NCBI GenBank assembly: GCA_029266455.1
Contig: JAQSWV010000019.1
Location: 1-42,671, forward strand
DNA from: Nocardioidaceae bacterium
GTDB taxonomy: Bacteria; Actinomycetota; Actinomycetes; Propionibacteriales; Nocardioidaceae
Reading direction: 5' to 3'
DNA: 42,671 bases
The notes beneath the pieces were generated by a model. The model did not search any database and had not been told where the DNA came from. It was given only the letters and a program-made list of their open reading frames with translations. Positions 1 to 42,671 of the stretch are shown here, piece by piece. The translations under genes and the position numbers were made by a program. Position 1 is the stretch's first letter, and every line of letters begins with the position of its first letter.

Positions 1-57
1 GATCGGCTTCAGCAGCGCTGACTCCAGCAAGCGGCATAACGACAATTACTAACGGCA

Positions 58-639
58 CTAGGCTTCGTATATGTCGAAGATGCGCCATGACAGTCCTTTC
101 CGCTCAACACCGAGCGACACGCTGAATCGATCAGCGGCGAAATGTTGCACAGCGGCTGAGCGAGTTTCCCGCAGGGAGTCCGACGATGACGAGATCACCA
201 GCGAGACTATGAAACCCTGCGATGGCCGTCCGCTCAGGCGGACGGTGTCAACATGCCAATCTCCGCCACGTCGCCACCCACCGTTGCGATGGAGGTCAGT
301 TATGAAGCCGATGTAATCGGCGCAACCGGAGCAGTTGGGAGCGCTTTGCCCTCGCAAAGTAGTCACATGGCCTGTCGTCAAGGCCCGGTCGAGTACTTCA
401 ATGTAGAACTCTGCGAACGCCTTCGCCGCTTTCGGCGACGCCCCCTGCGCCGCCGGCGGCAGCGTGGGCTCGGCAGGCTCGCGAGGCGTAGCAGGATCGC
501 TCGGCTCGGCCGACGAGGACGACTCACCTCTAGCCGTGGAGGGCCCCGGGTCCGCTTCCCCGTCACACCCGGCCGAGGCCAGGAGCAGGCAGGCAGCCAG
601 GAGAGCCACTGCTCTCCGCAGGCTGCGATCACCGCGCAT
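58..639 (-). CDS. DUF6318-like lipoprotein
   Basis: A 193-residue protein. The N-terminus is basic (MRGDRSLRR), then a hydrophobic segment and a lipobox (LASAGC, Cys25), so it should be a membrane-anchored lipoprotein. A Ser/Pro/Glu-rich linker follows (about 30-65). The conserved part then starts with a PKAAKAFAEFYIEVLDRA-like helix and a Cys-x-x-Cys pair (NCSGC), the pattern of the actinobacterial DUF6318 family. The ATG at 639 was chosen because GGAGGG lies just upstream and the signal peptide starts there; a longer in-frame extension to 777 looks non-coding. The function of the family is unknown. It is separated by about 170 nt from the next minus-strand gene. Confidence 0.8.
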   Translation of the reverse strand: MRGDRSLRRAVALLAACLLLASAGCDGEADPGPSTARGESSSSAEPSDPATPREPAEPTLPPAAQGASPKAAKAFAEFYIEVLDRALTTGHVTTLRGQSAPNCSGCADYIGFITDLHRNGGWRRGGDWHVDTVRLSGRPSQGFIVSLVISSSSDSLRETRSAAVQHFAADRFSVSLGVERKGLSWRIFDIYEA

Positions 640-808
640 GTCACCCTCCGAGGTTCGGGCGAAGGCTAACGGGCATCCCAAAGCGGGCATAGTGCGCTTA
701 TCGGTCTGTGGACAGCGGCGACTCTCGCGTGTCTCATCAGTCTCAGAAGTCGCATCTCCCCCGGAGCAGCGGAGCACAACGCCTTAGGCCGCCCCACCGG
801 CCAGCGGA

Positions 809-1177
809 TCAGCCCAACCGTTCCAGGAACCAGCGAGGACCGACTACGTCAGCACCGAGCTCGACCACTCGGCGGCGCAGTTCGCGATCACTGGTGACAA
901 GCGTGACCCTGTCGGCGCCAGCAGATCGGATCTCCCTCACCGCCTCGACAATGCGGTCGTCACCTGAAGCCGGCGCGTGCAGAACCCGCAGGTCTGCCTC
1001 ATCCAGTGGCTCCAGTCCCGACCGTGCAGCGCCCTCCACCACGAGGACGACCGGCCGCACGGCGCTGGCCGCGACCTGGTCGTACAGGCGCCGGGCGGCT
1101 CCCGCGCGGTCCCGCCACCAGCCGTCGGGCCTCGATCCCACCACGTTGGCGACATCGACCACGATGACGCCCGTCAA
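809..1177 (-). CDS. Small NYN/PIN-like domain protein
   Basis: A 122-residue protein beginning with an Asp-containing strand (VIVVDVANVVGSRPDGWW). A second acidic site follows (DDRIVEAV), then a TSDREL motif and a final Rossmann-like strand (LGADVVGP). This arrangement of acidic residues matches the PIN/NYN (YacP-like) nuclease fold; homologues in actinobacteria are often left as hypothetical. The start is inferred as the TTG at 1177, which overlaps the stop of the upstream dehydrogenase gene (TTGA), indicating translational coupling. Longer in-frame starts give Arg-rich, non-protein-like sequence that overlaps the dehydrogenase. Ribonuclease activity is an inference only. Confidence 0.65.
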   Translation of the reverse strand: MTGVIVVDVANVVGSRPDGWWRDRAGAARRLYDQVAASAVRPVVLVVEGAARSGLEPLDEADLRVLHAPASGDDRIVEAVREIRSAGADRVTLVTSDRELRRRVVELGADVVGPRWFLERLG

Positions 1178-2211
1178 GCGAGCCCGTTCGGCCGGACGAC
1201 GATCTTCACGTGCTTCGCCGCACCATCGGGCGCCAGCGAGTCCTCGGCGTGCTCGAGGTCGACGTGCCCGGTGACCAGGCTGTCGAGATCCACGTCGCCG
1301 TTCGCAGCCAGCGCGATCGCAGCCGGCCACGTGTTGGCGTACCGGAACGTGCCGGTCAGCGACAGCTCCCGCGTCTGCACCAAGGAGATGGGGAGGGTCA
1401 TCTCCTCTCCTCCCATGCCGACCAGGACCACCGCGCCACCCCCGCGTACGACCGGGATGCCCGTTGCGACGGCGGGCGCAGCACCCGAGCAGTCGACGAA
1501 GGCGTCGACCTCGATCCCGGACTCGGCCGGGGACGCCTCGCGGGGATCAAGCACCGCGGTCGCCCCCAGCTGTCGAGCCAGCGCCAGGCGGTCAGGATCG
1601 ACATCGCTCACTACCACTTCCGCCGCGCCCATCGCCTTCGCCACCTGCATCACCAGGAGACCAACGGGACCGGCACCCGTGACGAGCAAGCGCGAGCCTG
1701 CCGCCGTCCCGGCCTTCCGGTTGGCCCACACCCCGACGCTGAGCGGTTCGATCAGTGCGGCCGCGTCGTCGGACATCGAGTCGGGGACCGGGTACGCGAA
1801 GTCGGCTGCCAGAGCCACGTACTCACTGAAGGCTCCATCGACCGGTGGCGTCGCGAAGAACACGATGTCGGGACACAAGTTGTACGCGCCCCGGCGACAT
1901 TGGCTGCAGTGCCGGCACGGTACGCCGGGCTCGAGGGAGACACGCTGGCCGATGCGTTCGGACGGCACGTCCGCTCCCACGGCGACGATCCGGCCACTGG
2001 GCTCGTGACCGAGGATCAAGGGATCGTTGACCACGAAGTCACCGATCCGACCGTGCTCGTAGTAGTGCACGTCGGATCCGCACACGCCGACCGAGGCCAC
2101 CTGTACGAGCACCTCGTCGGGGCGAGGAGTCGGCACCGGGCGTTCTTCGATGCGAATATCGGTGGGCGCGTGCAGAACGCTGACCCGCATGCTGTCCGGA
2201 ATGGTGGTCAC
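1174..2211 (-). CDS. Zn-dependent sorbitol/xylitol-type dehydrogenase (MDR family)
   Basis: A 345-residue medium-chain dehydrogenase. It catalyses NAD(P)-linked oxidation of a polyol or secondary alcohol, probably of the L-iditol/sorbitol or xylitol type. Visible features: catalytic-zinc ligands Cys44 (GVCGSDVHYYEHG) and His69-Glu70 (GHEPSGRIVAVG); four structural-zinc cysteines at 99, 102, 105 and 113; a nucleotide-binding GAGPVG motif followed by an acidic strand end (VVVSDVDPDR), which favours NAD over NADP. The start is GTG at 2211, with an ATG at 2190 as alternative; neither has a strong ribosome site. It begins 11 nt after the transglycosylase stop and overlaps the NYN gene, so the three are probably one transcript. 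The exact substrate cannot be read from sequence. Confidence 0.87.
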   Translation of the reverse strand: MTTIPDSMRVSVLHAPTDIRIEERPVPTPRPDEVLVQVASVGVCGSDVHYYEHGRIGDFVVNDPLILGHEPSGRIVAVGADVPSERIGQRVSLEPGVPCRHCSQCRRGAYNLCPDIVFFATPPVDGAFSEYVALAADFAYPVPDSMSDDAAALIEPLSVGVWANRKAGTAAGSRLLVTGAGPVGLLVMQVAKAMGAAEVVVSDVDPDRLALARQLGATAVLDPREASPAESGIEVDAFVDCSGAAPAVATGIPVVRGGGAVVLVGMGGEEMTLPISLVQTRELSLTGTFRYANTWPAAIALAANGDVDLDSLVTGHVDLEHAEDSLAPDGAAKHVKIVVRPNGLA

Positions 2212-2222
2212 GGCGCGGGAGC

Positions 2223-4136
2223 CTAGTGCTGATCCGGCTCGTCCGCGTCGTCCGTCTCAATCGTGGTCTGGTCGCACACCAGGGGCTCCACCAGCTCGAA
2301 CGACGTCACCGTCGCCTCCACCACCTCGCCCGCCACCAGCTGGTGCTCGGCCGTCACTGCACTCTCGACCTCCGCCCGCGCGAGCGCAGTGATCTCCGCG
2401 GCCGGCTCCTCCTCCGCGCAGTCACCATCGAGGTCGCTGAGGTCGGCCTCCGCGGCATAGCTCACGAGGTCGCCGGCGTAGGCCCCGTCGACGCACCAGG
2501 CGCCCGCCGGTACGGCTGCCCGTCCGTCAGCAGCGGAGCAGCGGGTCAGCGGACCGATCAGCCTGACGGCCTGTGTGCTCTGAGCCGGGTCAGCCGTGGG
2601 CTCGACCGGCTCGCACTCGTCAGGGTCCCCCGAGTCCGGAGTCGACTCTTCAGCCGCGGGATCGCACGGCTCGTCCGGGTCAGTGGGTACCTGCGGGGTC
2701 CCACCGGACCCGCCACCGGAACCGCCACCGGACCCGCCACCGGACCCAGCGCCCGAACCGCCGCCGGAACCGCCGCCCGAACCGCCGCCAGTCTCACCGC
2801 CAGGCTCACCACCCGACCCACCACCAGACCCGCCACCGGACCCAGCACCGGAGCCCCCGCCCGAACCACTGCCCGAACCGCCGCCAGACTCACCACCCGA
2901 ACCGCCACCGGAGCCGCCACCGGAACCGCCACCGGAACCGCCACTGGAGCCGCCGCCCGAACCGCTACCAGACCCACCGCCAGACCCGCCACCGGACCCA
3001 GCACCCGATGCGCCGCCAGACTCACCACCCGAACCGCCACCGGAACCGCCACCGGACCCACCACCGGAGCCGCCACCCGAGCCGCTGCTGGACCCACCGG
3101 CTTGACCGTGACCATTCCCGTTCCCGTGGCCGTTCGCGTGGCCGTTCCCGTTCCCGTTCCCGTGACCGTTCCCGTTCCCGTGACCGTGACCATTGCCCTT
3201 GTCGCCCTTGTCGCCCTTGCCGCCCTTGTCGTCCTGGCTCTCCGACTCGACCGGAGCGCTGCTGGCGGGCGGAACGGGGATCGAGTCGAAGTTCCCGCTG
3301 GCGTACGCGGCCGCGTAGGCCGTCACGATGTCGACGTACTGGGAGGAGTGGTTGTACCGGAACACCGCCGAGCGCAGCTGGGTCGGGTCGGTGAGGTCAC
3401 CGCCACCCGCACAGAGATAGACACCGGATGCCAGCGCCGCGTCGTCGATGTCGTTCGGGTTCTTCGTACCGTCGCCGTCGCCGTCGACACCGACGACGGC
3501 CCATGTCGTCGGGATGAACTGCATCGGCCCGACCGCGCGGTCCCACACCCTGTCGCCGTCGTACCTGCCGCCGTCGGAGTCCGGGATGGCGGCGATCCCG
3601 GGCCCACCGTCAAGCGCGATGCCACGAATGAGCGGGTCTGACACGCCGTCGGCGCCGACCACGGCGCCCCCGTAGCGACCATGGTCGGACTCGACGCGAC
3701 CGATACCGGCCAGCAGGGTCCACGGCAGCCGGCATCCCGGCTCCACCTCGGCGAGGACGGACTCCGCGTGGCGGTACGCCCGCAGGGCCGGCTGGGGCAG
3801 ACCATTGGCCGCGACGGCCGCAGCCGTCACCGCCGGTGGCTGCTCGCGCCGGTCGCCGCGCGTGGGGCCCGCCTGCCGCCGCCGGTCGCGACGCTCGGCG
3901 CGGTCCTCCGACGCACCGACCATGCGTGACCCGAGGGTCTGTGCACCGGACTGGTCCGGCGTCTCCCCTCTACCGGCGAAGTGCGGAACTATCGCCGGCG
4001 GTGCGGTGGGAACGGCAGCAGCGGGATCGAGCGCGGGGGCAGCAGGTGCGGGCGCGGCGGAGGCCCCGAGCACGGATGAGCCGGCGAGCACTGCGACTGC
4101 GCCGAGGATCGTGCCGGGAGCGCGCCGCCGGAGCAT
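2223..4136 (-). CDS. Secreted lytic transglycosylase with long Gly/Ser repeat
   Basis: About 637 residues. It has a signal peptide (MLRRRAPG then a hydrophobic stretch ending in ASAAPA). An MltB/SLT_2-type catalytic domain follows, with LPWTLLAGIGRVESDHGRYGG (catalytic Glu about 149), AVGPMQFIPTTW and a YNHS motif; this family cleaves peptidoglycan to 1,6-anhydromuropeptides. After the domain come GDKG repeats, a Gly/Asn/His stretch and about 130 residues of GGGS-type repeats. The C-terminal part is acidic and cysteine-containing (CDPAAEE, DECEP, RCSAADG, WCVDG) and is not recognised. Start choice: ATG at 4136 has an AGGG sequence upstream and a good signal peptide; ATG 4154 and TTG 4175 are in-frame alternatives. 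The repeat probably spans the cell wall or capsule, which is inferred. Confidence 0.85.
   Translation of the reverse strand: MLRRRAPGTILGAVAVLAGSSVLGASAAPAPAAPALDPAAAVPTAPPAIVPHFAGRGETPDQSGAQTLGSRMVGASEDRAERRDRRRQAGPTRGDRREQPPAVTAAAVAANGLPQPALRAYRHAESVLAEVEPGCRLPWTLLAGIGRVESDHGRYGGAVVGADGVSDPLIRGIALDGGPGIAAIPDSDGGRYDGDRVWDRAVGPMQFIPTTWAVVGVDGDGDGTKNPNDIDDAALASGVYLCAGGGDLTDPTQLRSAVFRYNHSSQYVDIVTAYAAAYASGNFDSIPVPPASSAPVESESQDDKGGKGDKGDKGNGHGHGNGNGHGNGNGNGHANGHGNGNGHGQAGGSSSGSGGGSGGGSGGGSGGGSGGESGGASGAGSGGGSGGGSGSGSGGGSSGGSGGGSGGGSGGGSGGESGGGSGSGSGGGSGAGSGGGSGGGSGGEPGGETGGGSGGGSGGGSGAGSGGGSGGGSGGGSGGTPQVPTDPDEPCDPAAEESTPDSGDPDECEPVEPTADPAQSTQAVRLIGPLTRCSAADGRAAVPAGAWCVDGAYAGDLVSYAAEADLSDLDGDCAEEEPAAEITALARAEVESAVTAEHQLVAGEVVEATVTSFELVEPLVCDQTTIETDDADEPDQH
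2703..3099 (-). repeat. Coding GGGS-type tandem repeat
   Basis: A degenerate array of 12-nt units encoding Gly-Gly-Gly-Ser with occasional GAGS, GGES, GGEPGG and GGETGG variants, inside the lytic transglycosylase gene. The opposite strand reads as Pro-rich sequence in an open frame, an artefact of the repeat. Such arrays can change length by slippage, so the copy number here may be strain-specific or an assembly approximation. Confidence 0.9.
3103..3200 (-). repeat. Coding Gly/Asn/His repeat
   Basis: Six-nucleotide units (GGNAAC / GGNCAC type) encoding alternating Gly-Asn and Gly-His dipeptides, between GDKG-type collagen-like repeats and the GGGS array of the lytic transglycosylase. The regular His spacing could bind metal ions, but nothing else supports that. 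Confidence 0.75.
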
Positions 4137-4439
4137 CCCGGCCGCGCCCTGCATCGCGCCATGCAGACGAAACAACCCGCCACCGTGCCTTCATCGTCGC
4201 TGACGCCTGTTATCGCGGTTTCCCGCGCGAGTGCGCAGACCGGTACGACCATTCCACGCCCGCGCCCGGTTCCAGGCAACACCATCTTGGCCTTACTTCA
4301 CCGTCGAAAGGATGAGTTTGAACATCGTCGGCTGATACCTGGGCCAGTGGGCGCCACAGCGGTCGCACCAGCCACATCGGTCACGTTCCGACGGCTCTGG
4401 CTGCGGCTCCACGTGGTCACCCGCTGATACACCTTGACC
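4137..4439. other. Divergent intergenic region (transglycosylase / pepN)
   Basis: About 300 nt between two divergent genes, so it should hold both promoters. A short hairpin-capable sequence (CGCGG-TTTC-CCGCG) lies near 4214-4227. I looked for a c-di-AMP (ydaO-type) leader or MtrA-like direct repeats, common upstream of actinobacterial cell-wall hydrolases, and saw none. TGATAC at about 4426-4431 sits at -10 distance from the pepN start and would suit a leaderless transcript. Confidence 0.4.
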
Positions 4440-6902
<2,463 letters not shown>

Positions 6903-6931
6903 ACCGCCTCACTTCTCGCCGCCGCGCCGCC

Positions 6932-7696
6932 TCACTCCTCGTCGCCGAAGCGCTCGCGGGTCAGCCGGGTCGCGGTGTCGAGCGCCTGCTGGGCGTCCGG
7001 ACCGCTCGCCGAGAACTCGACCTGCTGACCGTTCTCCAGCCCGAGCGCGATGACGCTCAGGACGCTGCGGGCGTTCACCCCCTCGTCGCCCGGCCGACCG
7101 ACCCGGACGTCAGCGTCCAGCGCAGACAGCGCCCGCGCGAGCGCTCCGGCCGGGCGCGCGTGCAGCCCGACCTTGTTGACGAGCGTCTCGGAGGTGCGCA
7201 GCCGGTTGTCGGCCCCCGAGTCGGCTGGCGAGTCAGCCCCCGAGTCGGCCCCCGGGACGGCCCCAGGGACGGTGCCCGGGCGGCTGGCCTCCACCGGCGG
7301 TACGCCGCCGCCCGCGGACTCGGCGGCGGCGAGCACAGCGGCCAGGTCCCCACCGCCCTGCGCCTCGACCGCAGCCGCGATGGCTCCCTCGACCAACGGG
7401 GCCTCAGCGACGCGAACTCGTGCCCTGGCCTCGTCGTCGAGCAGGTCCAGGGCCGTCTCGGTGGTGAGCAGCGCCGAGCCGAGGTCGTACAGGACCACCG
7501 CCCCGGCACCGGCGTCGGCCTGCTCCAAGGCGGTGGCCACGCGGTCGAAGCTGGTGCCGATCCCGCCGTCGTCGGTACCGCCTGCCGGCGTGACCGTGAC
7601 GTCGGGAGCCATCTGGCCCACCAGGTCCCGCACGCCGTCGGCGATGCCGGAGACGTGCGAGACCAGCACGAGCCCGATACGCCCGCCCGCTGTCAC
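6932..7696 (-). CDS. dhaM: PTS-dependent dihydroxyacetone kinase, phosphotransferase subunit with HPr domain
   Basis: A 254-residue protein that passes phosphate from the PTS to the ADP cofactor bound to DhaL. An EIIA-mannose-like domain comes first (GLVLVSHVSGIADGV, phospho-His14), then a Pro/Gly/Ala/Asp linker (about 141-165), then a complete HPr domain (LVNKVGLHARPAGALA, phospho-His179, and NARSVLSVIALGL). No EI-like domain is fused, unlike in Escherichia coli DhaM. The start is GTG at 7696, overlapping the dhaL stop (GTGA); the in-frame extension upstream is Arg-rich and overlaps dhaL. Last gene of dhaK-dhaL-dhaM. The fused HPr suggests it receives phosphate directly from general enzyme I encoded elsewhere. 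Confidence 0.93.
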   Translation of the reverse strand: MTAGGRIGLVLVSHVSGIADGVRDLVGQMAPDVTVTPAGGTDDGGIGTSFDRVATALEQADAGAGAVVLYDLGSALLTTETALDLLDDEARARVRVAEAPLVEGAIAAAVEAQGGGDLAAVLAAAESAGGGVPPVEASRPGTVPGAVPGADSGADSPADSGADNRLRTSETLVNKVGLHARPAGALARALSALDADVRVGRPGDEGVNARSVLSVIALGLENGQQVEFSASGPDAQQALDTATRLTRERFGDEE

Positions 7697-8376
7697 GCCG
7701 TGCCCGCGTCGGACCCGCAGCGCTCGGACGCCAGATCCGCCAGCACCCGCAGCAGCAGCGCGGTGGACGTGGCACCCGGGTCCTGGTGGCCGGCGCTGCG
7801 CTCGCCCAGGTAGCTCGCGCGGCCCTTGCGCGCCACCAGTGGAGTCGTCGCGCGCATCCCCTCCTCGGCGGCGTCGGCAGCAGCGGCGACTAGCGCCGCG
7901 ACGCCGTCGCCTGCGGCAGCCGCTGCTGCGTCGACGGCCGGTGACCACGCATCGACCATCGTCTTGTCGCCGACCTCGGCCTTGCCGCGACTGACCAGCC
8001 CCTCGAGAGCCGCCCGCAGCCCGGTGACCACGTCGTCCGGCCCCAGCGTCTCGCGGTCCTGGACGGCGGTCGACGCCCGCAGGAACGCCGTGCCGTACAG
8101 CGGTCCGGCCGCGCCCCCCACCTTCCGGATGAGGGTCGTGGCCACCGTCTTCAGCGCCTCGGCCGGCGACCCCGGAGGATCCGCCTCGAGGGCCTGGACG
8201 GCCGCGGTCATGCCCCTGTTCATGTTCTCCCCGTGGTCGGCGTCGCCGATCGCGGCGTCGAGGTCGATGAGCTCCTGTCGGTGGCTGGAGACGACGGCGG
8301 CATAGCGGACGACCGCCTCCACCACGTCATCGGTCGTCGCCATCCCCCCCGCGGTGTCGCTCTCGCCGGGCGCCAT
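7693..8376 (-). CDS. dhaL: PTS-dependent dihydroxyacetone kinase, ADP-binding subunit
   Basis: 227 residues. DhaL holds a permanently bound ADP that is phosphorylated by DhaM and then phosphorylates the dihydroxyacetone on DhaK. Diagnostic sequence: the Asp cluster IDLDAAIGDADHGENM that coordinates magnesium with the nucleotide, followed by GGAAGPLYGTAFLRA and a late DPGATSTALLL segment, as in all DhaL proteins. It starts 3 nt after the dhaK stop. ATG 8376 is used here; ATG 8343 (MATTDDVVEAVV), matching the usual DhaL N-terminus, is an equally possible start. The stop overlaps the GTG of dhaM. Confidence 0.93.
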   Translation of the reverse strand: MAPGESDTAGGMATTDDVVEAVVRYAAVVSSHRQELIDLDAAIGDADHGENMNRGMTAAVQALEADPPGSPAEALKTVATTLIRKVGGAAGPLYGTAFLRASTAVQDRETLGPDDVVTGLRAALEGLVSRGKAEVGDKTMVDAWSPAVDAAAAAAGDGVAALVAAAADAAEEGMRATTPLVARKGRASYLGERSAGHQDPGATSTALLLRVLADLASERCGSDAGTA

Positions 8377-8379
8377 CCC

Positions 8380-9381
8380 TCACCGACCCCAGCGCAGCGC
8401 AGGCGTGTGCACCGGGGCGTCCCACAGCTCGGTCATCTCGTCGTCGAGCCGCAGCAGCGTCACGGACATGCCCTGCATCTCCAGCGAGGTGATGTAGTTG
8501 CCGACGAGCCTGCGCTGCACCGAGATCCCGCGTTCACGCAGGACCTCCTCGGCCCGGGCGTACGCGAGGTAGAGCTCGATCAGCGGCGTACCGCCCATGC
8601 CGTTCACGAACAGCAGCACCTGGCTCCCGCTCTCGAACGGCAGGTCCTCGAGGACCGGGTTCAGCAGCCGGTCCACCAGCGCGTCCGCCGGCTCGATGGG
8701 CAGCCGTTCGCGGCCGGGCTCGCCATGGATGCCGATCCCCACCTCCACCTCGTCCTCACCCAGCTCGAAGGTCGGCTTGCCGGCGTGCGGGACGGTGCAG
8801 GACGTCAACGCCAGGCCCATCGACCGCACGTTGGCGTTCACCCGCTCGCAGAGCGACGTGACCGAGGCCAGGTCGTCTCCGCGCTCGGCTGCGGCGCCGA
8901 CGATCTTCTCGGCGAGCACCGTGCCGCCCACTCCGCGCCGCCCGGCCGTGTACAGACTGTCCTTGACCGCGACGTCGTCGTTGATGACGACCGCCTCGAC
9001 CTGGGAGCCCTCGGCCGCGGCGAGCTCGGCCGCCGTCTCGAAGTTCAGCACGTCGCCGGTGTAGTTCTTCACGATGTGCAGCACCCCGGCGCCACCGTCG
9101 ACCGCCTTGGTGGCCGCCTCGACCTGGTCAGGCGTCGGGGAGGTGAAGACCGCCCCGGGACAGGCGGCGTGCAGCATGCCGTAGCCGACGAAACCGCCGT
9201 GCAGGGGCTCATGGCCGGCACCGCCGCCGGAGACCACCGCCACCTTGCCCTCGTCGGGTCCGCCCGCCCGCACGATGTAGTGCGGGTCGAGGTGCACCTC
9301 GAGGAGATCGGCGTGCGCCATCGCCATGCCGCGTAGCGACTCCTCGACGACGTTCTCGGGGTCGTTGATGATCTTCTTCAC
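8380..9381 (-). CDS. dhaK: PTS-dependent dihydroxyacetone kinase, substrate-binding subunit
   Basis: 333 residues. DhaK binds dihydroxyacetone covalently as a hemiaminal through a histidine. The signature [16 protein letters not shown] is at about 51-66, a DVLNFE segment at 110-115, and the covalent histidine is His219 in GIGIHGEPG. Length and order match the family. The start is GTG at 9381 with GGAGAGG upstream. First gene of the operon with dhaL and dhaM. No transporter, glycerol dehydrogenase or DhaS/DhaR-like regulator adjoins it, so the source of dihydroxyacetone and the control of the operon are not visible here. Confidence 0.95.
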
Positions 9382-9523
9382 GGGGAGCCTCTCCGTCGGT
9401 GTGCCAGGTCGGTTCTTCCTACCCCCTGCGGGCGCGGCGCGCCAACGTGTGGGCGCGGCGGAGCGCCCAGCCAGCGCGGCGGGCTGTCCACAGCACCGAC
9501 GATCGGTCAGCGCACAGCCGCCG

Positions 9524-11434
9524 TCAACGACGCTTCCGCAGACCGCTCGCCCGCACGACGGCGCGGCTCACCGCGCGACGCACCGAGTCGGCGCTGCCGA
9601 TCACGCGTACGTGGTGCTCGGCGCGGGTGACGGCTGTGTAGAACAGCTCCCGGGTGAGCAGCGGGGACTCCGGCGGCGGTAGCAGCACGGTGACGCAGCG
9701 GAACTGGCTGCCCTGGGCCTTGTGGATGGTCATGGCGTGCACGGTCTGCACGGCAGGCAGCCGGCTCGGCCCGACGAGCACCGGACCAGCCCCCCGTGAG
9801 AAGGCGGCGAGAGCGCCCCGCTGCGGGTGGTCGACGACCACGCCGGTGTCGCCGTTGTACAGGTCCACGTCGGGGTCGTTGCTGGTGACCAGCAGCGGTC
9901 GACCGACGTACCACTCGCCCTGCGACGGGTCGGCGACTCCGTCGGCCGCGGCCAGCCACCGTTCGATCTCGGTGGTCCACCGCGCGACTCCGTACGGTCC
10001 CCGCCGGTGCGCACACAGCAGCCGGTGGCTGCCCAGCGCGGCCAGCGCCGATGCGGCGTCACCGGTCGACGCGGAGGCGTACAGCTCCCGGGCCGCGTCC
10101 ACGACGTCGTCCCGCAGCGTCTCCGCCCCCGCCGGCCTGGCGTGGTCGGTGTCGTCGGACTCGACGAAGCTCACGTGCTCGCCCCCGCGCCGCAGCAGCC
10201 CGAGGGCCTGGTCGGGCTCGTTGGCGCGGACCGCGTCGGCCAGCGAGCTGATCTCGTTGCCGAACCGGAAGCGATGGTGCAGGCGGACGACACCGTTGCG
10301 CAGCTCGTTCACGTTGTTGTCGTCGTCGCCCCGGCTGCCGTCGGCGACCGCTGTGCCGGTCGCCTTCGCCAGCCCCGGCGGTACTGCGGCTCCCGACAGG
10401 GGAGGTCGGTGGACCAGGTCTCCGAGCACTGCACCGGCCTCGACCGACGCCAGCTGGTCGGGGTCGCCGACGAGGACGAGCCGTGCGTCGGGCCGGACTG
10501 CCTCCAGCAGCCGGGACATCAAGGTGAGCGACACCATCGAGCACTCGTCGACGACGACGACGTCGTAGGGCAGACGGTTGCCGCTGTCGTGCTTGAACCG
10601 GCTGTGGCTGCCCGGCTTCCAGCCCAGCAGCCGGTGCAGGGTGGACGCCTTGACGTCGCCGATGCCGACCGAGCTGCCCGGAGCCTCTCTGCCGGCGGAA
10701 TCGGTCACGGCCTCCTGCAGCCGGGCGGCGGCCTTGCCGGTCGGCGCGGCCAGTGCGATCCGCGGCAGCGGGCCTTGTCCGTCCTGGAGGGTGCGGAGCA
10801 GATCGAGCAGCTTGGCCACCGTGGTCGTCTTCCCCGTGCCGGGACCACCGGCGAGCACGGTGACCGACCGGAGCGCCGCCATCTGGGCGGCCAGGCGCTG
10901 CCCGGCCGACTGGGGCTCAGGGAACAGGCGGTTCAGGGCCGCGTGCAGAAGCGCCCCGTCGACGGCCAGCTCGGGGCGTCGCAGCCGGTCGTCGAGCTCG
11001 CGCCGGACCACCTCCTCCTGCCGCCAGTAGCGGTCGAGGTACAGCAGCCCCTCGACCAGCCGGAGGGGACGGCTCGGGTCCCCGGACGCGCCGACCGCGA
11101 CCAGGGGGCTGCCCTGCACGGCGCGCTGCCACGCGGCCGGCTCCGGCCATGACAGCAGGTCGACATCGACCGTCGACTCCTCGTCGGGTGCGGCCGTGTC
11201 GCGTACCCGGGCGAGCTCGACGCAGACCGAGCCCAGCCGTACGGCGCGCACCGCGAGGGCAGCCGCGAGCAGCACCCGCTCGTCCGACTCGCCGCCGAGG
11301 CGGCCGAGCCGCGACGCGACGTGCACGTCCGCCGCCGACAGCACGCCGGCGGCATTGAACTCCGCCAGCAGACCCGACGACCGCAGCGCCAGCCGCGCGT
11401 CGAAGGGGTCGACCTCGACCTGGTCGGCCGTCAC
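9524..11434 (-). CDS. recD: RecBCD enzyme, alpha subunit (5'-3' helicase)
   Basis: 636 residues. RecD is the fast 5'-3' SF1B helicase of the RecBCD DNA-end-processing complex. It shows an N-terminal RecD region, a Walker A ([18 protein letters not shown]), a motif Ia-like [10 protein letters not shown], the DEXX-type VVVDECSM, motif III GDPDQL and a C-terminal UvrD_C_2 motif ([13 protein letters not shown]). The start is GTG at 11434, overlapping the recB stop (GTGA); upstream in-frame sequence lies inside recB. It is last in the recC-recB-recD operon. A non-conserved loop rich in Asp/Asn (about [14 protein letters not shown]) interrupts the helicase domain. Confidence 0.94.
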
Positions 11435-14400
11435 GTGACCCCACCCGCCAACAGCCTCGACAGCTCCTCGACCAGACCCGGCGGCGGCTGCCAGCCGAAC
11501 ACCCCGCACGGGGACCCGTCGACCACGGGCGTGTCGGGGCCACACATCCCCCGCACGAACAGGTACAGCACCCCGCCGAGCGACACGGCCGGGTCGTAGT
11601 CGGGCTGTCGCCAGCCGAGGTAGCGGTGCAGGGCCACGAGGTACAGCAGTGCCTGCAGCGGGTAGTGGGCGGCCAGCATGGCGTCGGCAAGCGCGTGCGG
11701 CCGGTAGTGCCAGGCGGTGAGCGGTTCGCCCGCGCCGGGCCAGGCGTCGCCGAGCCAGTTGGTCTTGTAGTCGGCCACGACGTACCGCGGTGCCGCAGCT
11801 CCGCTGCTCACGGGCGTTCCGGACAGCCGCAGCACCGCGTCGAGGCTCCCGGTCAGGTAGCCGCGCAGCCGCTGCGGCGGCAGCGCCTCCAGCAGGTCCG
11901 GGTAGGGGGCGAACGGGTCGTCGGGCCCGAGATGGCGGCGTAGCGTCTCGGCCATCGCCGTCAGCGTCGCCTCACCAGCCGCCGGCCTGTCCCCGCCCGC
12001 CAGCGGCAGCTCGAAGGCGAGCTCGCTCAGCCGGTCGCCCGGGCGGATGTCGGCCAGCCGAACGCCACCGGCGAGCGGGCCAAGCGGCGTCAGCATCGAG
12101 GGCAGCAGGGCGGGTCCGAGCACCTCCGGGTCGAGCGCACCTCCGCGCCGTTGCGAGAGCACCACGCGGGCACGCTCGGTCAGCTCGCTGGCCAGGTCGG
12201 GGGCGGTCGTGTCCGCATGCTCGAGCAGCTCGTGGACGACGATGCCGAAGGCCGCACCACTCGGGAGGTCGGCCATCGGTGAGGCGACAGCGCGGAGCTC
12301 GGACTCGGCCGCAGCACCGGCGGATGCACCGCTCCCGCCCCGGGAGGTCTGGTCCTCGGAGGAGCCCGCTGGCACGGCTTCGTCATCGAGCCGCCGCTCC
12401 TCCGGTTCGGCCGTGACCCCTGCCGCGGCCGCTGCGGCGACCTGCTGCTCGTGGACACCTGCCGTCAGCGCCGTGTAGGACAACCGTCGCCACGAGGTGT
12501 CGAGGGAACGGGAGAACCGCGCGGCAGACAACTGCGGCGGCCCGCCGGCGGGCGGCTGCCATACCAGCCCGGGCGCAGGATCTGCCGGCTCGGCCACGAT
12601 CGCGCCGCCGGACCCGGCCGCCAGGCCGGCCAGCCGGTCGCGGGCCTGCTCGTCAGTGGGCACGGGCACCCGCTGCTCCGGTTCGGCGCCCGGTGCCTGG
12701 TCTCCGAACAGCAGCCGGTGCAGAGGAGCGAAGTGGGTGTTGCGACCGGTCGGCGCCCACCAGGCGACGACCTGACACCTGGCACGAGTGAGCGCGACAT
12801 ACAGCATGCGTAGGTCCTCGCCAGCGTCTTCCTGGCGGTGGACATGCAGATTGTCCCGGTAGTGCGGGCCGCTGGGACCGCCGATGTCGATGGTGCGGGT
12901 GCCGTCACGGTGCAGCCGGAGCAGCTCGGGAGCGTCGTACTTGTGGCTGTCCCAGCCGAAGGGGACGTACACAATGGGGAACTCGAGGCCCTTGCTGCGG
13001 TGGTAGGTGACCACCTGCACGGCCTCGGCATCAGACTCGAGGCGCCGCACACGCTCCTCGCTGGGGTCGGTGGCGGCGTCGAGTATCCGGTGCTGCAACC
13101 ACTCCACCAGCGCAGCGGTGCCGAGCTGGCCCTCAACGGCGGCGACATGGAGCGCCTGGGCGATGTGGCGCAGATCGGTGAGCCGACGTTCGCCCGTGTC
13201 TGCCGACAGCATCCGCGCGGTGAGCTCGCCCTCTTCGGTCATCTGCTCGAGCAGCCCAGGAACGCCGCGCCGGGTCAGCACGTCAGCCCAGACGCGCAGC
13301 CGCGGGCCGAGTCGGTCGAGCGCCTCTTCACCCGCTTCGGCCAGCGTGCCCGCTGACCAGCCGAGAAAGCAGGTCAGCGCTGCGGTGCGCACTCGGGCGC
13401 CGCGAGGCTGCTCCAGCGCCTGAAGCAGGATCAGCCAGTCGCGGGCGATCTCGGTGCTGAACACGTTGGCGGCACCGGCGATCACCGCGGGGACGCCGAC
13501 CTTGACGAGCGACTCGCGGACCAGTGCCGCCTGGGAGTTGGTGTGCACCAACACGGCGAGGTGACGCGGCGCGACGGGTTCCCCGTGCAGGCGGGCGTCC
13601 CGATGCTCCTGGTCGGCGCGCGAGGCCCGGTCGAGATCCAGCCGCGCGCCCCCCGACAGCAGCCGGACCACGTCGCCGGCCAGGTCGGCGGCCACCACCT
13701 CCCGGGTGGGCGCGACCGCTGGCGAGCGATCCGGGTCGGTGCCGGTATGGGGGCGGGTGACCACGCGCAGGCGGATCGGCGTGTCCACCTGTGCCCCCGC
13801 CAGTCGACGACCATGGTGGGCCGCGTCGACGGGGTGGACGGTGATGCGGGGGTCACCGAGCGATGCCCCTCGAAAGATCTGCTGCAAGCCGCTCAGCAGC
13901 AGGTCGTCGCTGCGCCAGTTCCGCCCCAGCGTGGCACGAGTCGTGGCCGCCTCGGTCGCCGCGAGGTACGCGACCACGTCGCCGCCGCGGAAGGCGTAGA
14001 TCGCCTGCTTCGGATCGCCGATGAGGATCAGGGTCGTGTGCTGATGGAACGCCTTGCACAAGATGTCCCACTGGACCGGGTCGGTGTCCTGGAACTCGTC
14101 GACCAGCACGACGCGGTAGCGCGAGCGGACCCGCTGCCGAGCGGCCTCGCCCGTCTCGGAGTCGCTGAGCGCCGCTTGGAGCCGAGACAGCAGGTCGTCG
14201 AAGCCGATCAGCCGGCGCTGCCGCATGCGCCGCGCCACCTCCTTACGGGCCGCGCACGCCATGCGGAAGCGCTGGTCGGCGGACGTGCCGGGATCGGCAT
14301 CGGACGGAGTGAGCTGAGCCTGACTGTCCTGGACCGCCTGCCGGACGGTGCTCAGCGCCTCCGAGTAGCGCAGCGGAGGCTCGGGCGAGCCGGGCCGTCC

Positions 14401-14904
14401 GAACTTGCGCAGCCACAGGTCCCTGGCCACCTCCTCGATCACGTCGTCGACGCTGTCGACGAACGTGGCGTCGGGCTCGTAGTCGCCGGCCACCCCGAGG
14501 CCGCGGAGCATCTGCAGGCAGAACCCGTGAGTGGTCGTCAGGGTCGCGGCGTCGAAGTCAGCCAGCGCTCTTCTCAGTCGTCCGCGTCGCTGAATGACGT
14601 TGGCGTCCGTCCCGCCGGCTAGCAGCCGCAGCAGGTCGTCGTCGTGGCTGTCGCCACGCGCGTGCACAGGGTCGGCCAGCCCGTGCTCGGCGGACACCAG
14701 CCGCTCGCGAACGCGCTCGCGCAGCTCCTGGGTGGCCATCCGGCCGAAGGTCACCAGCATGAGCTCGTGCAGCTCTGCCCGGCCCTCGGCGACGTAACGG
14801 GTGGCCAGAGCAGCGATCGTGAACGTCTTGCCGGTGCCGGCACTGGCCTCCAGCACCGTGGTGCCGCTGGGCAGCGTGCCGCAGATGTCGAAGTCATCCC
14901 TCAT
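11431..14904 (-). CDS. recB: RecBCD enzyme, beta subunit (3'-5' helicase/nuclease)
   Basis: 1157 residues. RecB is the 3'-5' SF1A helicase and the only nuclease of the complex. Walker A LEASAGTGKTFTIAAL is at about 19-34, followed by VLVDEFQDTDPVQW (Walker B) and GDPKQAIYAFRGGD. The C-terminal nuclease domain keeps its catalytic residues: HELLEH, GSLDAVL and VADYKTNWLG, so nuclease activity should be intact. The start is the ATG at 14904, overlapping the recC stop (ATGA), and its own stop overlaps recD. An Ala/Gly/Ser-rich unconserved linker separates helicase and nuclease parts. Function in double-strand break repair and degradation of foreign linear DNA is known for the family. Confidence 0.95.
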   Translation of the reverse strand: MRDDFDICGTLPSGTTVLEASAGTGKTFTIAALATRYVAEGRAELHELMLVTFGRMATQELRERVRERLVSAEHGLADPVHARGDSHDDDLLRLLAGGTDANVIQRRGRLRRALADFDAATLTTTHGFCLQMLRGLGVAGDYEPDATFVDSVDDVIEEVARDLWLRKFGRPGSPEPPLRYSEALSTVRQAVQDSQAQLTPSDADPGTSADQRFRMACAARKEVARRMRQRRLIGFDDLLSRLQAALSDSETGEAARQRVRSRYRVVLVDEFQDTDPVQWDILCKAFHQHTTLILIGDPKQAIYAFRGGDVVAYLAATEAATTRATLGRNWRSDDLLLSGLQQIFRGASLGDPRITVHPVDAAHHGRRLAGAQVDTPIRLRVVTRPHTGTDPDRSPAVAPTREVVAADLAGDVVRLLSGGARLDLDRASRADQEHRDARLHGEPVAPRHLAVLVHTNSQAALVRESLVKVGVPAVIAGAANVFSTEIARDWLILLQALEQPRGARVRTAALTCFLGWSAGTLAEAGEEALDRLGPRLRVWADVLTRRGVPGLLEQMTEEGELTARMLSADTGERRLTDLRHIAQALHVAAVEGQLGTAALVEWLQHRILDAATDPSEERVRRLESDAEAVQVVTYHRSKGLEFPIVYVPFGWDSHKYDAPELLRLHRDGTRTIDIGGPSGPHYRDNLHVHRQEDAGEDLRMLYVALTRARCQVVAWWAPTGRNTHFAPLHRLLFGDQAPGAEPEQRVPVPTDEQARDRLAGLAAGSGGAIVAEPADPAPGLVWQPPAGGPPQLSAARFSRSLDTSWRRLSYTALTAGVHEQQVAAAAAAGVTAEPEERRLDDEAVPAGSSEDQTSRGGSGASAGAAAESELRAVASPMADLPSGAAFGIVVHELLEHADTTAPDLASELTERARVVLSQRRGGALDPEVLGPALLPSMLTPLGPLAGGVRLADIRPGDRLSELAFELPLAGGDRPAAGEATLTAMAETLRRHLGPDDPFAPYPDLLEALPPQRLRGYLTGSLDAVLRLSGTPVSSGAAAPRYVVADYKTNWLGDAWPGAGEPLTAWHYRPHALADAMLAAHYPLQALLYLVALHRYLGWRQPDYDPAVSLGGVLYLFVRGMCGPDTPVVDGSPCGVFGWQPPPGLVEELSRLLAGGVT

Positions 14905-17900
14905 GGCCTGTCTACCGCCTCGGCGCCGAGCATCGGGAACCAGAGGCGGCACGCAAGAGCCCCGAACCGGCTGGTCTCGGTGCTCCCGTCCGCCAGCTCC
15001 GCCGGCGGAGGCGGGCTCTCCAGTAGTCGCTCGAGCGCAGCCCTCTCGCCCCACACCCGCAGGTGATAGCGATCCCTGCCGTCGCCGTAGTCCCCGTCCC
15101 ACTTGACCCGGGCGGCTTCCAGTGCGCGTGCCTCCGTCGTGCCGCGGAGCCGCAGGCGGGCGTACTCGCACGACGTCGCCACCGGCAGCGGGAGCGGCTC
15201 GGCCAGCCCCCGCCGGTACAGGTCGACCAGCTCGCCGAGCACGGTCGTGGCCTGGTGCCCGGACAACCCGCCCATGGTCGAGCGGCAGACGCCCGTGCCA
15301 CGTGGGGGGCGTCCCAGCGTCGTCGCCTGCCACGAGGTGTCCGGCTCGGCGGCCGCGAGCGCCAGCAGCTGGGCCCATGCCCGCACCCGGTGCTTGGGGC
15401 CGAGTCGCGAGTAGACAGATCGCACGAGCCGGTGGCCGTGCACGTCCCCCACGGTGCCGGTGAGCGCCGTGCCCGAGGGCAGTGTCACCGAGATGTCGTG
15501 GCTGGTCGGCCTACGGTCGGTGCGGACCTGTGCCGTGGCCGCGACCAGCGGCTCGGCGGACTGCTCGACCGCGGCCAGTGCCCGCACGCCGATGGCGCCC
15601 GGAGGGAGCACGCCGCGACGCCACTCCGCCGCACCGCAGCGCTCCGGGTCGTGCCCGGCCAGCCGCGACGTCAGCCACCGGTCGCCGACATTCCACTGCC
15701 GCAGCCCTTCGAGGTCGACAGCGAGCGCCTCGTCGAGCTCGTCGCCCTCCTCGGCCACCAGAATGTTCAACCGGCGGCGGAGGAACCCGCGCACGGGGTG
15801 CTCGAGGAAGTACAGCAGGTCGTCCAGCTCGACCTGGTCCGCAGCATCAGTACGGTCCGGAATCGGAACCGGCCCGCTCAGGAATGGCTTGTGCGGGTGC
15901 CGGGGCTGGGCTGCCGCCCGCGCCCCGGCGAGCGAGGCGCGGTCGAAGCTGAACGGCCCGTCCGCGCCGAGTGCACCTGCGGTGAAGTTGCGGGCGTCGA
16001 AGGGCTGCAGCGGGTGCCGGCACACCACCTGGTCACGCGCCCTGCTCCCGTCCGCCGTGCGCACGGTGGCGTCGACCACGTCGAGGATCTCGCCGACCGG
16101 CACGGCAGCGGGGCGAGTGACGTTGGTGCGCTCGTCGGCACCGGTGTACAGCACGACCAGGTGCTCGGTCGCGGCGAGGATCGCGTCCAGCAGCAGCTGC
16201 CGGTCCTCGCTACGGCGGTCGCGCTCGCCCACGCGCGGGTCGCGGGCAAGTACGTCATCACCGTCGATTCCCGTCGAGCGCGGGAACGCGCCGTCGTCGA
16301 GACCGAGCAGGCAGATCACGCGGTGCGGCACCGACCGCATCGGCACCATGGAGCACACGGTCAGGTTGCCGGTGCGGAACCCGGCCCTGGTCGGTCGCCC
16401 CTGCAGCCGGTCGGCCAGCAGGGCGCGGACGTCGGCCAGGGACAGCGCGACTGGTTCGTCCCCGGCCGTCTCGGCGACCTCGTCCAGCTGCCTGCGGGCC
16501 TGGCTGAGCTGCCAGGCGTCGGCGGTGGAGACCGTGGTCAGCGAGTCCAGGGCCCCGGACAGAGCAGCGAGCCAGTCAGTCAGCGACTGGTCGTCGCGCA
16601 GCGAGTCGAGCGTGGCCGTCAGTCGATCCACCAGCTCGGCCAGCCGGCCGGCGAGGTCGATGTCACCCGAGTCGATGTCATCGAGCGGCAGCGCGAGGCC
16701 GACCCAGCGCAGGTCGTCCTCGGACATGGCGGCGCCCAGCAGCAGGCGGTCGAGCCCCGCCGCCCAGGTGTTCTGACCGAGGCACTCCAGGCGGTACGGC
16801 GCGCGGTGGGCGGCGTCGAGTCCCCAGCGGGTGCCCGATGCAGCCACCCACTCGCGCAGTCGCTCCAGCGACTCGTCGTCGAACCGGAACCGCCGCCGCA
16901 CCGGCGGGAGCGCGGCCAGGTCGAGTACCTGCGATGCCGTGACCCGGGCGTCGGCCAGCTCGAGAACTCGAGCCAGCGTGGCCAGAACGGGGTTCGTCTG
17001 GCGCAGCGACCGGTCGGCCAGGCGGACCCGCAACCGGTGACCGGGGTGCTGGGCCGGGTCGACGTCCTCGGTGGAGCCCAGACCGAAGGTCGCCGAGATC
17101 AGCGGGGCGTAGATCTCGATGTCGGGGCACATCACCAGCACATCGCGCGGCTCGAGGGTCGCGTCGGCGGCAAGCAGGCCCAGCAGCACCTCGCGGAGCA
17201 CCTCCACCTGGCGCGCGCGACCGTGACAGGCGTGGACCTGCAGGCTGCGGTCGCCGGCCGCCAGGAGTGCGCGCCGGTCGGCGGCCTCGCCGAGCGGCAC
17301 ACCCGGCGGTGACGTGTTGCTGCGAAGCGCGTCCTGCAAGCGGCCGAGAAGGGTGTCGGGCGGCTCGGTCAGCGGATGGTAGGCGTGCGAGACGGCTGCC
17401 TCGGTGGTCGACAGCACGAGCTGCATCTCCCGGGCGTCGCGGCCGAGCGACGACAGCAGCGGGTGCGACGCGGCGCCGGCCGTCGGGTCGTCGCGCCGGA
17501 GCGGCCGCTCGCCGCCCACCTCTGCCACCGCGTTCCACAGCTCGGCCGAGGGGTGCGGCAGCCACAGGTGCACGTCGCGGTGCTCGGCCAGCGCCGCCAG
17601 CACTGCCACCTGGTCGGTGGTCAGCCGGGTGGGACCGAACAGCGACACCCGACCCGGCAGTCCACTGCACGACGGGTCGGCACGCAGCGCTGCGCAGGCG
17701 GCGTCGAGACGCTCGGCCGGGCTGGGCACCCCGATCCGCTGCCGGAGCCGGCGCCACAGCTCGGGCTGCCAGCTGAGGTCGGCAGGGATCGGTCCGCCGA
17801 GACCATCGGAGTCGACGCCGCGGACCCAGTCGCCCAGCATCGCCGGCCGGTGGGCGGCGTAGGCGTCGAACAGGTCGGTGAGGTGGCGCGCAGCGATGAA

Positions 17901-18332
17901 CCGCCGCCCGTGCCCCTGACCGAGGTGCCGGCCGAGCGGCGCGAGCCAGGCCTCGGTGGCCGAGGCGTCGATGACGTCGAGCACCGACCACAGCGCGCGG
18001 CCGGCACGCCACGGGTCCGCGGCAGGGTCGACGCCGCTGCCGGCGGCGATCGCATCGGCCACCAGGCGCGACGGCCAGGGGAACACGACGTTGGCGCAGA
18101 CACCGGCCCCGTCGCTGACCCCGTCGCTGCCCCCGTCGCTGCCCCCGTCGCTGGCCCCGTCGACGCCAGCGCCGAGCCGGTGCGAGAGCCGCTGGGTGAG
18201 CCAGCGCTCCACACCGCGGGCGGGCACCGCGACGACGTCCGGTGCGAACACGTCGACCGCGTCGGTGGACAGCACGTCGGCCAATGCCTCCACCAGAGCG
18301 TCTGCGCGCTCCGACCGGTGCAGGTGCAGCAC
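14901..18332 (-). CDS. recC: RecBCD enzyme, gamma subunit
   Basis: 1143 residues. RecC holds the complex together and reads Chi in the studied enzymes; it resembles an SF1 helicase with degraded catalytic motifs. Recognisable segments are the N-terminal MLHLHRSERADALVEALAD, VPARGVERWL, the LFGPTRL region, VCSMVPMRSVPHRVICLLGLDDGAFPR and a RecC C-terminal nuclease-like fold near the end. The start is GTG at 18332 with a strong GGAGGG site. An Asp-Gly-Gly-Ser type low-complexity insert occurs near residues 58-75. First gene of the operon; its stop overlaps recB. Confidence 0.94.
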   Translation of the reverse strand: MLHLHRSERADALVEALADVLSTDAVDVFAPDVVAVPARGVERWLTQRLSHRLGAGVDGASDGGSDGGSDGVSDGAGVCANVVFPWPSRLVADAIAAGSGVDPAADPWRAGRALWSVLDVIDASATEAWLAPLGRHLGQGHGRRFIAARHLTDLFDAYAAHRPAMLGDWVRGVDSDGLGGPIPADLSWQPELWRRLRQRIGVPSPAERLDAACAALRADPSCSGLPGRVSLFGPTRLTTDQVAVLAALAEHRDVHLWLPHPSAELWNAVAEVGGERPLRRDDPTAGAASHPLLSSLGRDAREMQLVLSTTEAAVSHAYHPLTEPPDTLLGRLQDALRSNTSPPGVPLGEAADRRALLAAGDRSLQVHACHGRARQVEVLREVLLGLLAADATLEPRDVLVMCPDIEIYAPLISATFGLGSTEDVDPAQHPGHRLRVRLADRSLRQTNPVLATLARVLELADARVTASQVLDLAALPPVRRRFRFDDESLERLREWVAASGTRWGLDAAHRAPYRLECLGQNTWAAGLDRLLLGAAMSEDDLRWVGLALPLDDIDSGDIDLAGRLAELVDRLTATLDSLRDDQSLTDWLAALSGALDSLTTVSTADAWQLSQARRQLDEVAETAGDEPVALSLADVRALLADRLQGRPTRAGFRTGNLTVCSMVPMRSVPHRVICLLGLDDGAFPRSTGIDGDDVLARDPRVGERDRRSEDRQLLLDAILAATEHLVVLYTGADERTNVTRPAAVPVGEILDVVDATVRTADGSRARDQVVCRHPLQPFDARNFTAGALGADGPFSFDRASLAGARAAAQPRHPHKPFLSGPVPIPDRTDAADQVELDDLLYFLEHPVRGFLRRRLNILVAEEGDELDEALAVDLEGLRQWNVGDRWLTSRLAGHDPERCGAAEWRRGVLPPGAIGVRALAAVEQSAEPLVAATAQVRTDRRPTSHDISVTLPSGTALTGTVGDVHGHRLVRSVYSRLGPKHRVRAWAQLLALAAAEPDTSWQATTLGRPPRGTGVCRSTMGGLSGHQATTVLGELVDLYRRGLAEPLPLPVATSCEYARLRLRGTTEARALEAARVKWDGDYGDGRDRYHLRVWGERAALERLLESPPPPAELADGSTETSRFGALACRLWFPMLGAEAVDRP
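18113..18162 (-). repeat. 12-nt coding repeat in recC
   Basis: Four imperfect 12-nt units of the GACGGGG-type encode (S)DGAS-DGGS-DGGS-DGVS in an N-terminal surface loop of RecC. The frame is kept. It looks like slippage expansion in a non-essential loop. Confidence 0.75.
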
Positions 18333-18456
18333 CGTCAGCCCTCCGTGCCGAGACGGTCGCGCCTCGCGGGCGGCACCCGGCCCCCGGTCCTCGGCGTTGT
18401 CGCGACCCTAACCGGAGTCCCCGACACTGCCCTCGAACCGTGCCGGGCGATGAGCG

Positions 18457-19197
18457 ATGCTGGCCGGGATGGAGCCGGTGACCGCGGTCGTGCGCGACGT
18501 CTGGGACCGGGCCATGGCCGTGCAGCCGGCGCCGTCCCCGGGCGTGGTCGCGCTGACCGCCCTGGCGGCCGCGATGCTCGTCCTCGCACCGGGGGCATGG
18601 CCGGTGTCCCGACACGTGGTGACCATCGTGCACGAGGGCGCCCACGGGCTGGCCGCCTGGGCGACGGGACGGCAGCTGACCGGCATCCGGCTGCACTCGG
18701 ACACCTCCGGGGTGACGGTGTCGCGCGGCCGGCCCCGGGGGGCGGGGATGGTGCTGACCGCCGCTGCGGGTTATCTGGGACCCGCCGGCTTGGGGCTGCT
18801 GGCCGTGTGGCTGCTCGGGGTGGGCCGCGCTGTCGGACTGCTGTGGGTGCTCCTGCTGTTGCTGACCCTGCTGCTCGTGCAGATCCGCAACTGGTTCGGC
18901 CTGTGGTCGGTGCTGGTCAGCGCCGTTGCCGTCTTCGCCGTGTCGTGGTGGTTGCCGCCCGGCTCGCAGTCCGCGTTCGCCTACCTGGTGGCGTGGTTCC
19001 TCCTGCTGGCGGCACCGCGGCCGGTGCTCGAGCTGGCCGCGCAGCGCTGGCGCCACGGCGTGTCCGACTCCGACGCCGACCAGCTGGCTCGGCTCACGGG
19101 GTTGCCGGCGCCGCTGTGGGTCGGGGTGTTCCTGGTCGGTACCGGCGGCGCACTGTGCCTCGGCGCATGGGTGCTGCTCTCCGCCGCTCTGCGCTGA
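18457..19197 (+). CDS. M50-like membrane metalloprotease
   Basis: 246 residues with five or more hydrophobic segments. The zinc motif HEGAH (residues 59-63) lies in the second hydrophobic stretch (VVTIVHEGAHGLAAWATG), and an NWFGLW segment resembles the third-ligand region of M50B-type proteases. Homologues are annotated as M50 family metallopeptidases of unknown substrate in actinobacteria. ATG 18457 or ATG 18469 could be the start; neither has a strong ribosome site. It is divergent from recC and converges with the monooxygenase gene. Regulated intramembrane proteolysis would be the family role, but no partner sigma or anti-sigma gene is adjacent. Confidence 0.78.
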   Translation: MLAGMEPVTAVVRDVWDRAMAVQPAPSPGVVALTALAAAMLVLAPGAWPVSRHVVTIVHEGAHGLAAWATGRQLTGIRLHSDTSGVTVSRGRPRGAGMVLTAAAGYLGPAGLGLLAVWLLGVGRAVGLLWVLLLLLTLLLVQIRNWFGLWSVLVSAVAVFAVSWWLPPGSQSAFAYLVAWFLLLAAPRPVLELAAQRWRHGVSDSDADQLARLTGLPAPLWVGVFLVGTGGALCLGAWVLLSAALR

Positions 19198-19242
19198 GCC
19201 GGCTGGGTCCCGGACGGACATGGGCTCTGCGCCCGCTGGTCG

Positions 19243-19575
19243 TCAGCCCTGCTTCGGCACCGCCATCTCGGCCAGCGGCGACCAGTCGTCCTGCGGAACC
19301 GTCGCGTTCACGACGGTCGGCGTCGCGGCGAGGTACGCGGGGAGCCGCTGCTGGGCCAGCGTGACGTGCTGCGACTGCACGTGCTCGGCCCCTGCTGCCT
19401 CGTCGCGGAAGGCCTCCACCAGCACGTACGTCGCCGGGTCGTCGATGCTGCGTGACCACTCGAACCACAGGCAGCCGGGCTCGCTGCGAGTGGCCTGGGT
19501 GAACTCCGCGGACAGATCGGGCCACGCGTCCGCGTGCTCGGGCAGGACCGGGAACTTCGCGGCGATGAGGATCAT
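19243..19575 (-). CDS. Antibiotic biosynthesis monooxygenase (ABM) domain protein
   Basis: A 110-residue single-domain protein of the dimeric alpha-beta barrel ABM family (quinol monooxygenase YgiN-like). Typical pattern: ILIAAKFPVLPEHADAW, then SEPGCLWFEWSRSIDDPATYVLVEAFRDEAA and a QSQHVTLAQQRLPAYL helix with the conserved His. Members act as small cofactor-free oxygenases or as stress proteins; the substrate is unknown. The start is ATG at 19575. It stands alone between convergent and divergent neighbours. Confidence 0.82.
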   Translation of the reverse strand: MILIAAKFPVLPEHADAWPDLSAEFTQATRSEPGCLWFEWSRSIDDPATYVLVEAFRDEAAGAEHVQSQHVTLAQQRLPAYLAATPTVVNATVPQDDWSPLAEMAVPKQG

Positions 19576-19696
19576 GGCGGCGATCCTGGCTCAGTGCCGT
19601 CGCGGGTGCCAGTCCACGCCGGTGTGCGCTCGGGGCAGGCGCCCTCACCCGTTCTCCCTGGCTGGATGCTCCCTCGGCTGCTCTAGGGTCAGCGGC

Positions 19697-20425
19697 GTGG
19701 GCGCGCGCGAGCTGATCCTGGTCCGGCACGGGGAGAGCCAGGGCAACGTCGCGGCCGCGGATGCCCACGACAAGGACCTGGAGGCCATCGAGATCGACGA
19801 GCGCGACGCCGACGTCGAGCTCTCCGGCGGCGGCCGCGACCAGGCCCGCGCGCTCGGCCTGGCGCTGGCCGCCTCGGCCGACGACGAGCGCCCCGACGTG
19901 GTGTGGTGCTCGCCGTACGTCCGGGCGCTGCAGACGGCGCGTATCGCGCTGGAAGCGGCCGACCTGGAGCTGCCGGTCCGGGTCGACGAACGGCTCCGCG
20001 ACCGCGAGCTGGGAGTCCTGGACCGGCTCACGTTCACCGGCGTGCAGGCGAGGCACCCGGAGGAGGCCGAGCTGCGAAAGCGGCTCGGGAAGTTCTACCA
20101 CCGTCCCTCCGGCGGGGAGTCGTGGGCGGATGTGGCCCTCCGGCTGCGCTCGGTGCTCGCCGACCTCGACCGCGCCGAGGACGGCCGGCGGGTGCTGGTG
20201 GTGTGCCACGACGCGGTGGTGATGCTGATCCGCTATGTGTGCGAGCAGATGACCGAGGCCCAGATCCTCGAGACGGAGTCCGAGCCGGTGCGCAACGTGT
20301 CGATCACCCGGCTCTCGCGCGCGTCCGACGTCGCGCCCTGGGAGCTGACCGGCTTCAACGACGTGTCTCATCTCGAGAAGGAGCCGACCCCCGTGACCCA
20401 GCACCCCGGGCTGCGGCGCACCTGA
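19697..20425 (+). CDS. Histidine phosphatase family protein
   Basis: 242 residues of the phosphoglycerate-mutase-like histidine phosphatase superfamily. The catalytic RHG motif is at the N-terminus (LILVRHGESQGN), followed by SPYVRALQTA, the conserved RELGVLDRL region, GESWADV and the second catalytic His in VLVVCHDAVVML. The start is GTG at 19697 with AGGG upstream; a long in-frame open frame further upstream covers the antisense of the monooxygenase gene and is not coding. The unusually long segment after RHGES (DAHDKDLEAIEIDERDAD) is typical of one actinobacterial subfamily. Substrate unknown. Confidence 0.88.
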   Translation: MGARELILVRHGESQGNVAAADAHDKDLEAIEIDERDADVELSGGGRDQARALGLALAASADDERPDVVWCSPYVRALQTARIALEAADLELPVRVDERLRDRELGVLDRLTFTGVQARHPEEAELRKRLGKFYHRPSGGESWADVALRLRSVLADLDRAEDGRRVLVVCHDAVVMLIRYVCEQMTEAQILETESEPVRNVSITRLSRASDVAPWELTGFNDVSHLEKEPTPVTQHPGLRRT

Positions 20426-20455
20426 GCCGTGCCGGAGCGCGGTCCGACCGGCCGG

Positions 20456-20875
20456 TCAGCTCCGTGCCTGACGCGTCTGGCGCCGGTTCTCCTTCTGGAT
20501 GGCCTCCACCAGCTCGGACTTGCTCATCCGCGAACGGCCGGGAACGCCGAGCCGTCGGGCCACCTCCTGCAGGTGCGTCTTGGACGCGTTGGCGTCCACG
20601 CCCTCGGCCGTGCCGGCGTCGGTATCGCGCCCGCCGGCTGCCTTCGCGTCGGACGGGCCCTTGCCGTCCTTGCGCTCCCAGTGGTCGCCCACCTTCTCGT
20701 GGGTGTGCTTGAGCGCGGAGTACGCGGTGCGGTTGGCGCGCTCGCCCTCGCCGTACGTGTCGGCCGCCGAGTCGTGCGCTTTGGCGAACGTGCGCTGTGC
20801 CTTCGCGCCCGAGCGCTGCAACGTGCTGGGAAGCTCGTCCTGTCTGGCGGTGCCGTCCTTCTTCGTCTTGGGCAT
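20456..20875 (-). CDS. ChaB-domain protein with C-terminal Rho_N-like motif
   Basis: 139 residues. The first part (DELPSTLQRSGAKAQRTFAKAHDSA to WERKDGKGPSD) matches the ChaB domain. The C-terminus (THLQEVARRLGVPGRSRMSKSELVEAIQKENRR) is a Rho N-terminal/SAP-like helical motif that often binds nucleic acid. The protein is highly charged. The ATG at 20875 has AGAGGAA upstream. ChaB was named as a cation-transport regulator in E. coli, but actinobacterial fusions with Rho_N are uncharacterised. It lies 80 nt downstream of the phospholipase-D-like gene on the same strand. Confidence 0.85.
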   Translation of the reverse strand: MPKTKKDGTARQDELPSTLQRSGAKAQRTFAKAHDSAADTYGEGERANRTAYSALKHTHEKVGDHWERKDGKGPSDAKAAGGRDTDAGTAEGVDANASKTHLQEVARRLGVPGRSRMSKSELVEAIQKENRRQTRQARS

Positions 20876-20955
20876 GGTCGTTCCTCTCGTGCGGGCGACG
20901 CCCATTGTCCCCGACCTCTCGACGTCACCCCACCCGCCTGCGCTTGGCACCGCGC

Positions 20956-22545
20956 CTAGTAGGCGCCCGACCAGCGCAGCCGCACGGGACGGCCGTCCGG
21001 GTCGTGCACCCAGCGGTAGAACGGCACCGCCCACATCCGGGCAAGGCCACGCACAGGGGCCGGCTCGTGTCGACGCAGCCGGCCCGGCGGGCGCTCGCCC
21101 TTGCGTCCGCCGGCATGCCAGGCGTCGAGCGCATCCGCGGCAGCGGTCATGGCCGCCACGCATGCCTCCGGGTCGACGAGGTCGTCGTCGGTACCCGCCT
21201 CGCGGTCCAGATGCTCGCGGACCAGTCTCAGCCGGAGGTCCCGGGCGAACGTCCGCGCCCGGGTGCCGTCGTGGCGCGGGTCGGCCGGCTCCCGGTCGTC
21301 GGTCTCGGGGTCGAGCACCGCAGCGGTGAGCTCGCTGTCGTGTGTCCACGAGCGGCGGTTGAGGTTGTCGCTTCCGATGGTGGCCCAGGCGTCGTCGACG
21401 ACGCAGACCTTGGCGTGGACGTAGATCGGTGTCCCGTCGGCGTTCTCGAGGTCGAACAGGTGCACCCGGCCGGCTCCTGCCTCCTGACAGCGGCGTAGGG
21501 CGTCGGCCTGGCCGAGCCGGTTCGGCACGCTCGCGAGACGACTCTGCTGGTCGGGGTGGCGGGGCACCACCACGACCAGGTGCAGCGTCGGGTGCTGACG
21601 CAGGGCGTCGGCGAAGCGCCGCCCCACATCGGTCGACCACAGGTACTGGTCCTCGATGTACACCAGCCGGGTCGCGCGGCCCACCGCCTTGGAGTAGCCG
21701 CGCGCGACGGACCGCTCCCCCTCCGGGGCGAAGCGGTAGCGCGGTCGCAGGCTCGGGTACGTCCGCAGCGCCTGGACGTGGTGGTGGCCGGCTGGCGGCG
21801 GTGGAGGCGCCTGCGGGGGCAGCGCGGTGGGAGTCAGCCGCGCGTGCCGAAGCCGGTCGAGGATCCGCGCGACCGGGTTGTTGACGTCGGCGTTGACAGG
21901 GTCGTTCCACCGCTCGCGGAAGACCGTCTCCATCGCGGCGACCGCCGGGCCGCGGATCTCGAGCTGCGCGTCGTGCCACGGCGGCGTCGGTCCGTAGGCC
22001 GGTGCCATCCGCACGACCTGCGGGTCCCCCCTGTGCTCGGCGTCGTCGCGCCTGCTGTGGCACAGGTCGATGCCGCCCACGAAGGCGACGTCGTGCTCCG
22101 GCCTGCCCGGGCAGCGCACCACGACGAGCTTCTGGTGGTGGCTGCCCGAGCGGCGGACGCGCTGGTCGAGCACGATCTGTCCGCCCGAGGCCTCGACCTC
22201 CCGGTCGAGTGCACGGTTCTCGTGGGCGCTGAACTGCATCGCGTCGATGTGCGAGCGCCACACCAGGCCGCGCACGCACACTCCGCGGCCGCTCGCGGCG
22301 CTGAGCATCTCCGCCACGGTCGGGCCGGCGTCGGTGAGCCGCTCGTCGGGGTCGCCCCGCCAGTCGGTGAAGAAGACCTGGTCCCCGTCGCCGGCTTCTT
22401 CCACGCACTGCAGCAGCCGGCGGAAGTACTCGGCACCGTGGATCAGCGGCGTGCAGAGGTTGCCCTCAATCCAGGCAGGCAGCGCGGTGGCGTCGTTGGC
22501 ACGCTCCTCGGCAGTCAGGAACCACTCCGTGACGTCAGCCCGCAC
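20956..22545 (-). CDS. Phospholipase D-like protein
   Basis: 529 residues with the two-lobed phospholipase D layout. Lobe 1 carries SGSHHQKLVVVR (about 133-144): His and Lys are present but the usual Asp of HxKxxxxD is Arg144. Lobe 2 has a complete HKD motif (VHAKVCVVDDAWATIGSDN) with the following RRSW. A Pro-rich stretch (ALPPQAPPPPPAG) separates the lobes. There is no signal peptide, so it is probably cytoplasmic. The start is GTG at 22545 with a weak ribosome site. Homologues could be phospholipases, transphosphatidylases or nucleases; which applies cannot be told here. Followed by the ChaB/Rho_N gene. Confidence 0.86.
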   Translation of the reverse strand: MRADVTEWFLTAEERANDATALPAWIEGNLCTPLIHGAEYFRRLLQCVEEAGDGDQVFFTDWRGDPDERLTDAGPTVAEMLSAASGRGVCVRGLVWRSHIDAMQFSAHENRALDREVEASGGQIVLDQRVRRSGSHHQKLVVVRCPGRPEHDVAFVGGIDLCHSRRDDAEHRGDPQVVRMAPAYGPTPPWHDAQLEIRGPAVAAMETVFRERWNDPVNADVNNPVARILDRLRHARLTPTALPPQAPPPPPAGHHHVQALRTYPSLRPRYRFAPEGERSVARGYSKAVGRATRLVYIEDQYLWSTDVGRRFADALRQHPTLHLVVVVPRHPDQQSRLASVPNRLGQADALRRCQEAGAGRVHLFDLENADGTPIYVHAKVCVVDDAWATIGSDNLNRRSWTHDSELTAAVLDPETDDREPADPRHDGTRARTFARDLRLRLVREHLDREAGTDDDLVDPEACVAAMTAAADALDAWHAGGRKGERPPGRLRRHEPAPVRGLARMWAVPFYRWVHDPDGRPVRLRWSGAY

Positions 22546-22703
22546 CCGGCTCAGTCAACCATCGGGCCGCAGTGCGGCCGCCGGCGTGGTCGTCACGGCC
22601 CGAGAAGAGACGCTATGTGGAGATAGAGGTATTCGGAGCGGGAGGGTTTCTGGATTGGTGGTGCATACAGAAATCATTCTTTCGGTTTATCCAGGCGGTT
22701 TGA

Positions 22704-22732
22704 CCAATCGTTCGGGGCAGGTGGAAGCGAAT
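22704..22732 (+). promoter_or_regulatory. Possible ECF-type promoter upstream of lipoprotein
   Basis: CCAATC and GCGAAT separated by 17 nt end about 38 nt before the lipoprotein start. The spacing and sequence resemble the mycobacterial SigK pattern (CCATCC-N16/17-CCGAAT), but not exactly. The whole stretch 22600-22769 is much more AT-rich than its surroundings, as expected of a promoter region. Low certainty. Confidence 0.25.
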
Positions 22733-22769
22733 ACGCCATGACAGTCACCTACAGAAGGACACGATTTCG

Positions 22770-23444
22770 ATGCGTTTCATGACCAAGACCACGACGAGCT
22801 CCAAGACCATCGCCGGCCTCGCCGCGACGGCGCTGCTGGCTCTCCCGCTGGCCGCCTGTGGTTCCGACGACGCGGCGGCCGACCCGGCCGAGGATGCCGC
22901 TCCTGAGCCGGTCGCCCAGGTCGACGACCTGACCGGCAAGACCACCGCGGTCCAGCTCGACGCCGGCTTCGTGGACGCTCTCACCAGCCTCAAGCTGACC
23001 CCGGGGGTCGTCGGCGATGCCGCGCTGACCGATGGTGCGCTCGTCTTCCCGATCACCGGTGGCGACGTCACCTACTACGAGCCCGGCAGCATCGACCCCT
23101 ACGTGCAGGGCGAAATCGACCACCAGGGCAGCGGTTTCTCCCTGACCGCCGGCAAGACCACGGTCGACCTGACGAACTTCACCATCGACCCCGGCACGTC
23201 GCAGCTGTTCGGTGACGTGGCCGTCAACGGCGAGACCGCGGTCGAGGACGCGTTCCTCTTCCAGCTCGACGGCCGCACCCTCGAGCCGCTGCAGAGCGGT
23301 CCTGGCGGCACCGCCGTGCTGACCGGCACCGAGGTGCTCATCTCCGAGGACGCGGCCCCGCTGCTGAACGACACGTTCGGCACCAAGGCGGTCAAGCCCG
23401 GCCTGCTCGTGGGCGTTGCCACGATCACCATCAACACCAAGTGA
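22770..23444 (+). CDS. Conserved actinobacterial lipoprotein
   Basis: 224 residues. A signal sequence ends in a lipobox (LPLAAC, Cys30), followed by an Asp/Ala/Pro linker. The mature domain is beta-rich with motifs AVQLDAGFVDALTSLKLTPG, FPITGGDVTYYEPG, GEIDHQGSGFSLTAGKTTVDL, a FTIDPGTSQLFGDVAVNG strand pair and a closing LLVGVATITI. I recognise this as a widespread actinobacterial surface lipoprotein family without assigned function. AGAAGGA lies 11 nt before the ATG. A strong hairpin follows the gene, so it is probably monocistronic. An adhesion or ligand-binding role is only a guess. Confidence 0.8.
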   Translation: MRFMTKTTTSSKTIAGLAATALLALPLAACGSDDAAADPAEDAAPEPVAQVDDLTGKTTAVQLDAGFVDALTSLKLTPGVVGDAALTDGALVFPITGGDVTYYEPGSIDPYVQGEIDHQGSGFSLTAGKTTVDLTNFTIDPGTSQLFGDVAVNGETAVEDAFLFQLDGRTLEPLQSGPGGTAVLTGTEVLISEDAAPLLNDTFGTKAVKPGLLVGVATITINTK

Positions 23445-23490
23445 CCAACGGCAGCACCCCCCGCACCACCTGAGATCGAGCTCCACCCGT

Positions 23491-23523
23491 GGGCGCACCG
23501 CACACCAACCGTGCGGTGCGCCC
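23491..23523 (+). terminator. Perfect 13-bp hairpin after lipoprotein gene
   Basis: GGGCGCACCGCAC, a 7-nt loop (ACCAACC) and the exact complement GTGCGGTGCGCCC, about 50 nt after the stop codon. A pyrimidine-rich stretch follows on the plus strand but there is no long U tract. This is a likely intrinsic (actinobacterial, U-poor) terminator. Confidence 0.75.
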
Positions 23524-23717
23524 TCGCTCGTTCTCCTCCCGACCCTCTCCTGGTTCTCCCGACTTCTTGTGACTCTCCCCGACCCCGCCCGGTGTGGCCC
23601 GCCGACCGGTGCGTGGGAGGCCCGGCTGTGGTGGCTGTCCGGGCCTCCCGCGCACCTTCGCTCCCGATCGACCGTACTCGCGGGTAACATGTCGGCAAGC
23701 CGCCGAAAGGGACCCGG

Positions 23718-25730
23718 ATGAGCACTGACGTGACCGCCGAGAGCGCCACCGGTCCCGCCGGGCCGCGGGACCCCGGCGCCGCCGTCGACGGACCAGCCGG
23801 CACCCGCCACGTGAGCGAGCGCGAGGCCCGGGAGGTCGCCGAGGCCGCCCGTCCGTCGGACTGGAGCAGGCCGAGCTTCGCCAAGGAGCTCTACCTGGGC
23901 CGCTTCGACCTGTCGCTGATCCACCCGCACCCCCGAGCGGACCCCGACGTCCAGGCCCGCGGCGAGGCGTTCCTCACCCGGCTGCGGGCGTACTGCGAGA
24001 GTCTCGACGCCGGCCTGGTCGAGCGCGAGGCGCGGATCCCCGACGCCTACCTCGCGGGACTGGCCGAGCTCGGGGTCTTCGGCATGAAGGTCCCTCGCGA
24101 GTACGGCGGGTTGGGTCTGTCGATGTCGGACTACGGCAGGGCCCTCATGCTGGTGGGGTCAGTGCACCCGAGCCTGGGTGCGCTGGTGTCGGCGCACCAG
24201 TCGATCGGCGTCCCCGAGCCGGTTCGGATGTTCGGTACCGAGGAGCAGAAGCAGCGGTGGCTGCCCCGGTGCGCGAAGGGCGCCATCACCGCGTTCCTGC
24301 TCACCGAGCCCGACGTCGGCTCCGACCCCGCCCGGATGGGCGCCACGGCCACGCTCACCGACGACGGGTCGGCGTACCTGCTCGACGGGGTCAAGCTGTG
24401 GACCACCAACGGAGTGATCGCCGAGCTCGTGGTCGTGATGGCCCGGGTCCCCGCGCACGCGGGGGGCAGGGGCGGCATCACCGCGTTCGTCGTGGAGTCG
24501 GACTCCCCCGGCGTCACCGTCGAGAACCGCAACGCGTTCATGGGACTCCGGGGGCTGGAGAACGGCGTCACCCGCTTCCACCAGGTGCGGGTGCCGGTCG
24601 GCAACCGGCTGGGCAAGGAGGGACAGGGGCTCAAGATCGCCCTCAGCACGCTGAACACCGGCCGTCTGTCCATCCCCGCCATGTGCGCGGCCGGCAGCAA
24701 GTGGTGCCTCAAGATCGCCCGCGAGTGGTCGGCGCAGCGGGTGCAGTGGGGCCGTCCCGTGGGCGCCCACGGCGCGGTCGCCGGCAAGGTGTCGTTCATC
24801 GCCGCCACCACCTTCGGCCTCGAGGCGGTGCTCGAGATGTCGGCACAGCTGGCTGACGCCGGCACCAAGGACATCCGGATCGAGGCGGCGCTGGCCAAGC
24901 TGTGGTCGAGCGAGATGGCCTGGGTCGTCGCCGATGAGCTCGTGCAGATCCGCGGCGGCCGGGGCTACGAGACCGCAGACTCACTGCAGGCACGCGGCGA
25001 ACGGGCCGTGGCGGCCGAGCAGGTCCTGCGCGACCTCCGCATCAACCGGATCTTCGAAGGGTCGACGGAGATCATGCACCTGCTGATCGCCCGCGAGGCG
25101 GTCGACGCGCACCTGACTGCCGCCGGCGCGCTCGCCGAGGCCGACGCCGCCATGTCCAGCAAGGCCAGGGCAGCGGTGGGTGCCAGCGGCTTCTACGCCC
25201 GGTGGCTGCCACAGCTGGTCACCGGCAAGGGCGCGGTCCCGACCTCGTACCGCGAGTTCGGGCGGCTGGCCAGGCACCTGCGCTTCGTGGAGCGCTCGTC
25301 CCGCAGGCTGGCGCGCCAGACCTTCTATGGGATGAGCCGGTGGCAGGCCGGCCTCGAGCACCGACAGGGCTTCCTGGCGCGCATCGTCGACATCGGCGCC
25401 GAGCTGTTCGCCATGGCGGCGACCTGCTCGCGGGCCGAGATGCTGCGGGTCGACGCCGAGTTCACCGGGCAGCCGGAGCACGGAAAGGCGGCCTACGACC
25501 TGGCCGACGCCTTCTGCGAGCAGTCCCGGCTGCGAGTGGCCGAGCTTTTCCACCGGCTCTGGCACAACACCGACGACCTCGACCGCACGGTGGCCCGGCA
25601 GACCCTGGAGGGCGCGTACACGTTCCTCGAGCACGGCGTCCTCGACCCCTCCGAGGGCACGGGTCCGTGGATCGCCGCGTGGGAGCCTGGCGAGTCCGCG
25701 GCGACCAGCGTGGCCCGGCGCTACCGCTGA
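23718..25730 (+). CDS. Acyl-CoA dehydrogenase, long form
   Basis: 670 residues, longer than the usual 380-400 because of N- and C-terminal extensions, like VLCAD/ACAD9-type enzymes. FAD-dependent alpha,beta-dehydrogenation of acyl-CoA in beta-oxidation. Core motifs: FGMKVPREYGGLGLS (about 121-135), FLLTEPDVGSDPARM (193-207), KLWTTNG (226-232), QIRGGRGYE (410-418) and FEGSTEIMHL (446-455), with the catalytic base expected at Glu447. The C-terminal 200 residues form a second helical domain (FGRLARHLRF, YDLADAFCEQSRLRVAELF). AAAGGG lies ahead of the ATG. No electron-transfer flavoprotein or other beta-oxidation gene adjoins it. Chain-length preference is unknown. Confidence 0.93.
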   Translation: MSTDVTAESATGPAGPRDPGAAVDGPAGTRHVSEREAREVAEAARPSDWSRPSFAKELYLGRFDLSLIHPHPRADPDVQARGEAFLTRLRAYCESLDAGLVEREARIPDAYLAGLAELGVFGMKVPREYGGLGLSMSDYGRALMLVGSVHPSLGALVSAHQSIGVPEPVRMFGTEEQKQRWLPRCAKGAITAFLLTEPDVGSDPARMGATATLTDDGSAYLLDGVKLWTTNGVIAELVVVMARVPAHAGGRGGITAFVVESDSPGVTVENRNAFMGLRGLENGVTRFHQVRVPVGNRLGKEGQGLKIALSTLNTGRLSIPAMCAAGSKWCLKIAREWSAQRVQWGRPVGAHGAVAGKVSFIAATTFGLEAVLEMSAQLADAGTKDIRIEAALAKLWSSEMAWVVADELVQIRGGRGYETADSLQARGERAVAAEQVLRDLRINRIFEGSTEIMHLLIAREAVDAHLTAAGALAEADAAMSSKARAAVGASGFYARWLPQLVTGKGAVPTSYREFGRLARHLRFVERSSRRLARQTFYGMSRWQAGLEHRQGFLARIVDIGAELFAMAATCSRAEMLRVDAEFTGQPEHGKAAYDLADAFCEQSRLRVAELFHRLWHNTDDLDRTVARQTLEGAYTFLEHGVLDPSEGTGPWIAAWEPGESAATSVARRYR

Positions 25731-25909
25731 GGGCGTCGACGACCACCTGCCCGTCAGCTCAGCACCAGACGTACCGGACATACCGGTTCGAGTCTCTGGA
25801 CCGTTCGGTCATTCAGCACGCCACCGTGGGGGAGTCAGCGGGCGGGGCGGTTTAACGTCGAGTGTCGTGCGCCAGGTGCGGCCGCAGGTGCAGCAGCTCG
25901 GGGGACGGC

Positions 25910-27733
25910 ATGCGCAGCAGGGACGGCCGTGACCTCCGGCTGCCACGGTGGTGGCCCGCATGGGGGCGACGACGCCGGCGGCCCGCAGATCCCGGCCTGG
26001 TGTGGGAGCTGCAGCGCAGCGAGCGCGCGACCGTCTGGACGCTGTGCATCCTGCTCGTGCTGAGCGTGGCGTCCTCGGCGTACCTCATCCTCGTCAGCCA
26101 GGTGCGGGTGGTCGAACTCACCGAGATGACCCAGCAGTCACGACTGTCGAATGCCGCCATGCTCGACCAGGAGACCAGTCTCCGCGGCTGGCTCGCCACG
26201 CGCGACCCGCAGTTCCTGCAGCCGTACCGGGAGGGGGCGCGCGAATGGGACGCGGCAAGCGGTGCCTTGCTCGAGTCGCTGGTGCGGCCGGACGTCAACG
26301 AGAACATCGTCACCATGCTGCTGACCCACCAGGAATGGGAGGAGTGGGCCACGCAGGCCCGCGCCATGAAAGCCAGCCCCGCCGACCGCAGCAGCGGCAG
26401 GTTGAGCGCCTTCCTGCTCGAGGGCAAGGAGCTGTTCGACGACTACCGGAGCGCACAGGAGCCGACCACCGAGTACTTCTCCGCCCAGCGCGACGACGCG
26501 ATCACGGACCAGCGCAACGCCCTCATCCTGGTCATGGTGGCGACCCTCGGTCTGCTGCTCGTCGCCGCGTCGCTCGCCTTGCAGCGCGGACGACGCCTCC
26601 GCCGTACGGTCACAGCCCCGCTGGACCGTCTGTCGACGACCATCGGGTCGCTGCGCTCGGGTGACCTGTCCGCCCGGACGTCGGCGAGCGGTGTGGTCGA
26701 GCTCGACTCCATCGGCGCTGCCCTCGGCGATCTCGCCACCGAGCTGCAGGCGGCCGGTGACGAGGCCGTGGCTCGCGAGGCCCGGCTGTTGCGGCTGGCC
26801 ACCCGCTTCGAGACCGTGGTCCGGGTCGGACGCGAGATCTCCGCCAGCCTCAGCACGCGGTACGTCTCCGAGTCGGTGACGGCCGCAGCGGCCGACCTGC
26901 TGGGAGCGCCCGCGACACTGTGGGTCCGTGACGACACCGGGATCTTCCGCGCGACGCGGCGCAGTGACGACCCGCGCGGCGCCGTGCCACCGTCGACGCT
27001 GGTGGCCTCGACGCTGGTGGGAGACGTCGCCGCCGATGCGCGCTCAGCGGTGAGCGGCCCGACCCGTGCGTACCCGATGGTTCTCGCCGGGCGCGTGATC
27101 GGCGTGCTCGAGGCGAACGTGGACGACGTCGATGCCGACGCCGAGCAGGTGCTCGAGGCGCTGATGGCCACGGCAGCGGCGGCGCTGGAGTCCGCCCGCC
27201 TGCACGGATCGATCCGCGAGCTGGCGGACATCGACCCCCTCACGCAGCTGTCCAACCGGCGCCGGCTCGAGAGCGACATGGAGACGGAGTGGGACCGCAG
27301 CCGTCGGTACGGGCGCCCGATGAGCTTCGTCATGCTCGATCTCGACCACTTCAAGATGCTGAACGACGAGTACGGCCACCTTGTCGGAGACACCGTGCTG
27401 CGGGCGGCGGCCACAGCAGTCAACGGGGTGCTCCGCAGCAGTGACACGGCCTACCGCTACGGCGGCGAGGAGATCGCGCTGATCCTTCGCGAGACGGGTC
27501 CCGACGACGCCGCCATCGTCGCGGAGCGACTGCGCGCCGCGGTCGCCAGCCTCACCGTCGACGGGACCGCAGCCACGGTCACCGCCTCGCTCGGCGTGGC
27601 CAGCGCCAGCGACGACATGGCCCACCAGACGGAGCTGGTGTCGTGCGCCGACGCGGCTCTCTACGACGCCAAGAGCGGCGGGCGCAACCGCGTCATGCAC
27701 TGGTCCGCGCCGGTGGCGACCGTCGCCGGGTGA
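25910..27733 (+). CDS. Diguanylate cyclase with CHASE3, HAMP and GAF domains
   Basis: 607 residues from the ATG at 25910, which has a GGGGG site; GTG 25862 would add 16 residues. Domains in order: transmembrane segment (about 41-62); extracytoplasmic CHASE3-like helical sensor (VVELTEMTQQSRLSNAAMLD, SLRGWLATRDP); second transmembrane segment (about 204-224); HAMP linker (APLDRLSTTIGSLRSGDLS); GAF domain (about 290-430); GGDEF domain with DIDPLTQLSNRRRL, MLDLDHFKMLND and active site GGEEI (518-522). An RxxD inhibitory site (RSSD, 509-512) is five residues before the active site, so product inhibition is expected. No EAL or HD-GYP partner is nearby. It should make c-di-GMP in response to an external signal. 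Confidence 0.93.
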   Translation: MRSRDGRDLRLPRWWPAWGRRRRRPADPGLVWELQRSERATVWTLCILLVLSVASSAYLILVSQVRVVELTEMTQQSRLSNAAMLDQETSLRGWLATRDPQFLQPYREGAREWDAASGALLESLVRPDVNENIVTMLLTHQEWEEWATQARAMKASPADRSSGRLSAFLLEGKELFDDYRSAQEPTTEYFSAQRDDAITDQRNALILVMVATLGLLLVAASLALQRGRRLRRTVTAPLDRLSTTIGSLRSGDLSARTSASGVVELDSIGAALGDLATELQAAGDEAVAREARLLRLATRFETVVRVGREISASLSTRYVSESVTAAAADLLGAPATLWVRDDTGIFRATRRSDDPRGAVPPSTLVASTLVGDVAADARSAVSGPTRAYPMVLAGRVIGVLEANVDDVDADAEQVLEALMATAAAALESARLHGSIRELADIDPLTQLSNRRRLESDMETEWDRSRRYGRPMSFVMLDLDHFKMLNDEYGHLVGDTVLRAAATAVNGVLRSSDTAYRYGGEEIALILRETGPDDAAIVAERLRAAVASLTVDGTAATVTASLGVASASDDMAHQTELVSCADAALYDAKSGGRNRVMHWSAPVATVAG

Positions 27734-27748
27734 GGCGGGTCCCTACTC

Positions 27749-27807
27749 CCCCTGACGTCATACCTCGCGAGGCGTATCGCCGGCGCGTCCGATGACGTTG
27801 GCAGGGG
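27749..27807. terminator. Long imperfect inverted repeat between convergent genes
   Basis: CCCCTG-ACGTCAT (27749-27761) pairs with ATGACGT-TGG-CAGGGG (27792-27807), giving 13 bp with a 3-nt bulge. The loop contains its own palindrome CCTCGCGAGG (27763-27772). It lies between the convergent diguanylate cyclase and xylulokinase genes, so a two-way terminator is the simplest reading. Confidence 0.45.
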
Positions 27808-27814
27808 CACGGGC

Positions 27815-29260
27815 TCAGTCGCCGTAGACGGCCGCGCACCAGGCCAGGTACGCCTCGTCGACCGCCGGGGACGGACTCGGTGCCGTCTCCACCGGAGTCG
27901 CCGACGGCGTCAGCTCGGCACCGGTTCCGTGCGCAGCCAGCAGGGCGGCGCCGGTGGCGGCGGCACTGCCGAGCTGGACCCAGTGCACCGACGCGCCGAC
28001 GCAGTCGGCCATCAGCTGCCGCACCACCGGGTCGCGACCTCCGCCCCCGACCAGAAGCACCCGCCGTGCGTCGGCGCCCAGCAGCTCGTAGGCACGCCGT
28101 ACCAGGAACACCTGCGCGTCGATCGCGGCCCGGGCGCGCTCCTCGACCCGGGCGCGTCCGGACCGTCCCAGCCAGCGCGGGCCGCGCAGCCACTCGCGTG
28201 GCGCGAGCCGACCGCGTTCGCCGGCCACGAAGGGCGCGAAGACGATCCCGTCCCCGGCGGTGGATGCCCTCTGCGCGGCGGCGACCAGCTCCGGCCAGGA
28301 CAGGCCCAGCTCGGCGCGGGCCCAGTCCAGGGCGAGGCCGGCGTTCTGCACCGCGACCATCGCGTAGTGGCCACCGCCCGCATCAGCCCACACATGGTGC
28401 TGCGGCAGTCCGCCGGCGGGGTCAGGCGGGGGCGAGGCAGGGGCGATGACCTGGGCACCGGTGCCGAGGTTGATCACCACGTCGCCGGGCCGCCAGCCGC
28501 CGATGCTGTGCTCCAGCGCGTACAGCGAGGCGGGAGTGTCACCGGCTCCGGCGACCACGGGCGCTTCCCCGTCTGCCGGCCCCGCCCACCGCCCCACCAC
28601 CGTGTCCGACGGCACCACGGCCGGAGTGAGCGTGCGCGCGGCTCCCGTGAGCGCCAGTGCGTCCGGCGACCAGGCACCCGCCGGTACGTCCCACAGCAGG
28701 GTCGCCGAGGCGTCGCTCGGGTCGGTCACGGTGTCGGGGACGGACTCACCGGTGAGCCCGCGCCGCACCCAGTCCTTGGGCAGCCAGACGCGCTCGGCAG
28801 CGACCAGGGTGTCCGCCTCGTGCTGGCCCAGCCAGCCGAGCACGGGCCCCGTCATCCCCGGTGAGAACGGGCTGCCGAGTCGCGCCTGCACCGGGGGAGG
28901 GAGCGCCGCCCAGCGCGGCTCCTGGTCGGCGGCCCGCCCGTCCGGCCACAGCACGGCCGGGCCGACGGGCGCGCCCATCCCGTCCACCAGCACCGTGCCG
29001 TGCATCTGCCCGGTGACGCCGATGCCTGCAGGAGCGCCTTTCCCGCGCTCCGCCAGCACGGCGTCGAGCCCGGTGCGCACCTCGTCCAGCCAGTCCTGCG
29101 GATCGGCCTCGGCCCTGTCGTCGAGCGGCCGGTGCACCGGCAGTGGCTTCTCGACGCTCCCCGCGACCGCGCCGTCGGAGTGCAGCGCGAGGATCTTCAA
29201 CGCGCTCGTCCCCACGTCGACTCCGACCCAGACGGGGGCCCGCGCGTTCCGCGGGGTCAC
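27815..29260 (-). CDS. xylB: Xylulokinase-like FGGY carbohydrate kinase
   Basis: 481 residues of the FGGY family, ATP-dependent phosphorylation of a sugar, probably D-xylulose to xylulose 5-phosphate. Visible: N-terminal phosphate loop WVGVDVGTSALKILAL, GVTGQMHGTVLVD, VLWPDGRA, the catalytic-Asp region VAGAGDTPASLYAL, NLGTGAQV and the C-terminal LLVGGGGRDP. The order matches XylB, though the C-terminus carries a Pro/Ser/Ala tail before VDEAYLAW. The GTG at 29260 overlaps the dinB stop (GTGA); upstream in-frame sequence lies inside dinB. No xylose isomerase or transporter is adjacent, and the dehydrogenase at 1174-2211 is far away, so substrate assignment rests on similarity only. Confidence 0.88.
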   Translation of the reverse strand: MTPRNARAPVWVGVDVGTSALKILALHSDGAVAGSVEKPLPVHRPLDDRAEADPQDWLDEVRTGLDAVLAERGKGAPAGIGVTGQMHGTVLVDGMGAPVGPAVLWPDGRAADQEPRWAALPPPVQARLGSPFSPGMTGPVLGWLGQHEADTLVAAERVWLPKDWVRRGLTGESVPDTVTDPSDASATLLWDVPAGAWSPDALALTGAARTLTPAVVPSDTVVGRWAGPADGEAPVVAGAGDTPASLYALEHSIGGWRPGDVVINLGTGAQVIAPASPPPDPAGGLPQHHVWADAGGGHYAMVAVQNAGLALDWARAELGLSWPELVAAAQRASTAGDGIVFAPFVAGERGRLAPREWLRGPRWLGRSGRARVEERARAAIDAQVFLVRRAYELLGADARRVLLVGGGGRDPVVRQLMADCVGASVHWVQLGSAAATGAALLAAHGTGAELTPSATPVETAPSPSPAVDEAYLAWCAAVYGD

Positions 29261-30396
29261 GTCGGCTCCCCGACGGTCGGCTCGCGGGCAGGAACTCTCT
29301 GCTCCAGCTCCGGCTTCTGCTCCAGCTCCGGCTTCTGCTCCGGCTCCGGCTTCTGCTCCGGCTCCGGTGCCGCTGACCGGCTGAACTCCGCCCGGACGCC
29401 CAGCAGCCGCACCGGCCGCCTGTCCTCGAACCGGTCCAGGGCTGCGAGCGCGGCGGCCTCGATGACGGCGGCATCGCTGGTCGCCTGCCCGAGCGGTTGT
29501 CCGTGCGTACTGGTGAAGAACGGCGCGTGCCGCACCTTGACCACCACGCGTACGACCGGACGCTGCTCGGCCACGACGTCGTCGACGACCCGCCGCGCCA
29601 GCACGGCGACCTCGCGGCGGACGTCGTCCCAGTCGACGAGATCGGTCTGGAAGGTGGTCTCCCGGCTGCGCGAGCGGGCGACGTACGGGGTCCCGACGAC
29701 CGGCGAGCGGTCGCGGCCGTTCGCGAGGCGCACCAGCCACGGTCCCGTGGCGGGACCGAAAGCTGCGGCCATCGCCTCGCGGTCGGCTGCCGCCAGCTGC
29801 CGGACGGTGTCGATCCCGAGCGCGGCCAGCTTCTTGGCGGTCTTGCGGCCGATGCCCCACAGCGCGTCGGTGGGGCGGTCGCCCAGAACGTCGAACCAGG
29901 ACGCGGTCGTGAGGCGGAAGACGCCCGCCGGCTTGCCCATGTCGGTGGCCAGCTTGGCCTGCAGCCGGTTGTCCCCGATGCCGATCGAGCAGTCCAGCGC
30001 CGTCGCCGCCCTCACCCGGCGCTGGACGTCACGGGCGTACGCCTCCGGGTCGTCGGTCTCGACGGCAAGGAACGCCTCGTCCCACCCCAGCACCTCGACG
30101 ACCGCGTCCAGCTCGCGCAACACGGCCATGACCGCGGCGGACACGGCGTCGTACGCCGGCTTGTCCACCGGCAGGAACACCGCGTCCGGGCACCGGCGGG
30201 CGGCCAGCCGCAGCGGGAGGCCGGAGTGCACGCCGTGGGCGCGAGCCTCGTAGGACGCGGTGCTCACCACCCCGCGCTTGGTCGGGTCGCCGTCGCCGCC
30301 CACCACGACCGGCAGTCCGCGCAGCTCGGGTCGGCGCAGCACCTCGACCGCCGCGAGGAACTGGTCGAGATCGACGTGGAGGACCCAACCGGCCAC
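29257..30396 (-). CDS. dinB: Y-family DNA polymerase IV, DinB2-like
   Basis: 379 residues. Error-prone translesion polymerase. Catalytic acids Asp9 (HVDLDQF) and Asp106-Glu107 (GWDEAF) are present, with the SYEARAHGVHSG fingers motif and helix-hairpin-helix GIGRKTAKKLAALGI. The steric-gate position is Leu14 (HVDLDQFLAAVE) where E. coli Pol IV has Phe13; mycobacterial DinB2 has the same Leu14 and incorporates ribonucleotides. No QLxLF-type clamp-binding motif is visible after RLLGVRAEF. The tail has four hexapeptides PE(P/L)EQ(K/R) at 344-367, then RVPAREPTVGEPT. The start is GTG at 30396 with GAGGT close upstream. Its stop overlaps xylB. Family-level knowledge supports the activity; this copy is untested. 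Confidence 0.92.
   Translation of the reverse strand: MAGWVLHVDLDQFLAAVEVLRRPELRGLPVVVGGDGDPTKRGVVSTASYEARAHGVHSGLPLRLAARRCPDAVFLPVDKPAYDAVSAAVMAVLRELDAVVEVLGWDEAFLAVETDDPEAYARDVQRRVRAATALDCSIGIGDNRLQAKLATDMGKPAGVFRLTTASWFDVLGDRPTDALWGIGRKTAKKLAALGIDTVRQLAAADREAMAAAFGPATGPWLVRLANGRDRSPVVGTPYVARSRSRETTFQTDLVDWDDVRREVAVLARRVVDDVVAEQRPVVRVVVKVRHAPFFTSTHGQPLGQATSDAAVIEAAALAALDRFEDRRPVRLLGVRAEFSRSAAPEPEQKPEPEQKPELEQKPELEQRVPAREPTVGEPT
29296..29367 (-). repeat. Four 18-nt coding repeats in dinB tail
   Basis: Four near-identical 18-nt units encode PEPEQK, PEPEQK, PELEQK and PELEQR in the C-terminal tail of the polymerase. The units differ by single bases, suggesting recent tandem duplication. Confidence 0.9.
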
Positions 30397-30443
30397 ACCT
30401 CAGTCTGTCGTGCCACTCACAGGCGCGGACGGGACGGTGCGAC

Positions 30444-31070
30444 CTACTGGGTCCAGGGACCGCAGCCCTTGGTCTGGAACACGTCGCCGGCGCTCATCGT
30501 CAGGTACTGCGGTGTGAGCCCGCGCCCTGACAGGATCACGTCGGCGCCCCCGCCGGCACCGCTCAGGTATGCCCAGCGGCAGTCCGGCCCGCCGGGGGCG
30601 AAGTAGTCGCCGGGCAGCATGTCGGTGTCCACGATGAAGGTGCCGTTGGCCCCGAAGTCCTCCATCGCCGCCCGCTCCTGCATCTGCGCGCGCGCGGCGG
30701 CGATGTCGTCGGCGCGGGTGTCGAGAGCACGCTCCCGCTTGTCGAGGCCGGTCTCGCGGGCGTCGAGGTCCTTGGTCCGGGTGGCCAGCGCCTTGCGGGT
30801 GGCCTGGTTGGTCTCGGTGCGCACGAGCTTGTCGGAGCGGTAGTCGTCGACCACCGCCTGCAGCTTGTCGGCACGCTCGTCGAGGCGGTTGCGCTCGGTC
30901 GTCGCCTTCGCCAGCTCGGCCTGCACCTGCTCGAGGGTGTGCTGGGTGGTCGCCGACTCGGTGGCCAGCTCGCGGTACTCGTCGGAGTCGGTGGCGCCGC
31001 CACAGCCCGACAGCGCGACTGCTGCGACCACACCTGCCACCACGCCTGCGACCAGGTACCTCGTCTTCAT
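30444..31070 (-). CDS. Coiled-coil lipoprotein
   Basis: 208 residues. A signal peptide with lipobox LSGC (Cys23) is followed by a long charged helix (about 30-135; e.g. QVQAELAKATTERNRLDERADKL, LDARETGLDKRERALDTRA) predicted as a coiled coil. The C-terminal domain begins NGTFIVDTDMLPGDYFAPGGPDCRW and ends FQTKGCGPWTQ; its two cysteines and Trp pattern match a small domain seen at the end of many actinobacterial and phage-like secreted proteins (NGT-x-V...PGTY...C-W). GAGGA lies before the ATG. Role unknown; an envelope spacer carrying a binding domain is inferred. Confidence 0.8.
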   Translation of the reverse strand: MKTRYLVAGVVAGVVAAVALSGCGGATDSDEYRELATESATTQHTLEQVQAELAKATTERNRLDERADKLQAVVDDYRSDKLVRTETNQATRKALATRTKDLDARETGLDKRERALDTRADDIAAARAQMQERAAMEDFGANGTFIVDTDMLPGDYFAPGGPDCRWAYLSGAGGGADVILSGRGLTPQYLTMSAGDVFQTKGCGPWTQ

Positions 31071-31228
31071 TGCCGTCCTCGGGTAGGGACCGGCACAGAC
31101 GCCGACCCCCTACAGCGTGGGCCACGCCCGGTACGAATCCGGCACAACTGCCGTCGACTCAGCGGTTCGGACCCGGGAGATCGTCCGTACGGCCACTGTC
31201 TCGTGCCGGTACGCCGGGTATGTCACCG

Positions 31229-32512
31229 TCATCGGCACTCGGCGAGCCCCGCCCTGGCCTTGCGCGTGAGGACGCGGAGCGCGGCGGCGTCCATCCTTCG
31301 CGCGAACCCCGCCGACGCCTCGGCGCGCCGCTGCAACGCGCGGACCATCGCAGCGGCCTGCTCGGGAACCACGGTGAGCACCATGTCTCCCCCGGCGGCG
31401 ACGAACCGCACCGCCCGCCGGCCGACCGGCACATTGGCCACGCTCTGGGCCATGCCGAGGTCGTCGCTGATCGCCACGCCCCGGTAGCCGAGCCGGTCGC
31501 GCAGCATCGTGTCGACGATCGCGGGCGAGAACGCGGCGATCGCGTCGGGGTCGATCCGGGTGTACGTCGCGGTGCTCAGCATCACGTACGCCGAGCCGGC
31601 GCGCATGCCCGCCACGAACGGCCGCAGAAACGGGTCGGACTCGGTGGTCACGGTGTCGACAACGCCGGCCGACGTGTCGGTGTTGCCGCTCGCCCTGCCG
31701 AGACCCGGGAAGTGCTTGATGCTGGTCGCGACATCCGCGGCTTGCATGCCGCGGACGAACGCCGCCCCCGCGGCCGCCACCACCTTGGGAGTGCTCCCGA
31801 ACTGGCGGTCGTAGGCACCGATGGGCTCGTTCACCGTGCCGGGAGGCACCACGTCGACGACCGGTGCCAGGTCGAGCGTCACGCCCGCCCGGGCCAGCTC
31901 GCGGCCCCAGCCGCGGGCGGCCCGGCGCAGCTCGGCCGGCGCCAGCTGCCCCTGGTCGAGCGCGGTCGGGATGGGGCTGAAGCCGGGACCCGACAACGCC
32001 TGCACCTGCCCGCCCTCCTGGTCGACGCTGACCTCGAGCCGGACTGCGGACTCAGTCGACGCCGCCAACCCCTGCAGCTTCCGGGTCAGCTTCCGGACCT
32101 CCGTCAGCGACACCCCGGTTCGGCCGGTGAGAATGACGCCGCCGATGCCTCTGGTCGCTATCGCCTCGACGGCCACCTCGGGCACATCCGCGCTGTCCGC
32201 CGGCACCCCGATCATCACCAGCTGCCCGGCGCGGGCCTGCCGGTCCATGCCGGACAGCTGCTGCCGCGCACAGGTGAGCGCGGCGCCGGCCTGGTTCCGC
32301 GGGCGGTCGGGCGCCGTGGTCGTCGGTGGCGGGGTCGATGTCGCGGTGGGCGGCTTGTCGCGGTCACGGGGCCCGTCCCGTGAGGGCTCAGAACGAGAGG
32401 GGCCGGTGCCGGCGCCGTCCGCCGCCGACTGCTCGGCGGACTCGCCCGCCGTGCACGCCGTCAGCACGAGACACAGGCCACCCAGCGTGACTCGGGCGGG
32501 CAAGGACCACAC
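31229..32512 (-). CDS. Glycoside hydrolase family 3 lipoprotein (beta-N-acetylhexosaminidase-like)
   Basis: 427 residues. Signal peptide with lipobox VLTAC (Cys20), a Ser/Pro/Thr/Asp linker to about 70, then a GH3 N-terminal catalytic domain: MIGVPADSADVP, GIGGVILTG, VSVDQEGGQVQAL, TLDLAPVVDV, SIKHFPGLGR and the nucleophile region AISDDLGMAQ. Order and length match secreted NagZ-like enzymes that cut N-acetylglucosamine from peptidoglycan or chitin fragments. Unlike two-domain GH3 enzymes there is no C-terminal domain, as is usual for NagZ. The GTG at 32512 has AAGGTGAG upstream. Lies downstream of the 43-bp repeats, which may fall in its leader or promoter. Confidence 0.9.
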   Translation of the reverse strand: MWSLPARVTLGGLCLVLTACTAGESAEQSAADGAGTGPSRSEPSRDGPRDRDKPPTATSTPPPTTTAPDRPRNQAGAALTCARQQLSGMDRQARAGQLVMIGVPADSADVPEVAVEAIATRGIGGVILTGRTGVSLTEVRKLTRKLQGLAASTESAVRLEVSVDQEGGQVQALSGPGFSPIPTALDQGQLAPAELRRAARGWGRELARAGVTLDLAPVVDVVPPGTVNEPIGAYDRQFGSTPKVVAAAGAAFVRGMQAADVATSIKHFPGLGRASGNTDTSAGVVDTVTTESDPFLRPFVAGMRAGSAYVMLSTATYTRIDPDAIAAFSPAIVDTMLRDRLGYRGVAISDDLGMAQSVANVPVGRRAVRFVAAGGDMVLTVVPEQAAAMVRALQRRAEASAGFARRMDAAALRVLTRKARAGLAECR

Positions 32513-32570
32513 CGGCTCACCTTAGGCAGCCGAGCCGGGCCGGGCGAGCACCGCACCCCACCCCGCGCAC

Positions 32571-32613
32571 CCCATCGACGATCCGCGACTTGTGCAGGCT
32601 CCCGCGACTACGA
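32571..32613. repeat. 43-bp direct repeat, copy 1
   Basis: Identical over 43 nt to 32639-32681 (period 68 nt), core CGACTTGTGCAGGCTCCCGC. A 15-nt piece of the flank (GAGCACCGCACCCCA) also occurs at 32546-32560 and 32612-32626. Each copy holds CGCGACT twice. It lies upstream of the GH3 gene. Confidence 0.9.
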
Positions 32614-32638
32614 GCACCGCACCCCATCGAGCACCGCC

Positions 32639-32681
32639 CCCATCGACGATCCGCGACTTGTGCAGGCTCCCGCGACTACGA
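32639..32681. repeat. 43-bp direct repeat, copy 2
   Basis: Second exact copy of the 43-nt repeat. The stop codon of the neighbouring secreted-protein gene (32676-32678) falls inside it, so the repeat supplies the last residues of that protein. Confidence 0.9.
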
Positions 32682-33167
32682 ACGACAGATGGTCCTGAGC
32701 CCCGCCCACCGGAACCAAGGGCCGAGCGGCCCGTGCGGACGCTGAGACACCCTGGCCGCCAGTCGCTGATAGGCGGGCGGTCCGCCCCGCGTGCAGCGTC
32801 CGATGTCCTTTGCTCGCAGCTTGATGCGGCCGAGCTCGGCGTAATAGCCCCCGTCCGGGTGGTAGATCGGGGTCTTGCCCCTGGCCACCGTGACCTTGCG
32901 GCCCCAGTGCCTCCAGTCGAGACTCTTCGCCATCCCGGACGGCACGCCGCCATTGAAGATGACCCGTGGGTGCCTCTCGCCGAACCCCCTGTCGTACGGG
33001 AACAGGTTCTTCTGGCCGAGCACCGGTGTGCGGCGCTCGGCCGACGGCTGGTGGCTCGTACCGTCCACGCCGCCTGCGGCAGGAGCAGTTGCGGCCAGGC
33101 TGAGACCACCCAGCAGCAGCGCCATCAGCGCTCCTGCGGTCAGCGCTGCTCGGATTCTTCGCGTCAT
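32676..33167 (-). CDS. Small secreted protein, function unknown
   Basis: 163 residues. A clear Sec signal peptide (MTRRIRAALTAGALMALLLGG...ATAPAAG) is followed by a compact domain with conserved-looking aromatic/Gly motifs: NLFPYDRGFG, PSGMAKSLDWRHWG, ARGKTPIYHPDGGYY and a final Cys near the end; a second Cys is in DIGRCTRGG. The W-x-x-WG...A-x-G layout resembles a common actinobacterial secreted family of unknown function. GGGAG precedes the ATG. The reading frame ends inside a 43-bp direct repeat, so the C-terminus may have been altered by repeat insertion. Confidence 0.7.
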   Translation of the reverse strand: MTRRIRAALTAGALMALLLGGLSLAATAPAAGGVDGTSHQPSAERRTPVLGQKNLFPYDRGFGERHPRVIFNGGVPSGMAKSLDWRHWGRKVTVARGKTPIYHPDGGYYAELGRIKLRAKDIGRCTRGGPPAYQRLAARVSQRPHGPLGPWFRWAGLRTICRS

Positions 33168-33386
33168 CTCTGCTCCCGTTCAGGATCGGTCGAGATCCAA
33201 GGCGCGGAGTCTAATTCGTTCCTTCTTCCGGCCGACGACAAATGGCGATTCCAATCGTGCTGACCCGTCGACCGTCTTGGTGCGCACCAGACGACGGAGG
33301 CCATCTGCCTGGCTGCGCAATCCTTGAACGTGGGGTATCGGCTGCTGACCGTGTTCGACCAGCCCTCGTTGCTCGCTGCCCTCTGG

Positions 33387-33881
33387 TCAGACCGGCCAGT
33401 GGTACGGCAGGTCGGGCGGCGTCTCGGGAAAGTACTGCCGGTAGTACTCCTCGTCCTTCCGCAGCAGGTTCGACCGGTGCGACTGGTGCAGCGCGTCCGA
33501 TCCCCACCACTCCGGGCGGGCGACAGTGTGCGGAACAACCCCTTGCGGATCGGCCAGGCCGGCGGCCGTGGCGATCGCGCGGACCTTCGGCGCGACGGTG
33601 TCGCGGTGCCCCCGGCGCTCCCACTCCGCGCAGACCTCCAGCGTGTAGCCGACGAGCGCGTCGGCGTGACCCCGCCACATCCGTACCGCCGGATGGTTGA
33701 CCCACCCCTTCGGCACGTACCTCTCCACCGGCCCACTGGTCGCACCGGGCGGCCACGGAGCCCGTAGCCCGGTCAGCACGGACAGGATCTGCAGGCACTC
33801 CACCCGCTGCTTCCCCAACCGCCGGCTGTCGAGCACCGCCGCACTGCGCGCATCGTCCGGGTAGGGGAGAAAGGACTGCAC
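33387..33881 (-). CDS. MSMEG_6728 / pyrimidine-dimer glycosylase-like protein
   Basis: 164 residues. MQSFLPYPDDARSAAVLDSRRLGKQRVECLQIL, VNHPAVRMWRGHADALVGY, the RPEWWGSDALHQSHRSNLLRK segment and the final PPDLPYHWPV match the family annotated as MSMEG_6728 or pyrimidine dimer DNA glycosylase. The family relation to T4 endonuclease V is remote and the activity of bacterial members is not well established, so a DNA-repair role is tentative. The start is GTG at 33881 with a weak ribosome site. A (TAC)7 tract lies 29-49 nt upstream of the start. Confidence 0.85.
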   Translation of the reverse strand: MQSFLPYPDDARSAAVLDSRRLGKQRVECLQILSVLTGLRAPWPPGATSGPVERYVPKGWVNHPAVRMWRGHADALVGYTLEVCAEWERRGHRDTVAPKVRAIATAAGLADPQGVVPHTVARPEWWGSDALHQSHRSNLLRKDEEYYRQYFPETPPDLPYHWPV

Positions 33882-33909
33882 GTCACGTGGTACCCCGCAG
33901 CGGCTCGCT

Positions 33910-33930
33910 TACTACTACTACTACTACTAC
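33910..33930. repeat. (TAC)7 trinucleotide tract
   Basis: Seven perfect TAC units in the 284-nt divergent gap between the MSMEG_6728-like gene and the beta-propeller gene, 29 nt before the former's GTG. Simple tandem repeats of this length are uncommon in a genome of this base composition; the position suits length-dependent promoter or leader effects. Confidence 0.9.
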
Positions 33931-34165
33931 CTGCCCGGCCTCGGCCCGCCGCGCGGGCGGTCAGCTCGGCCGGCGGAGACCAGGCCTGTCTGGTCTTGCG
34001 TTGTGCCCCGCGACGGCCACGACCGCTCGGCGGACGGTGATCGTCGAATGATCTGGGTTGCCATCCCGAAGGGAAACCGCCATATGCCGGTCAGTGAGGG
34101 TGCAGGTGTGCCACCCTTTCCCCCCGGGGGCCGTGAGTTCCGATGAATAGGTTGGAAAAAATACT

Positions 34166-35320
34166 GTGGGAAGAACAGATCGCCGAATGGTTTCGGCAGG
34201 ACTCGTGACGAAGGGCCTTACGGCCGTTACGGGCGCCCTAGCGGTGGCCATGCTGGCGCCGGGCGCTGCCGTTGCCTCGGTCAGTGTCACACCGGACGAC
34301 ACCGCAGCAGTGGCGGGGGAGGTCTACGGTATGGCGCTGACTGATGGCCGAGCTGTGGTCGGGGGGTTGTTCACCGGCGTTGGCGGTCAGGCCCGCAGCA
34401 ACGTCGCTGCCATCAGGGCGGACGGCAAGGTGGACAGGCAGTTCAACCCCGGTACTGATGGACAGGTACGGGCGGTCGCTGCCTCGGAAGACGGCAGTGT
34501 CATCTTCCTGGGAGGCAATTTCTCTGAGGCCGGAGGGGCGCCGAGGGCCAACCTTGCTGCCGTGGACGCTGTCACCGGCGTGGCACTCGCCAGCTGGCAG
34601 GCAGACACTGGGGGGCTGAACCCGGACGTCAACTCTCTCGCGGTGCAGGGCAACCGCTTGTACGTGGGCGGACGTTTCGCCCGGATCGATGGCACGGGCA
34701 GTAAGCGACTGGTTGCTATTGACACCGTGACTGGCGACTTGGTCCCAGGCTTCGAGCCGGCGCCGGACAACAAGGTGACCGAAGTCGTCGTGTCTCCCGA
34801 CGGTGCAACGGTCTACGCCGGCGGCGCCTTCTCGACGCTCGGTGGCCAGTCGCGATACCGGGCAGGTGCAGTGCACGCGAGCACCGGCGCAGCAACCGAC
34901 TTCGCACCCACCGGCAGCGGTGGTAACGCCGTCACCATTGGGCTGAGCCCAGATGGTGAACGCCTCTTCGTTGGCACCCAGAACAACACCTTGTTCGCCT
35001 ACGAACCCACAGTCTCCAACAATCCTGTTTGGTCGATCAAGACCAGCGGCGACACCCAGGCGATCGCCGTGTCTGACGATGAGATGTGGATTGGCGGACA
35101 CTTCTCACAGATCGTGACGGGCAAGATCCCTCGCCCCTTCATCGCGTCACTCGACCCCGTCGATGGATCCGTCAACGACTGGAACCCGAAATGCGCTGGC
35201 CCCAAGATGGGAGTATGGGCGCTGGTGCACGACGGCACACACCTCCACGCCGGCGGACTCTTCTCCAGCTTCGACACCGTCAAGCAGCGTGCCTATGCTC
35301 GCTTCACCGAGGTCCCCTGA
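34166..35320 (+). CDS. Secreted beta-propeller protein
   Basis: 384 residues (363-377 after other starts). An N-terminal hydrophobic signal (GLTAVTGALAVAMLAPGAAVA) precedes about six repeated blades of the type VYGMALTDGRAVVGGLFTGVGGQARSN, VRAVAASEDGSVIFLGGNFSEAGG, VNSLAVQGNRLYVGGRFARIDG, VTEVVVSPDGATVYAGGAFSTLGG. This is the delta-60/quinoprotein-like propeller pattern found in actinobacterial secreted proteins. No catalytic motif is seen. GTG 34166 or ATG 34187 could be the start. The gene and its flanks are noticeably richer in A/T than neighbours, hinting at transfer or weak codon optimisation. Ligand binding or adhesion is inferred. Confidence 0.82.
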   Translation: MGRTDRRMVSAGLVTKGLTAVTGALAVAMLAPGAAVASVSVTPDDTAAVAGEVYGMALTDGRAVVGGLFTGVGGQARSNVAAIRADGKVDRQFNPGTDGQVRAVAASEDGSVIFLGGNFSEAGGAPRANLAAVDAVTGVALASWQADTGGLNPDVNSLAVQGNRLYVGGRFARIDGTGSKRLVAIDTVTGDLVPGFEPAPDNKVTEVVVSPDGATVYAGGAFSTLGGQSRYRAGAVHASTGAATDFAPTGSGGNAVTIGLSPDGERLFVGTQNNTLFAYEPTVSNNPVWSIKTSGDTQAIAVSDDEMWIGGHFSQIVTGKIPRPFIASLDPVDGSVNDWNPKCAGPKMGVWALVHDGTHLHAGGLFSSFDTVKQRAYARFTEVP

Positions 35321-35629
35321 TCCCTCGACGTCTTGCGCGCCGAACGAGTCGGCATGGGACGTAGCAGCGTGAACTCTTGCCGATGGTGATGGCTCTCTCG
35401 CTCGGCAGCAGAATCCCTGTGCCCGGGGGACGAGAATGGCGCCGGTCATTCAGGCGCCCGCCGACAGGAGTTCGGGGCTGCCAGTACCTATTCCTGGTGA
35501 GCCATGACCTGCCCCCAACTGGCAGCCGCTGCCTGTCCGGGCGCCAGCCGGCGCCACACCGGCCGGCGCTGTCCGTGCCGCGCTCTACCGTCAGGCCCAG
35601 ACCCGCTTCCTAGGGAAAGGCACGCCACG
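35321..35629. other. Intergenic region without recognised gene
   Basis: About 310 nt between the beta-propeller and VOC genes. Short open frames are Arg/Pro-rich and lack coding character. No hairpin, tRNA or repeat was seen. AGGGAAAGG near 35612-35620 may serve as the ribosome site of the VOC gene. Confidence 0.5.
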
Positions 35630-36004
35630 ATGGACTGGAAGCTCGAGCTCGTGATCATCCCCGTCTCCGACGTCGACCGCGCCAAGGCCTTCTACGTCGA
35701 TCAGGTGGGCTTCAACGCCGACCACGACCAGGTGGTGACCGACGACCTGCGCTTCGTCCAGCTGACGCCGCCTGGATCCGCGTGCTCGATCGCTTTCGGC
35801 CTTGGCCTGACGGACGCGGAGCCCGGGTCGGTGAGGGGCTTGCAGGTCGTCGTCGACGACGCGCAGGCCGCTCACGACCACCTGGTGGCCGCGGGGGTCG
35901 AGGTCGGAGACGTCGAACACCTCGCCTGGGGATCATTCGTGTACTTCACCGACCCCGACGGAAACGCCTGGAGCGTGCAGGAGCTGCCCGAGCGGATGCG
36001 GTAG
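35630..36004 (+). CDS. VOC (glyoxalase/bleomycin-resistance) family protein
   Basis: 124 residues, one vicinal-oxygen-chelate domain made of two beta-alpha-beta3 modules: MDWKLELVIIPVSDVDRAKAFYVDQVGF, then FVQLTPPGSACSIAFG, and GLQVVVDDAQAAHDHLVAAGVEV followed by WGSFVYFTDPDGNAWSVQEL. Members bind metal or small toxic ligands; substrate not inferable. The ATG at 35630 starts exactly at the conserved domain, whereas the in-frame extension to 35504 is unconserved. Stands alone, converging with the next gene. Confidence 0.9.
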   Translation: MDWKLELVIIPVSDVDRAKAFYVDQVGFNADHDQVVTDDLRFVQLTPPGSACSIAFGLGLTDAEPGSVRGLQVVVDDAQAAHDHLVAAGVEVGDVEHLAWGSFVYFTDPDGNAWSVQELPERMR

Positions 36005-36119
36005 CAGCCGCCGTGGCGCGGATGATCCATGGCCTCGCGGAGGTTCAGCCCCCGGATCACTGGCCGCTGTGCGACGTACGTACCCGACACCAGCCGGCAC
36101 GCACGTGGTGTGCCGGCAC

Positions 36120-36953
36120 TCATTCCGCAGGCTCCCCCGCGCGTGGCTCCACCCCCGCGTCTGCTTCGGCGCCTGACTCGGCGCTCCCGTCGGCCTCAGC
36201 CGGAGCTTCGTCCTGAGGCTCCTCGGCCGGCGGAGCCGTCGTCGGGGGCTCCGTGGTCGGCTCCTCCTCCTCCTCCTCGGGCGGCGCGGTGGTCGTCGGC
36301 TCGGTCTCGGTGGGCTCCGACTCCGGGGGCGTACTCGTCGTCTCGTCCGTGGGAGTCGGCTCCGTCGGCTCGGTGGAGTCGGGCTTCGTCGGTTCGGTCT
36401 TCTCCGGTTCCGCACTGCCGCCGAACGACGTCCGCGGCCCGTCCTTGCTCGAGCCGCCCGTGTAGGAGGAGACGGAGTGTCCGGAGACCAGCTCGAAGGT
36501 GAGGATCGCGCCCATCGCCAGCACGAATATCCCGGCGGCGGCCACGGCGATGCGTTTCCAGTTCAGTTTGCTGAAGACCTCGCGCCAGTTCGTCCCCCCA
36601 GTGGCCTCCTCCTCCGCCTCACGGACCTCCTCGTCGGCCAGGTCGCCCTGGTCCGGGGGCAGCCTCATCTCGGCGGTCGAGGTCGCCCCCGGTCGGGTGC
36701 GGCCACGCGTTCGCGCCACCTTCTTGGCGACCACGGCGGCGGCTGCGACGCGCTCCTTGCTGGCAGCCAGGTAGTACGTGTACACGGAGTTGCCAACGGT
36801 GACGACCACGCTTCCGATGGCGGCGCCGATGATCGTGCCGGCCACTCCCACGGTGGACAGCAGCACGGCGGACGACACCGCGGCCAACGCGCCACCGGCC
36901 GCCTGTATCCAGTTGATATCCAGCCGTCTCGGCTCGTCGGCTTGCTCAGTCAT
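36120..36953 (-). CDS. Membrane protein with Pro/Thr/Glu-rich tail
   Basis: 277 residues. The N-terminus (MTEQADEPRRLDINWIQAAGG) leads into a long hydrophobic, Gly/Ala/Val-rich stretch (about 20-65) that may be a hairpin of two segments. A charged loop follows (AEEEATGGTNWREVFSKLNWKR), then a transmembrane helix (about 136-158, IAVAAAGIFVLAMGAILTFELV) and a 110-residue extracytoplasmic tail of EPTEP/TTTAPPEEEEEE-type sequence. Similar proteins recur in actinobacteria without known function. The ATG is at 36953. The tail DNA contains short CCT and CTCGG repeats. Confidence 0.72.
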   Translation of the reverse strand: MTEQADEPRRLDINWIQAAGGALAAVSSAVLLSTVGVAGTIIGAAIGSVVVTVGNSVYTYYLAASKERVAAAAVVAKKVARTRGRTRPGATSTAEMRLPPDQGDLADEEVREAEEEATGGTNWREVFSKLNWKRIAVAAAGIFVLAMGAILTFELVSGHSVSSYTGGSSKDGPRTSFGGSAEPEKTEPTKPDSTEPTEPTPTDETTSTPPESEPTETEPTTTAPPEEEEEEPTTEPPTTAPPAEEPQDEAPAEADGSAESGAEADAGVEPRAGEPAE

Positions 36954-37152
36954 CTGATCCGCTATCTCCAGGTATGCCCACTGTGTTCGAGGCTAGATGA
37001 CGTACGGCACGGCACCCGTGTGGGCGCGCACGGGTGCTCATGACGTCGGGTATCTCGAGCGTGACACACCAGCAGCGGAGAGCCGAATTCTTGAGGTCAC
37101 TCGTGACGAGACTCACCCACAGGCACGCAGATCATGCTCGGCACGGGTGCGA

Positions 37153-38793
37153 TCAGTGTCCCCTGAGCCGCCTCAGCACAGCCGAGCCACCGACCTCCTC
37201 GACGAACGCAGGGTCGCCGCAGACCACCAGCTGGTCGCGGGCGCGGGACAGGCCGACATAAAGCCGCTCCCTCGACCGCTCGCCCACCGTTCGCTCGTTC
37301 AGCGCCAGCACGACCGCGCGCCGCTCCAGCCCCTTGAAGCTCAGCACATGCCCGTAGAACACCTGCTCGTCGTCCCAGAACGACTCCCAGTACGCCTCCG
37401 ACCCGGCGGCCTGACGGGCAGCCTGCTCGGGGTGCCGGCTGCCCGTGGCCAGCAGCGCGACATCCTGCGGCCGCCAGCCGGCGTCGAGCAGGGCATCCGC
37501 CTCGTCGTCGGCGCAGGCCAACGCGTCAGCGGTGAGACACTCGACCAAGCGCACCGCGGGACCATCGCCGCCGAGCAGGCGCATGCGCATCGTCGCGAGC
37601 GTGTTGAAGGACTCGGCGATCTGCACCGTGTTGCGGAGGTTGTGGTCGAGCACCACCGGCAGCAGCACGTCTGGGACGCCGCCGTACCTGGAGAACACCC
37701 GCTGCCCCTCGTCGGAGAACGCGTACAGGCCACCGGAGTCCGCGTCTTTGAGCGCCGCGAACAGGGCCGGCCACCACTGGTCGGCGAAGTCCTGAGCCTC
37801 GTCCACGACGATTGCGTCGAACCGGTGCCCCACCTCCTGGTCGGAGGCAAGCGTCACCATCTGCTCGGGCAGGCGGCGCTCCCAGTAGTCGGTGTCGTCG
37901 TCGCTTCCGGCCTCTGCACCCCACGCGGCACCCAGCCCGTGGAACGTGCCCACGTACGCCGGGACGTCCCTGCGGTGGGAGAAGGCACCCACCCGACGCT
38001 CCAGGAACGCTGCGAGGCCGCGGGAGTAGCACAGCAGAGCGACCCGCTGCCCGTCGCGGGAGAGACGACGCGCCTGCTCGACCGCCAGCCAGGTCTTGCC
38101 GCTACCGGCGCCGCCTCGCACCTCGACGCGAGGCAGCAGCCGGATGGCGTCGAGGATGACGGTCTGCTCCCGGGTGAGCCGGTCGGCGACGTCCTCGCGC
38201 TCCGCCGCGTCACCGATCAGGTCACGCTGCGGGCGACTCCGACCGCGCAGGATCTCGACGATCGTGGCGACGTCGTCGGTGGCCACCCGTCGGTTGTGCG
38301 TCTCCTGCTCGACCCCGATCGAGCGCAGCCGCTGGACGAGCTCAGGCAAGTCGTTTCTGCCCACCACCGCCCATCGCGGGCAGTCGGGCAACGCGAAGTC
38401 GTCGGCCACCGACAGGTACGGGAACACGACCGCATGACCCCAACGCACCCGCCCGCGACTCCCCCAGCGGTTGTCGCCCTCGAGGTAGTCGCGGAGCGCG
38501 TACATCGCCGTCCGCGCCTGTCCGACCGGGTCGATGCTGACGTCCTTGCCGTAGAGCTGCTGACGCCAGGACGTGCCGTCGTGGCGTACCCCGCTGCCCT
38601 TGACCTCCACCACCACGACACCCGCCCCGGGCATCACGACGGCGATGTCGATCTCGACGTCCTTGCTGTGGTTGGTGACGCGCTCGTTGGCGATCAGCAG
38701 GTCGTCAGGCCCCAGGTCTGCGCGCAGCCGCTCCCAGACCAGGCGCTCACTCGCGTTGACGAGCTTCGGCTCCCCCGGCCACAGCACCGGCAC
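37153..38793 (-). CDS. NERD-domain SF1 helicase
   Basis: 546 residues. A NERD (nuclease-related) domain at about 11-130 shows a PD-(D/E)xK-like set (EIDIAVV Asp49; VVVVEVKG Glu63-x-Lys65). A UvrD/Rep-like SF1 helicase core follows: Walker A GGAGSGKT (227-234), VVDEAQDF, the DHNLRNTVQIAE motif IV region, HVLSFKGLERRAVVL and YVGLSRARDQL. It should unwind and possibly cut DNA. The start is GTG at 38793, only 3 nt after the YbjN-like gene stop, so the two are co-translated or at least co-transcribed. NERD helicases occur in several defence and repair settings; which applies here is not visible. Confidence 0.9.
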   Translation of the reverse strand: MPVLWPGEPKLVNASERLVWERLRADLGPDDLLIANERVTNHSKDVEIDIAVVMPGAGVVVVEVKGSGVRHDGTSWRQQLYGKDVSIDPVGQARTAMYALRDYLEGDNRWGSRGRVRWGHAVVFPYLSVADDFALPDCPRWAVVGRNDLPELVQRLRSIGVEQETHNRRVATDDVATIVEILRGRSRPQRDLIGDAAEREDVADRLTREQTVILDAIRLLPRVEVRGGAGSGKTWLAVEQARRLSRDGQRVALLCYSRGLAAFLERRVGAFSHRRDVPAYVGTFHGLGAAWGAEAGSDDDTDYWERRLPEQMVTLASDQEVGHRFDAIVVDEAQDFADQWWPALFAALKDADSGGLYAFSDEGQRVFSRYGGVPDVLLPVVLDHNLRNTVQIAESFNTLATMRMRLLGGDGPAVRLVECLTADALACADDEADALLDAGWRPQDVALLATGSRHPEQAARQAAGSEAYWESFWDDEQVFYGHVLSFKGLERRAVVLALNERTVGERSRERLYVGLSRARDQLVVCGDPAFVEEVGGSAVLRRLRGH

Positions 38794-38796
38794 GGG

Positions 38797-39219
38797 TCAG
38801 GCGCCGATCTCGGCCGGGTACGGCGTACTGCCGTCGTACATCGCGGCGAGCAGAACGCCCAGGTCGTCTGCGGTGCTCGCGACCGCCATGCAGGCCAGGG
38901 ACAGAGACGTCGCGTTCACCTGGTCGGCCTCGACGCTGGTCTCGACGACGACCAGACCGCCTCGCCAGTAGGCCCGTCCCTCCACAAGGTGCGAGTTTGC
39001 CTCGTTGAGCTCGCGCAGCAGCCGCGCCGACTGCTTGACCCCGGACGCTGCGTGCGCGAAGACCTCGACCCGCCAGCGCGGATACGGCCGGACCGCGACC
39101 CAGCAGGCGGCCGTACCCCGCCGGAACGGCCAGTCACCGTCGTCGTCCCTGTACGCATGGCCGTCCCACAGCTCACGAAGGAGCGAGTCGACGTATGCCG
39201 AGAACCAATCGAACTGCAT
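38797..39219 (-). CDS. YbjN-like / T3SS-chaperone-fold protein
   Basis: 140 residues: MQFDWFSAYVDSLLRELWDGHAYRDDDGDWPF, then ACWVAVRPYPRWRVEVFAHAASGVKQSARLLRELNEAN, GRAYWRGGLVVVETSVEADQVNATSLSLAC and DDLGVLLAAMYDG. The alternation of two helices with an antiparallel sheet and the RLLRELNEANSHL helix match YbjN-type domains, which share the fold of type III secretion chaperones. The ATG at 39219 has GGGG upstream; longer in-frame starts run into the preceding gene. It ends 3 nt before the NERD helicase and starts 65 nt after the protease gene, on the same strand. A peptide-binding partner role for one of these neighbours is inferred. Confidence 0.75.
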   Translation of the reverse strand: MQFDWFSAYVDSLLRELWDGHAYRDDDGDWPFRRGTAACWVAVRPYPRWRVEVFAHAASGVKQSARLLRELNEANSHLVEGRAYWRGGLVVVETSVEADQVNATSLSLACMAVASTADDLGVLLAAMYDGSTPYPAEIGA

Positions 39220-39284
39220 CCGGCTGACCCCGTTCTGCACCCGTCTTCGGCTGCAGTACGCAGTCTTCCGCACGCCACCGACAG

Positions 39285-40661
39285 TCAACAGGGCGTGTGA
39301 CCGTCCCCTGAATGAGCCTCGACGTCGTCGATGAGCATCCGCCCGCCGTACTCGACGAAGGTGTAGTCCAGGGACCACTCCGTGCAGCCTTCACCGTCCG
39401 GGCCGAATCGGGGTGCCTGCACACTGACGAAGGTCACCCATGCCTGAGCCCGGGAGGGCGTACCGGTCACGTCGCGGATGACGGCGCCGAAGTCGAAGCT
39501 CGTCGCCAGGCTCTCTGCCAGGTCGCTGGGGTCTGGAATGGCGGGATACGTGGGCGCGAACTGCTCGACGACGGTGTAGTAGTCGCCGGCGTTGATGCCG
39601 TTGTAGTAAGCCGCCAGAGTGTCCTGGATCGGCAGCGTCACCGGCCCCTCGGGCGGAACCAGCTGCGGGCGAACCGTGAGCTGCGTGGGGCCCTCGGTCT
39701 CCGCGCAGTCCGGGGCGGCCGGTGCAGGCATGCTGGCCGGCGCGGCCAGCGACGGCGCCGCGGTCGAGATCTGCACGGCATAGCCGATGCCCTGTGAGCG
39801 CAGGCGCAACGCATCGACGACGCCGACGACCTCACCGCCCGTCGTGACGAGCGGCCCGCCCGAGTTCCCGGGATTGATGGCGGTGTCGGTCTGCAAGAGG
39901 CCGGTGCGGGAGCGGCCGTCGATCCGGATCGTGCGGTCGAGGCCGGAGACCACGCCGATCGTCAGCGTCTTCGGCTCGTCGAGCGGGAAGCCGATGGCCG
40001 CCACCGTGGTCCCGGGAGTCGGATCGGCGTCGGCCAGGCTGAACACGTGACCGCGGATTGGGCCGTCCACCCGGAGAACCGCGAGGTCGGTGACCGGGTC
40101 GATGCCCACGACCTGCGCCGGTCTGGGACCTGACGGCACGTCGACTGCTACTGCGCCCGCGCCTTCGACGACGTGTGCCGCGGTCGCGATGGTTCGAGGG
40201 CCGAGCAGGAAGCCCGTGCCGATGCCATCGCCCTCGCACGTGGACGCCAGGATGCGCAGCACGCCCGACTCGACGTCGGAGTACGTGTCCGCGAAGTCGG
40301 TGGGCGTCCCACCGGGGTCCTCGTCGGTCGGCGAGCCCGATGCCGGCGCGTCGCCTTGTGGAGCCTTGTTGTTGCCGTCTCCGCCCTTGGCCCGACCGGC
40401 CGACGCATCCGGTGCGCTGTCGCGGGTCAGCCAGAGCGCTGTTCCGCCGATCGACAGACCGGCGACCAGGAGCATCGCCATGGCGACGACAAGCCAGGTG
40501 AGGCCGGCGCTACGCCGCCGCTGCGGTTCCGGCTGCTGATGCCACGGCGGCTGCGGTGGGAACTGGGGACCACGTGGTGGGGCGGCCAGCAGAAGCCCGC
40601 ACCGTGAGCACTGCTGCGCGTCCGCTGACAACGGGGTGCCGCACCGCGGGCACGTTGTCAT
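39285..40661 (-). CDS. Zinc-ribbon, membrane-anchored trypsin-like protease
   Basis: 458 residues. An N-terminal zinc ribbon (Cys4, Cys7, Cys18, Cys21), a Pro/Gln linker, a transmembrane helix (about 53-78), a Gly/Asp/Lys-rich linker, then a trypsin-like (HtrA/S1C type) domain with His163 (ATAAHVV), Asp192 (DPVTDLAVLRV) and Ser267 (NPGNSGGPLV). Behind it is a SnoaL/NTF2-like domain (LAAYYNGINAGDYYTVVEQFAPTYP to the end). There is no PDZ domain. The zinc ribbon would be cytoplasmic and the protease outside. The ATG at 40661 has a very strong GGAGGGGG site. Upstream of, and on the same strand as, the YbjN-like and NERD-helicase genes. Confidence 0.9.
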   Translation of the reverse strand: MTTCPRCGTPLSADAQQCSRCGLLLAAPPRGPQFPPQPPWHQQPEPQRRRSAGLTWLVVAMAMLLVAGLSIGGTALWLTRDSAPDASAGRAKGGDGNNKAPQGDAPASGSPTDEDPGGTPTDFADTYSDVESGVLRILASTCEGDGIGTGFLLGPRTIATAAHVVEGAGAVAVDVPSGPRPAQVVGIDPVTDLAVLRVDGPIRGHVFSLADADPTPGTTVAAIGFPLDEPKTLTIGVVSGLDRTIRIDGRSRTGLLQTDTAINPGNSGGPLVTTGGEVVGVVDALRLRSQGIGYAVQISTAAPSLAAPASMPAPAAPDCAETEGPTQLTVRPQLVPPEGPVTLPIQDTLAAYYNGINAGDYYTVVEQFAPTYPAIPDPSDLAESLATSFDFGAVIRDVTGTPSRAQAWVTFVSVQAPRFGPDGEGCTEWSLDYTFVEYGGRMLIDDVEAHSGDGHTPC

Positions 40662-41134
40662 GACCGCCCCCTCCACCCTGCATGTGCTGCTCGACCACGG
40701 AATTGTCACATCTCGGCGCGCTGTGATCTATGGAATGGCCTGCGCGCGCCGGGCACGATCGGGAGGTCTTCAAGGCGGTGGGCCTCGCCGCCTGAGGCCC
40801 CGTGGCGAGTGGTATCAGTGCCACGTCCAGTGATTCCGCGGAATCACTTTTCCCTGAGCGCACGGCCATCCGTCTCCGGCCGCTCACGCCCGGGGAGGCC
40901 GCTGGACCGGCTGAGACCGCGCCCGATGCCTGCTGAGGAAGATCGGGCAGCCGGTGAGCGGGCTCGGAGGTCGCGGCTTCGGCCAACCGCACCGCGACCG
41001 GGCCGACGTCGACCGGCTGGATGCGCCAGCTCCGCGGCATGGGCGCGATGGGCAACGCCGTCATCCGGCGGAACTGAGCGTCGCAGAACTCGTGGACCTG
41101 CGCGCTGCTGCGCAGGCTCAGCGGGTCGAGCCGA
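40662..41134. other. Gene-poor 470-nt region with a palindrome
   Basis: Lies between the SDR and protease genes, both on the minus strand. Open frames on either strand are Arg/Pro/Ala-rich and have no recognised domain. It should contain the protease promoter. It includes a perfect 20-bp palindrome (40829-40848). A decayed gene cannot be excluded, but no family match is visible by eye. Confidence 0.5.
40829..40848. promoter_or_regulatory. Perfect 20-bp palindrome
   Basis: AGTGATTCCGCGGAATCACT is its own reverse complement. It lies 168 nt upstream of the protease start. On the plus strand it is followed by TTTCCC; as RNA it could make an 8-bp stem with a CGCG loop. No plus-strand gene ends nearby, so an operator for a dimeric regulator is at least as likely as a terminator. 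Confidence 0.55.
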
Positions 41135-41920
41135 TCAAGGACCCGGAGTCCGGCGGTCCTCGGTCACCGCATTTCCACCGTCGACGACCAGCAGCTCGCC
41201 GGTGACGTACGAGGCCTCCCTGCTGGCCAGGAAGCCGACGGCGGCCGCGACTTCGTCAGGGCGGCCCGACCGGCCGACCGGGGAGGCCAGCCCCATCCGA
41301 TGCTCCTCCTTCGAGACTGACGGCGTGCCGATCCATCCCGGCGCGACAGCGTTGACGGTGACACCCCGGGGAGCGACCTCGACGGCCAGCGCCCGGGTGA
41401 GGCCGACCATCCCGGCCTTCGCGGCGTGGTAGGCGGCGTCGTCGGGGAAGGCCGTGAGCGGCCCGGATGTCGAGGCCACATTGACGATCCGGCCGTCGCC
41501 CGCGGCGAGCATGGCAGGCAGCACGAGCCGGCTCATCGTCACAGCGGTGAGCAGGTTGCGATCCAGACTGTGCCGCCAGTGGTCCGGCGTGAGGTCGAGG
41601 AACCCGCCGCCGGAGTCGGGATCCGACACCGACGTCATTCCGGCGTTGTTGACGAGCACCCCCAGTGAGCCCCATCGACTGGTGACCGCGTCCACGAGCG
41701 TCCGCGCCTGCTCGAGGTCGGTGAGGTCGGCTGCGTGCGCCATCGCCAGCGCGCCCGACCGCTCCAGCTCCGCGGCACGCTCGTGACACCGGTCGGTGGT
41801 CGACGTGAGGGCGACCTGTGCCCCCATGGCGGCGAGCAGGCGGGCGATGGCGAAGCCGATACCGTCCGGTCCACCACTGCCGGTGACCAGCGCGACGTGG
41901 CCATCGAGGCGGAAGGGCAT
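41135..41920 (-). CDS. Short-chain dehydrogenase/reductase
   Basis: 261 residues, classical SDR. Cofactor motif TGSGGPDGIG (13-22), with two extra residues compared with TGxxxGIG, NNAG (91-94), catalytic Ser near 150-152 (IVNVASTSG), Tyr164 and Lys168 (YHAAK), and the C-terminal PGWIGTP and GELLVVDGG. Closest to 3-oxoacyl-ACP reductase/FabG-like SDRs, but substrate cannot be read. The ATG at 41920 starts at the fold; longer in-frame starts overlap the regulator gene. It lies 26 nt after the XRE gene on the same strand. Confidence 0.9.
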   Translation of the reverse strand: MPFRLDGHVALVTGSGGPDGIGFAIARLLAAMGAQVALTSTTDRCHERAAELERSGALAMAHAADLTDLEQARTLVDAVTSRWGSLGVLVNNAGMTSVSDPDSGGGFLDLTPDHWRHSLDRNLLTAVTMSRLVLPAMLAAGDGRIVNVASTSGPLTAFPDDAAYHAAKAGMVGLTRALAVEVAPRGVTVNAVAPGWIGTPSVSKEEHRMGLASPVGRSGRPDEVAAAVGFLASREASYVTGELLVVDGGNAVTEDRRTPGP

Positions 41921-41946
41921 GGCCAGACTCTGGCAGGGTCCGAGGC

Positions 41947-42459
41947 TCAGGCCCGGCCGCCGGCGATCCGCTCGGCCACCACGCCCTCCACCACCCGCTG
42001 CTGCGCACGGTGGAGAGCGTCCAGCCGCCTGTCGACAGGCAGCTCGCCGATCAGCGCGGCGACCTGGTCCACCACGTCCCTGGTCCGCACCCTCGACGCG
42101 CGCGGCGGCTTGCTCGGAGCCTCGTAGTCGGGGTTGGCCGTCCACATCGCGTCGGTCAGCATCGGCGCCGCCGTGGGAGCCGCCCGTGGCGGCAGGGTCA
42201 CGGCCATCTCGTCGTACGCGATCGCGGCGGACAGCTCAGCAGGGTCGAGCTGCAGAGCGTGCGCGAGCCGGCCGAGCGACTTGTGCGACGGCAGCCGGTA
42301 GCCGGTCTCCAGCTGGGAGACGTACGGGTACGACAACCCGCTGGCGGCGACCACGTCGCGCCGGCTCAGGCCCAGCTCGCGGCGACGCGTCGCGATCCGG
42401 CGACCGAGCTCCTCGGCCCGCGGGTCCTTGGAGCCGGCGGTGTCTCGAGATGCGGCCAT
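41947..42459 (-). CDS. XRE-family transcriptional regulator
   Basis: 170 residues. An N-terminal HTH_3 domain (ELGRRIATRRRELGLSRRDVVAASGLSYPYVSQLETGYRLPSHKSLGRLAHAL) is followed by a segment without known domain containing MLTDAMWTANPDYEAPSKPPRASRVRTRDVVDQVAALIGELPVD, so there is no obvious ligand-binding fold. The start ATG at 42459 has GAGGAG at good spacing; ATG 42486 is possible. Upstream is an 86-nt divergent gap with two copies of GGAGCATAATG, possible operator or -10 elements. Likely controls itself and the divergent probable VWA gene; the SDR gene follows on the same transcript. Confidence 0.87.
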   Translation of the reverse strand: MAASRDTAGSKDPRAEELGRRIATRRRELGLSRRDVVAASGLSYPYVSQLETGYRLPSHKSLGRLAHALQLDPAELSAAIAYDEMAVTLPPRAAPTAAPMLTDAMWTANPDYEAPSKPPRASRVRTRDVVDQVAALIGELPVDRRLDALHRAQQRVVEGVVAERIAGGRA

Positions 42460-42505
42460 TATGCTCCTCGCATTTGCATTCTCCATGCCATGTGCATTAT
42501 GCTCC
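42457..42505 (-). promoter_or_regulatory. Direct repeats GGAGCATAATG at the XRE start
   Basis: Two 11-nt copies at 42457-42467 and 42495-42505 (38-nt period) on the minus strand. The inner copy holds the start codon and part of the ribosome site; the outer contains CATAAT, which could act as a -10 box. They could be autoregulatory sites. Confidence 0.4.
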
Positions 42506-42545
42506 GACCATACCAGCCCGCCACGCCACGCACCTAGGGGTAGCC

Positions 42546-42671
42546 ATGAAGCTCGATGCCTTGCTCGCTGTCGACGTCCTCGCACTCGAGACCGACGACA
42601 CGCTGTCCACACTGGTCCAGCTCACCGCTCCCCCGGCACCTCACGCCGCGGCTCCCCGCACGCCGAGCACG
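42546..42671 (+). CDS. Start of probable VWA-domain protein (truncated by window end)
   Basis: The reading frame runs open to the right edge: 42 codons starting MKLDALLAVDVLALETDDTL, then STLVQLTAPPAP and a Pro/Ala-rich end. AGGGG lies 8 nt before the ATG. The pattern 'L-D-V-x-x-L-A-x-E-T-D-D-x-x-x-x-L-V-x-L-T-A-P' is what I recall from the N-termini of actinobacterial VWA (von Willebrand A) proteins in which the VWA domain follows directly; the MIDAS motif itself would lie outside the window. Divergent from the XRE gene. Confidence 0.55.
   Translation, partial: MKLDALLAVDVLALETDDTLSTLVQLTAPPAPHAAAPRTPST

What the first reader, a model, noticed from the sequence alone, without database searches (positions are those of the whole stretch)
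37153..40661. Protease / YbjN-like / NERD-helicase gene set
Three adjacent minus-strand genes encode a membrane serine protease with a cytoplasmic zinc ribbon and an external SnoaL-like domain, a YbjN chaperone-fold protein, and a NERD-SF1 helicase 3 nt downstream of it. A nuclease-helicase paired with a peptide-binding protein and a protease resembles the modular make-up of defence or envelope-stress systems, and I know of no named system with this composition.
Basis: partly seen in the sequence, partly recalled or inferred. Interest (0 to 1): 0.65.

Follow-up and report, generated by a model that had tools for sequence, protein, structure and literature searches.

The report
Chaperone–nuclease-helicase arm of ADP-ribose system
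The helicase and its small partner protein look like one half of a larger bacterial gene cluster, predicted but apparently untested, that removes ADP-ribose tags from proteins and may fight phages; the neighbouring protease is probably a local add-on.

Summary
The three minus-strand genes are real, at the stated coordinates and with essentially the stated domains (NERD-SF1 helicase; TY-Chap1/YbjN protein; zinc ribbon-TM-trypsin-NTF2-like protease). The unit is drawn wrongly. The helicase and a TY-Chap gene recur as co-directional neighbours under 300 nt apart in 19 of 56 related loci of the order; the protease accompanies the helicase in 0 of 63 other loci and 0 of 80 named ones. The HTH gene at 41947-42459 belongs to the set, and the window's last 126 bases are the start of a vWA gene whose remainder apparently opens another contig of the same genome (C99), followed by a DSP phosphatase and an ADP-ribosylglycohydrolase (ARG). 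One contiguous locus of another genus (L071) has ARG-DSP-vWA | HTH-TY-Chap-NERD-helicase in one piece. So the finding is most likely the left arm of an ARG-centric ADP-ribose conflict system, a kind predicted in PMC9503650, with a nuclease-helicase as probable effector. Against: 36 of 63 helicase loci hold no other component nearby, loci are not dense defence islands, the contig junction is inferred, and I found no experiment. New variant of a known, untested kind.

The parts
37153..38793 (-). NERD (restriction-endonuclease-fold) nuclease fused to SF1 helicase; probable effector
38797..39219 (-). single-domain TY-Chap1 (YbjN/T3SS-chaperone-like) protein; stop 3 nt before the helicase start
   Evidence: a 40% identical TY-Chap1 sits next to a 65% identical helicase in L174
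39285..40661 (-). zinc ribbon-TM-trypsin(S1C)-NTF2-like protease; probable accessory, not conserved with the helicase
41135..41920 (-). SDR dehydrogenase; possible accessory (a 55% identical SDR is divergent from the helicase in L142)
41947..42459 (-). HTH regulator, full-length relative of the HTH heading the TY-Chap-helicase operon in 5 genomes
42460..42545 (.). divergent intergenic region between HTH and vWA; the one promoter-like match of 36950-42671 falls here but overlaps the called HTH start
42546..42671 (+). first 42 codons of a vWA gene, cut by the contig end; the rest is inferred to be G000:C99:1-876, followed there by a DSP phosphatase and ARG

Best explanation
The locus is the left arm of a divergently transcribed ARG-centric ADP-ribose conflict system: [NERD-helicase <- TY-Chap1 <- (protease, SDR) <- HTH] | [vWA -> DSP phosphatase -> ARG]. 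Inferred mechanism: the HTH protein controls the divergent promoter region; on infection or another ADP-ribosylating attack ARG strips ADP-ribose from host proteins and the DSP phosphatase processes the product; vWA and TY-Chap bind modified or misfolded target proteins; the NERD-SF1 enzyme, translated right behind TY-Chap, unwinds and cuts foreign (or host) nucleic acid as a second line, probably steered by the chaperone. The protease is a lineage-specific accessory. Shown by sequence: gene content, pairing, motif conservation, a contiguous template locus. Inferred: the contig junction, regulation, substrates, the antiphage role.
For: TY-Chap adjacent to the helicase, same strand, under 300 nt, in 19 of 56 order-level loci (18 upstream, 1 downstream) plus the window; in the window's family 20 of 46 TY-Chap1 loci, the window's included, lie within 1 kb of a helicase, 20 of 20 on the same strand. 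Within about 7 kb of 63 other helicases: TY-Chap 22, ARG 11, vWA 7, Nudix-type regulator 6, against about 0.4 each if 1.5 copies per 4-Mb genome fell at random (loci are related, so P values there are too small). Among 80 named loci, partly the same genomes: ARG 9, TY-Chap 6, Nudix-type 5. vWA N-terminus at the window end: profile E=2.4e-6, best of 2000 shuffles 0.12; the one match of a related vWA protein in the own genome covers its residues 139-427 of 431 and begins at base 7 of C99. Contiguous template L071: helicase 54%, HTH 37%, vWA 34%, DSP 52%, ARG 56% identical. The closest short TY-Chap1 relatives of the order search (L119-L121, 35-39%) sit in TY-Chap1-Nudix-ARG operons.
Against: 36 of 63 other helicase loci hold none of the components sought within about 7 kb, and 3 of 80 named loci have an adjacent TY-Chap (some contigs are short). 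The window's TY-Chap has no pairwise blastp match at E<=1e-4 to those of L071, which are two-domain or TY-Chap3 types, and L071 has neither SDR nor protease but a further 175-aa gene. TY-Chap1 also exists as an unlinked gene in a second family of the order. At most 4 of 107 scanned neighbour proteins match PADLOC at E<=1e-20. The window regulator is a plain HTH, not Nudix or WYL. C86 and C99 are separate contigs. No expression or phenotype data.
Confidence: 0.6

Rival explanations
1. The same gene system, but aimed at non-phage ADP-ribosylation (endogenous enzymes or toxins of rival bacteria) or general ADP-ribose/DNA-damage stress; the nuclease-helicase then does repair or clean-up rather than antiviral killing.
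For: The same genomic evidence; a ribonucleotide reductase gene neighbours ARG in the own genome and occurs in 10 of 175 stretches examined, not all independent; the loci are not rich in known defence genes.
Against: REase-ARP (2), PDDEXK_13 (3) and GmrSD_N (2) proteins are among 107 scanned neighbours; patchy occurrence and broken helicase copies fit conflict genes better than core repair.
Confidence: 0.2
2. The helicase is a stand-alone actinobacterial NERD-SF1 repair or defence enzyme; its closeness to TY-Chap and ARG genes is a side effect of shared insertion sites.
For: 36 of 63 loci lack the other components; an 11-row clade of helicases from a second family of the order has no TY-Chap link.
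Against: Co-directional TY-Chap neighbours in separate helicase clades (at least 4 changes of the label on the tree, at least 2 forced by well-supported branches), with differing flanks and gaps of -4 to 89 nt where TY-Chap is upstream.
Confidence: 0.12
3. One reading: protease, YbjN-like protein and helicase form a three-part defence or envelope-stress system with the protease as sensor or trigger.
For: Same strand; 65 nt between the protease stop and the TY-Chap ATG; catalytic triad in place. The protease neighbour of the closest relative L174 cannot be checked, its contig starts 130 nt before TY-Chap.
Against: 0 of 63 and 0 of 80 helicase loci hold a related protease at E<=1e-10; the four relatives that share the C-terminal domain (L130-L132, L135) lack the aligned His and Asp and lie elsewhere.
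Confidence: 0.08

Closest known systems
ARG-centric ADP-ribose conflict systems (prediction, PMC9503650 section 3.8)
   Same: ARG, rhodanese/DSP-type phosphatase, vWA and TY-Chap chaperones, REase-fold nuclease that may be linked to helicases
   Different: The window regulator is a plain HTH; a NERD-SF1 fusion and an S1C-NTF2 membrane protease are present. 'NERD' and 'protease' do not occur in the paper's main text; its figures and supplements were not seen
RT-associated NERD-helicase of DRT systems (PADLOC RTasNERD-Hel)
   Same: Best PADLOC match of the helicase, E=2.2e-36
   Different: No RVT_1 match in the own genome at E<=0.01
CmdTAC toxin-antitoxin-chaperone (PMC11618068, abstract read)
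   Same: A chaperone as infection sensor gating an effector, with ADP-ribose chemistry
   Different: CmdT adds ADP-ribose, here ARG is predicted to remove it; the CmdC chaperone fold is not TY-Chap (recalled)
Gabija GajB and Schlafen 11
   Same: Nearest solved sequence (GajB, E=1.2e-8) and nearest folds (SLFN11), through the SF1 helicase part
   Different: A NERD nuclease instead of a Schlafen core; GajA was not searched for

Membership tests
ARG-centric ADP-ribose conflict system | ADP-ribosylglycohydrolase gene | tested here: inconclusive
   Present at G000:C99:1754-3241 (Pfam E=3.8e-50) but on another contig; linkage inferred from the split vWA gene and L071
ARG-centric ADP-ribose conflict system | coupled phosphatase (a little over 55% in the paper) | tested here: inconclusive
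   DSPc-like gene between vWA and ARG on C99: Pfam E=8.3e-5, below the curated cut-off; 52% identical to the L071 gene, which passes it; same contig caveat
ARG-centric ADP-ribose conflict system | Nudix or WYL regulator (over 42% in the paper, so not obligatory) | tested here: not met
   The regulator at the locus is HTH_31/HTH_3
ARG-centric ADP-ribose conflict system | predicted peptide-binding chaperone (vWA, TY-Chap, SseB) | tested here: met
   TY-Chap1 and the vWA N-terminus in the window
ARG-centric ADP-ribose conflict system | variable REase-fold effector, possibly with helicase | tested here: met
   NERD-SF1 helicase with conserved active-site residues; NERD as REase fold is recalled
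ARG-centric ADP-ribose conflict system | no coupled ADP-ribosyltransferase | tested here: inconclusive
   None among the genes scanned beside the helicase and beside ARG; not every ORF was scanned
DRT (reverse transcriptase with NERD-helicase) | reverse transcriptase | tested here: not met
   0 RVT_1 matches in the own genome, 97% complete
Gabija | GajA next to GajB | not tested
   GajB matches come from the helicase part; no GajA search was run
any antiphage system | protection against phage | not testable with these tools
   needs plaque assays

The most novel reading that the evidence does not exclude
A chaperone-gated nuclease-helicase of ADP-ribose immunity: TY-Chap holds the NERD-SF1 enzyme in check while ARG keeps host proteins free of ADP-ribose; phage ADP-ribosyltransferases overload ARG, TY-Chap binds ADP-ribosylated clients and releases or aims the nuclease, and in this lineage a membrane protease adds an envelope signal. 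It would be a host system that senses viral ADP-ribosylation itself.
Probability: 0.18. Interest if true: 0.8.

Novelty: new variant of a known kind. Interest (0 to 1): 0.52.

Why it matters
Host systems that would undo phage ADP-ribosylation were proposed from genomics in 2022 (PMC9503650), and my searches found no experiment on TY-Chap or on such ARG systems (open-access library only). This locus family gives a compact, divergent cassette, with one contiguous example (L071) and an intact nuclease-helicase beside the chaperone, in which the idea can be tested directly: does it blunt phage ADP-ribosyltransferases, and does the chaperone control the nuclease? It also adds a NERD-SF1 helicase family, widespread in actinobacteria, as a probable effector.

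Tried and rejected
Three-gene unit with the protease: rejected as conserved unit. DRT membership from the best PADLOC hit: rejected, no reverse transcriptase. RT-Protease and Avs1b PADLOC hits of the protease: only the trypsin domain aligns. Dense defence island: not supported, at most 4 of 107 neighbour proteins at E<=1e-20 (107 of the 175 neighbours listed were scanned, chosen to stay within the limits and leaving out components already known; no control set was scanned). Plasmid or phage carriage: 1 plasmid record (33% identity) and 1 unannotated 'Bacteriophage sp.' record (41%). A scan of genome contigs with TY-Chap1 alone found nothing; the helicase profile worked. First gene calling chose a shadow ORF opposite the helicase and was replaced; in L063 the second calling still missed the helicase, which was placed by tblastn. 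One helper profile named 'macro' is in fact a SIR2_2-type protein. Family search PF08378 in the own genome did not list the window's helicase although Pfam finds its NERD domain, so negatives of that search are not proof. WYL paper PMC10693628 (passages): not relevant.
Full report
1. Observation. The three ORFs are present as described. Pfam: NERD E=2.9e-10 and SF1 domains in the helicase, TY-Chap1 E=1.3e-24 in the middle protein, Trypsin_2 E=1.1e-26 and a zinc ribbon in the protease. The NERD residues E16, E47, D49, E63-x-K65, Q92, Walker A and B and the later SF1 motifs are conserved across 64 aligned helicases. The AlphaFold2 helicase model has mean pLDDT 89; its best PDB folds are Schlafen 11 and other SF1 helicases.

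2. Pairing. In 245 genomes of the order, 75 have some match to the helicase at E<=0.001; I fetched the 56 full-length ones outside the own genome with about 7 kb on each side where contigs allowed. A TY-Chap gene lies on the same strand under 300 nt away in 19 of 56, upstream in 18 and downstream in one (L063). Those tested by Pfam are TY-Chap3+TY-Chap1 proteins, one with Chap-C, or separate TY-Chap3 genes, whereas the window has a single TY-Chap1. In the window's family, 46 TY-Chap1 loci occur in 39 genomes and 20 of 46, the window's included, lie within 1 kb of a helicase, 20 of 20 co-directional. On the helicase tree the adjacent-TY label needs at least 4 changes, of which well-supported branches force at least 2, so it is neither one copy of one event nor universal. 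In 80 named loci 3 have an adjacent TY-Chap and 6 have one nearby. The closest, L174 (a Nocardioidaceae MAG, helicase 65% identical), has a short TY-Chap1, 40% identical to the window's, directly upstream.

3. Wider system. Around 63 other helicases (56 of the order, 7 of the 395 other genomes searched in the phylum at E<=1e-60) profile searches find TY-Chap in 22, ARG in 11, vWA in 7, Nudix-type regulator in 6, ARPP in 2; 36 have none of the components. Under an assumed 1.5 copies per 4-Mb genome about 0.4 of 63 would be expected for each; relatedness makes the printed P values too small. Four of the seven loci from other families carry ARG (L143, L144, L145, L148). Pfam confirms ARG, DSPc, VWA, NUDIX with NrtR_WHD, and ARPP-1 on examples. 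These are the components of the ARG-centric systems of PMC9503650 (section 3.8 read in full), which also defined TY-Chap1.

4. The window's own system. The HTH gene (41947-42459) is related over its length to the HTH that heads the TY-Chap-helicase operon in five genomes (L066, L067, L068, L071, L079; 28-37% identity), each with a divergent vWA gene. At the window end, 86 nt from the HTH start, an ORF opens on the plus strand (42546-42671). Its 42 residues match a profile of vWA N-termini of relatives at E=2.4e-6, against 0.12 for the best of 2000 shuffles. A related vWA protein has one match in the own genome, covering its residues 139-427 of 431, from base 7 of contig C99. C99 then carries a DSP-like phosphatase and ARG. 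Measured on L171 about 110 residues are missing between the pieces. L071 shows the whole arrangement on one contig, with a further 175-aa gene between DSP and vWA: helicase 54%, HTH 37%, vWA 34%, DSP 52%, ARG 56% identical. The window's TY-Chap has no pairwise blastp match to those of L071 at E<=1e-4, and SDR and protease are absent there. I conclude, without a physical junction, that the window holds one arm and C99 the other.

5. Protease and SDR. A related protease (E<=1e-10) is found in 0 of 63 other helicase loci and 0 of 80 named ones. The relatives sharing its C-terminal domain (L130-L132, L135) lack the aligned His and Asp, two of the four also the Ser; L149-L151, which hold three of them with flanks, have no helicase or TY-Chap and neighbours that by eye look like envelope and metabolism genes. 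A 55% identical SDR is divergent from the helicase in L142, and a 49% identical one lies 2.8 kb from it in L207, so the SDR may be a loose associate.

6. Mechanism. Shown: composition, co-direction, active-site conservation. Inferred: regulation by HTH, ADP-ribose removal by ARG, client binding by vWA and TY-Chap, nucleic-acid attack by the NERD-SF1 enzyme. The paper proposes the first, third and last kinds of step for its systems in general; the steering of the nuclease by the chaperone is my inference, by analogy with the capsid-triggered chaperone of CmdTAC (PMC11618068, abstract).

7. Against. Most helicase relatives are alone; TY-Chap1 is also an unlinked gene in another family of the order; at most 4 of 107 scanned neighbours match PADLOC strongly, although REase-ARP, PDDEXK_13, GmrSD_N and ARPP-1 proteins occur among them; the regulator differs from the Nudix/WYL types; nothing has been tested at the bench.

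8. Novelty. TY-Chap occurs in one relevant paper of the library. [quoted passage not shown] NERD is not named in its main text, but its figures and supplements were not available, so a NERD-helicase example there cannot be excluded. I file this as a new variant of a known, untested kind.

Noticed in passing
L152 (own contig C99) 3759-8335; also L095, L109, L122, L127, L160, L165, L194, L195, L200: A ribonucleotide reductase gene, in several with nrdR, lies near these loci in 10 of 175 stretches examined (not all independent): a possible insertion hotspot. The own copy carries an intein-like LAGLIDADG insert.
   Followed up: partly
L144:11940-13475, L165:4310-5803; matches in L226 and L247: A SIR2_2-type protein beside the NERD-helicase or its remnant, an NAD-linked candidate effector in the same neighbourhoods (Pfam run on the L144 protein only).
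   Followed up: partly
second family (f2) of the order: A TY-Chap1 protein of roughly 290-380 residues with very high profile scores, about one per genome and apparently unlinked to the helicase: a probable core gene worth a study of its own.
   Followed up: no
window 36997-39300 (+): A 767-aa open frame lies opposite helicase and TY-Chap; a naive codon score preferred it to the real gene. Likely a high-GC shadow ORF.
   Followed up: partly
G000:C107:4374-4595: The only PF08378 match listed for the own genome is this short protein, which by context looks like a YraN/UPF0102 homologue (recalled); the window helicase was not listed, a sensitivity limit of the search.
   Followed up: no
window 33387-33881 (-) and 29257-30396 (-): A pyrimidine-dimer DNA glycosylase-like protein (Pyr_excise) and a Y-family DNA polymerase in the same contig.
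   Followed up: no
phage record MT835574.1, 6759-8396: An unannotated 'Bacteriophage sp.' record from human faeces encodes a 41% identical full-length helicase relative.
   Followed up: no
window 36120-36953 (-): A 277-aa membrane protein with a long acidic, low-complexity tail directly downstream of the helicase; no related protein was found in the helicase loci.
   Followed up: partly
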